A stretch of DNA of 34,281 bases, from the IMG/VR virus record IMGVR_UViG_3300043409_002097, positions 1-34,281 of that record. The stretch is one strand, 5' to 3'. The position numbers and the translations under genes are program-made. The first letter of the stretch is position 1; each line of letters starts with the position of its first letter. Shown one piece after another: positions 1-34,281 of this stretch. This stretch comes from a virus. Below the pieces are notes generated by a model that did not search any database, was not told where the DNA came from, and was given only the letters and a program-made list of their open reading frames with translations.

Positions 1-275
1 TCTTCTCCAGTATCGTCAGAGTCATCATCAAAACCTTCAATGGTTTCTTCCTCTCTGAGTGCAGTATTGTGCATATGCTTTAATGCTGCAGATATGTGGA
101 GATTGCCGAAGTTAATCATCCCTAACTTAATTACAGGGTTATCATACGACTCGTGAGCGTATAGTTCTCCTTTTTCATTGCAGACTAGTAGCATATACCC
201 ACGGGTATATTCTCCCAACTGAGTTAAAAAACTTGTCGGTATCATGAACCCGTGGTCTTCATTGTCATCGTCCAT
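1..275 (-). CDS. Hypothetical protein, C-terminus cut by window edge
   Basis: The minus-strand frame opens with ATG at 275 and stays open to the left edge, giving at least 91 residues (MDDDNEDHGFMIPTSF at the N-terminus). It is rich in Asp and Glu at both ends of the visible part, with a hydrophobic centre, and I recognise no domain. It begins a new transcription unit: a strong terminator lies at 302-335 just upstream and a TATAAT box ends 6 bases before the ATG. Frame and start are well supported; function is unknown. Confidence 0.7.
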   Translation of the reverse strand, partial: MDDDNEDHGFMIPTSFLTQLGEYTRGYMLLVCNEKGELYAHESYDNPVIKLGMINFGNLHISAALKHMHNTALREEETIEGFDDDSDDTGE

Positions 276-281
276 AACTAA

Positions 282-293
282 ATTATAACACCC
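282..293 (-). promoter_or_regulatory. Extended -10 promoter (TGTTATAAT) for the left-edge gene
   Basis: On the minus strand TATAAT occupies 287-282, preceded by TGT, which makes an extended -10 element. No -35 is visible because the region upstream is the terminator U-tract. The ATG at 275 is only 6 bases downstream of the box, so the transcript would be leaderless or nearly so. Position between a terminator and a start codon supports the call. Confidence 0.5.
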
Positions 294-301
294 TACCAGC
301 T

Positions 302-335
302 AAAAAAAAGGAAAAACCCTCGAAAGGATCTTTCC
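302..335 (-). terminator. Strong rho-independent terminator
   Basis: Read on the minus strand, GGAAAGATCCT, the loop TTCG and AGGGTTTTTCC form an 11-bp stem with two G-T wobbles and no mismatch, immediately followed by nine T residues. It lies directly after the stop of the 343-840 gene and should end the long leftward operon of small genes. Confidence 0.9.
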
Positions 336-342
336 ATTTTTA

Positions 343-840
343 TTAGAATTTCATTCTTTGATATTCAACGCGTTGCTGGTCAGTCAAAGGAGCCAGTAGT
401 GTGAGGTCGTCTACAGTGTTGGCAGAATGAAATTTGGTGGTTTTGTATTTTTTTATGTAGTGATATACCCATTTTGTTTCTATAGGGCTTGCTCTGTTTG
501 TAGAGCTGCTTGTAATATTTAGCTTATCGTATATCTGCGCCATCGGGATATCCGCCAGCTTGCAATATATTCTGGCTGCAATTTTATCGATTTCAGGAGG
601 AAGGTCATGAAACGCTACGTACTCATAGACCTTCTCTCCTGGAGTACCATTAAATATATTGAACTTTATCAGCTCGTGATAAAAGTCCAAGTTATTTGTG
701 TACTCTTTCAATACTGCTTGCACAGCATAACCAGCAGCAAGAAACTTTAGCGCTTGTTTACTGCAAGCTGCTGCACCAACTACCGAATACTCCACACCCT
801 CACTCTCAGGGCGTTTTTTATGGATTTTTGATTTCTCCAA
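343..840 (-). CDS. Hypothetical protein (about 165 aa, probable TTG start)
   Basis: This is the last gene before the terminator at 302-335. There is no ATG near the 5' end; a TTG at 840 is the first possible start after an in-frame stop a few codons upstream, and a GTG about 16 codons further in is the alternative. Either start overlaps or abuts the preceding membrane-protein gene, suggesting translational coupling. The product is soluble, with a basic N-terminus and mixed helical character, and I recognise no family. The 5' end is uncertain. Confidence 0.6.
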   Translation of the reverse strand: MEKSKIHKKRPESEGVEYSVVGAAACSKQALKFLAAGYAVQAVLKEYTNNLDFYHELIKFNIFNGTPGEKVYEYVAFHDLPPEIDKIAARIYCKLADIPMAQIYDKLNITSSSTNRASPIETKWVYHYIKKYKTTKFHSANTVDDLTLLAPLTDQQRVEYQRMKF

Positions 841-1093
841 TACGCTTTAATTCATGCTTTAATCTTGAGATTTCTTCGAGGCTCATGGCGTGCTTTTCGC
901 GGTATATTTCTCTAAAATCCCGCATGTGCTGGGAATGATAATCTAGCATTCCACCAAAACTAACAGCAGCCAATAGTAAACTAGATACAACTATGTATAA
1001 GACGTACACATAGTTGTTATGTATCAACAAACTTGTGAAACCTGCTAGTGCAAGTACACCAGTCACTGCTATAAGTATTTTTTTATGCTTCAT
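818..1093 (-). CDS. Small membrane protein with two predicted TM helices
   Basis: The 91-aa product starts with a short basic MKHKK segment followed by two hydrophobic stretches, roughly residues 6-24 and 28-49, separated by a short loop (HNNY). A charged helical tail follows (residues 55-91). This is a typical small phage inner-membrane protein with both ends probably cytoplasmic. Its 3' end overlaps the next gene by 23 bases. The role is unknown; phages use such proteins for host takeover, lysis control or exclusion, but nothing here points to one of these. Confidence 0.65.
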   Translation of the reverse strand: MKHKKILIAVTGVLALAGFTSLLIHNNYVYVLYIVVSSLLLAAVSFGGMLDYHSQHMRDFREIYREKHAMSLEEISRLKHELKRIGEIKNP

Positions 1094-1170
1094 ATTAGAG
1101 TTCTTCTGTTTAGGTTGTAGTGCTTACTTATGCAAACACAGATCTACCAATAACGTAGATACTCAAAATA

Positions 1171-1377
1171 TTATACCATATTTAGACCCATTTGTTCTGC
1201 GTCGGCCTGGGCGAGCAACTGATGCACATTTAGCACAGGAGCCAATATAACGTTCGAAATATCCAACAGCTCTTTCATGCATTCACACGCACTAATTATC
1301 TTGGATAGATCATCTTGATTATTGCAGTCCTTGTGTATCATCGAGATCAGCAACTCACTATCATAGAACTGTTTCAT
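1171..1377 (-). CDS. Hypothetical protein, 68 aa
   Basis: I chose the ATG at 1377 (MKQFYDSELL) because it gives a short 17-base overlap with the upstream gene; longer readings run deep into that gene. The product is helical and mildly acidic, with two cysteines (Cys-Glu-Cys) near the middle. I recognise no family. About 77 bases of A/T-rich spacer follow, holding only a weak 6-bp hairpin at 1142-1160 without a U-tract. Confidence 0.55.
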   Translation of the reverse strand: MKQFYDSELLISMIHKDCNNQDDLSKIISACECMKELLDISNVILAPVLNVHQLLAQADAEQMGLNMV

Positions 1378-1816
1378 CGCGGTAATTACATTTAGGGTAG
1401 TTAACTTCCAGATAGTGTGCAGCGGGTTCGAATACGAGCCCTGGACCCTTGTCAGGTCGCGCAAATATGCCTCCTATACCGTTGTATTGACGTGCTTCGT
1501 AAGCAACAATTAGCGCTCCACCAGAGAAGAACGTTAGTGTCTCTGCAGTTGTATTGGTGAATGTACTGAGCAGATCTGAGTATAGTTCTGTTTTTTCAAT
1601 CTGCTTGTGAAAAAACATTTTACTCATATGAATATGGTTTTTTGTACACACTGTCTTCAGTGTCACTCCTAGATGTTGTGACATATCAAGTACGAGCATA
1701 GGACCTACGCCTCCGATATCCTTGAAGTACTCCTCGCCAATGTTTCTAATTTCAGCTTTTGTTATGCTGAAATGTCTAGCCACAGCGTCGCAAAATCCTA
1801 TGTGTGTTTTAGTCAT
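1361..1816 (-). CDS. Hypothetical protein, 151 aa
   Basis: ATG at 1816 is preceded by ATTATAA without a Shine-Dalgarno sequence, and the stop of the upstream gene abuts it at 1817. The protein has a hydrophobic, glycine-containing central part (DIGGVGPMLVLDM) and a second glycine-rich stretch (GGALIVAYEA, then YNGIGGIF), but no signal peptide or clear membrane segment. I recognise no family. Tight packing with both neighbours supports a real gene. Confidence 0.65.
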   Translation of the reverse strand: MTKTHIGFCDAVARHFSITKAEIRNIGEEYFKDIGGVGPMLVLDMSQHLGVTLKTVCTKNHIHMSKMFFHKQIEKTELYSDLLSTFTNTTAETLTFFSGGALIVAYEARQYNGIGGIFARPDKGPGLVFEPAAHYLEVNYPKCNYRDETVL

Positions 1817-2419
1817 TTATAATAGATTTCTATATATTGCTGCCTGCACACTGCCTAAGCCGTTCTGGAGCCTGTAGCAGGCCGTTGCAGCTTTTCCCCA
1901 GAACCAGCGCCACCCTACATAGTTTAAGGCTTTCTTGGTCCTGCTCCACAATTGCTTTTCTTTTGCTTCGCGCTGTTCCTGCCATTTTTGATTGATTATT
2001 TCGTAAGATTCATGTAGCTCCGCTTTGAACAAAGTGATCTTATCGAGCTTACCATATATGAAATAAGCGTTGAACTCTACCCATACATCCTGTGTTGGTG
2101 AGTAGGTTAAGGTGTCGTAGAAGTTGATGACCCCATGATGAGCTATAGGTTTTATGTGTCTGCTTTTAATTATAACTTCCTTGTAAGGACTCCAGAGCCT
2201 ATGTGTCGCAGCCTTCTGCTCCTCTTCGGTATAGTAGACGTACTCTCGTTCCACTACTTCCTCATTCAATAATCCTTCCTCGGTAATCTCGTACAGAGCC
2301 ATGCTGCAATCCAAGTCTTTCGTTTGAAAGCCTACGTCGGACCAGTTAACCGACATCTCTTTTAGCAGATCACTTAAAGGAAGCCGGTGCTTACATACCA
2401 CAGTGTCAAACATACCCAT
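1817..2419 (-). CDS. Conserved phage-type hypothetical protein (MFDT N-terminus), 200 aa
   Basis: The start at 2419 gives MGMFDTVVCKHRLPL and places the gene 4 bases after the preceding stop; ATG 2413 (MFDT) is an equally good alternative, while the longer frame would bury the start inside the upstream gene. Proteins opening with MFDT followed by a Cys and 'LPL' are common among phage hypotheticals. The C-terminal third is rich in Trp, Lys and Arg (NYVGWRWFWGKAA). Function is unknown. Confidence 0.65.
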   Translation of the reverse strand: MGMFDTVVCKHRLPLSDLLKEMSVNWSDVGFQTKDLDCSMALYEITEEGLLNEEVVEREYVYYTEEEQKAATHRLWSPYKEVIIKSRHIKPIAHHGVINFYDTLTYSPTQDVWVEFNAYFIYGKLDKITLFKAELHESYEIINQKWQEQREAKEKQLWSRTKKALNYVGWRWFWGKAATACYRLQNGLGSVQAAIYRNLL

Positions 2420-2423
2420 AATA

Positions 2424-2690
2424 TTATTTTTTTTGAGGATCCAAAACTCTATCGATTGCCTCAAAGTGGCTTTCCACATCAGAGTCAGTTGTGGCGTTGT
2501 ACACAAGGTCGAACAACCAACCTACAGGACTATCGTAATTATATTCGTTTTCCCACTGTTCAAGAAGGTCTTCGTACCCGAGCTCCTTAACCATTGAGTT
2601 GAATAAATGGTCGCACTTTTCCTGCAACGCCAGAATTTCTTTTCTGGCTTCTAATGCTTTTTTCTTTTGACTGTCTGTGAGCTTATCCAT
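2424..2690 (-). CDS. Hypothetical protein, 88 aa
   Basis: ATG 2690 (MDKLTDSQKKKALEARKE) gives an 8-base overlap with the upstream gene; ATG 2729 is possible but overlaps more. The first half is a strongly charged, Lys/Glu/Ala-rich helix, probably coiled, followed by an acidic aromatic part (YEDLLEQWENEYNYD). I recognise no family. Confidence 0.6.
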   Translation of the reverse strand: MDKLTDSQKKKALEARKEILALQEKCDHLFNSMVKELGYEDLLEQWENEYNYDSPVGWLFDLVYNATTDSDVESHFEAIDRVLDPQKK

Positions 2691-3027
2691 TGTTTTTATT
2701 TCTAGTGCTGTTCTTTCTGATTCTTTCATACTGTGCCAACGCTTCTTCTCTTGTAGCAAACCTGTGAAACTTATCCAAGAATGCTGGGGTGTTAGGGCCT
2801 ACATAAGCGCCCTCTACGTTGAACTGAAAGTACTCCTCAGCTTCCTCAGGACTCATATCTTTAGAGAGTATACTAATACACTTCTCTCGGTCAAACACAG
2901 CTACAGGTTTATCGAACTGATAAGCTACACCGATGAAGGCTTCCTCGAAGCCGTCGGCTAATAAAATTTCCTGGTCAGGATGCCGTTCATCCACCCACTC
3001 ATCAATTACTTTTCTTAGGTTGCTCAT
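2683..3027 (-). CDS. Hypothetical protein, 114 aa
   Basis: ATG 3027 overlaps the preceding stop by 4 bases, a sign of translational coupling. The acidic N-terminal half contains WVDERHPDQEILLADGFEEAF, and a 'YVGPNTPAFLDKF' segment lies towards the C-terminus. The compact mixed alpha/beta appearance is common to many small phage proteins. I do not recognise the family. Confidence 0.65.
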   Translation of the reverse strand: MSNLRKVIDEWVDERHPDQEILLADGFEEAFIGVAYQFDKPVAVFDREKCISILSKDMSPEEAEEYFQFNVEGAYVGPNTPAFLDKFHRFATREEALAQYERIRKNSTRNKNNG

Positions 3028-3557
3028 CTTATTTTTAGGCGATAGGTTTTTTCTGCTTCTTCCATTTCAGCTTGTGTGAACTGCTGTTTGATATCTTCAA
3101 TCAACATGTCTGCTTCTCGATCCAGTCTTGCGTTAGGTCCTTCCCAAGCATCACGCAGGAGCTTTTCTGAACGTATATAGCTAATAGCCTCAAACAGCAA
3201 TGCCTTGAGATGTTTGACGTTCTCAAGCTCTTTAAGTTTATCTGCTGCAATATTCGCTAACGACCAAGCTGTCTCAATACCTACACATACGCCGTCATCC
3301 TCTGTGGCGGTAGGGAAGTTCTTGGGGTCGTCTTGGTACCAAGGATAACCTAACGCCTTACCTAGAATCTGTTCTATCTCTTCAGATTCTTCTTTAAGGC
3401 CGTCGATGATTTCTAGGTAGTCTGCCAGTAGTCGGTCTTTACGTAGAGAGGGTATGTCCTCAGATAATTCTGCCGCAAGATTTTGCTTGTCTGCTTCAGC
3501 AAACAAATCCTGCAACATTGCTTGCTCTGCTGTCGGCTTACAAATTTCAATTTCCAT
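3024..3557 (-). CDS. Conserved phage hypothetical protein, 177 aa
   Basis: The start is placed at ATG 3557 (MEIEICKPTAEQ), overlapping the upstream gene by 11 bases. The central segment LGYPWYQDDPKNFPTATEDD followed by GVCVG resembles a motif (GYPxYxDDxKNFP...VCVG) that I know from widespread phage proteins of unknown function. The flanks are strongly helical and acidic (residues 25-65 and 110-177). It is cytoplasmic, with no catalytic signature I can defend. Confidence 0.7.
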   Translation of the reverse strand: MEIEICKPTAEQAMLQDLFAEADKQNLAAELSEDIPSLRKDRLLADYLEIIDGLKEESEEIEQILGKALGYPWYQDDPKNFPTATEDDGVCVGIETAWSLANIAADKLKELENVKHLKALLFEAISYIRSEKLLRDAWEGPNARLDREADMLIEDIKQQFTQAEMEEAEKTYRLKIR

Positions 3558-3852
3558 CTTCAATAAGTGTTTCTAATATGTCCGCATGTCTATCTCTTAA
3601 CTCCTCAAGTTTATCTACTGTATCTTCAGCTTGATCTAACCAGCCACGCACAATGTCTGGCAGCATTTCTTCGATGCTTTCTGCGACAATCTCTACCATC
3701 TCTGGAACCTCGAAGTACACACGATAACCTGTCTCTTCGTTCACCTCTGCAATCTTTTTGCGGGTCAGTTCTTCCAGCTTGTCTCTGTCGAACACCAGCC
3801 TACCTAATTTATTTTGGTATGCTTCGGTTTGATAATAGTTTGAGTGTTCCAT
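3547..3852 (-). CDS. Hypothetical protein, 101 aa
   Basis: ATG 3852 (MEHSNYYQTEAYQNK) lies just beside the stop at 3854 of the upstream gene. The product is acidic and mostly helical, with a repeated pattern of Glu/Asp and leucine (LDQAEDTVDKLEELRDRHA) suggesting a coiled coil near the C-terminus. I recognise no family. Confidence 0.62.
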   Translation of the reverse strand: MEHSNYYQTEAYQNKLGRLVFDRDKLEELTRKKIAEVNEETGYRVYFEVPEMVEIVAESIEEMLPDIVRGWLDQAEDTVDKLEELRDRHADILETLIEDGN

Positions 3853-3853
3853 A

Positions 3854-4060
3854 TTAATCAACTCCGTAGGAGAAGTCTTTTCGTTGCATGTATTTCGTTA
3901 AGATTATGAAGTTATCTAGCTCATATTCCTTCGCGAAATCAATCGCCTCTGATTCTGATAGGAATGTTCTCCAGGGGGCCACTGGTTCCCCGTTTTTATA
4001 GCTAGGAGTCTTCAGCTTTCCTTTTTCGGTTAATGTACGTAGGAAGTATTCTTTAGTCAT
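3854..4060 (-). CDS. Hypothetical protein, 68 aa
   Basis: ATG 4060 overlaps the upstream stop by 4 bases. The basic N-terminus (MTKEYFLRTLTEKGKLKTP) is followed by an acidic helix and a short hydrophobic strand (FIILTKY). It is a single small domain with no recognised family, supported by coupled overlap on one side and a 1-base gap on the other. Confidence 0.6.
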   Translation of the reverse strand: MTKEYFLRTLTEKGKLKTPSYKNGEPVAPWRTFLSESEAIDFAKEYELDNFIILTKYMQRKDFSYGVD

Positions 4061-4263
4061 TTTGATAGATGCTTAAGTGTGTGCTGTAATAGAAGCTCAG
4101 CATTATAAGCTCCGCTTCTGTACTGTCTGAGTATTTCAGGAACGCTAAGCACTTTTTCAATGTGTGCTAGCTCCATCTTAATTTCTTTTTTATCTTCTAG
4201 CCCTTGACTTAACCTAGATAATATTTCATCACCCCATTCTAGAGGCCAAGGTTCGTCAGTCAT
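4057..4263 (-). CDS. Hypothetical protein, 68 aa
   Basis: ATG 4263 overlaps the upstream gene by 8 bases and the stop overlaps the downstream ATG. The sequence is helical and has tryptophans near the N-terminus (PWPLEWGDEI). I recognise no family. Confidence 0.58.
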   Translation of the reverse strand: MTDEPWPLEWGDEILSRLSQGLEDKKEIKMELAHIEKVLSVPEILRQYRSGAYNAELLLQHTLKHLSK

Positions 4264-4762
4264 TTTGTGTCTCGTTAAATTCGTTTAGTTCCACATAATC
4301 AATTACTATCTCCGTCACGTCACCGATACGATCCCAGCTTGCACTTAGGCTATACACCATGATGCACGGATAACTGAGATATATACCGAGCTCAGGCTCT
4401 TCATCACTATCACAGTACTCGTCGTACTCTTCCTGAGTATCAAAATCGCTTTCAAATTTTCTTTCAAAGCCAAAAGCGTTCAAGAGGTGTCCTTCCTCTA
4501 TTCTGTTTACTACGTCGAGTCTTTCTCTTGCCTCCATACCACTTTCACGCACCTTATCATAGTGCGCAAAAGCCTCTCTTACATCAGGAGGCATGAAGCC
4601 TGGAACACCCTTATTCTTGGAGTGCCAGTCGAAGAAGGGTTGCATAATCTTTCTGTCTTCTTCACTCCACGGAGAGCGATCGAAATTTCCAAAGTGCTTG
4701 AAGTAGTTTTCATAACACCAGTCCCAATGTTCTTTTTTACTTCTAAACAGTACGTGTTTCAT
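4256..4762 (-). CDS. Acidic hypothetical protein, 168 aa
   Basis: ATG 4762 overlaps the upstream stop by 4 bases. The N-terminal half is rich in aromatic residues (HWDWCYENYFKHFGNFD), and the second half has a very acidic stretch (about residues 105-125, FDTQEEYDEYCDSDEEPELG). The C-terminal strand pattern ends in VTEIVIDYVELN. An acidic surface of this kind can suit DNA mimicry, but nothing specific supports that here. Function is unknown. Confidence 0.62.
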   Translation of the reverse strand: MKHVLFRSKKEHWDWCYENYFKHFGNFDRSPWSEEDRKIMQPFFDWHSKNKGVPGFMPPDVREAFAHYDKVRESGMEARERLDVVNRIEEGHLLNAFGFERKFESDFDTQEEYDEYCDSDEEPELGIYLSYPCIMVYSLSASWDRIGDVTEIVIDYVELNEFNETQND

Positions 4763-4962
4763 TCTTCGTCGTTCTTTAATTTTCTTGTACTATATATGAC
4801 AGTGATCTCTGCTGTGAGCTCAAACGGTTGATCACAGTGCTCGCACTCGTATTCCGTAGGTGCTCCGCCGAAATCACACATTTGCATGTCATATTCAAAT
4901 GTGCCTCCGCAGTGAGGGCAGATTACTCTGTCGGTGGCTATTGTATTAAAGTCTGTACTCAT
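4759..4962 (-). CDS. Small zinc-ribbon protein, 67 aa
   Basis: Two CxxC knuckles (CPHC at residues 15-18 and CEHC at about 40-43) are separated by 21 residues, the spacing of a zinc ribbon, and each is followed by glycine or glutamine-proline turns. A short beta strand (AEITVIY) follows. Such one-domain ribbons are frequent in phages as transcription or host-takeover factors, or of unknown role. ATG 4962 is 1 base from the next upstream stop. The zinc fold is well supported, the role is not. Confidence 0.75.
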   Translation of the reverse strand: MSTDFNTIATDRVICPHCGGTFEYDMQMCDFGGAPTEYECEHCDQPFELTAEITVIYSTRKLKNDEE

Positions 4963-4963
4963 A

Positions 4964-5155
4964 TTATTTTGTACTAAGCCTGTAGATGATGGTTATGAAC
5001 AGAACTAGACAAATTGTGTCCAGTGTAGACAGGTTATCTGTTAGTCCTAGCAGATCAATTATCAAGTATACGAACGCTAGCTTGACCAGCGTGACTATCG
5101 AGACCACCCCGACCACGATTAGTGTCGGTATAAGTAATAAGATAAAGAGATTCAT
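4964..5155 (-). CDS. Small membrane protein, 63 aa, two TM segments
   Basis: Almost the whole product is hydrophobic: residues 2-32 (LFILLLIPTLIVVGVV and onward) and 45-58 (TICLVLFITIIYRL) should each cross the membrane, joined by a polar loop (TDNLSTLD). It follows the 35-aa membrane microprotein by 4 bases, making a two-gene membrane pair. No family is recognised. Confidence 0.62.
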   Translation of the reverse strand: MNLFILLLIPTLIVVGVVSIVTLVKLAFVYLIIDLLGLTDNLSTLDTICLVLFITIIYRLSTK

Positions 5156-5159
5156 TTAT

Positions 5160-5267
5160 TTAGTCTTCTATGTGGTATTTTGTCCAAATGTACCAGCATA
5201 AGGCTATCACGCCAGCTATGAAGCCTAGTACGAAGCCTCCAGCTCCGATTAAAATATGTGTTATCAT
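5160..5267 (-). CDS. Membrane microprotein, 35 aa
   Basis: The frame reads ATG (5267) to TAA (5160). The product begins MITHILIGAGGFVLGF and ends with a basic/polar tail (TKYHIED). One glycine-containing TM helix spans about residues 5-27. The ATG overlaps the stop of the upstream 66-aa gene as ATGA, and the next gene starts 4 bases after its stop, so it exactly fills the gap in the operon. It is short enough to be missed by routine annotation. The role is unknown. Confidence 0.6.
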   Translation of the reverse strand: MITHILIGAGGFVLGFIAGVIALCWYIWTKYHIED

Positions 5268-5464
5268 ACTAGTTCGTCAGTATATGTGTATTTTCTTCGC
5301 ACAAGCTGAAAGTCGGTATTTTTTCTATCCTCTTTCAATCTTTTCAAAGCATCTTGAGCTTTGTCGAGATACCAATACTTGCCTCCAATAGTATCTCCAA
5401 CATAGTCTAACCAGTAGTCTTGTATGCGATGCTGAATAATGTATTCTGTTTTAGATCCGTGCAT
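5264..5464 (-). CDS. Hypothetical protein, 66 aa
   Basis: ATG 5464 (MHGSKTEYIIQHRIQDYW) is preceded by A/T-rich sequence and a small hairpin. The polypeptide is basic and aromatic and has a plausible beta-beta-alpha-beta order (EYIIQHRIQDYWLDYV, then KAQDALKRLKEDRK, then DFQLVRRKYTYTD). Small phage proteins with this layout often describe themselves as 'display' or DUF-type units, but I recognise no specific family. Confidence 0.55.
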   Translation of the reverse strand: MHGSKTEYIIQHRIQDYWLDYVGDTIGGKYWYLDKAQDALKRLKEDRKNTDFQLVRRKYTYTDELV

Positions 5465-5465
5465 A

Positions 5466-5492
5466 TTAAAAATGTGCGTGAAAGATGCGCAC
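5466..5492 (-). terminator. Possible weak terminator or attenuator hairpin
   Basis: On the minus strand GTGCG and CGCAC pair across a 9-base loop (5474-5492) and are followed by ATTTTTAAT. The stem is only 5 bp, and the start codon of the next gene follows at once, so it may be a leaky attenuator in the leader of the 66-aa gene rather than a true end. Confidence 0.3.
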
Positions 5493-5505
5493 CCCCTTTG
5501 TTTGT

Positions 5506-5715
5506 CTAGGTTACAATCTCGTGTTGCACCTTAACTACGACCAGCCTAGTAAGCCAATCATGGTCTACAAGCTTCATATGCCTTTCACATTCTTCTTTGG
5601 TTTTGAAGTGTACGTTATCCCATGGGAAGTACTTGTTATCGTTATCGGCTGATCTGGCATAACAGGTATAGCTGCAGCTTACTAGTCTTGTTTCAAAGGT
5701 TATGCTAGTGTTCAT
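5506..5715 (-). CDS. Hypothetical protein, 69 aa
   Basis: ATG 5715 overlaps the upstream stop by 4 bases. The N-terminus is beta-rich with two cysteines (VSCSYTCYARSAD), followed by a lysine/glutamate helix (FKTKEECERHMKLVD) and a final strand (RLVVVKVQHEIVT). This strand-helix-strand arrangement resembles many small phage proteins of unknown function. Confidence 0.58.
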   Translation of the reverse strand: MNTSITFETRLVSCSYTCYARSADNDNKYFPWDNVHFKTKEECERHMKLVDHDWLTRLVVVKVQHEIVT

Positions 5716-5906
5716 GATTCTAAGGGCTCTTTAATTGATATGTATGGATGGTCATGGTCCAGCTGATCGCACACATGCTCTTTGGCAAAGTGTAGCTTAA
5801 CTGCTGCGAAATACTCGTCATCCTGAGCGTCATATATTGTGACTGTAGAGTCTAGCTCCTGATCAGCCAAACTCTCTATATGTCCTAGCAATTCTCGGTA
5901 TGTCAT
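5712..5906 (-). CDS. Hypothetical protein, 64 aa
   Basis: ATG 5906 overlaps the DNA ligase stop by 4 bases, so it is probably translated from the ligase message. It begins MTYRELLGHIESLADQELDS followed by TVTIYDAQDDEYFAAVKLHF. This pattern (a helix, then 'D.tVt.yd...eyf.v..l') recurs in small phage proteins that I have seen annotated only as hypothetical. Confidence 0.6.
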   Translation of the reverse strand: MTYRELLGHIESLADQELDSTVTIYDAQDDEYFAAVKLHFAKEHVCDQLDHDHPYISIKEPLES

Positions 5907-7030
5907 ATGTTCACTTCCTCAAGCTCTCTTGTTCTGATTTTAATTGTGTTGTTGAACCGAGGGATTCCGTCGCTGCTGAGATTCTGGTACTTGACAGTTG
6001 CCTGCATTCCCAGAATATCTTCCCGACGAGCCCACAGTCTTTGCTGATATGCGATGCCTCCTACAGGTACAGAGTCGAACTCCTTACCGTCAGGCATACC
6101 TAGTCGCAAGATTATGCATCCTTCACGACTACCTTTACCTTCTTTGAAGCCCATGATTTCATACTCACCTTCGTGAAAGTCCTTCCGTTTAAGAAGGTCT
6201 TTCGTACGCTTGTGTTGATAAAAGCTATTACAGGCACGAATCATTTGCCCTTCATAGCCTTCAGACATATACTCTCGATATGCTTTGTCCAACTCTTCTT
6301 GATTGTGTGCACAGAGAGTAGTCACTGCAGTGACATATGGACTATTGGTCTCTCTGACAAGGAGATTATAATCTGCACGCCTTTGCCTGAAAGCGAAATC
6401 GCTTTTTGTAACTATATCGTACACATGGTACTTTACAGACTTTTTACACTTCTCTATGTCTGCTGCTGAAGCCTTCGGCTGCTTAACGATACTCACAATC
6501 TCCTCAAACTTATCTTTGAGTTCGTGTGAGTACATCTCACCGTCAAAAGCAAGCAGGTCTGGGTATTTATCGAACGTAGGTTGCACTGCATCTCTGATGT
6601 GTTGCAGTGTAGCAAAAGGTTTCCATTGCCGGCTGAACACTCCTCCCCTTGTGACAATACACCTCAACCCGTCTAACTTGGGCTGATTGTATACAGGGAA
6701 CTCTAGCTTGTCTTTGTAATCGCTATAATCTTTAGCAAGCATAGGGTCATAACGAAGAGGCATAGCCCCGTCAAGAGCATCCACATCGTCGATATAGCCC
6801 TCGTCACGTTTCTTTTGCCACTTGGCCTGGGCTTCAAGCTCTGCTTGTTGATCAGCAGTAGTCTCATTCTTTTTACCGACATTCTTGCTCTTGCATCTAG
6901 TAGGCGCATTAGTAATCTTCTTACCATCTGTTTGTCCGCTTACAGTATAGTATTCTCCTTTCTCAAAGAATATCTGCCACTCTTGAGTAGCTCCTGTTGC
7001 TGTCTTTTTGAATAGTTTTGGTAATGTCAT
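5903..7030 (-). CDS. ATP-dependent DNA ligase
   Basis: The nucleotidyltransferase motifs are all visible in the 375-aa product. Motif I is QPKLDGLR with adenylated Lys118, motif III is FDGEMY (162-167), motif IV is EGYEGQMIR (257-265) and motif V is LLKRKDF (279-285). A C-terminal OB-fold region follows (about 290-370). Residues 1-80 form an extra N-terminal part seen in a subset of phage ligases, which here looks WGR-like (WQIFFEKGEYYTVSG) and then a charged helix. The enzyme seals nicks during phage replication and repair, using ATP. It overlaps the next gene upstream by 4 bases. Confidence 0.92.
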   Translation of the reverse strand: MTLPKLFKKTATGATQEWQIFFEKGEYYTVSGQTDGKKITNAPTRCKSKNVGKKNETTADQQAELEAQAKWQKKRDEGYIDDVDALDGAMPLRYDPMLAKDYSDYKDKLEFPVYNQPKLDGLRCIVTRGGVFSRQWKPFATLQHIRDAVQPTFDKYPDLLAFDGEMYSHELKDKFEEIVSIVKQPKASAADIEKCKKSVKYHVYDIVTKSDFAFRQRRADYNLLVRETNSPYVTAVTTLCAHNQEELDKAYREYMSEGYEGQMIRACNSFYQHKRTKDLLKRKDFHEGEYEIMGFKEGKGSREGCIILRLGMPDGKEFDSVPVGGIAYQQRLWARREDILGMQATVKYQNLSSDGIPRFNNTIKIRTRELEEVNI

Positions 7031-7464
7031 ACCGGCTCTCCTGGTTGTGGGAAGTATTGAATGAATTGAAGTGCTGCTTCTTTAAGTAGGACGATTGCTG
7101 CTTGCCGTGAACCCCAAATCATTTCAGAGTCGTTAAACGTGTTGGCGTCTGTTGCTTTGACATGACTATGCATACTTACATGTCCACCTCTTCCTACTAC
7201 GGCATTCATGATGCATCCGCCAGCCATGTGCTCTCCATCGTTGTTCCAATTTGGCCGATAGACTACTTCAGCAGTGTGATATATGGCAATATGTGCCTCG
7301 AAGAAACTATGATTGCACAGTTTAGGGTCAACATACGCCACAAGCCCAGGCTCATTAAAAATATCTCTAGGCACCCTGTGGAATAAATTGCCTGCAACAG
7401 GCCATAAATTAGGGCACCCATGTTTCCGTGTGTGCCCTTTGTTTGCAAAATATATTCTGTTCAT
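7027..7464 (-). CDS. Hypothetical protein, 145 aa
   Basis: ATG 7464 (MNRIYFANKGHTRKHGCP) lies next to the phosphatase stop at 7466. The sequence has many His and Cys residues (HGCP, LCNHSFF, HVSMHSHVKATD), and the glycine/histidine stretch RGGHVSMHSH could bind metal. Its second half contains SRQAAIVLLKEAALQF. I recognise no family. It sits between a phosphoesterase and DNA ligase and overlaps the ligase ATG. Confidence 0.6.
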   Translation of the reverse strand: MNRIYFANKGHTRKHGCPNLWPVAGNLFHRVPRDIFNEPGLVAYVDPKLCNHSFFEAHIAIYHTAEVVYRPNWNNDGEHMAGGCIMNAVVGRGGHVSMHSHVKATDANTFNDSEMIWGSRQAAIVLLKEAALQFIQYFPQPGEPV

Positions 7465-7465
7465 T

Positions 7466-8281
7466 TTAATCAAATAGTACTGAGGCTTTGTGAATTAATA
7501 GTTCGTTGTTTTCTATTGTGATGTAGTGCTCGAGGTGTGTATCGAGATTGATGTTATATGATTTATTTGGTTTTAGGATATATCGATCTAGTGCAGGTAA
7601 TGACTCGTCTGGAATTACTCTTGTGCGTAGTTCGTCAACTATCTGAGGATGACTCACTGGTGTATGTCCTACAATCTGACTTATGCTAGCTACAGGCTCA
7701 AACTCATCATACCAGTCAAGCCATGTGATACCTCCTACAGTCTCTCTTCCCCCTCTTGCCGGACCTGCACACAGTATAGGATCCTGGAACATCATCTTCA
7801 TGTTCCTGAAAGCTTGCTCGCATCGCTCGAGTACACTTTGTGAAGAAACACTGTCAACGAACGGTTTTGCAAAATGCTCCTCACTGACACCAGCATGGCT
7901 CAGCACTATATCCAGACAGCCTTCTACCTTGATAACATGCGCCAACTCTACATGGTAGCCTAGAGGTTTAGATGATCCTCCGAAAACCTCTTGAATAGCT
8001 CGACCCTTTTCTCGTGTATTACCACTGCATGCATAATATTCAAACATGTTTGGGTACATGTATGGAATATCGTGATTGCCTAGCAGCCATGTGAAATTAT
8101 TGCCATGTACACTATACAGCTCGATGATACGTTCTGCAGTCTTTCTTGCCTGGATTGATGTATCGTAGAAATTGTCAAACCAATCACCCAGAGACACAAG
8201 CTTATCGAATGTGTTATTCTCTAGGATTTTATTTAGCTTACCTAGCTTTTGATGAACGTCAGGAATTACTAGTGTTCTCAT
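7466..8281 (-). CDS. Calcineurin-like metallophosphoesterase
   Basis: The two-metal phosphoesterase signature is complete in this 271-aa protein: D8-x-H10 (PDVH), GDWFD at 32-36, GNHD at 68-71, a later LSHAGVS, and VGHTP near residue 205. This is the layout of phage protein phosphatases related to lambda PP and of Ser/Thr or diadenosine-type phosphatases. The substrate (protein, nucleotide or RNA 2',3'-cyclic ends) cannot be told from sequence. The nearby RNA ligase leaves RNA-end processing as one option. Its 5' end is 1-2 helical turns inside the overlap with the preceding gene. Confidence 0.88.
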   Translation of the reverse strand: MRTLVIPDVHQKLGKLNKILENNTFDKLVSLGDWFDNFYDTSIQARKTAERIIELYSVHGNNFTWLLGNHDIPYMYPNMFEYYACSGNTREKGRAIQEVFGGSSKPLGYHVELAHVIKVEGCLDIVLSHAGVSEEHFAKPFVDSVSSQSVLERCEQAFRNMKMMFQDPILCAGPARGGRETVGGITWLDWYDEFEPVASISQIVGHTPVSHPQIVDELRTRVIPDESLPALDRYILKPNKSYNINLDTHLEHYITIENNELLIHKASVLFD

Positions 8282-8870
8282 TTATGTTCGGTTTGATGCA
8301 ATCTTCGCATCGGACTTTCCACCATCCTTTTGTGTTTAGTTTGCCAGGCTTACCATGGCTCTCACATGTGTGTTCGCTGAGTTCTGTGGCGAAGCTGATT
8401 ACACCGTCCACATATCCTACATATCTCAAGTAAGCTTCGTGCAGTGTTTTTTTAGATACGTTCTTTACCTCTTCTGCAGAGTAACGATTGTATACATCAT
8501 AGTATACTCGCAAAGTGCCAAATTTCTCTTTAACCTGCGTGAACTTTACTCCGAACCCTTTAAACTTCACATATCTTTCAAACTTACACTGATATAGTTT
8601 TCCATAAGGGACGCGTAATAGGCGCTCTATTTTTCTGCATTTGTTATGGAACCATACCTCCAGCTCATACTGGTATGGAAACCTTGGTTTCTTTCTTATC
8701 GGTGATGAAGCATTGCTCTTCAGCAATTCACACATGTTCCTGATGACCGGCTCCCAGCCGTCACCGACCTCCAGTCCCCAGCACATACAAGTCTGGGACA
8801 TATCCAGAGTGTGCTCCTGGAACAGCTCTGGGAAGTCCTTATATAGTTTATTTTCTAGTAGTTCGTTCAT
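8259..8870 (-). CDS. Conserved phage hypothetical protein with C-terminal Cys/His ribbon, 203 aa
   Basis: The order is a 'PELFQEH...MCWGLEVGDGWEPVI' N-terminal segment, a basic middle, then VKFTQVKEKFGTLRVYY, and a C-terminal metal-binding-like segment (HTCESHGKPG then GWWKVRCEDC). I know this arrangement from many phage hypotheticals: CMxWGxxxGDGW, KEKFGxLRxY and a terminal ribbon. No biochemical role is established that I can name. It is probably cytoplasmic and possibly nucleic-acid binding. Confidence 0.75.
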   Translation of the reverse strand: MNELLENKLYKDFPELFQEHTLDMSQTCMCWGLEVGDGWEPVIRNMCELLKSNASSPIRKKPRFPYQYELEVWFHNKCRKIERLLRVPYGKLYQCKFERYVKFKGFGVKFTQVKEKFGTLRVYYDVYNRYSAEEVKNVSKKTLHEAYLRYVGYVDGVISFATELSEHTCESHGKPGKLNTKGWWKVRCEDCIKPNINENTSNS

Positions 8871-8877
8871 AGTTTAT

Positions 8878-9078
8878 TTATTCTGAGTCTACAAAGATAC
8901 TATCCCACTCTTCGCCGGATATACCTGTTTTTATGAACTCTCTATCAGCTGCAGGAAGATGGGCAAACACAACTTGTGTAAGCCCGCCTGCCAGCCATTT
9001 GTCGATTTTCTCTTTTGTCACGTCAAGGTCTTTTGTAACCTCTAGACCGCTAATTGGAGATTTTCTCGTTACCAACAT
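8878..9078 (-). CDS. Conserved small phage protein, 66 aa
   Basis: The product starts MLVTRKSPISGLEVTKDLDV and ends with DREFIKTGISGEEWDSIF. The 'SG.E...DLDVT...' opening and the 'DREFI.TGI..EEWD' ending are shared by a common family of small phage proteins of unknown function. ATG 9078 directly follows TATAAT, an A/T-rich leader without a Shine-Dalgarno sequence. Confidence 0.7.
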   Translation of the reverse strand: MLVTRKSPISGLEVTKDLDVTKEKIDKWLAGGLTQVVFAHLPAADREFIKTGISGEEWDSIFVDSE

Positions 9079-9119
9079 ATTATACCTCTTATTACTAGGT
9101 TTAAGCAGCGACTCTACCT

Positions 9120-9791
9120 CTATAGGTCGAATGCTGCGATCGTATGCTTGAATGGGTTGCCTGGTATAGCGACAACTAAATTAAGCATTCTTGATGCAAT
9201 GCCTCTTATTTCTCTCTGTGCGCCTGCACTATCTCTTAGGTTTATGAAGTGCGCAAAAGAACGCCAGTTAAACATGATGTCGCTCTCGATCTGAGAGTTA
9301 TACATTTTGAAGAATCTAGCACTTTCCTTTGCTCTCTTCCTGCCTTGTCCTGCTTTTACTATGTCAGCCAGACATGCATGATACAGCCTATTGTTGGCAG
9401 CTGCTTGTGTGGCTAATACTTCGCCCCAGTTTTTATAATCTCCGAGCTCTAATTCTGGAGAAACAGGAACATCATAGAAATCATTTGGGACGTAGAACTT
9501 ATCTTCTTTAAGCTCTTTATACCTTGCAGACTCTGCATTTAAACTTGTGCCAATCCTATGTTTCAAAAGATGCACATGACTAGCGATTTCGCTATCTACC
9601 AGGAAATGTAGCGCACTCTTTTCAAATGGTGTATGATGTCCTGCCTCTGCAAGCGTTTTGAGCATCTCAGGTATTCGAGCTCTCTTAGCGTCATCCAGGT
9701 CTCTACTTGTACTTGTCCAAGCGGAGCAGGCATGAAGCTCGTCTCCGCCATAATGTCCTAGGAGTTCTACTTTATTACTGTAATTATTCAT
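9120..9791 (-). CDS. thyX: Flavin-dependent thymidylate synthase ThyX
   Basis: The 223-aa length is typical of ThyX. The FAD/dUMP signature appears as KHRIGTSLNAESARYKEL (77-94), a variant of RHRx7S with Lys first and one extra residue. HHTPFEKSALHFLV (52-65) is the conserved helix before it, and AKESARFF plus the C-terminal 'NWRSFAHFINLRDSAGAQREIR' segment complete the fold. The enzyme makes dTMP from dUMP with methylene-tetrahydrofolate and FAD. It feeds the phage DNA synthesis encoded elsewhere in the window. Its ATG overlaps the HNH gene stop. Confidence 0.93.
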   Translation of the reverse strand: MNNYSNKVELLGHYGGDELHACSAWTSTSRDLDDAKRARIPEMLKTLAEAGHHTPFEKSALHFLVDSEIASHVHLLKHRIGTSLNAESARYKELKEDKFYVPNDFYDVPVSPELELGDYKNWGEVLATQAAANNRLYHACLADIVKAGQGRKRAKESARFFKMYNSQIESDIMFNWRSFAHFINLRDSAGAQREIRGIASRMLNLVVAIPGNPFKHTIAAFDL

Positions 9792-10447
9792 TTTATTTTT
9801 TCCTCAGTTATACTGTATTTTTCTGCGTTTTTGTCAAAACCTATTACGCCACGGCGCACTAACTCAAACGCAAGGCTGTGTAGCTGGCAATCGATCAGTT
9901 TGTGTGCTCTAGTATCGACACACAGTAACAGGTTATCTGGGTGGTTATTTAACTTATCGCCATCAATATGATGAACTTGCTCACCCATATGTCCTCTAGC
10001 TGTTTTAAGCTCTCTCCCCAAGAGTTCTTCTATAATAAGAATATGTTTACGTTTGTAAACTTGACGCCCCGACGCATCATACTCACCTTCTACCTTAACC
10101 ATTAAATACCCATCACTACTGACATATTCTCCGCCACGCCAACGCATGCTTTTGCCTCCGCTGAACTGAGGGCGCTTTACACCTTTTTGTGTGTTCTTAG
10201 AGTGGCAATTTAAGCAATAATACTCAGTTCGACCTTTAGCTCTATTCTTTTCAATTGATCTTGTTTGTTGACAACCAGGACAAAAAACATTAACCCGTTT
10301 AGGTGGGTTGTTTTTTCTGTATGTTATCGCTCTAATGTTAGCACAAGATCTACATACATACTGTTTACCGTCTTTTGTGTGCGCATCTCTACCGAAGTTT
10401 TCAAGCGGTACTGAATTTTTACAGACTTTACATTGTTTGCTTCTCAT
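9788..10447 (-). CDS. HNH endonuclease (probable free-standing homing endonuclease)
   Basis: The 219-aa product has two N-terminal zinc-knuckle pairs (CKVC/CRSC near 6-35 and CPGC/CLNC near 56-81). A DNA-binding linker follows, and then the HNH core: KHILIIEELLGREL with His135, QVHHIDGDKLNNHPDNLLL with His159-His160 and Asn168/Asn172. ATG 10447 is preferred; a TTG at 10453 in frame is possible. It has its own sigma70-like promoter and an inverted repeat covering the start, unlike its neighbours, which fits a mobile gene inserted between RNA ligase and thyX. Confidence 0.88.
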   Translation of the reverse strand: MRSKQCKVCKNSVPLENFGRDAHTKDGKQYVCRSCANIRAITYRKNNPPKRVNVFCPGCQQTRSIEKNRAKGRTEYYCLNCHSKNTQKGVKRPQFSGGKSMRWRGGEYVSSDGYLMVKVEGEYDASGRQVYKRKHILIIEELLGRELKTARGHMGEQVHHIDGDKLNNHPDNLLLCVDTRAHKLIDCQLHSLAFELVRRGVIGFDKNAEKYSITEEKIK

Positions 10448-10478
10448 ATACAAGTAATATACTTTGTATATGAGAAGC
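10439..10478. repeat. Perfect 15-bp inverted repeat over the HNH gene start
   Basis: The arm at 10439-10453 (GCTTCTCATATACAA) is the exact reverse complement of the arm at 10464-10478, with a 10-base spacer. The left arm contains the HNH ATG (10447-10445), and the spacer overlaps the -10 box. It could be an operator bound by a dimer, or an RNA hairpin occluding initiation if transcription begins further upstream. Confidence 0.85.
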
Positions 10479-10484
10479 TGTCAA
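10456..10484 (-). promoter_or_regulatory. Consensus sigma70-type promoter for the HNH gene
   Basis: On the minus strand TTGACA (10484-10479), a 17-base spacer and TATATT (10461-10456) match the sigma70 consensus in 11 of 12 positions. The expected start of transcription is about 10449, only a base or two from ATG 10447, so the message would be leaderless. The inverted repeat 10439-10478 overlaps the -10 and start. Confidence 0.75.
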
Positions 10485-10492
10485 CGTATACG

Positions 10493-11548
10493 TCAACCTT
10501 TCTTTGCATCGTACGGTTGATTCATTACTTTAAGGCTCCACCAGTCTTTTTGCAGTGCAGCTGATCTGATTGGCGATACAGGGCGAATTACAATACCTTC
10601 AGCATTAGCTCGTCCATTGTCGTATTTGGCGTCGTTAGCCATGTCCTGCAAGTCTTCATTGCTAGGTACTGATTTTCTCATAGTGAACCTCGCAACCTCA
10701 GGCACATGAGGAATTCCATGTGTATTACAGATCTGCTTGGTCTGGTCCCAGTCGAACCAAACATGATTTGTAACATCTCTGATTTGATAAACCAAGAATG
10801 TTAGCTCATCTAATTTAAGAGGATTCTTCTGGATGCCTGGTCCGCAAGCTTCGCCCTGTATAGCCATCTCTACAGGCGCAGCCCTCAACATATCTTCAAT
10901 CTTATACTTCTTGGCAATTTTCCAGAAGCTGTTACCAGGAGCCTCAGTGAATTCTTTGTTACGCCCACACACACGGAATTCTCCATTTTTAAAAATGAAT
11001 GTTCCACTGCTGCCGTCACACTTCAATGTGGCTACAAACTCAGCGTTTGCAAAATTTTCAGATGTTCTAGCTTCTTCAAGAGCTTGAGGCTCACTACGGA
11101 AGTTGAGCTCGTCTGTCTTTCTCAGAATGTTTGTGGGAAAGTCTCCTTTGGTTATTCCGCTTAGAGATTCATTAGCTGGAGCTACCCACTTTTCGACATC
11201 GAGAAGTGCACTCACTTCTTCGCCTTCTTCCCAGACTTTAGAAGGAAGACCTTTACGTTCTGCGGCAGAGTATACCTCACTAACTGGAAGAACTAGCCCT
11301 GCACTGTACTGCCCACGCATCTTGACTGTTTTGATTCTAGTTTTTTCCTGACTCCCTATGTATGTTGCGTCTACATAGCTTTTATACGCGTAAGAATCAG
11401 GGAAGATTATTACAGCAAGATCCCCAACTCTATGTAGTCCTTTTTTAACTACAGTGTGCCATCCAAGGACGGTGGCACGTTCGATTCTGTCGGCTCCTTC
11501 GATAGGTGCCAGCTCTAACACTTTTGCTATGACTGCTAATTTTTCCAT
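10493..11548 (-). CDS. RNA ligase, DraRnl (DRB0094) type
   Basis: This 351-aa protein has an N-terminal OB-like domain (about 1-120, LAVIAKVLELAPIEGADRIE and AGLVLPVSEV) placed before the adenylyltransferase domain. That order is characteristic of the Deinococcus DRB0094 family. The segment GDFPTNILRKTDELNF (135-150) and motif I LKCDGSS with Lys176 are clear; later EGIVIRP and WWSLKV match motifs IV and V. The family seals 3'-OH/5'-phosphate nicks when the 3'-OH strand is RNA. Repair of phage or host RNA, including cut tRNA, is a reasonable role here but is inferred. Confidence 0.88.
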   Translation of the reverse strand: MEKLAVIAKVLELAPIEGADRIERATVLGWHTVVKKGLHRVGDLAVIIFPDSYAYKSYVDATYIGSQEKTRIKTVKMRGQYSAGLVLPVSEVYSAAERKGLPSKVWEEGEEVSALLDVEKWVAPANESLSGITKGDFPTNILRKTDELNFRSEPQALEEARTSENFANAEFVATLKCDGSSGTFIFKNGEFRVCGRNKEFTEAPGNSFWKIAKKYKIEDMLRAAPVEMAIQGEACGPGIQKNPLKLDELTFLVYQIRDVTNHVWFDWDQTKQICNTHGIPHVPEVARFTMRKSVPSNEDLQDMANDAKYDNGRANAEGIVIRPVSPIRSAALQKDWWSLKVMNQPYDAKKG

Positions 11549-11560
11549 AATATTTTAAGT

Positions 11561-11956
11561 TTATTCTTCCCAACAAAATACAACGTTATCATACTCTCCC
11601 AACTCACTTACCAGGTTAGCTCTAATTATTCTTTCCCATATATAATACTTATTGGCAGCACCTGACCCTACTTTACTGATGTAGAACTTTTGATGAGGTG
11701 CCTTTTTAACAATGTCTGATAGCTGAGTTAACTGCTGAAAGAACGTTTTTGCATACTCTTCAACTTTAAAGTTTGCAGAAGGTTTGACCTCAGGTGGTTT
11801 CCTGGTAACAAACCCTATGCATCTAGGATGGTTGCGCATAGAAGCTGCACCATCTAGTCCTTGCCTATTCATATTATCGCCGTAGACAAAATAAGAGTTA
11901 GGCTCGCTATTTAACAAGTCTTCGGTTACTTTTATTTTCTGATATGTCGCAGGCAT
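11561..11956 (-). CDS. Conserved phage protein, YGDN family, 131 aa
   Basis: The segment SYFVYGDNMNRQGLDGAASM followed by RNHPRCIGFVTRKPP is a hallmark (VFGDN...G.gGqa..R....iGi.TK..P) of a widespread phage and bacterial family of unknown function. The later strand KFYISKVGSGAANKYYIWER fits a Rossmann-like or macro-like fold with a conserved small-ligand site. I recognise the family pattern but no biochemical role. It lies 12 bases downstream of the RNA ligase start region and is part of the same leftward run. Confidence 0.7.
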   Translation of the reverse strand: MPATYQKIKVTEDLLNSEPNSYFVYGDNMNRQGLDGAASMRNHPRCIGFVTRKPPEVKPSANFKVEEYAKTFFQQLTQLSDIVKKAPHQKFYISKVGSGAANKYYIWERIIRANLVSELGEYDNVVFCWEE

Positions 11957-11961
11957 ATGAA

Positions 11962-12201
11962 TTACTCTAGTTCATATTTACCGATACGTTCAATCTCTCT
12001 AAGCAAACACCACACAGCTTTACTATAGTCCTTCTGAGCAGGCTCATTAGGTTTTCTACCTGCACGATAGATATACTGAATTGCTTGTGCGACGTTACCA
12101 GGGAAATGCTCACTTATATCTATACATGAGATTCCTGTAGGGTGCCAGTTGTAGTAGGCTGGCTGGTTAACATTACTGTCGAATTCTATTGTTTTGGACA
12201 T
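11962..12201 (-). CDS. DUF3310-like protein, 79 aa
   Basis: The sequence YYNWHPTGISCIDISEHFPG followed by NVAQAIQYIYRAGRKP and a C-terminal DYSKAVWCLLREIERI matches the compact pattern of DUF3310 (YY...h.IE.iD......GNaiKYi.RaGkK...DL.KA..Yl..eI). The domain occurs in many phages, sometimes fused to or neighbouring nucleotide metabolism enzymes. Its biochemical function in this stand-alone form is not established. Confidence 0.8.
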   Translation of the reverse strand: MSKTIEFDSNVNQPAYYNWHPTGISCIDISEHFPGNVAQAIQYIYRAGRKPNEPAQKDYSKAVWCLLREIERIGKYELE

Positions 12202-12218
12202 TGTTATTTTTTTATAGA

Positions 12219-12890
12219 TTACACTGATGTGAAATGGTCAAATGTTCCCTGCATCAAACCTATGTAGTCTTGGTAGTTGTTGCATATGTCTGAATGACTG
12301 GGACGCTGGAAACTTAACAACTCATTTGTGATATAGCAATTGTTTTTGTGCAAATAGTCTTTGGCTAGATACACGTCAATTGCTTCATATGCTGCTACGA
12401 TACTGTCACCCCAAGAATCGGATGGTTCAAAAGCCTGCTTAAATGCAAGCAAGCCTTTTCTTGAGTAAGCTATGGCATGCGTTGTGAATGCGCTTTTCAA
12501 TTTCAAAAGATCTGCGGAATACTTTTCTACAGGCTTAGCATGAAACTGATTCGTGAGTGTGGCCCCCAAATACAGCGCATCCCAATCTTCAGGCAGCTGA
12601 GATATTGCTGCTTGAAGCTTACGGTTGGTATACTCCCCTCCTCTAGGAAAATGGAGATCGTCCTCACATATCAATACAGCTCTGCATTCTTCTGCTAGAG
12701 CTTTATCTATAGCACCGCATATAGCTCTAGAACATCCTAGCCTGCCTGAATGAGCTATTACGCCAGGGAATCGTTCGTATGAAGATACTCCTAATGCTTC
12801 GAACTCTTGCTGTACTTCATTCCATCGGTCAGGTCGTGAGTCTAGATTTATACAGTAAATTTTTTCAAAATAGTTAAAAGCACTTGTCAT
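12219..12890 (-). CDS. Glycosyltransferase family 25-like protein
   Basis: The opening IYCINLDSRPDRWNEVQQ is the classic GT25 start (strand, then LxxRxDR). It is followed by PGVIAHSGRLGCSRAICGAI (the GxxGCxxSH-like region) and a CEDD acidic motif (about residues 74-77) expected to hold metal and sugar nucleotide. Family members add galactose or glucose to lipooligosaccharide or proteins. The gene ends the carbohydrate cassette and its ATG overlaps the GT11 stop by 4 bases, so both are co-translated. Acceptor and donor sugar cannot be read from sequence. Confidence 0.85.
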   Translation of the reverse strand: MTSAFNYFEKIYCINLDSRPDRWNEVQQEFEALGVSSYERFPGVIAHSGRLGCSRAICGAIDKALAEECRAVLICEDDLHFPRGGEYTNRKLQAAISQLPEDWDALYLGATLTNQFHAKPVEKYSADLLKLKSAFTTHAIAYSRKGLLAFKQAFEPSDSWGDSIVAAYEAIDVYLAKDYLHKNNCYITNELLSFQRPSHSDICNNYQDYIGLMQGTFDHFTSV

Positions 12891-13699
12891 AACACTATGC
12901 AGTTTTCAGGGTAAATATCTTGCCAATTTTGTGTACCACTTGGACCAAACCATTTAGATGGAAAAATTATTTGTTTGTCTGGATACTCTGCCAAGAATGA
13001 TGACCACCAGCCAAATGAAGAATTAGTACATATGAAGTTTTTAGCTAGTGAGGCTAGCCACAGTGCCTCCCAGTCTGCGACGTCTGCATTAATAATCTTA
13101 TTTTTTTGTAAGTATTTTGGAAGTACTTCATCACACCAAGCATAATCGTCTGACGCCACAAGATAGTGCTCTATAGATGTGTTGGCGCTTGTCTCTATAG
13201 CTAACTGCAAGTATTCTTCGGTAGTAGGTGGATGTATTTCCGGATATTTTAAATAATCCCCTCTCCGCACAAACACGGCAGTTACGTTACCTGCCAGCTG
13301 TGGGAAGTCATTCAACATACGTATTTTTACTTCATCAGGAGGCGCGAACAATTCTCTAACCTTTTGAATATGATTCTTGAAATACTTTGGGCTTTGAAAG
13401 TATCCATTGAATTTAATAGACTTATCCCATACTGGAACTATTTCGTTATGTTTAAATCCACTTTCATTCATCTCAAACCAATCAACTTGTGTGGGTGTAA
13501 AGTCAACTCTCTGTAATATATTTTTTTGATAGTTTACTGCCTGTCTCTCTGGGAACTGTTCTATCGAGGAGACATGTGCGTCAAATCGTGCAGTAACGTT
13601 CAATCCTTTTGCTTGTGCTTCTAACGCCTGTACATAGGCATGAGCTATTTGAAACATCTGGTTACCCAGGCCACCCATTAATTTTGCTGAGCTATACAT
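12887..13699 (-). CDS. GT11-family fucosyltransferase-like protein
   Basis: At 270 aa it has the GT11 signatures in order: MGGLGNQMFQ (8-17), VFVRRGDYLKYP at about 140 (the HxRRxDY-like donor-binding motif) and NSSFGWWSSFLAEYPDKQII near the C-terminus. GT11 enzymes transfer fucose from GDP-fucose in alpha-1,2 linkage to galactose, as in O-antigen synthesis. Together with GT25, GT9-like and methyltransferase genes it suggests that the phage builds or edits a methylated, fucose-containing glycan. No GDP-fucose synthesis genes are in the window. Confidence 0.88.
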   Translation of the reverse strand: MYSSAKLMGGLGNQMFQIAHAYVQALEAQAKGLNVTARFDAHVSSIEQFPERQAVNYQKNILQRVDFTPTQVDWFEMNESGFKHNEIVPVWDKSIKFNGYFQSPKYFKNHIQKVRELFAPPDEVKIRMLNDFPQLAGNVTAVFVRRGDYLKYPEIHPPTTEEYLQLAIETSANTSIEHYLVASDDYAWCDEVLPKYLQKNKIINADVADWEALWLASLAKNFICTNSSFGWWSSFLAEYPDKQIIFPSKWFGPSGTQNWQDIYPENCIVL

Positions 13700-13708
13700 A
13701 ATACAGGT

Positions 13709-13933
13709 TTAACTATTTTTAAGGTACTTTTCCAAAGCTTCCACAGCCGCTTTATACTCTGAGGTATACACACCCAATTGGAACGCGCCTCTTGTCCAAA
13801 AGATTTCGCGATCATCGTGGTCATAGTCTACGACTGTAAATTTACCTGCAGGTATATCTAGTTCGTAGGCCTGTACATTAACAGACCAGTGTACGCAATT
13901 TACTTCTTTGCTTTTTGTTTTTTTAGCTGCCAT
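13709..13933 (-). CDS. Hypothetical protein, 74 aa
   Basis: After a lysine-rich start (MAAKKTKSKEV), the protein has a beta-rich core (HWSVNVQAYELDIPAGKFTV) and a C-terminal helix (EYKAAVEALEKYLKNS). I recognise no family. It lies 9 bases upstream of the GT11 gene and 19 bases downstream of another small gene, inside the carbohydrate cassette. Confidence 0.6.
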   Translation of the reverse strand: MAAKKTKSKEVNCVHWSVNVQAYELDIPAGKFTVVDYDHDDREIFWTRGAFQLGVYTSEYKAAVEALEKYLKNS

Positions 13934-13952
13934 ATCTATAAATTTTTTGCAA

Positions 13953-14177
13953 TTAAGGTCGGCTTGTTTCCATCACAATCTCATTAGCGTAAAAAACGCT
14001 CAATGTGAGCTCTCCGTGTTCGTCAGGATGCTCAAACTCATACAGTGCTGTAATAGGGTTACCTGCACGATCTGTGTTGTATATACCTACACAACGTCCA
14101 GGCCCAAAATAAGAGCCAGCTGGCTCTTCTTTATCTTCGTAGTTAATGTAATAGAATTTTCCTTTTTCTGGAATCAT
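13953..14177 (-). CDS. Hypothetical protein, 74 aa
   Basis: ATG 14177 (MIPEKGKFYYINYEDKEEP) is chosen because the longer frame runs into tRNA-Tyr, whose CCA end is at 14183. The protein is acidic and beta-rich, with several prolines and glycines (SYFGPGRCVGIYN), compatible with a small barrel. I recognise no family. Confidence 0.58.
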   Translation of the reverse strand: MIPEKGKFYYINYEDKEEPAGSYFGPGRCVGIYNTDRAGNPITALYEFEHPDEHGELTLSVFYANEIVMETSRP

Positions 14178-14182
14178 AGAAA

Positions 14183-14269
14183 TGGTGGGTAGTGTGGGTA
14201 TCGAGCCCACCGAGCCATTACAGCGCCAGATTTACAGTCTGGACCGCCTCCTTAACGGTATACCTACCC
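14183..14269 (-). tRNA. tRNA-Tyr(GTA)
   Basis: The minus strand folds into a class II tRNA of 87 bases with encoded CCA. The acceptor GGGTAGG pairs with ACTACCC (one G-A mismatch at the base of the stem). The anticodon arm is CCAGA/CTGTAAA/TCTGG with anticodon GTA, the variable arm is 15 bases as expected for bacterial tRNA-Tyr, and the T arm is GTGGG/CTCGATA/CCCAC. The discriminator is A. It lies between the GT9-like gene and a small hypothetical gene. Confidence 0.92.
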
Positions 14270-14275
14270 GATTAA

Positions 14276-14890
14276 CTAAACTTGAATATATGTGTGTAGA
14301 TCAAACATGTAAAGCTGATCTTGTGTAGTTCTATACACTGTACACGGTTTATTGTATGCGGCTGCAACGACTGAGCCTCCTGAATGCTGACATACAAACT
14401 CTTTTGCAGATGTGATCATATCCACCCACTCAAAGATGTCAGACGACGTTATGCTATCGCCAGTAGATGGCGCAGCACAATTTAAATACAAAGCATCTGG
14501 ATGTTTAATTGAGATTGTAGACACAGCTTCACCACTGTTAACTGCATGAGCGTTCGAGTCGACCACAATTCTAGAATGCAATTCTGTTATTTTTTTAGGC
14601 GTGTAATACAGCTTCGGACGGTTATTAAACACTTTACCAAACGTTAGCTGTTCCCAGTGTGATATGACGTTCCCTGAAGGGGTGCCTGAAAATATTGTGT
14701 TGCCTGGCTCGTCCGTATAGCCTTTTATGTACGGATTAGTATCCCATACTAGTTTTTTAATTTCAGGGTTCTTGTATGTGTTATGGTTGGAAACATACAC
14801 ATCTATACCCAAATTATACGCTACTTCAGGTAGTGTGCTGAGCTGTAGATTGTCTCCTAGTCCTCCCCAAGGTTGTGATATAATTATCAT
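14276..14890 (-). CDS. GT9-like (heptosyltransferase-like) glycosyltransferase, short
   Basis: The N-terminus IIISQPWGGLGDNLQLSTLP has the GGLGDxLxxxP signature of GT-B enzymes of the heptosyltransferase kind. Near the C-terminus AKEFVCQHSGGSVVAAAYNKP carries the GGS...A..l..P motif of the donor-binding domain. At 204 aa it is much shorter than typical GT9 proteins (about 320-360 aa), so the N-terminal acceptor domain is minimal, as in some phage and giant-virus homologues. It starts 4 bases inside the methyltransferase stop. Substrate is unknown. Confidence 0.7.
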   Translation of the reverse strand: MIIISQPWGGLGDNLQLSTLPEVAYNLGIDVYVSNHNTYKNPEIKKLVWDTNPYIKGYTDEPGNTIFSGTPSGNVISHWEQLTFGKVFNNRPKLYYTPKKITELHSRIVVDSNAHAVNSGEAVSTISIKHPDALYLNCAAPSTGDSITSSDIFEWVDMITSAKEFVCQHSGGSVVAAAYNKPCTVYRTTQDQLYMFDLHTYIQV

Positions 14891-15522
14891 AATGCTTTAA
14901 ATAATCCTGTAAGTATGTTGGAAGTTTGCCCGTCTCCTTTTCTGAGAGTGTCTTCCACATTTGACATAGCTATAGTTTTGTAACCTACTTCAGCCATAAA
15001 GTTAGCCAGCGACTGCTTGTTGAAGTGCCATAGATGTTCGTCCGGCTTCCTATGCTTCCATGTCTCGAACCACGTATCTGATAGATAGTGACACTCAGGC
15101 AAAGACACATAAACGTATCTTGCTTTTAATTCACTTATTTCATATATATCATCGAAATGCTCAAGCACGTCAAAAAAGCAAACTACATCGTAAGCTGCTT
15201 TGTAGATATCAGTCACCGCTTCGCAGTCTTTTGGAATAGGATACTCGTTTATTTCGAATCCGTAGCAGCTAGCTATATTTTTCGAAGCTGCGTTTAAAAA
15301 GTCCCCGTTTCCGTAGCCTACATCCAGTAGGGTTTTAGGTGTTTCATTGATAGCCCCAAGTAAATAACCCAGGCGAAGATATCCCATACGGGCCGAACCT
15401 TCTTTATATTTAACACTATCGTAACTGTTTTTAATGTACGTTAAATCGTATGTACATTTCTCGTTAAGAAATTTTTCTTGACGTATGACACCGTTATCTA
15501 ATTTTTTGTAGTTAGTTAGCAT
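14887..15522 (-). CDS. Class I SAM-dependent methyltransferase
   Basis: Motif I is LLDVGYGNGDFLNAA (about residues 66-80), and motif II/IV reads DVVCFFDVLEHFDDIYEI (about 110-127), the pattern of small-molecule or sugar methyltransferases of the UbiE/Methyltransf_23 group. The histidine/tryptophan-rich segment HLWHFNKQSLANFM resembles proteins in polysaccharide clusters. It overlaps the FkbM gene by 7 bases and the GT9-like gene by 4, so a sugar-methylating role is likely by context. Confidence 0.85.
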   Translation of the reverse strand: MLTNYKKLDNGVIRQEKFLNEKCTYDLTYIKNSYDSVKYKEGSARMGYLRLGYLLGAINETPKTLLDVGYGNGDFLNAASKNIASCYGFEINEYPIPKDCEAVTDIYKAAYDVVCFFDVLEHFDDIYEISELKARYVYVSLPECHYLSDTWFETWKHRKPDEHLWHFNKQSLANFMAEVGYKTIAMSNVEDTLRKGDGQTSNILTGLFKAL

Positions 15523-16178
15523 ATTGTATTGTGTATGAAAACGGTATTAATTGTGTCTCTGTAGACTTCAGAATAACCTGCATTTAAAATATACTGCCTA
15601 GTACATCTATGGTTGTCAACATGGTCTTTGTAGTTTGCAAAAGAAGGATGGCCGTCCTCTAACTCAACAATCATCATCTTGGGACGCCATACATCGATAT
15701 CAAAAGAACGCACCACTGCGTCTTCTGCGCCCTCTACATCGATAACCAAGAGCTCGAATCCAATAGGTATATTGGACTGTCTCAGTATACTCTCCAATGT
15801 AATTTGTTTACATTTGCTGTTACTAAACACTACATGCCGCGACCAATCAATTTCAGAGTATCTGGCGACCTGGGCAGCTAGGGTTGTAGTTATAGCTTCT
15901 CCGACAAAAAGATCAATTTCTTTTTCTTCCTGTCCTACCGCAAAGTTAAGAACTTGAATATTGTTGTTTTTATGTCTTTCTTTGCATTTAATGTAAAAAT
16001 CGTACACAGGCTCTACATACACACCAGACCAACGAGAGTCGGCCAAGCATGAAGTATTTGAAAATGACTCGCCATCATAGGCTCCAATTTCTACGAAAGT
16101 ACCTAGAGTTTCTCCAAAATATTTTTTATAAATGTTCCCAAGTGGAGGGATCTGACATGAAGTTGATATGTTGTACAT
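15516..16178 (-). CDS. FkbM-family methyltransferase
   Basis: FVEIGAYDGESFSNTSCL (about 29-46) is the glycine-rich SAM motif, followed by VYVEPVYDFYIKCKERH, NIQVLNFAVGQ and the C-terminal FELLVIDVEGAEDAVVRSF. Together these give the complete FkbM order. FkbM-type enzymes O-methylate sugars and natural products, and are common in surface-polysaccharide and S-layer glycan clusters. It forms a tight unit with the two neighbouring methyltransferase-like genes. Confidence 0.9.
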   Translation of the reverse strand: MYNISTSCQIPPLGNIYKKYFGETLGTFVEIGAYDGESFSNTSCLADSRWSGVYVEPVYDFYIKCKERHKNNNIQVLNFAVGQEEKEIDLFVGEAITTTLAAQVARYSEIDWSRHVVFSNSKCKQITLESILRQSNIPIGFELLVIDVEGAEDAVVRSFDIDVWRPKMMIVELEDGHPSFANYKDHVDNHRCTRQYILNAGYSEVYRDTINTVFIHNTIC

Positions 16179-16198
16179 AAGCTTATTTAAATTGCGTA

Positions 16199-16924
16199 TT
16201 ATACTGCAACTGCCTCCTCGAATGATAGGTATGTTCTGTTTTGTGGGTCCTGTACATGCCCTCCGTTCGGCCCTGGTCCGTATGTGGGTGTTTTATATAG
16301 AAGAGCGATGTCATCTGCGTTTGTGTACATCACACCAGTCAGCTTCAAAACATCGGTACGTACAAAGTAGCAATTCGTACCGGATGAGTCACAGCACACC
16401 AATGTGTAGCCGTACATGTCTGCAAGCTTCTTCCACGCTAACAAAGAAGCTCCGAAATAATTACTGTAGCCGTCCCAACCACTAGTACTAGAGTACTTCA
16501 CTACCTTATCTTCGTGCGGTAGATGAGTACCGTTATACTCAAATATCAAAATATCACACACGTAGTTTTTTAGTATCTCTTTAACGCAGTAAAAATCGTT
16601 GTAGTCTATATCTACAGATAGCAGGTGGATATGCTCTGGTACGGCATGCTTTTGAAACAACTGAACCACATTTTCTTTAGCGACGATCTCTCTTTTAAGA
16701 TTTATGTTGGCGTCTTCGTATCTACCGTCCATCATAAGCCCTGTCCAACCGTACTGTTCTCTAAGAACTCTAGTGTTACATTCGGCACCACTCTCCACGC
16801 CAAATTCTACGTAATACTTATTGCAAGGGGTTTCAGTATATAAACTTTCAACTATCTTGAGGGTTATTCCGTCTTCTCCGTGTTGCGAGAATACTTTACG
16901 TTCGTAGTTGTTTAATGCGATCAT
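16199..16924 (-). CDS. FkbM-like methyltransferase ('SQHGEDG' type), 241 aa
   Basis: ATG 16924 (MIALNNYERKVFSQHGEDG) is chosen because an upstream extension would enter tRNA-Trp. The 'SQHGEDGI' opening followed by KYYVEFGVESGAECNTRVLR and WTGLMMDG is a recognisable relative of FkbM proteins: EFG is motif I and the acidic Asp of LMMDG is expected to bind ribose. HLLSVDIDYNDFY adds the later acidic motif. These proteins occur in glycan clusters of bacteria and phages; catalytic activity is likely, substrate unknown. Confidence 0.75.
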   Translation of the reverse strand: MIALNNYERKVFSQHGEDGITLKIVESLYTETPCNKYYVEFGVESGAECNTRVLREQYGWTGLMMDGRYEDANINLKREIVAKENVVQLFQKHAVPEHIHLLSVDIDYNDFYCVKEILKNYVCDILIFEYNGTHLPHEDKVVKYSSTSGWDGYSNYFGASLLAWKKLADMYGYTLVCCDSSGTNCYFVRTDVLKLTGVMYTNADDIALLYKTPTYGPGPNGGHVQDPQNRTYLSFEEAVAV

Positions 16925-16940
16925 GCTCTTAATTCTAGGT

Positions 16941-17016
16941 TGGCACGCCTGGTGAGACTTGAACTCACAACCTATGGTTTTGGAGACCATTGCTCTACCA
17001 ATTGAGCTACAGGACG
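16941..17016 (-). tRNA. tRNA-Trp(CCA) with a bulged acceptor stem
   Basis: The D arm, anticodon arm (ATGGT/CTCCAAA/ACCAT, anticodon CCA), variable loop and T arm (GTGAG/TTCAAGT/CTCAC) are canonical. Discriminator G and an encoded CCA complete the tRNA-Trp identity. The 3' acceptor strand CAGGCGT would pair with ACGCCTG, but the 5' side reads ACGCGTCCTG, with three extra bases. Seven acceptor pairs therefore need a 3-nt bulge, and the exact 5' end (17016 to 17019) is uncertain. Confidence 0.85.
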
Positions 17017-17022
17017 CGTTTG

Positions 17023-17055
17023 TGTTAGAATGCTCGAATGCTCTAACAACGTCAA
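17023..17055 (-). promoter_or_regulatory. TTGACG element and 7-bp inverted repeat upstream of tRNA-Trp
   Basis: On the minus strand TTGACG (17055-17050) is followed 17 bases later by CATTCT, a poor -10. Within this stretch TGTTAGA and TCTAACA (17023-17029 and 17042-17048) are perfect inverted arms around a 12-base loop holding two GCATTC copies. It could start transcription of tRNA-Trp and the carbohydrate cassette, or be a processing hairpin after the fibre gene. No U-tract follows it. Confidence 0.3.
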
Positions 17056-17065
17056 CTCTTTTTAA

Positions 17066-20000
17066 CTAGGGAATGAGAGGATTATCTGGAGGAGGATTAT
17101 CTGGAAAATCTGGTTCGTTACAAGTAGGACAAGATACGTTCCCCACTACAAATGAACATGAACCATACTTCGCACCTTCACCATCGAAAGATGCGTTTCC
17201 ATACACAGCGGCGTAGATGATGGCACGGCTTGGTGTGCCTCCGGGATCCCCTGAACCGCAGTAATCGGTCGATACCTCAAGAGAGGGACATAGTCCGTTA
17301 TAACTGCCTCCTGTAAATGTCGCGTTGCCCTGTACCCTCCCTCCCATAAAATAGTAGGCAGCACAGTCTATTGCACCATAATTTAATGCACCGCTAGAAA
17401 AACTCGCGTCACCTGCTACAAAGCCGTAGTTAACACTTGATGAGAAGAAATCTACAATATCACCCGTCGGTCCACCACCTCCTGTAAATGTAGCATTGAC
17501 GCCTACATATGCAGAGCTGCCGCCATATTGTGTACCGTTACTAGCCTGATCAAAATCAGCGCTTCCTGTAACTGTTCCCTCGTTACCTCCGCCATCTGAG
17601 AACCAGGCGTTGCCGTCAACAACGCCATCATACCCGTTAACAGATGATGTAAATTCGGTATGGCTATGTACCGTACCTCTGTTTACAGAACCTGCCTCAA
17701 AAAGAGGCGTACTCCCTGCCGTTACATCGGCGCGCGACACGCTCCCTATGAACCGTGCATACTGTCCGTTAACTGTACCACTAATATCAGAATTATATGC
17801 TAGTATGCCCTCCACTTCAGAACCAAATACTGCACTGCTATTTTCAAAATAAGCTTTACCGTCGACAACTGACGAGTTTTTAGAATTCTTGAATAGTCCT
17901 TTATGTACTTTGCCTTTATTCGAGGAGTTCTCAAAAAAGAAGGCTGATGGTGGGCCTCCAAAGTCTTGCCGCAGTTCATTCTCTACTTCAGTGGCTAGAG
18001 CTGCTTCGCGATCCAATTTTCGCTCATAGTTGACTAACTCGTCATAAGCTGAATTTTTAGGTTTTGCCGGAAGGTTCCATTGCATACCATCTTCGCCTCC
18101 GGTCTGCCATGATGGTACCACCTGCCTACCAGGTCTAAGGGAATCTATCAGCCACGCCGATTCTTGCATATTTCGTGCTAAGTTTGCGTTACACTCTGCA
18201 TCTACGCTGTTTTCAGCCCTGTCTACATATAGACTCCAAGCCTTTAAATTTTGTGACTCGTTAGTTACACCTGGACCCTCAAACCACAAGCTTAACCTTG
18301 CATCCAGCTCAGCTTTATTTTTAGCATTCTCTACGAAAACTATATCCTTTTTTTCCATGATGTTTGTAATTGACGCCCCCTGCTCAACTACACTGTTCCC
18401 ACGGAAAAGTGGTGCTCGCTGCTGTTCGTCTAGAGGTCTACCAAAAGAACCGTATAACGCTTCAAGTAGAGATCCCTCGATTTCCCCAAAAGTGTTAGCC
18501 TCGTCAGTGAATACCACATCTCCGAAACAGGTACGTGCTTGTATTTTTCCTGTAGATGAATTCGTCGAGTTACCGCCAAAGCGTACCTTACCGTCCAGTA
18601 TTCCGTTATTTGTGAATGCTCCAGTTACAGTTATATCGCCCAATATCTCTGCATCTTTTTCGTTTATTGCGCCAGTTGCAAGAATCGCTACCTTCCCCTG
18701 TACAATGTTATAGTTGATGAATTGGTCAAACAGTTTAATGCAACCTTCAGCCTTACCCCGGTTCTTGGAATTTTCTGAAAAATGTACGAAGTTAGCTCCT
18801 GAGCCAAATTCGCTTCTTTCACAGCAGTTTACAGCCATGTTTCCTCCAGGCTTATATGGAGCCATGAGGTCATAATTTAACTGAGCGCTAACAGGACAGC
18901 TGCTGACAAACCCATGATTAATACTATCACCTCTGAAATGAGAAACCTGGTATTCTGGAAATATGCTTAATGATTCATGTCTGGCTATCCCTCCGATAGC
19001 GTTACTTGAGTCTCCTTCAAAGGTAAACCTGGCTGTCACATTTCCAAGATTTACAGATTTATCTTTAAAGAATACTCCAGGTACTGTAGCCGACACCGTC
19101 CCGGTCTTTTCATTTTTAGCTGTGTTTATGAAGTCTATTCTATCTGCACGTACAATTCCGTGATTACGGCTAAGGTCACTAAAATATACAGATATTGTTG
19201 CACGCGAACCTGCGGCTCGCGCTATGTCACCTTGTGATCCGTTGGAGCTAAATTTTTTGAAATAGGTTGTTGCTGAGATAACAAGACCGTTATTAATACT
19301 ACTTTTACCTGTTTTTCGTGAATCTGTGAAGGTGGCAAAGACGGTAGCGTCTGACGCCACAATGCTGCCTCCAGGTTGAATTGCACCTAAATTATCGCAA
19401 CCTTCAAATTTTACATTGCTACCTGAAACTTCTAGGGAAACTATACCATTTTTGAGATTCCCTGACATAGTATCCGGTAAAAAAGTGGCAGACCCCGTTA
19501 TCTGCAGTTGACCTTCATTAGCGCCTGCTCGGAATGTGCAGGTCTTGGCATACACCGATGAAGTCGTCGAGTTGGCGATCACTCCGGGATTATCAAATAT
19601 AACGCTACCATTTACAGCCCTTACAGTACCTCTGGCTAGGTCAGAACCATTGGTCGCCTTACCCTTAAGTGTAATAGTGCCGGCATGCTCAGCGAGGTCC
19701 AAGGTACCTACATTCTGGTAGCCGGATTCGGAAGATTCAAAGACTATATTACCAGGACCGGCACGGTACACGTCCCCTTCATTTCTGGTTCTTTTCAAGT
19801 TAATATCTCCGTTCTTTGCACCCAGCCGAGTAAACATACCTAAGATAGTGCCTTTATCGATATTTATCGAGTTAATGACTCCAATATGTCCTGAAAACAA
19901 GGTGATGTTATGCCCCCTAAGTTCGCTTGCGTACCTCGTCCCGTCTCCGTCAATAGACAGCACCCCATTAAAAAGGAACACCTTATCTCCAGTACCAGGA

Positions 20001-20227
20001 AGGCGCAGAGCCTGTGTACCAGGCTGTATAGTGAGCCCTGCTGCAGAAATTGGTTGTTCCGCGTTTACTCCTCCCATACCCCAAAAATCTAAGTAGTCCC
20101 ACGTACCATTACTATCAGCGCCAGGACCAGGACACCATACAAATGTATCTGCAGATATATCTGCATTGGTGAACCTCTCACGCCTTGGGCTACTTGGATT
20201 GTTTGTGTTAGAGAAGAAAGTAGGCAT
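17066..20227 (-). CDS. Large repetitive beta-helical protein, probable fibre/adhesin (1053 aa)
   Basis: After an N-terminal region (MPTFFSNTNNPSSPRRERF...) the protein is built of many degenerate units of the type 'F..S..N.G.V.G.A.F'. Examples are FENSSNKGKVHKGLFKNS, EGTVTGSADF, YGFVAGDASFSSG and GGRVQGNATFTGG. The regular Asn-Gly and alternate aliphatic pattern implies a right-handed beta-solenoid. A non-repetitive, helical insert lies near residues 640-770. The C-terminus is Cys- and Pro-rich (CPTCNEPDFPDNPPPDN). No signal peptide or TM is seen. Size and context, next to glycan genes and tRNAs, suit a virion surface protein, but this is inferred. Confidence 0.75.
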   Translation of the reverse strand: MPTFFSNTNNPSSPRRERFTNADISADTFVWCPGPGADSNGTWDYLDFWGMGGVNAEQPISAAGLTIQPGTQALRLPGTGDKVFLFNGVLSIDGDGTRYASELRGHNITLFSGHIGVINSINIDKGTILGMFTRLGAKNGDINLKRTRNEGDVYRAGPGNIVFESSESGYQNVGTLDLAEHAGTITLKGKATNGSDLARGTVRAVNGSVIFDNPGVIANSTTSSVYAKTCTFRAGANEGQLQITGSATFLPDTMSGNLKNGIVSLEVSGSNVKFEGCDNLGAIQPGGSIVASDATVFATFTDSRKTGKSSINNGLVISATTYFKKFSSNGSQGDIARAAGSRATISVYFSDLSRNHGIVRADRIDFINTAKNEKTGTVSATVPGVFFKDKSVNLGNVTARFTFEGDSSNAIGGIARHESLSIFPEYQVSHFRGDSINHGFVSSCPVSAQLNYDLMAPYKPGGNMAVNCCERSEFGSGANFVHFSENSKNRGKAEGCIKLFDQFINYNIVQGKVAILATGAINEKDAEILGDITVTGAFTNNGILDGKVRFGGNSTNSSTGKIQARTCFGDVVFTDEANTFGEIEGSLLEALYGSFGRPLDEQQRAPLFRGNSVVEQGASITNIMEKKDIVFVENAKNKAELDARLSLWFEGPGVTNESQNLKAWSLYVDRAENSVDAECNANLARNMQESAWLIDSLRPGRQVVPSWQTGGEDGMQWNLPAKPKNSAYDELVNYERKLDREAALATEVENELRQDFGGPPSAFFFENSSNKGKVHKGLFKNSKNSSVVDGKAYFENSSAVFGSEVEGILAYNSDISGTVNGQYARFIGSVSRADVTAGSTPLFEAGSVNRGTVHSHTEFTSSVNGYDGVVDGNAWFSDGGGNEGTVTGSADFDQASNGTQYGGSSAYVGVNATFTGGGGPTGDIVDFFSSSVNYGFVAGDASFSSGALNYGAIDCAAYYFMGGRVQGNATFTGGSYNGLCPSLEVSTDYCGSGDPGGTPSRAIIYAAVYGNASFDGEGAKYGSCSFVVGNVSCPTCNEPDFPDNPPPDNPLIP

Positions 20228-20291
20228 AGTTAGATTAAGCTACAGTTATTTTCTCATATATCCGAGCCATCTACAAGAGCTAATAAATAGG

Positions 20292-20390
20292 CAACCCTGG
20301 TTGGAATCGAACCAACGGCGCACGCTTTTATCCCAGCATTTTGGCCCTTAACCTTGAGGGAGCGTCGGTCTACCACTGAACTACAGGGTT
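20292..20390 (-). tRNA. Non-canonical tRNA-like element with 34-nt anticodon loop
   Basis: A perfect 7-bp acceptor (AACCCTG/CAGGGTT), a perfect T arm (GTTGG/TTCGATT/CCAAC) and a D arm with the usual AGTGGTAGA loop (one T-C mismatch) are present. A 5-bp stem ACGCT/AGCGT lies at the anticodon-stem position. Between its halves are 34 bases instead of 7, that is, 27 extra. No 7-base loop with the usual T at position 33 can be rebuilt by deleting one contiguous piece. It is either a tRNA carrying an unusual insertion or a decayed gene. No CCA is encoded. Confidence 0.5.
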
Positions 20391-20400
20391 GTAAAAATGG

Positions 20401-20473
20401 TCGTGACGGAGAGACTCGAACTCTCGATAACTTGCTCCCAAGGCAAGTGCCATAGCCGCTAGGCGACGTCACG
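20401..20473 (-). tRNA. tRNA-Pro(TGG)
   Basis: A 73-base canonical fold: acceptor CGTGACG/CGTCACG, D stem GCC/GGC, anticodon arm CTTGC/CTTGGGA/GCAAG with anticodon TGG, and T arm GAGAG/TTCGAGT/CTCTC. The discriminator is A, and CCA is not encoded. It is 10 bases from the tRNA-like element downstream and abuts the stop of the 79-aa membrane protein upstream. Confidence 0.95.
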
Positions 20474-20713
20474 CTATTCTGCTTCTTTTATATGTATACC
20501 TAACCAAGTACCTAAAAAGGTACCTAACGAGGCAGGCACAAGGAGACTAAGGTCTTCACTATAATTGATAATAATCACGCTGACAAGCAAAGTTATCAGC
20601 ATAGACCAGAAACCTGCTAATACAGGGCTATGATCACTTATAGCTTTCAAGTAGCATGTGTAGAACACGCTGGCTGCAAAAGCCGCTAGAAGTATTGCTG
20701 CCCATGTAATCAT
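20474..20713 (-). CDS. Small membrane protein between two tRNAs, 79 aa
   Basis: ATG 20713 (MITWAAILLAAFAASVFY) avoids overlap with tRNA-Thr, which a longer frame would enter. Three hydrophobic stretches are visible: about 2-18, 35-50 (WSMLITLLVSVIIIN) and 58-72 (LVPASLGTFLGTWLGI). The arrangement resembles small YnzE/DUF2061-type phage membrane proteins, but I cannot assign a family. The stop lies directly before tRNA-Pro, so tRNA processing must cut at the end of this message. Confidence 0.62.
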   Translation of the reverse strand: MITWAAILLAAFAASVFYTCYLKAISDHSPVLAGFWSMLITLLVSVIIINYSEDLSLLVPASLGTFLGTWLGIHIKEAE

Positions 20714-20734
20714 ATGCTTAACGTCTAAAAAAAT

Positions 20735-20809
20735 TGGAGCCAGCACTCGGGATTGAACCGAGGACCTACGGTTTACAAAACCGGTGCTCTACCACTGAGC
20801 TATGCTGGC
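20735..20809 (-). tRNA. tRNA-Thr(TGT)
   Basis: A canonical class I fold with encoded CCA: acceptor GCCAGCA/TGCTGGC, D arm GCTC/AGTGGTA/GAGC, anticodon arm CCGGT/TTTGTAA/ACCGT with anticodon TGT, and T arm CTCGG/TTCAATC/CCGAG. The discriminator is T followed by CCA. It lies between a hairpin (20814-20855) and the membrane-protein gene. Confidence 0.95.
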
Positions 20810-20813
20810 CTTT

Positions 20814-20855
20814 GCCTCCAACCATATTGTGGTAATCACCGATATGGTTGGAGGC
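20814..20855. repeat. Perfect 14-bp inverted repeat upstream of tRNA-Thr
   Basis: GCCTCCAACCATAT (20814-20827) and its exact reverse complement (20842-20855) surround a 14-base loop that itself can pair GTG with CAC. No U-tract follows on the minus strand, so it is unlikely to be a simple terminator. It begins 5 bases before the tRNA 5' end and ends 10 bases after the stop of the 80-aa gene. A processing, stabilising or attenuating hairpin is plausible. Confidence 0.8.
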
Positions 20856-20865
20856 TTTGGTTGCC

Positions 20866-21108
20866 CTACAACAGGCCCTGATCTTTCATCTGTTTGTACT
20901 GTATGCGTGCCAGTACCAGTCCTTCAGGTGTATACTTATACACCTTAGGATCATCGGTTTTTTCGACGAACCCCTCAAGTTCAAGATAGCGCATTGCTTT
21001 CTTGGACATAAGGTCTACCGCCGCGAGTAATTTCTGGATGTCCTGCGAATCTTCATTCTGGACATCCTCCTCTTCTTCAGACCAACGGTCGTGCTCATCA
21101 TCAGACAT
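20866..21108 (-). CDS. Acidic small protein with possible winged-helix region, 80 aa
   Basis: ATG 21108 (MSDDEHDRWSEEEED) is preferred over an upstream in-frame ATG that would overlap the basic-protein gene. The first 20 residues are extremely acidic. The rest (LLAAVDLMSKKAMRYLELEG then FVEKTDDPKVYKYTPEG) looks like a helix-helix-wing unit of a small DNA-binding domain. It directly follows the histone-like gene, so an acidic partner for a basic protein is conceivable. I recognise no family. Confidence 0.6.
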   Translation of the reverse strand: MSDDEHDRWSEEEEDVQNEDSQDIQKLLAAVDLMSKKAMRYLELEGFVEKTDDPKVYKYTPEGLVLARIQYKQMKDQGLL

Positions 21109-21115
21109 ATTTGAA

Positions 21116-21475
21116 TTATTTCGCAAACTTACCGCGAAGTAAAGGATTATTCGCATAAGCCCTGCGAGTAGTCCATGCCTTTTGCGCTGCGGAGGTTCGC
21201 TTGTTAGTTATTGCCTTCTTCTTGGCTTTGGTAATTGCAGCCTTGCGAGCTGCACTCTTCCTGACGGCCTTTAGCTTCGCGTTTTTGCGTCGAGTAGCCC
21301 ATGCCTTGTGCGCTGCCGAAGACTGCTTAGAGGTGGAAGAAACGGGCTTAATCTTAGACTTTGCCTTCAATGTGTAGCCAATCTCACCATTAGATAGCTT
21401 GGTGGCCAATACTTCTCCCGATTTGACCATGCTGTTGAGTATGCGGATTACTTGAGTTTCGAATGATGCTTTCAT
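21116..21475 (-). CDS. Histone H1-like basic protein, 119 aa
   Basis: The N-terminal 40 residues (VIRILNSMVKSGEVLATKL then SNGEIGYTL) resemble a small winged-helix DNA-binding unit. The rest is a Lys/Arg/Ala-rich tail with two copies of an AWxTRR repeat, SAAHKAWATRRKNAK and SAAQKAWTTRRAYAN. This build (small globular head plus basic tail) is like bacterial histone-like Hc1/H1-type proteins and various phage nucleoid proteins. It is likely to bind DNA and compact or regulate phage genomes. Confidence 0.75.
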   Translation of the reverse strand: MKASFETQVIRILNSMVKSGEVLATKLSNGEIGYTLKAKSKIKPVSSTSKQSSAAHKAWATRRKNAKLKAVRKSAARKAAITKAKKKAITNKRTSAAQKAWTTRRAYANNPLLRGKFAK

Positions 21476-21499
21476 AATAATAATTTTTTTGTTTGTTGT

Positions 21500-22258
21500 T
21501 TACTGCTCCAATACACTGCTCCAGTACCGACTGTCTGGATAACCTTGCTTTAAATCCCAGTATATGCATCGCGCAACGTACGGGGGAATTCTCCACATTG
21601 TGCACATGTCCACCCAATGCATCTCAATCTTATCGTATTGTTTTGCATCTTTTACCTGATCCAGACCATAAGCCTGAAACATGTGAGTGTCTAAACATGC
21701 TAGTTTTGCTTCTGTAGGATAGCACATCTCCAAGGCGAAGCTAGTTTTCGCAGGACCTAAACCCAGCGTGGCATGCTTCAGCCTGTTTCTAAATGCTACC
21801 CATGTTTCGTCTGCTGTCTTCTTGTATCTGCCAGGGTTCTCCCAGAATTTGTACGCAAACTCTGCGATATACTTGACACGTATGTTGTGCATTCCTACTC
21901 TGCTGCCTTGTATGGCTTCGAGCAGGCTGTCCCATTTATTCAACCAACACCACCAATTCTTGATAGCTTGATACCCTACTATATTAGCTTTCCAGGATGT
22001 GTGCACGCTCATGAAAGCGAACAACCATCGCTGCAGGATCTCACTATCATTCTTTGGGGCTATGCTGTTCCAATAAGCCTCATAAGCTGGCACTATAGAA
22101 TAGTCCAGCTCACTGAAGAACCTTTCTATTGTGGAAGATCTCCACGTTTCTGGGTTTGTGGCAGCGTTCTTATACCCTACGTCCCACAACTCTAATTGAC
22201 TTTTTAATTTAGGTACAGGAGAGCCATCGTAACCTGTAATAAAATTAAGTTGCTGCAT
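21500..22258 (-). CDS. HhH-GPD-like DNA glycosylase fold protein, 252 aa
   Basis: The key segment is LGLGPAKTSFALEM (165-178), which reads as the helix-hairpin-helix (GxGxxKT), followed 12 residues later by CLDTHMFQ (188-195). In the endonuclease III/OGG family such a DTH holds the catalytic Asp (here Asp190). The rest is helical and tryptophan-rich (WW at 102-103). This suggests base-excision activity on damaged or modified DNA. I do not see the four-Cys iron-sulfur loop of Nth. It overlaps the RuvC-like gene by 14 bases. Family level only. Confidence 0.6.
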   Translation of the reverse strand: MQQLNFITGYDGSPVPKLKSQLELWDVGYKNAATNPETWRSSTIERFFSELDYSIVPAYEAYWNSIAPKNDSEILQRWLFAFMSVHTSWKANIVGYQAIKNWWCWLNKWDSLLEAIQGSRVGMHNIRVKYIAEFAYKFWENPGRYKKTADETWVAFRNRLKHATLGLGPAKTSFALEMCYPTEAKLACLDTHMFQAYGLDQVKDAKQYDKIEMHWVDMCTMWRIPPYVARCIYWDLKQGYPDSRYWSSVLEQ

Positions 22259-22772
22259 TTTTACCCTTGGTCAACTGATTCTGATTTTTCCTACGGAGGA
22301 ACTCTGCAATCAGCAATCCGTCTGCATCTTTTTTGATGTTTAGTTGCGGGAACAACCTCTTACCTATATCTAGGCTAGCTTTCTTCAACTCATCGCTGCC
22401 TTTGATGCCTGATGGCAGCAAATGCTTTTGCCACTCTTTGCTGTCAATATACTCATAAGGCCACTTGGCAGCCTCTAGAGCTATCAAGGTAGCTTCCAGT
22501 GCGCGAACAGCGCTCATGGATGCGTTGAACCTTGTGCTGTTTACCATAGGACGCTCAAGACCTACTTTAACACCTAGTTCATGGAAGTCGGCTATGATAT
22601 CTCCAAACAACACACATAGAAGAGTATAATCTATTCTAGATATGTGTTTTGCTTCCTTCGTATAACTCAACTCTTTTTTAACTGGTAGTGTGTAGAGCCT
22701 GGCTTCTCCTTCACTATTGATGACACCTATTCCGTTGTTGGTTACACCATTGTCGAATCCTATATATAACAT
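22245..22772 (-). CDS. RuvC-like Holliday junction resolvase
   Basis: RNase H-fold acidic residues are in the expected places: YIGFDNG with Asp7, GLERP with Glu73, and KKDADGLLIAEF with Asp149 and Asp151. At 175 aa it has the usual RuvC length. TNNGIGVI after the first strand is the phage/poxvirus-type version. It should cleave branched replication and recombination intermediates before packaging. Neighbouring RecA-like, SSB-like and polymerase genes support this role. Confidence 0.85.
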   Translation of the reverse strand: MLYIGFDNGVTNNGIGVINSEGEARLYTLPVKKELSYTKEAKHISRIDYTLLCVLFGDIIADFHELGVKVGLERPMVNSTRFNASMSAVRALEATLIALEAAKWPYEYIDSKEWQKHLLPSGIKGSDELKKASLDIGKRLFPQLNIKKDADGLLIAEFLRRKNQNQLTKGKNAAT

Positions 22773-22785
22773 AATGTGTGATACC

Positions 22786-22812
22786 CTAGGTACGGGATTG
22801 GACCGAACCTAG
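22786..22812. other. 10-bp hairpin resembling a T-arm, between RuvC-like and 62-aa genes
   Basis: CTAGGTACGG and CCGAACCTAG pair with one mismatch around a 7-base loop. On the minus strand the sequence CTAGGTTCGGTCC recalls the tRNA T arm, but no acceptor or anticodon arm fits the 56-base gap. No U-tract follows on either strand. It may be a message-processing hairpin or a tRNA remnant. Confidence 0.45.
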
Positions 22813-22827
22813 AGTTGGTGAGGGGGC

Positions 22828-23016
22828 CTAGACAATGCTTTTAAGCAGTTCCATTACTTTTTCGTAATTTTTATGCGTTGCATTTCTTACCGTTAAGTTG
22901 TTCTTTAACCATCGAGCGTCATCGTTGTGTTTAACAGCTTTTCGATAGGCTGGTAGGTCCATCTTGACTATGAGCTTTTCAACTTCTGCCAATTTCTGCA
23001 GGTAATCGCTAACCAT
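22828..23016 (-). CDS. Hypothetical protein, 62 aa
   Basis: The product starts MVSDYLQKLAEVEKL. It is helical and basic (AYRKAVKHNDDARWL, NYEKVMELLKSIV), with no recognised family. It follows the 165-aa gene by 6 bases and leads into the hairpin region before the resolvase gene. Confidence 0.6.
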   Translation of the reverse strand: MVSDYLQKLAEVEKLIVKMDLPAYRKAVKHNDDARWLKNNLTVRNATHKNYEKVMELLKSIV

Positions 23017-23022
23017 ACGTGT

Positions 23023-23520
23023 TTACTCTAGTACACCTAGAAGTCCTCTCTCAAGAACGGTTAGTCTACCTAGGGCAGATGCAACTCCTGCCGCATAGCA
23101 GAAGGAGTCTTCCTCTGAGCACTCGCTAGAGGTGCAGATGTATTTGCCTGAAGGATGCTTGATGACCACGTGCGTATATCCTCCCTTTGGAAGAAAGGCA
23201 TACATAGGGTCACTGCGGAATGTTGACGGAACCACGATCGCTCTCGCCGTAGCCATCTTTCTCGAGTATGCAGTAGTTGACGGTAGGTACAAGGCCCAGC
23301 GCAAGTGTTTAACTCTTACACTGTTTCCTGCTGCCTGCAGCTTGGCTACTGTAACGCCGTTTTTAGCGGAGTGTACAGCTTGCTTAGGTTTTTCACGAGC
23401 ATACCATGCCCAGGTTTCTCCTGTATGATTGTCTACTCTAGTAAACAACTTGATGCGTTCGTCAAACGATGTTGTGTACCGCGCATCATCTTCAGCCGAC
23501 TTATTCGTTTGAATAATCAT
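23023..23520 (-). CDS. Hypothetical protein downstream of recA-like gene, 165 aa
   Basis: ATG 23520 (MIIQTNKSAEDDARY) gives a 20-base overlap with the recA-like gene; extending further would read 200 bases through that gene in another frame. The middle is basic (KGGYTHVVIKHPSGKYICTS), and a Cys pair occurs later (TSSECSEEDSFCYAA). Position suggests translational coupling to the recombinase. I recognise no family, so a recombination mediator role is only a guess. Confidence 0.6.
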   Translation of the reverse strand: MIIQTNKSAEDDARYTTSFDERIKLFTRVDNHTGETWAWYAREKPKQAVHSAKNGVTVAKLQAAGNSVRVKHLRWALYLPSTTAYSRKMATARAIVVPSTFRSDPMYAFLPKGGYTHVVIKHPSGKYICTSSECSEEDSFCYAAGVASALGRLTVLERGLLGVLE

Positions 23521-24718
23521 ATTCGATCTTGTTCTCAACTTCAGTTTCAAGTTCAGACTTCTTTTTACGTCTGGTCTTGTTTGTTTCGGCGATTGCTGCC
23601 TCCACTTCAGGTGGGGGCATGTCAGGAATTCCGAAGGCTTCCCTGATCCTTTCTTTTGCTTGTGTACTATTCTTGAGCAAGAGAGCAAGATCTTGCTCCC
23701 TGAACTTCTTCTCGGTATCAATTACTCCTGTGGTCGGATGACCTTCGATGTCCAACGTAAACTCCATTCCAGGAATTTTCCATGTGTACCACCCACCAGT
23801 CTTTGCAACCAGTGCAGGATAACTTTCACCCAGCATACGTACCAGAGGAGAATACCAATCGATACCTCCATTAATATGTACATCAAACTCGACCTTCTGG
23901 CTATTACCCTCACGGCCAAGCTTGTTCCGCTTGACTGTCATTGTGTGAGTAGAGCCTGACTTGCGCTTTACTCCCATATGATCTTCTTCGAGATTGTCTC
24001 GAATACGAGCAACCTTGAACTGGTAGGTACTGTTGAACCTTTGAGCATCACCACCCAGCAGTGCTTCAGGTTTTTCCGAACCAAAGCCTTGCATACCCCC
24101 AATCTGATCTCTCAGCTGATTGGTGGCCACAAACACCATGTTTTCACATTCTAGATAGGGAATAATCCCACGATAGAATGCTGCCATGAGTTTTGCGTGC
24201 TCGCCAGGCTTTGCTTGCCCGATCACGTCTTGATCTCTCTCGTAGTCGGTGGCACCGCCTGCAATTGAGTCTAGAGCAATAAGTACGGGAGTCTTCCCGT
24301 CACTGTGCTTGCTGTAGTTTTCAATAATCATCTTGCACAACGTCAAGGCCTCATTGATGCCTCTAGGATTGTGATAGATGACACGCGTGGGATCTACGCC
24401 CTGTAGCTCCATATACCGGAAGTCTGGGGCACTCTCGGTCTCGATCCAGAACATATAGCCTCCAGCCTTCTGGAAGATTTTTGCCAGGTCGAACAGCAGG
24501 GTTGTTTTACTGCAACCTTTTTTCCCATAAACGAGGTAGCACCGACCGTAGGCCATAAACCTACGATCGAATGCGTACTCCATTAGGGGATTATCCAGCA
24601 CAATACCTGTAGGAGGAAGCTCCTTGTCTACAGTATTGAGTTCCAGATTCACAGCTTCAGTTTTGAGTACTTTACTAAAACTTTTTTTAACTGCACCTAA
24701 TAGACTATCTATATTCAT
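23501..24718 (-). CDS. RecA/UvsX-like recombinase
   Basis: The Walker A is GKKGCSKTT (65-73), an unusual form in which the last Gly of GxxxxGKT is replaced by Ser70. Walker B is PVLIALDS with Asp150. QIGGMQGFGSEKPEALLGG is a RecA-like loop region, and the core has the RecA order (YVF/MFWIETES after the ATPase strand). At 405 aa it is slightly longer than bacterial RecA, with an extended acidic C-terminus. It should coat single-stranded DNA with the SSB-like protein encoded just upstream and drive recombination-dependent replication. Confidence 0.88.
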   Translation of the reverse strand: MNIDSLLGAVKKSFSKVLKTEAVNLELNTVDKELPPTGIVLDNPLMEYAFDRRFMAYGRCYLVYGKKGCSKTTLLFDLAKIFQKAGGYMFWIETESAPDFRYMELQGVDPTRVIYHNPRGINEALTLCKMIIENYSKHSDGKTPVLIALDSIAGGATDYERDQDVIGQAKPGEHAKLMAAFYRGIIPYLECENMVFVATNQLRDQIGGMQGFGSEKPEALLGGDAQRFNSTYQFKVARIRDNLEEDHMGVKRKSGSTHTMTVKRNKLGREGNSQKVEFDVHINGGIDWYSPLVRMLGESYPALVAKTGGWYTWKIPGMEFTLDIEGHPTTGVIDTEKKFREQDLALLLKNSTQAKERIREAFGIPDMPPPEVEAAIAETNKTRRKKKSELETEVENKIEYDYSNE

Positions 24719-24724
24719 ATTTTA

Positions 24725-25759
24725 TTATTCTTGGGACATGAACCGAAGCGCTTCTTCACGACTCAGTCTGCCCACCATCATCGGATTCTGTGGCAGAGAG
24801 TCTAGGTCTGCTGCAGCCGGAGGATTGATAGCCACACTAGGAGCTGCGATTGTTGCGCGCGGAATTTCTACTGCAGCCACTGCAACAGGAGCGATCACCG
24901 CTTTGGCGATCTCTTGCTGTACCACTGGGGGAGCACTAACTGGAGCTGCAACTGGAACCGCTGGAAGCTTCATGCCTTGCACTGCAGGCTTCGGCATTCC
25001 AGGGAAACCATTCATACAATCTTCGAACACATCGCTCGAGTACATTTCACGCAGCTTTGCCAGAATTTCATCTTTGGTCTTGGGAACAAAGATTTCATCC
25101 AGGTTATACAAATAATCGCTGTCGGCCAACTGTAAAGGCAGCTGTACAGGCTGATTGTTCTCAACCTGAATCATCCACGGATTTGCAGTGTTCTCCTTCA
25201 ACTTGACGAACACAGGTACGCAACGTTCTGGGTCATTGATCGGCTGCCTGGCGTTACCCATAAGGTCTTTGCCCTCTAGCCAACCCATGAGAATGTCTGC
25301 ACCGTTACGCAGAGGCAAGTCAAGGATATGTGCACCTGCTCCAAGATTCTGAGCAAATGCCACGTTGTAGATCACACGTTCAGCAATACGCCCACAGCTA
25401 GGATACTTCTTGAACTTTTTGCCGTTAGACTCGACGTCAGTGACTCGAGATTCTTCAGGATAGAGCATTCTGAAGTTGTTGGCAAAATAGTCTGCAGGAT
25501 CCTGGGCACGGTTAGCAACATAGTACTTTTCTTTGAAGTTGTTACCAAAGTTGTCGCGAATTGCGATCTTCTTGAACCATACACCCTGACCTCTGTCGTC
25601 TGCTTTGTATGCAGGCAAGAAGTACAGGTAGGCACCTTCCTGATTTGTCGTCTTATTGAATACCGCCTTACGAATACCGTCTTTGATGTATGGTGTAGAA
25701 GATTGGCTGAGGTTTAATTCTGAGCCTTCGAACTTGAGGGAGGGTTTAATGATAGCCAT
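24725..25759 (-). CDS. Putative single-stranded DNA-binding protein (gp32-like), 344 aa
   Basis: The N-terminal 250 residues look like a compact OB-type domain: AYLYFLPAYKADDRGQGVWF, KKIAIRDNFGNNFKEKYYV, a cysteine at PSCGRIAERV and a later strand region ADILMGWLEGK. Next comes a Pro/Ala/Val-rich linker (about 255-325) and a short tail rich in acidic residues (LSREEALRFMSQE), the general layout of phage SSBs. The gene precedes recA-like directly (6-base gap) and follows the E1-like gene, so a role in replication is likely. Family assignment is by layout and context. Confidence 0.55.
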   Translation of the reverse strand: MAIIKPSLKFEGSELNLSQSSTPYIKDGIRKAVFNKTTNQEGAYLYFLPAYKADDRGQGVWFKKIAIRDNFGNNFKEKYYVANRAQDPADYFANNFRMLYPEESRVTDVESNGKKFKKYPSCGRIAERVIYNVAFAQNLGAGAHILDLPLRNGADILMGWLEGKDLMGNARQPINDPERCVPVFVKLKENTANPWMIQVENNQPVQLPLQLADSDYLYNLDEIFVPKTKDEILAKLREMYSSDVFEDCMNGFPGMPKPAVQGMKLPAVPVAAPVSAPPVVQQEIAKAVIAPVAVAAVEIPRATIAAPSVAINPPAAADLDSLPQNPMMVGRLSREEALRFMSQE

Positions 25760-25805
25760 ATATGTGTGTGTTTTTTGTTTTGGTTTATACTGAGATTTTC
25801 TGCGA

Positions 25806-26402
25806 CTAGACCATGAAGACAGACTTGAAAGTCATCTGTCCTCGTAACTTGTTTAGGAAGGCTTGCACCATCATAGATGCTACCATCGTGGGTAGTGTAT
25901 GACTGATGTTCTGCTCTTTCTCGTAAGCGAGAAGACAGCCACCTTCTTCCTGACTGCTGTCTACGTAAGGTTGGAGCTGCTCTTTTGGTAGGTCACTATT
26001 GAACAATGCACCCTGCCTGCTGGTGCAGCGGCCGTCAATCCAGAACAGCTTGTCCTTTCCTTTAGCCCATCCATATTCGTATAGTGCCTTGCGGAACGGC
26101 ATACTGTCAACACAACTGAAAATGACATCGTACTTTTTGAAGTCACTTTCGGCCATACGTTTCTTGAGGCCGTTGACCACGTAGTTATTTTCAAGCACAC
26201 TCACCTTGTATTTGCCAATGTCATCAGGTTTAAAGTTTTGATGCAAGAGGTTTTTCAAGTCGACTGTATCGTCGTCGTAGATGTCTACATCCATGTCGGC
26301 GTAGTCAAACTGTTTACGATTAAAGCCATAATCGAACAGTATGGCCAGAAGATTCGAACCGATACCTCCAGCACCAGCGATGCCTATTTTCTTGAATTTC
26401 AT
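25806..26402 (-). CDS. E1/ThiF-like adenylating protein, 198 aa
   Basis: The nucleotide loop is GAGGIGSN (10-17), followed by DVDIYDDDTVDLKNLLHQNF, equivalent to the D.D.v...NL.RQ motif of E1 and MoeB proteins but with His instead of the usual Arg. DIGKYKV and SCVDSMPFRKALYEY match the later E1 features. No zinc CxxC pairs are present. Cysteines at SCVD, GRC and GGC are candidate catalytic residues. The 198 aa are only the adenylation core. It is coupled with JAMM and a 712-aa gene, a layout seen in prokaryotic ubiquitin-like systems. Confidence 0.82.
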   Translation of the reverse strand: MKFKKIGIAGAGGIGSNLLAILFDYGFNRKQFDYADMDVDIYDDDTVDLKNLLHQNFKPDDIGKYKVSVLENNYVVNGLKKRMAESDFKKYDVIFSCVDSMPFRKALYEYGWAKGKDKLFWIDGRCTSRQGALFNSDLPKEQLQPYVDSSQEEGGCLLAYEKEQNISHTLPTMVASMMVQAFLNKLRGQMTFKSVFMV

Positions 26403-26406
26403 TTTG

Positions 26407-26841
26407 TTATTTAACCAATACTTCTAACGTTCTTGTAGGGATGTAGTAATGTAACGATTGCTCTCCGAACCACTCGGAATAGGAGAACATTTCCATTATT
26501 GGTGAGAATATAATGTTCTGTTTGAAGCCTTGAAAAAGCTTTCCAAGATCAAGGCTACTAGGAGCAGGACTGAACTGTGGGTGAGTGTGGAAGCTTGCAT
26601 AGAACTTCCACCCTTCGCTCACCTTTGACAGGACAAGACTACTAAGTTCGTTTTGATCTGTTTCATACAAGCCTGCAGCCATGCCTGTACCCTCATAGAT
26701 ATTCTTTACTTTAACAAAGAGGAATTCTTCATCCTTGTTGAGGATGATTCCGCCTTGTTCTTCTATAGGATGGCTACAGCTTTTAGCTGCAGCCAGCATC
26801 TCAGTCACTAGTGTTTTGTCTAAGGATGATATCAAGTTCAT
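26407..26841 (-). CDS. JAMM/JAB-domain protein (probable deubiquitinase-like isopeptidase)
   Basis: The complete JAMM metalloprotease motif is seen: Glu27 or Glu28 in EEQGG, then HTHPQFSPAPSSLD with His85, His87, Ser95 and Asp98 in exact HxHx7SxxD spacing. The Zn2+ site should therefore be active. At 144 aa it is a single domain. Relatives process ubiquitin-like proteins or cysteine-carrier proteins, and some cleave cell-wall peptides in tail-tip proteins. The E1-like gene 4 bases downstream favours the ubiquitin-like reading here. Its ATG overlaps the 712-aa gene stop. Confidence 0.88.
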   Translation of the reverse strand: MNLISSLDKTLVTEMLAAAKSCSHPIEEQGGIILNKDEEFLFVKVKNIYEGTGMAAGLYETDQNELSSLVLSKVSEGWKFYASFHTHPQFSPAPSSLDLGKLFQGFKQNIIFSPIMEMFSYSEWFGEQSLHYYIPTRTLEVLVK

Positions 26842-28976
26842 ACTGTTTGGTTGTTATTTCGCTTTTCAATCACGTTCGATACCAATTCGTCGAGCTGTTC
26901 TGCTACGTCCCGATCGGGTTGATAATTGTGCACATTTTCTGCACCAGGTTGCGCCGCACCTTTGAGCGTTCCGATGTGTTCTTGCATCATGCTATCATTC
27001 TTCAACGCCAGCAGTCTTGCAGCGATGTCGTCGTAGCCTGCACCAGCATAGTGTTTGTCGTTCACAATGCAGCGATACTGCTTTGTCGCATAGTCGTACA
27101 CTTTAGCGTTCTCTATGACAACGGCATACTCACGCAGCACACCCTTTACATGGTAAGCCTTCTTGCCCAGGAATTCAATCGATGTAGCATTCGTCAATTT
27201 CACGGCAGTATTCAAGAACTCTTTAGACTTTTCGATGATAGCTTTCTTTTGCTCGTTCACCACACTGAGCAGGGCAACTATATCCTCTCTAGTGATGAGT
27301 GTTTCTTCCGTGGTTTTTTCAATACCGTCTTCGTTCTTGACCGTCTTGCTAAACGTACAGCAATCCAATAGCAAGCCTGCCAGTTCGGAGGCGCACCAGT
27401 TATAATCACGCACTTCAGCTCTTCTATAATAACCCAACTGAGATTTAGGATAGAAGGTTTTTGCGTCAGTCCTTTTATTCAATGTCTCAGCCTTCTTGAT
27501 TAGCTTGCTCAGGTTTACTCTAACCTTACGGTCTTTGTCTACCTGCAGCTTGAATTGCTTGTCTGTGGGATCTATGCAGAGCTTGATAGCCGGTGCGTCA
27601 ATGCTTGGTGCAGCGTCCTGATACTCTTGTCTTGAGATGGTCGAGTGTATCTTGAACTGCAATCCGTTGGCGACCACATCATGCCACTTGATACTCATTC
27701 TGCTGATACTCTTCAAGAACAGCTTGTAGTCTTCTGTAGTACGATGACAGCTAGCCCTGTGAATAGCTTTGGAGATCTCATCTTTATTGATGCGTACGTC
27801 GTTGATGTACCGTTGGAAGGTGCGTGACACTGCGGGGGTGATCGAGATGTTGTTGATCTTGAACACAGGTAATGAAGTCTTTTCTCCTGCTTCAATGGCA
27901 GGTGCAGGAAGCACTTCAGCCGCCGCATGATCGTCCTCTGCAGCCTTGGCAGGCTCATCAGGAGCAAACTTATTCAGCTTTTTCTCGATACGTGCAGCAT
28001 ATATAGCAATCACCCCATAGATGTCAAACTCACCATTGAAGTTGAGATCTGCGTATAATGTTTCAAGCAGGTCATCAGCCTCTATAGACACTTGCTCATA
28101 TACAGCAGAACTCTTGGTAAACACTATGTTGTTGATGGTGGTTTTCTCGATCTCGCCTTCAACCAATTTACCTACCACCAGCAACGTACTATTTTTCTTA
28201 TAGTCGTTCTCTATCAGTGCATTCATCGGCTGATAGGCGCGCTTGCCTGCATCACTCATTTTCTTGAACAGCTTCAGCCTGGTCATTTCAGCCGAGTGCA
28301 CATTGATGAAGCAGCCGTTCTGTAAAAGCTCAATGAGCTTAAAATCGGCAGTGCACATAGCAAAGATGTGTGCCACATGGACATCGTAGGCGTTTGCGGC
28401 GACCATTTTATAGATCTTTTTACGGCCTACCTGGTGTACAAAGCTCTTCACATAAAAACCTTCGTCTAGGTAGTCATACAAAGGTTCGTCGTTTCTACTG
28501 ATAATGTTTAGCGCGATTGCTGATGTTACTCCATTTAAGCCTGCAAGGAACCTGTATGTGTAGTTCCCTTCAGTGAACTCGAGCGGAGGACGCGAGATGA
28601 TGTCTGGCTGGTATTGATACGGTACTTCAGAAGGTACCAGCTTTAGAGTCTTGTATTTGTTGGCGTGCGCTGCCTCTATAGGCGTCAACACTTTCTCGTC
28701 CCCCCCTAGCCTACGCAACTTAACTATAAGCTCGCTGTGCAGGTTGCTTATGTATTTGCTGAAGTTTAAGTCCTGCAGAGCTATTGGATGTAGCTTGCTG
28801 TACTCGTGCAGCTTTTCCACATTCTTGAAAGACATTGCTGTGTATGTGGTATTGTATACCGGTGAGTAGGAATTATCGTAATGATAATTTATATGAATAG
28901 TGGCACGAACAAAGTATTTAGACAGGGTCTGATATTCTTTGGCTATTTCTTTGAATTGCTCGGATTTGATCACCAT
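26838..28976 (-). CDS. Large unknown protein linked to JAMM/E1-like genes (712 aa)
   Basis: It is the first gene of the operon after the terminator at 28997-29034. Two halves are joined by an Ala/Glu/Pro-rich linker (about residues 345-375). The N-half has glycine/aliphatic strands (YRFLAGLNGVTSAIALNII), the C-half several cysteines (YNWCASELAGLLLDCC) and ends with CIVNDKHYAGAGYDDIAARL. I see no known E2, nuclease or helicase motif. It overlaps the JAMM gene by ATGA, so it is probably made with JAMM and E1 and could be their partner or target, but this is context only. Confidence 0.75.
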   Translation of the reverse strand: MVIKSEQFKEIAKEYQTLSKYFVRATIHINYHYDNSYSPVYNTTYTAMSFKNVEKLHEYSKLHPIALQDLNFSKYISNLHSELIVKLRRLGGDEKVLTPIEAAHANKYKTLKLVPSEVPYQYQPDIISRPPLEFTEGNYTYRFLAGLNGVTSAIALNIISRNDEPLYDYLDEGFYVKSFVHQVGRKKIYKMVAANAYDVHVAHIFAMCTADFKLIELLQNGCFINVHSAEMTRLKLFKKMSDAGKRAYQPMNALIENDYKKNSTLLVVGKLVEGEIEKTTINNIVFTKSSAVYEQVSIEADDLLETLYADLNFNGEFDIYGVIAIYAARIEKKLNKFAPDEPAKAAEDDHAAAEVLPAPAIEAGEKTSLPVFKINNISITPAVSRTFQRYINDVRINKDEISKAIHRASCHRTTEDYKLFLKSISRMSIKWHDVVANGLQFKIHSTISRQEYQDAAPSIDAPAIKLCIDPTDKQFKLQVDKDRKVRVNLSKLIKKAETLNKRTDAKTFYPKSQLGYYRRAEVRDYNWCASELAGLLLDCCTFSKTVKNEDGIEKTTEETLITREDIVALLSVVNEQKKAIIEKSKEFLNTAVKLTNATSIEFLGKKAYHVKGVLREYAVVIENAKVYDYATKQYRCIVNDKHYAGAGYDDIAARLLALKNDSMMQEHIGTLKGAAQPGAENVHNYQPDRDVAEQLDELVSNVIEKRNNNQTV

Positions 28977-28996
28977 GAGTTTAGAATAGTATAGGT

Positions 28997-29034
28997 ATAA
29001 AATAAACCCCCTGGTACTTTGTGTACCAGGGGGC
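28997..29034 (-). terminator. Strong rho-independent terminator
   Basis: CCCCCTGGTAC (29033-29023 on the minus strand) and GTACCAGGGGG (29017-29007) make a perfect 11-bp stem with a 5-base loop, followed by TTTATTTTAT. It ends the short 124-aa transcription unit (29064-29438) before the 712-aa gene. The stem is also flanked by A/T-rich sequence on the other side, but there is no + strand gene to end. Confidence 0.93.
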
Positions 29035-29063
29035 GTTGTAGCCGTTTAGACTGATGACTGGAG

Positions 29064-29438
29064 CTACTCGAGAGAGAGCAGCTCTTGCAGCAAACCACCA
29101 ACCAGCATACCCGTCAGCAGGACAGCAGGGTCGTTCATGGCTTGCAGCTGGGCCTGGAGCTTCTGTACGTTTTCCTGAGTGCGGAAGTTGCCTCCGGCGA
29201 ACTCAAACTTTTCACCATTAATGAACACCCAGCGAGCCTTGTTCTCGGCGTTTTCAAGGATGTTGTCAGTAGCCTCTTCAAGGCTGAGGTCTGCGACAGT
29301 ACTGTGACCTGTACGGTCAGCGATTTCGATCTTGTACTTGGCAGGCGCTGCAGCCAGGTTCGTGACGTATTCGCGAAGGTTGTTAGCGACTTCTGCGAGC
29401 TGGGAGTTTTCGATGGAGGAGGTGTTTGATGTATTCAT
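29064..29438 (-). CDS. Small protein with possible beta-grasp (ubiquitin-like) core, 124 aa
   Basis: ATG 29438 (MNTSNTSSIENSQ) follows the A-rich leader AAAAAACAAAATAGT. Residues about 35-80 read as strand (KYKIEIADRTG), strand (HSTVADLS), helix (LEEATDNILENAENK), strand (RWVFINGEKFEF), the order of a ubiquitin-like fold, but no C-terminal Gly-Gly is present. A helical C-terminus (LLTGMLVGGLLQELL) follows. The G/C-richer codons, own promoter and own terminator suggest high expression. The fold is inference; a structural or accessory replication protein is equally possible. Confidence 0.65.
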   Translation of the reverse strand: MNTSNTSSIENSQLAEVANNLREYVTNLAAAPAKYKIEIADRTGHSTVADLSLEEATDNILENAENKARWVFINGEKFEFAGGNFRTQENVQKLQAQLQAMNDPAVLLTGMLVGGLLQELLSLE

Positions 29439-29470
29439 ACTATTTTGTTTTTTAACTGAGGTTTTGCTTT

Positions 29471-29504
29471 GACCATTATAGCTTATTGTTTGCTTTATGG
29501 TCGA
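29471..29504 (-). promoter_or_regulatory. Sigma70-like promoter with imperfect dyad for the 124-aa gene
   Basis: On the minus strand TCGACC (29504-29499), an 18-base spacer and TATAAT (29480-29475) form a plausible promoter. The segment between GACCATAAAGC and GCTATAATGGTC is an imperfect dyad covering both boxes, a possible operator. The leader to ATG 29438 is about 30 bases and lacks a Shine-Dalgarno sequence. Confidence 0.5.
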
Positions 29505-29537
29505 TTGTTTTGTTCTGGGGAGAACACTACTCACTGA

Positions 29538-29822
29538 CTACTTACTCACCAAAAAGAAATCGACAGAATTCTTCTGACGGATCTTGAATGTTGCGCACAC
29601 AGCCTTGAAATCTGTGGAGCTAACCAGTCTGCGAGATTGGCTGTTGTTGCCGCACTTGATACGTTGAATTACTGGAGGGGTCTCAAGCAAATTCAAGAAG
29701 CCTGAGCCGTAGACCCGCACCAGATCACTAACAAAATAGTGCTTACGGCGATTTAGGTTTACGCAGCGAAAACCGTCTTCGTCGCGAGATACTGTGATTG
29801 TAGTTGTTTTAGTTTTGGACAT
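29538..29822 (-). CDS. Basic hypothetical protein, 94 aa
   Basis: The product begins MSKTKTTTITVSRDEDGF and is rich in Arg, Lys and Asn (NLNRRKHYFVSDLVRVYG; KCGNNSQSRRLVSS). Three cysteines are spread out and no ribbon is formed. The beta-rich, positively charged composition suggests a small nucleic-acid binding protein, but I recognise no family. It lies between the gp88-like gene and the promoter of the 124-aa gene. Confidence 0.6.
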   Translation of the reverse strand: MSKTKTTTITVSRDEDGFRCVNLNRRKHYFVSDLVRVYGSGFLNLLETPPVIQRIKCGNNSQSRRLVSSTDFKAVCATFKIRQKNSVDFFLVSK

Positions 29823-29850
29823 ATTTGTATTGGTTACCGAGTGATATACA

Positions 29851-30573
29851 TTACCTGTGAACAGGGAATTGTATATGTCTGATCTTGCCGGATTTTAACG
29901 GCCTGTCTATGCATGCTCGGCATCTTGAGCACGCGCCCTGTTTATTTAAGGTTTTAGTCTTCCCTGTTACTTCAGGACAAACCAGAGATGGTCTATCCTT
30001 CGGAAACTCAGGAGGAACTTCGTTACCCATCCATGCCACTGATATGTTTGGATGGTCTGCAAAGCTAGAGTATGTTTTAAGTACTTCGTCTTTGTTGTCA
30101 ACATCGCAGCTCAACAAAAGCGTGAGATTTTTCAACCCTGCTAGTATTGGTACTGCGAAGAGGCTTCGGGTATATACCCAAAAATGAATCAAGGGGGTTT
30201 CTTCGATGACTGTATACCATGCCTTAGTATAGTTTTCATTGAAGAACTCGCCACCTGTATGTATGCGGAAGTAGGGTCGAAGATGTCCGGTAGCATAGTA
30301 CCACTTCTTAACACTGTTACGTATAACTTCAATTTGCTCTTCTATAGGCTTATCCCATACAAGATCTTTATTGTAGTCTTCATTTGCCCTGTAACGCTTG
30401 TATATTCTACGAAGTGTTGCGTCGTAGCATACTTTCAGGCAAGCCTCGGTGGCGTTCACGCATGTCCCCCCATCCTCTGGGCGTCCTTGAGATATACTGA
30501 ATGTGTTGTTGTGCGCGTCGAAAAACCTGACCTTACTGTTGTTAGTCAGTTTAAAGCTTGAAAAAGTATTCAT
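29851..30573 (-). CDS. Cysteine-rich protein resembling phage gp88 family, 240 aa
   Basis: ATG 30573 overlaps the polymerase stop by a few bases and is favoured over a longer frame reading through the polymerase gene. The N-terminal motif PEDGGTCVNATEACLKVCYDA and the C-terminal CPEVTGKTKTLNKQGACSRC followed by RAC form two cysteine clusters, likely to bind zinc or an iron-sulfur cluster. The pattern resembles the gene-product-88 family known from mycobacteriophages and other phages, of unknown biochemical function. Confidence 0.6.
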   Translation of the reverse strand: MNTFSSFKLTNNSKVRFFDAHNNTFSISQGRPEDGGTCVNATEACLKVCYDATLRRIYKRYRANEDYNKDLVWDKPIEEQIEVIRNSVKKWYYATGHLRPYFRIHTGGEFFNENYTKAWYTVIEETPLIHFWVYTRSLFAVPILAGLKNLTLLLSCDVDNKDEVLKTYSSFADHPNISVAWMGNEVPPEFPKDRPSLVCPEVTGKTKTLNKQGACSRCRACIDRPLKSGKIRHIQFPVHR

Positions 30574-30574
30574 A

Positions 30575-33268
30575 TCAAGCTTTCCACTCCCAGACATTCT
30601 TTGCAAAATTCCAGGCAGTTTCTTTTTCGAACACTTTATCCTTACCCTTCCACCGGTCCATGATCGCAAGCTCACAGCCTACATTATCGCCTGTAGCTAG
30701 CTTTGTTTGATGACAGAAGACATGCTTTAGCACCTCCTGTATATAATTATCCTTGCACAGATCTTTGTGCACTGCCCAATAGCCTGCATCATGTACAGTA
30801 TTTATTGGCAGAATATATTTCATCCAAAGACCCTCTTTTTTCAGGAGGTTCTTCAGATTAACCGAAGCCTCCCACATGAACCAGGCTAGTTCACTGGCCA
30901 CAGGAAAGGCAAGGCTCTCATTCATCCAACCTGCAAGAATACCGAAGTTGTCAGTGTTCTCGTAGTTTAATACAAGCCCTCTAGCATTCGTGATGCGCTG
31001 ATGAGTCTGTACCTCATTAGTACACTTCTCACGATATTGCATATACCGCTTGTACCTATGCCAAGTTTCCAAGGCATATTCCAGTGTAGCTAAACCTACA
31101 TGAAGACCGTTCTCCGCGTAGATGTCTGCCTGAATAGGCATCGCAGCAAATTTTAATCCTGCGGTATAGCTAACTCTGAAAGTAATACTTTTTGCAATGA
31201 CGTACTTGCTCACATCTTTCTTGGTAAGTGTGGCATCGTTGAAGTACTCACGCATCTTTGTCTGATGGAAGTTTCCTGCACGGATGTCGTGAATGAAGTC
31301 CTGGTCCTGACTCAGAAAGGCCATGATAGCCAAATCTGCACCAGCCACGTCAAGCTCGCACCAGTAGTAGTCTGGATCTCCTGTACAGAAAATATTCCTG
31401 ATGTTCTTGGGAAGCAGATGCTCTACCTTCTTCTGTTCATCACTGTCATACTTGTTGTGTCCTGGTACAAATATGTCTGGAATATATGCCAACACTTTGG
31501 ATGCCGGGTTCTGCACATTAGGACTGCTACTTGCCCTGAAGTTTTTGAGACACTCGAAAAAGCTGGCATGCACCTTACCATCATTACAGATGGCTGCCCA
31601 GTAGCTTTGCTTCAGAGGTTCATCAATGTCTTCGTCAAGCTCACTCTCAGCATCTATCACTACACCTTTTTTGCTGAGGAACTTAGTGGCAAATACACCT
31701 ACCCGGCTCACACTTAACAGAAGTGTAATGGCTTTGTGTACGTCTTGAATAGCTTCCTCATCAGGGTGCTTATCAAGCAATTCCTCTAGCTGGAATTTGA
31801 TAGTAGAAAGGCTTTTGCCGTTCGTACTAGGCTCGTACAGCTTTTGCGTCTGAGGCTTTTGGTTGTCATACCAAGCTTTGCTCTTTGGGCTTTTGCCTGA
31901 TTTGGTGTAGTAGGCAGGCTCAACATTGAGTACTTCAAACAGCAGGTTCTTTTTCTGCGGTGCACTGTTAGGGTTGAAATCTTCTACATTGAACCTTTCT
32001 TTCAGGAAAGTGACCAATGTGTTTTTCAACTCCTCATACTTCGAGCTATACTTCTCAGTGATATCCTCAAGAACATGCTTGTCCACGCCGATACCCGTCA
32101 ACTCCATGTCTGTGAAGTAGTGCGTCAACGGTAGATATATATCGTAGTACGCACTCTTGAGGTGCTCTGGGAATAGCTGCATCATACGCAAACATGCCTC
32201 ACGATGACTCACTGCGTCACCTGCGCAATAGTAGTAGTATATCTCCGGCTCAAGAAACTTCATCTTGGCCATCTCATGCTTGGCCAGCTTGTGCTCCTTC
32301 ATCTTTCTGTTCAGGGCAGTATAGTACGGAGGATAATCTGTAAACATCTTGATACCTGTCTCAAGACCTTTACTAAGCCTACTGTCGAAGAATGCCACTG
32401 CCTTCATTCCGTCAAAGGCGAGTGTCTCGTCAGGCAGATTGAATCCTCTGTGACGTAGACGCAGATCGTCAGCCCTGATATTCCAGCCCAGCCTCTTCGC
32501 CTGAGGATGCTCAAGGATGAGCTTCATGGTATCTAGAAGCTCGCGATTCTCTGTTACACCGTCCTTGCTGATGTTCAATACGATCGCCAAATCTTTTTGA
32601 CAACAGTACTGAAACTCATACATCACCTCATCATCAGTAAATTTACTACCAAACCACTCAGCGTCATAGCCTATGGTAAGCATTCCCTTCGCAATGTACT
32701 GCTGCAGTATTTGAATGTTCTCTGCAGGGTCATTGATTACGATGTACTTGTAGTCTTCGTATTTCAGATTATCTTCAAGCACACGCTTTGCGAGACAGAA
32801 GATTTCTCGAAACTCTGGACGCTTTGTAGGGTCCATTGCCACAATCATGCCTGGTGCATAGTTTGCCATAACCTTGCCGTAAGGTGTATCGGTAACCTCC
32901 CCGATATAATCACCCATCTTGATGTTAGAGCGCATCACCCTCTTGAACACTTCTGCACCCATAGGCATGATGAGCTTTGGCTTGATCGCTTCTATCTCCT
33001 GGTCTAGAGCTTCTCGCCACTCCTCAATATCCTCAGCGGAAGGCTTGGACTTGCTACCAATACCGTGCTTCACCATACCTGTGAAGTGTACTTTCTCTAG
33101 AGGAATACCCGCAACACTTAGAGCAGATTTCACTTCATCTGCGGAGAAGCCTTGCTTACCAAAACCTCGAGCCTCCAAGTCGTCCTTGTTAGGATGACTA
33201 AAGATGATCAACATCTCAGGGACGCATCCTTCTGCTACCGCTGTATTAATTTTTACTTTTTCAGACAT
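30575..33268 (-). CDS. Family A DNA polymerase with N-terminal UDG-like domain and 3'-5' exonuclease
   Basis: ATG 33268 (MSEKVKINTAVAEG) gives 897 aa. Residues about 15-170 (SHPNKDDLEARGFGKQG, AIKPKLIMPMGAEVF, MANYAPGM) look like a uracil-DNA-glycosylase superfamily fold, as in SPO1-type polymerases. Exonuclease motifs follow: IGYDAEWFG, LGWNIRADDL and YYCAGDA. The polymerase has motif A WCELDVAGADLAIMAFLS, motif B AKSITFRVSYTAG and motif C NTVHDAGYW. Motif C reads His-Asp-Ala rather than His-Asp-Glu. It is the phage replicative polymerase. Confidence 0.92.
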   Translation of the reverse strand: MSEKVKINTAVAEGCVPEMLIIFSHPNKDDLEARGFGKQGFSADEVKSALSVAGIPLEKVHFTGMVKHGIGSKSKPSAEDIEEWREALDQEIEAIKPKLIMPMGAEVFKRVMRSNIKMGDYIGEVTDTPYGKVMANYAPGMIVAMDPTKRPEFREIFCLAKRVLEDNLKYEDYKYIVINDPAENIQILQQYIAKGMLTIGYDAEWFGSKFTDDEVMYEFQYCCQKDLAIVLNISKDGVTENRELLDTMKLILEHPQAKRLGWNIRADDLRLRHRGFNLPDETLAFDGMKAVAFFDSRLSKGLETGIKMFTDYPPYYTALNRKMKEHKLAKHEMAKMKFLEPEIYYYYCAGDAVSHREACLRMMQLFPEHLKSAYYDIYLPLTHYFTDMELTGIGVDKHVLEDITEKYSSKYEELKNTLVTFLKERFNVEDFNPNSAPQKKNLLFEVLNVEPAYYTKSGKSPKSKAWYDNQKPQTQKLYEPSTNGKSLSTIKFQLEELLDKHPDEEAIQDVHKAITLLLSVSRVGVFATKFLSKKGVVIDAESELDEDIDEPLKQSYWAAICNDGKVHASFFECLKNFRASSSPNVQNPASKVLAYIPDIFVPGHNKYDSDEQKKVEHLLPKNIRNIFCTGDPDYYWCELDVAGADLAIMAFLSQDQDFIHDIRAGNFHQTKMREYFNDATLTKKDVSKYVIAKSITFRVSYTAGLKFAAMPIQADIYAENGLHVGLATLEYALETWHRYKRYMQYREKCTNEVQTHQRITNARGLVLNYENTDNFGILAGWMNESLAFPVASELAWFMWEASVNLKNLLKKEGLWMKYILPINTVHDAGYWAVHKDLCKDNYIQEVLKHVFCHQTKLATGDNVGCELAIMDRWKGKDKVFEKETAWNFAKNVWEWKA

Positions 33269-33269
33269 A

Positions 33270-33716
33270 TTAAAGCTCCATTCCATCCGTACCGTACGTC
33301 TCCGCTGCGGTATCTATGATGTAACTACCGAATGTTAATATACCGTCTCTGGTGAAACACAGTGTTTCTTCAGAGAACTCGATCAGCTGCCCTCCTCCTT
33401 CACGAGGAGAGTAGTCGGGCTTATACTCATAAGGTACTAATCCAAGCAACCCTGAGTCTACAGAATAACCTGTACCTAGCTGGTCATGGTAGTGACCGTC
33501 TCCGTGAGCTGTAGAGAACGATAATACTTTTGTGCCGTCAGGCAAATCTGCATAGTAGCCATTCAGTGCAAATTCTGCGGTTTCATCCGCAGCAGCTAAC
33601 TCAAAACAGTAAGCCGACCAATCTTCATAACCTTGCTTACCTGTTACAATGTAGCACGGGTCAGCCAGCCAGTATTTTCCTGCAGGCACGATAAACGACT
33701 TGTATGTATCTTTCAT
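33270..33716 (-). CDS. Conserved 'DPCY' phage protein, 148 aa
   Basis: The opening YKSFIVPAGKYWLADPCYIV is typical of a family of bacterial and phage proteins (F.vpsG.w.i.DPCYv..) of unknown function. The core is beta-rich with acidic and aromatic residues (GDGHYHDQLGTGYSVDSGLL, EYKPDYSPREGGG, DTAAETYGTDG), compatible with a small calcium- or ligand-binding barrel. It lies between the helicase and the polymerase, with gaps of 1 to 2 bases on either side, so it belongs to the replication operon by position. Confidence 0.65.
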   Translation of the reverse strand: MKDTYKSFIVPAGKYWLADPCYIVTGKQGYEDWSAYCFELAAADETAEFALNGYYADLPDGTKVLSFSTAHGDGHYHDQLGTGYSVDSGLLGLVPYEYKPDYSPREGGGQLIEFSEETLCFTRDGILTFGSYIIDTAAETYGTDGMEL

Positions 33717-33718
33717 AA

Positions 33719-34281
33719 TTATACTGATGAATGAAAACCTGTCCCTGCTGCCGGAAGAAGAGTGGCTCTTTTGGGAGGGATGTTTTCAAAGTTACCCTTG
33801 TTCATTTTCTTTTGTTTCTTATCTTTTTCTTCTTCGTTAGCTCTGTCCTCCGAACCTTTGTCTTGATACTCAAAATTCATGAACTCCAGCTCCGCCCTGT
33901 AGTCGAATTGAAAGTTTTTAGCATGACGAGACTTGATAGAGAAGATACTTACAATACTGTCTTGAGGACTATCGCGGCCGATAGCCAGCACCATGTCAGC
34001 AGGGCGCAATATACCCTTGAACCCACTGATCTCTGAGTTGCTGAACTTACGGGTCATCTTGCCGCCAGCCTGATGAAGAAGCCACACACTGAACATGTGC
34101 TTGCCCCCTATCAAGTGATCACATAAGGCATCTACCTCGAACGCTACCTTGCTATATTTCTGCCACTCGGCATCATACTTAGTGTTCGTTGTGAGATAGT
34201 CCATCTGATCTATATATACCAAATCTGGGTGCCAACCCTTTTCCTCATACAGCTTGTCGAGGTAGTTTTGAATGTACTGTG
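33719..34281 (-). CDS. Replicative DNA helicase (DnaB/gp41-like), C-terminal part
   Basis: The frame runs off the right edge. The visible part has Walker B (HPDLVYIDQMDYL), then VWLLHQAGGKMTRKF (the SQ.nR-like motif with a Gln-x6-Arg) and FKGILRPADMVLAIGR, matching the DnaB-family helicase core. The lysine/glutamate-rich tail (EEEKDKKQKKMNKG) is a flexible C-terminus. Family and role as the phage replicative helicase follow from the core motifs and from the polymerase gene just downstream. The Walker A half lies outside the window. Confidence 0.85.
   Translation of the reverse strand, partial: QYIQNYLDKLYEEKGWHPDLVYIDQMDYLTTNTKYDAEWQKYSKVAFEVDALCDHLIGGKHMFSVWLLHQAGGKMTRKFSNSEISGFKGILRPADMVLAIGRDSPQDSIVSIFSIKSRHAKNFQFDYRAELEFMNFEYQDKGSEDRANEEEKDKKQKKMNKGNFENIPPKRATLLPAAGTGFHSSV

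Follow-up and report, generated by a model that had tools for sequence, protein, structure and literature searches.

Ubiquitin-like (Ubl) protein systems of prokaryotes serve in cofactor synthesis, on plasmids (PRTRC) and in bacterial defence. One of the described operon types, type 6d, combines a Ub-like protein, a JAB protease, an E1 and an E2 with a helical protein (Iyer et al., 2006, PMC1779556), and in our reading the PRTRC system of large plasmids corresponds to this type. PRTRC-type E2_D-like, JAB and E1 genes are also carried by cultured large phages, while a literature search, with most subscription journals and preprints outside its coverage, did not retrieve a paper on phage-encoded Ubl-E1-JAMM modules. 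In the viral DNA analyzed here (IMG/VR record IMGVR_UViG_3300043409_002097; the window, i.e., the complete stretch of 34,281 nucleotides), genes for an E1/ThiF enzyme, a JAMM protease and a 712-aa protein form a tight minus-strand operon (25806–28976), adjoined by a gene for a Ubl candidate. This locus is probably best read as a phage-encoded, replication-embedded and reversible Ubl-conjugation module employing an unrecognised transfer or target protein.

The three open reading frames of the operon given in a preliminary description were confirmed, together with the 4-base overlap (ATGA, 26838–26841) joining the 712-aa and JAMM genes and the 4-base gap separating the latter from the E1 gene. 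Its range, however, left out a fourth conserved gene encoding the Ubl precursor as well as a strong terminator-like hairpin in the Ubl/712-aa interval, which was found in all 20 Ubl-first loci folded (Table 1). Of the two neighbours proposed downstream, the recombinase is indeed UvsX/RecA-like according to both Pfam and PHROG, whereas the SSB-like label could not be confirmed, profile searches giving chance-level matches only. All four genes are kept in 37 non-redundant loci (window included), in two gene orders, on contigs reaching 204 kb and next to genes for DNA polymerase, with the Ubl candidate present in every four-gene locus and the 712-aa gene strictly linked to the module. The E1 and JAMM domains are each common by themselves, and a ThiF of cofactor type might thus have come to lie next to an unconnected JAMM by chance, the two sharing no function; this is hardly credible, being contradicted by linkage in 37 loci among which E1 identity falls to about 30%. 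Among nine long contigs, terminase was matched by PF03237 in one and by phrog_2 in two; as terminases of the others are not matched by these models, phage identity rests on the IMG/VR assignment and the replication genes.

Table 1. Features of the Ubl locus and its conserved neighbours (positions in the window).
Feature	Position	Strand	Remarks
UvsX/RecA-like recombinase, conserved neighbour	23501–24718	-	Pfam RecA 5.9e-19; PHROG UvsX-like 1.3e-34
Next gene downstream of E1, conserved neighbour	24725–25759	-	SSB-like label unconfirmed by profiles
E1-like (ThiF-fold) adenylating enzyme	25806–26402	-	198 aa; Pfam ThiF E=1.6e-19
Invariant Cys156 codon of E1	25935–25937	-	Aligns with catalytic Cys column of E. 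coli MoeB/ThiF
JAMM/JAB metalloprotease, predicted to process the Ubl tail and to cleave isopeptide bonds	26407–26841	-	144 aa; Prok-JAB E=1.7e-7
JAMM motif HTHPQFSPAPSSLD (HxHx7SxxD)	26548–26589	-	Invariant Glu27/Glu28 lie upstream
712-aa partner protein, proposed transfer (E2/E3-like) protein or target	26838–28976	-	No significant family
C-terminal domain of 712-aa protein, residues 558–712	26841–27305	-	Long helix, four strands, Cys636, helix
Cys636 codon of 712-aa protein	27069–27071	-	Invariant in 37-row alignment
Intrinsic-terminator-like hairpin, Ubl/712-aa interval	29006–29034	-	12 bp stem, loop 5, T-rich tail
Gene for the Ubl precursor, start codon ATG at 29438	29064–29438	-	124 aa; conserved in all four-gene loci
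Nine-residue Ubl tail LLQELLSLE after Gly-Gly	29067–29093	-	
Invariant Gly-Gly codons of Ubl gene	29094–29099	-	From alignments
Family A DNA polymerase bearing a UDG-like domain at its N-terminus; conserved neighbour on the upstream side	30575–33286	-	

The E1 is a lone 198-aa domain bearing neither a rhodanese nor a fused E2 domain, and its score for Pfam ThiF, like that of the JAMM protein for Prok-JAB, exceeds the Pfam curated cut-off. The superfamily signature is complete (GxGGxG loop, D-x-D, NLxxQ, Lys, Asp and catalytic Cys), with the motifs GAGGIGS and D-x-D...NLxxQ of the window conserved in relatives. PRTRC_ThiF is the best NCBIfam match (6.4e-14); the E1 stays below the cut-off of this model (TIGR03736; 51.9 versus 144.75 bits), though it is clearly homologous, and alignment with plasmid PRTRC ThiF by hhalign reached 99.7% over 196 columns. 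Correspondingly, all nine plasmid matches obtained by tblastn are PRTRC ThiF or annotated ThiF, while NEDD8 E1 leads the profile matches among solved structures. In the phylogenetic tree the protein groups with PRTRC E1s, apart from MoeB, ThiF and TcdA, and it lacks CxxC pairs, so that tree and motifs rule out a cofactor enzyme, one of three findings named in the preliminary description as refuting the modification unit. A profile search of the genome_contigs collection revealed no relative of the E1, and neither this enzyme nor the 712-aa protein of the window matched cultured phages in tblastn at 1e-5. In one related locus (L004), the E1 gene holds an intron-like insert not recognised by Rfam at gathering level.

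The protein encoded by the fourth gene ends in ...LLTGMLVGG/LLQELLSLE. Across the family, alignments show an invariant Leu-x-Gly-Gly motif followed by zero to nine variable residues, with Gly-Gly forming the protein end in 13 distinct loci and extensions of 75 and about 155 residues in two distant relatives (L034 and L032). Judged from its sequence, this combination of Leu-x-Gly-Gly with a short variable tail is the layout of a Ubl precursor. The AlphaFold2 (AF2) model has a ββαββαβ core with pLDDT values of 82–90 through most of it, and structural matches (Foldseek/VIA) are mostly to Ubl, PB1, MoaD and ISG15, all of them weak (E about 0.1, Z about 5) and mixed with protein G/L; a bacterial E1-E2-Ubl complex is among the weak top rows. 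A distant 67-aa relative (L078) weakly matches Pfam ThiS, and a Ubl candidate adjoining a related E1 (L082) matches ThiS at 5.9e-4.

The JAMM/MPN+ signature (Glu and HxHx7SxxD) is complete in the window protein, and the motif is intact in 38 of 38 proteins, 13 of them paired with a tail-less Ubl. The enzyme is predicted to cut behind Gly-Gly or to hydrolyse an isopeptide linkage, and retention of the protease in the 13 loci where the Ubl needs no trimming argues for deconjugation besides maturation. A tail peptidase, which the preliminary description had considered as a competing assignment, finds a weak PHROG tail-family match (7.7e-4), but Prok-JAB and defence JAB models match better and the neighbours are replication genes; this candidate was rejected. 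Alternatively, the locus might be a sulfur-carrier module, in which JAMM frees the Gly-Gly end of a ThiS/MoaD/CysO-like protein, E1 adenylates it for thiocarboxylate formation and the 712-aa protein thiolates a nucleotide, tRNA or metabolite. A Gly-Gly protein accompanied by E1 and JAMM is likewise found in such operons (Iyer et al., 2006, PMC1779556), and the window encodes an RNA ligase, tRNAs and nucleic-acid enzymes. Nevertheless, this alternative is improbable considering an E1 that is devoid of rhodanese and CxxC pairs and branches with PRTRC in the tree, a module beside which no sulfurtransferase or desulfurase is seen, and a JAMM protein retained where the Ubl tail is absent.

As already suspected, the 712-aa protein belongs to no recognised family: profile searches and structure prediction gave no relative, the AF2 model (mean pLDDT 85.6) having no PDB match and no clear solved relative. 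Searches for E2 in this protein with Pfam, NCBIfam, PHROGs and PDB profiles returned nothing significant, Prok-E2_D matched neither the operon proteins nor its C-terminal domain, and searches of the whole phage contigs with UQ_con and Prok-E2_D (PF14460) were blank, as were their controls. Structural rows for CENP-P, Mcm21, BRE and Rad6, which we take to be RWD/E2-type chains, reach only Z values of 2.6–3.1. The C-terminal domain shows distant similarity to DUF7737 (17 of 28 members giving E values under 1, the best being 1.6e-4), with the window protein at 18.9 bits, under the Pfam cut-off of 27 bits. Cys410 is, like Cys636, invariant in the 37-row alignment. The best local alignment of crAss gp78 falls at the Cys region of the 712-aa protein, but was not used (P=0.22). 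Neither the 700-aa protein of a second clade nor a 448-aa protein of L078 matched cultured phages in tblastn at 1e-3.

The 712-aa protein is a candidate E2, with Cys636 as candidate catalytic residue and putative Ubl acceptor. As a sub-case of the conjugation module, it could instead be only a dedicated target, Ubl being transferred by the E1 alone or by a host enzyme; E2-less Ubl conjugation is the chemistry of archaeal SAMPs. This variant is rather doubtful: although no recognisable E2 family emerged when the window and eight related contigs were searched (controls of these searches also being blank) and the 712-aa gene is strictly tied to the module, this gene stands where crAss001-type modules have their E2-like gene and its product has an invariant cysteine in the C-terminal domain. 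A more far-reaching version, which we put forward only tentatively, is that the 700-aa protein represents a new class of Ubl transfer (E2/E3-like, via Cys636) having no known E2 kin, that the complete reversible cycle is a core replication function of large phages and that proteins of replication or recombination are governed by this mark, in analogy to PCNA modification in eukaryotes.

For the conjugation module favoured here, the four conserved genes, the intact E1 and JAMM signature residues, the Ubl-like C-terminus, the kinship with PRTRC E1s and the replication neighbourhood are observed; every catalytic step, what the 712-aa protein does, the reversal and any substrate are inferred. The cycle would work during genome replication. 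Ubl would be made as precursor, and the terminator after its gene should raise the Ubl transcript above that of the enzymes. The JAMM protease would trim the short tail, exposing Gly-Gly, which E1 would adenylate with ATP, probably followed by a thioester on Cys156. The 712-aa protein would be the cognate partner, acting as E2/E3-like transfer protein or being the main target, and the JAMM protease would also remove the modifier, rendering the mark reversible. SSB or RecA, previously suggested as substrates, found no support in the present evidence. A unit linking Ubl modification to phage replication, as the preliminary description had proposed, is in contrast corroborated by the adjoining Gly-Gly Ubl gene, the gene order conserved in relatives and the PRTRC-type E1. 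Less likely is the disarming of a host conjugation system suggested at the same time, given that a Ubl is encoded by the phage itself. Specifically, decoying or stripping of host Bil or CBASS modifications, to which weak matches to defence JAB and E1-E2 models might point, is very unlikely, as a stripper needs neither a Ubl nor an E1 of its own, the genes sit among conserved replication genes and the E1 has no fused E2 domain.

The virus apparently encodes a Ubl cycle as a whole within its replication operon, including a conserved Ubl and a large partner of no recognised family, and the module is spread over many contigs of 100–200 kb from dozens of related viruses. If the module functions in the way outlined, phages can be counted among the organisms and elements that use ubiquitin-like signalling. 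The module also bears on the role of PRTRC-type systems, since replication genes adjoin such units in both phages and plasmids.

Compared with known systems, the locus shares a Gly-Gly protein of putative beta-grasp fold, an E1 fold and in some cases JAMM with ThiS-ThiF, MoaD-MoeB and CysO-Mec+, but its E1, lacking rhodanese and CxxC pairs, is on another branch. CBASS Cap2/Cap3 and Bil likewise combine an E1-type adenylation domain with a JAMM protease; in the window, however, the E1 is unfused and placed in a conserved phage replication gene set. Differing from CBASS, the module has its own Ubl, the fused E2-E1 architecture of Cap2 is absent and no CD-NTase was found among the window neighbours searched. 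With PRTRC, the module has in common an E1 whose kinship is clear along the entire protein, separate Ubl, JAMM and E1 genes and a Ubl with terminal glycine; in L093 and L095, the plasmid operon is near dnaN. In contrast to PRTRC, the phage module has neither a detectable Prok-E2_D/PRTRC-B nor a ParB-like gene adjoining the operon, and by profile its Ubl and 712-aa proteins are unrelated to PRTRC-C (hhalign probability of 0.5% for Ubl), PRTRC-B and the helical protein. In crAss001, the order Ubl-like/E2-like/JAMM/E1 of gp79–gp76 matches that of the window and recurs in Kolpuevirus frurule and Flavobacterium phage Fpv1, the quartets sharing the ThiF-fold E1 and a JAMM motif (HSHxxMxxFFSGTD) and adjoining DNA primase and uracil-DNA glycosylase genes. 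The annotation 'thiamine biosynthesis protein ThiF', given in Fpv1, is a label that hides related units in cultured phages (crAss001, Fpv1). In the tree, which took in the Fpv1 E1 and left out that of crAss001, the former is on another part. While the 712-aa protein has no profile match to the gp78-like proteins of crAss and Fpv phages, its gene occupies the very slot of the probable E2-like gene of crAss001.

In 5' to 3' direction, the minus strand of the window, an IMG/VR virus record of 34,281 bases, carries part of a DnaB-like helicase, a family A DNA polymerase bearing a uracil-DNA-glycosylase (UDG)-like N-terminus, a GP88-like gene and a 94-aa gene. Next come the genes for a candidate ubiquitin-like (Ubl) precursor, the 712-aa protein, JAMM and E1, followed by a 344-aa gene and then by UvsX/RecA-like and Holliday-junction resolvase genes. 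The E1 and JAMM matches exceed the Pfam cut-offs and lie well above chance. Counting one locus per distinct E1, the four genes occur together in 37 loci, window included, on contigs of up to 204 kb, with the order Ubl-712-JAMM-E1 in 26 and 712-Ubl-JAMM-E1 in the other 11. In a first group, the module is flanked by the family A polymerase on one side and the 344-aa/UvsX genes on the other, in a second group by ribonucleotide reductase on one side and, on the other, by a sigma factor together with a family A polymerase. Four tRNA genes were also found in the window.

Features of the window and of related loci (L-numbers) in other contigs or cultured phages
Feature	Locus	Position	Strand	Remark
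Family A DNA polymerase, N-terminal UDG-like domain	window	30575-33286	(-)	UDG 3.4e-6; kept in relatives
Ubl precursor candidate	window	29064-29438	(-)	124 aa
Hairpin 3' of Ubl gene	window	29006-29034		
712-aa gene	window	26838-28976	(-)	
C-terminal domain of 712-aa protein	window	26841-27305		
JAMM gene	window	26407-26841	(-)	144 aa
E1 gene	window	25806-26402	(-)	198 aa
344-aa gene	window	24725-25759	(-)	
UvsX/RecA-like gene	window	23501-24718	(-)	
tRNA genes	window	16945-17016, 20292-20390, 20401-20473, 20738-20809	(-)	
Split E1 gene	L004	10157-11931		
Divergent module	L078	1964-7600		
Ubl with long extension	L032	3644-4375		
Ubl with long extension	L034	3937-4422		
Quartet	L100	2244-6654		Bacteroides phage crAss001 gp79-gp76
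Quartet	L101	2394-6642		
Quartet	L018	4469-9501		Flavobacterium phage Fpv1
E1 and JAB beside Prok-E2_D-like gene	L089	1519-4539		Salmonella phage Arash
E1 and JAB beside Prok-E2_D-like gene	L088	4660-7708		Bacillus phage KLEB27-3

Comparison of the related loci shows that the gene 5' of the 712-aa gene is never missing from four-gene loci, and its product has, by sequence, the look of a ubiquitin-like precursor. Its core, roughly 80 residues long, is conserved; in the window's own group, the protein ends in a motif approximating L[TS]GxLxGG, with GG followed by LLQELLSLE in the window, by TK, SK, NE, C or nothing in other loci, and by 75 and about 155 residues in L034 and L032, respectively. 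Proteins of the second group (L060-L077) terminate with ...LTNALVGG or a near variant, except that one further residue follows in L060. Modelled by AF2 from 36 sequences, the core has the topology ββαββαβ; pLDDT is 82-90 over most of its length, falling at both ends. Ubiquitin-like, PB1, MoaD and ISG15 structures make up most of the top rows from Foldseek and VIA; since these rows are weak (E near 0.1, Z near 5) and include protein G/L domains, a Ubl fold is likely rather than proven. A 67-aa relative in L078 and Ubl candidates adjoining related E1s in L082 and L084 match ThiS or SAMP2 at a weak to fair level. The post-GG regions of L032 and L034 are alike (PLSKVFN.../PISKVLN...) and absent from all other loci compared; they could be a fusion partner set free by JAMM.

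The JAMM motif is intact in all 38 distinct proteins, 13 of which adjoin a Ubl that does not need trimming, and this retention next to tail-less Ubls suggests that JAMM also takes the modifier off targets. Downstream of the Ubl gene, the window carries a hairpin whose 12-bp stem is perfectly paired and followed by a T-rich tail, and a strong hairpin of differing sequence was predicted in the Ubl-712 interval of all 20 Ubl-first loci folded. Hence, the Ubl transcript should be more abundant than that of the enzymes, and one uniform transcript for all four genes is too simple a picture. The 712-aa, JAMM and E1 genes are closely coupled, by an ATGA overlap and a gap of 4 bases.

In L004, the E1 gene is split by about 1.1 kb with a homing-endonuclease-like ORF out of frame with its flanks, probably an intron, albeit without recognition by Rfam. 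Between the 712-like and JAMM genes, 590-970 extra bases are present in L002, L004, L005, L020, L023-L031, L035 and L059, not in the window, encoding a 190-230-aa ORF in several of these loci. In the divergent module of L078, a 67-aa Ubl ending in GGC and an E1 are accompanied by a 448-aa protein whose C-terminal region has a similar Cys motif; a JAMM was not recognised nearby.

The top NCBIfam family for E1 is PRTRC_ThiF, below cut-off (51.9 versus 144.75 bits), and profile comparison with plasmid PRTRC ThiF gave 99.7% across 196 columns. With tblastn, nine plasmid records were obtained, eight of them PRTRC ThiF and one annotated just ThiF. The maximum-likelihood tree has a branch (90/82) of which the module E1s make up one side, adjoining PRTRC and cultured jumbo-phage E1s and separate from E. 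coli MoeB, ThiF and TcdA. Cys156 of the window E1 shares the alignment column of the MoeB/ThiF catalytic cysteine, and the CxxC pairs of these two enzymes have no counterpart; against solved structures, NEDD8 and other Ubl and bacterial E1s rank on top. Family, tree, motif and structure results thus rule out a cofactor enzyme, the main objection foreseen in the preliminary description, which had proposed E1, JAMM and the 712-aa protein as a Ubl unit.

For the 712-aa protein, profile searches including Pfam and NCBIfam gave no family match. Its AF2 model (mean pLDDT 85.6) found nothing convincing in the PDB and, in BFVD, three nameless viral proteins of 416-452 aa (E 7e-7 to 1e-5). Invariant residues cluster in 375-440 and the C-terminal domain (558-712); among the positions unchanged throughout the 37-row alignment are Cys410 and Cys636. 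The C-terminal domain is modelled as a long helix, four strands, a Cys segment and a helix, and gave several weak VIA rows (Z 2.6-3.1), including CENP-P, Mcm21, BRE and Rad6, chains which we take to be RWD or E2-type folds; the likeness is suggestive only. DUF7737, the sole recurrent Pfam match of the family (17 of 28, best 1.6e-4, below cut-off), makes the domain a possible distant relative. A transfer role is supported by analogy of gene position, as crAss001 gp79-gp76 has the same order of Ubl-like, E2-like, JAMM and E1 genes, with the E2-like gene likewise overlapping that of JAMM. The label of this gp78, without E2 match in Pfam, is a candidate one from motifs and position. No match resulted when the 712-aa protein was compared directly, profile to profile, with PRTRC-B and gp78-like proteins, and there is a fair chance that the family is something new.

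Most likely, the module would act as a cycle in which JAMM matures the Ubl precursor, E1 adenylates it and then probably forms a thioester, the 712-aa protein hands the Ubl on or is its recipient, and JAMM undoes the modification. Service as a sulfur carrier, the main rival, is less likely because a rhodanese domain is absent, E1 groups towards PRTRC in the tree and JAMM persists next to Ubls without a tail. Judging by the gene neighbourhood, the modification cycle may act on a protein of replication or recombination; SSB or RecA, envisaged in the preliminary description, are not singled out by any result, and profile searches did not confirm the SSB label of the 344-aa gene.

Quartets of Ubl-like, E2-like, JAMM and E1 genes adjoin primase and uracil-DNA glycosylase in cultured crAss-like and Flavobacterium phages, where the annotations read "thiamine biosynthesis protein ThiF" and metalloprotease. 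In Fpv1, the Ubl domain ends in ...QVKSGG before a long extension, and an endonuclease gene interrupts the JAMM reading. PRTRC-like E1 genes are also present in the large phages Arash, KLEB27-3 and Acinetobacter phage ME3 (L087), adjoined in the first two, together with JAB, by a Prok-E2_D-like gene (sub-threshold in Pfam); the ME3 E1 has a gene annotated as PRTRC protein A at a distance of about 3 kb. The parts consulted of Iyer et al. (2006; PMC1779556) describe operon types including E1-JAB-E2-Ubl sets in bacteria and plasmids as well as Ubl-JAB in phage tails, and neither these nor the later literature searched contain a replication-linked phage set with a 700-aa partner. In its predicted working, the module resembles a Ubl-conjugation system with an E1 related to PRTRC ThiF. 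However, PRTRC membership fails on E2_D, Ubl and the ThiF cut-off, and the differing architecture rules out CBASS or Bil; in view of this and of the literature, we regard the module as a variant of known Ubl operon types, undescribed in the literature consulted.
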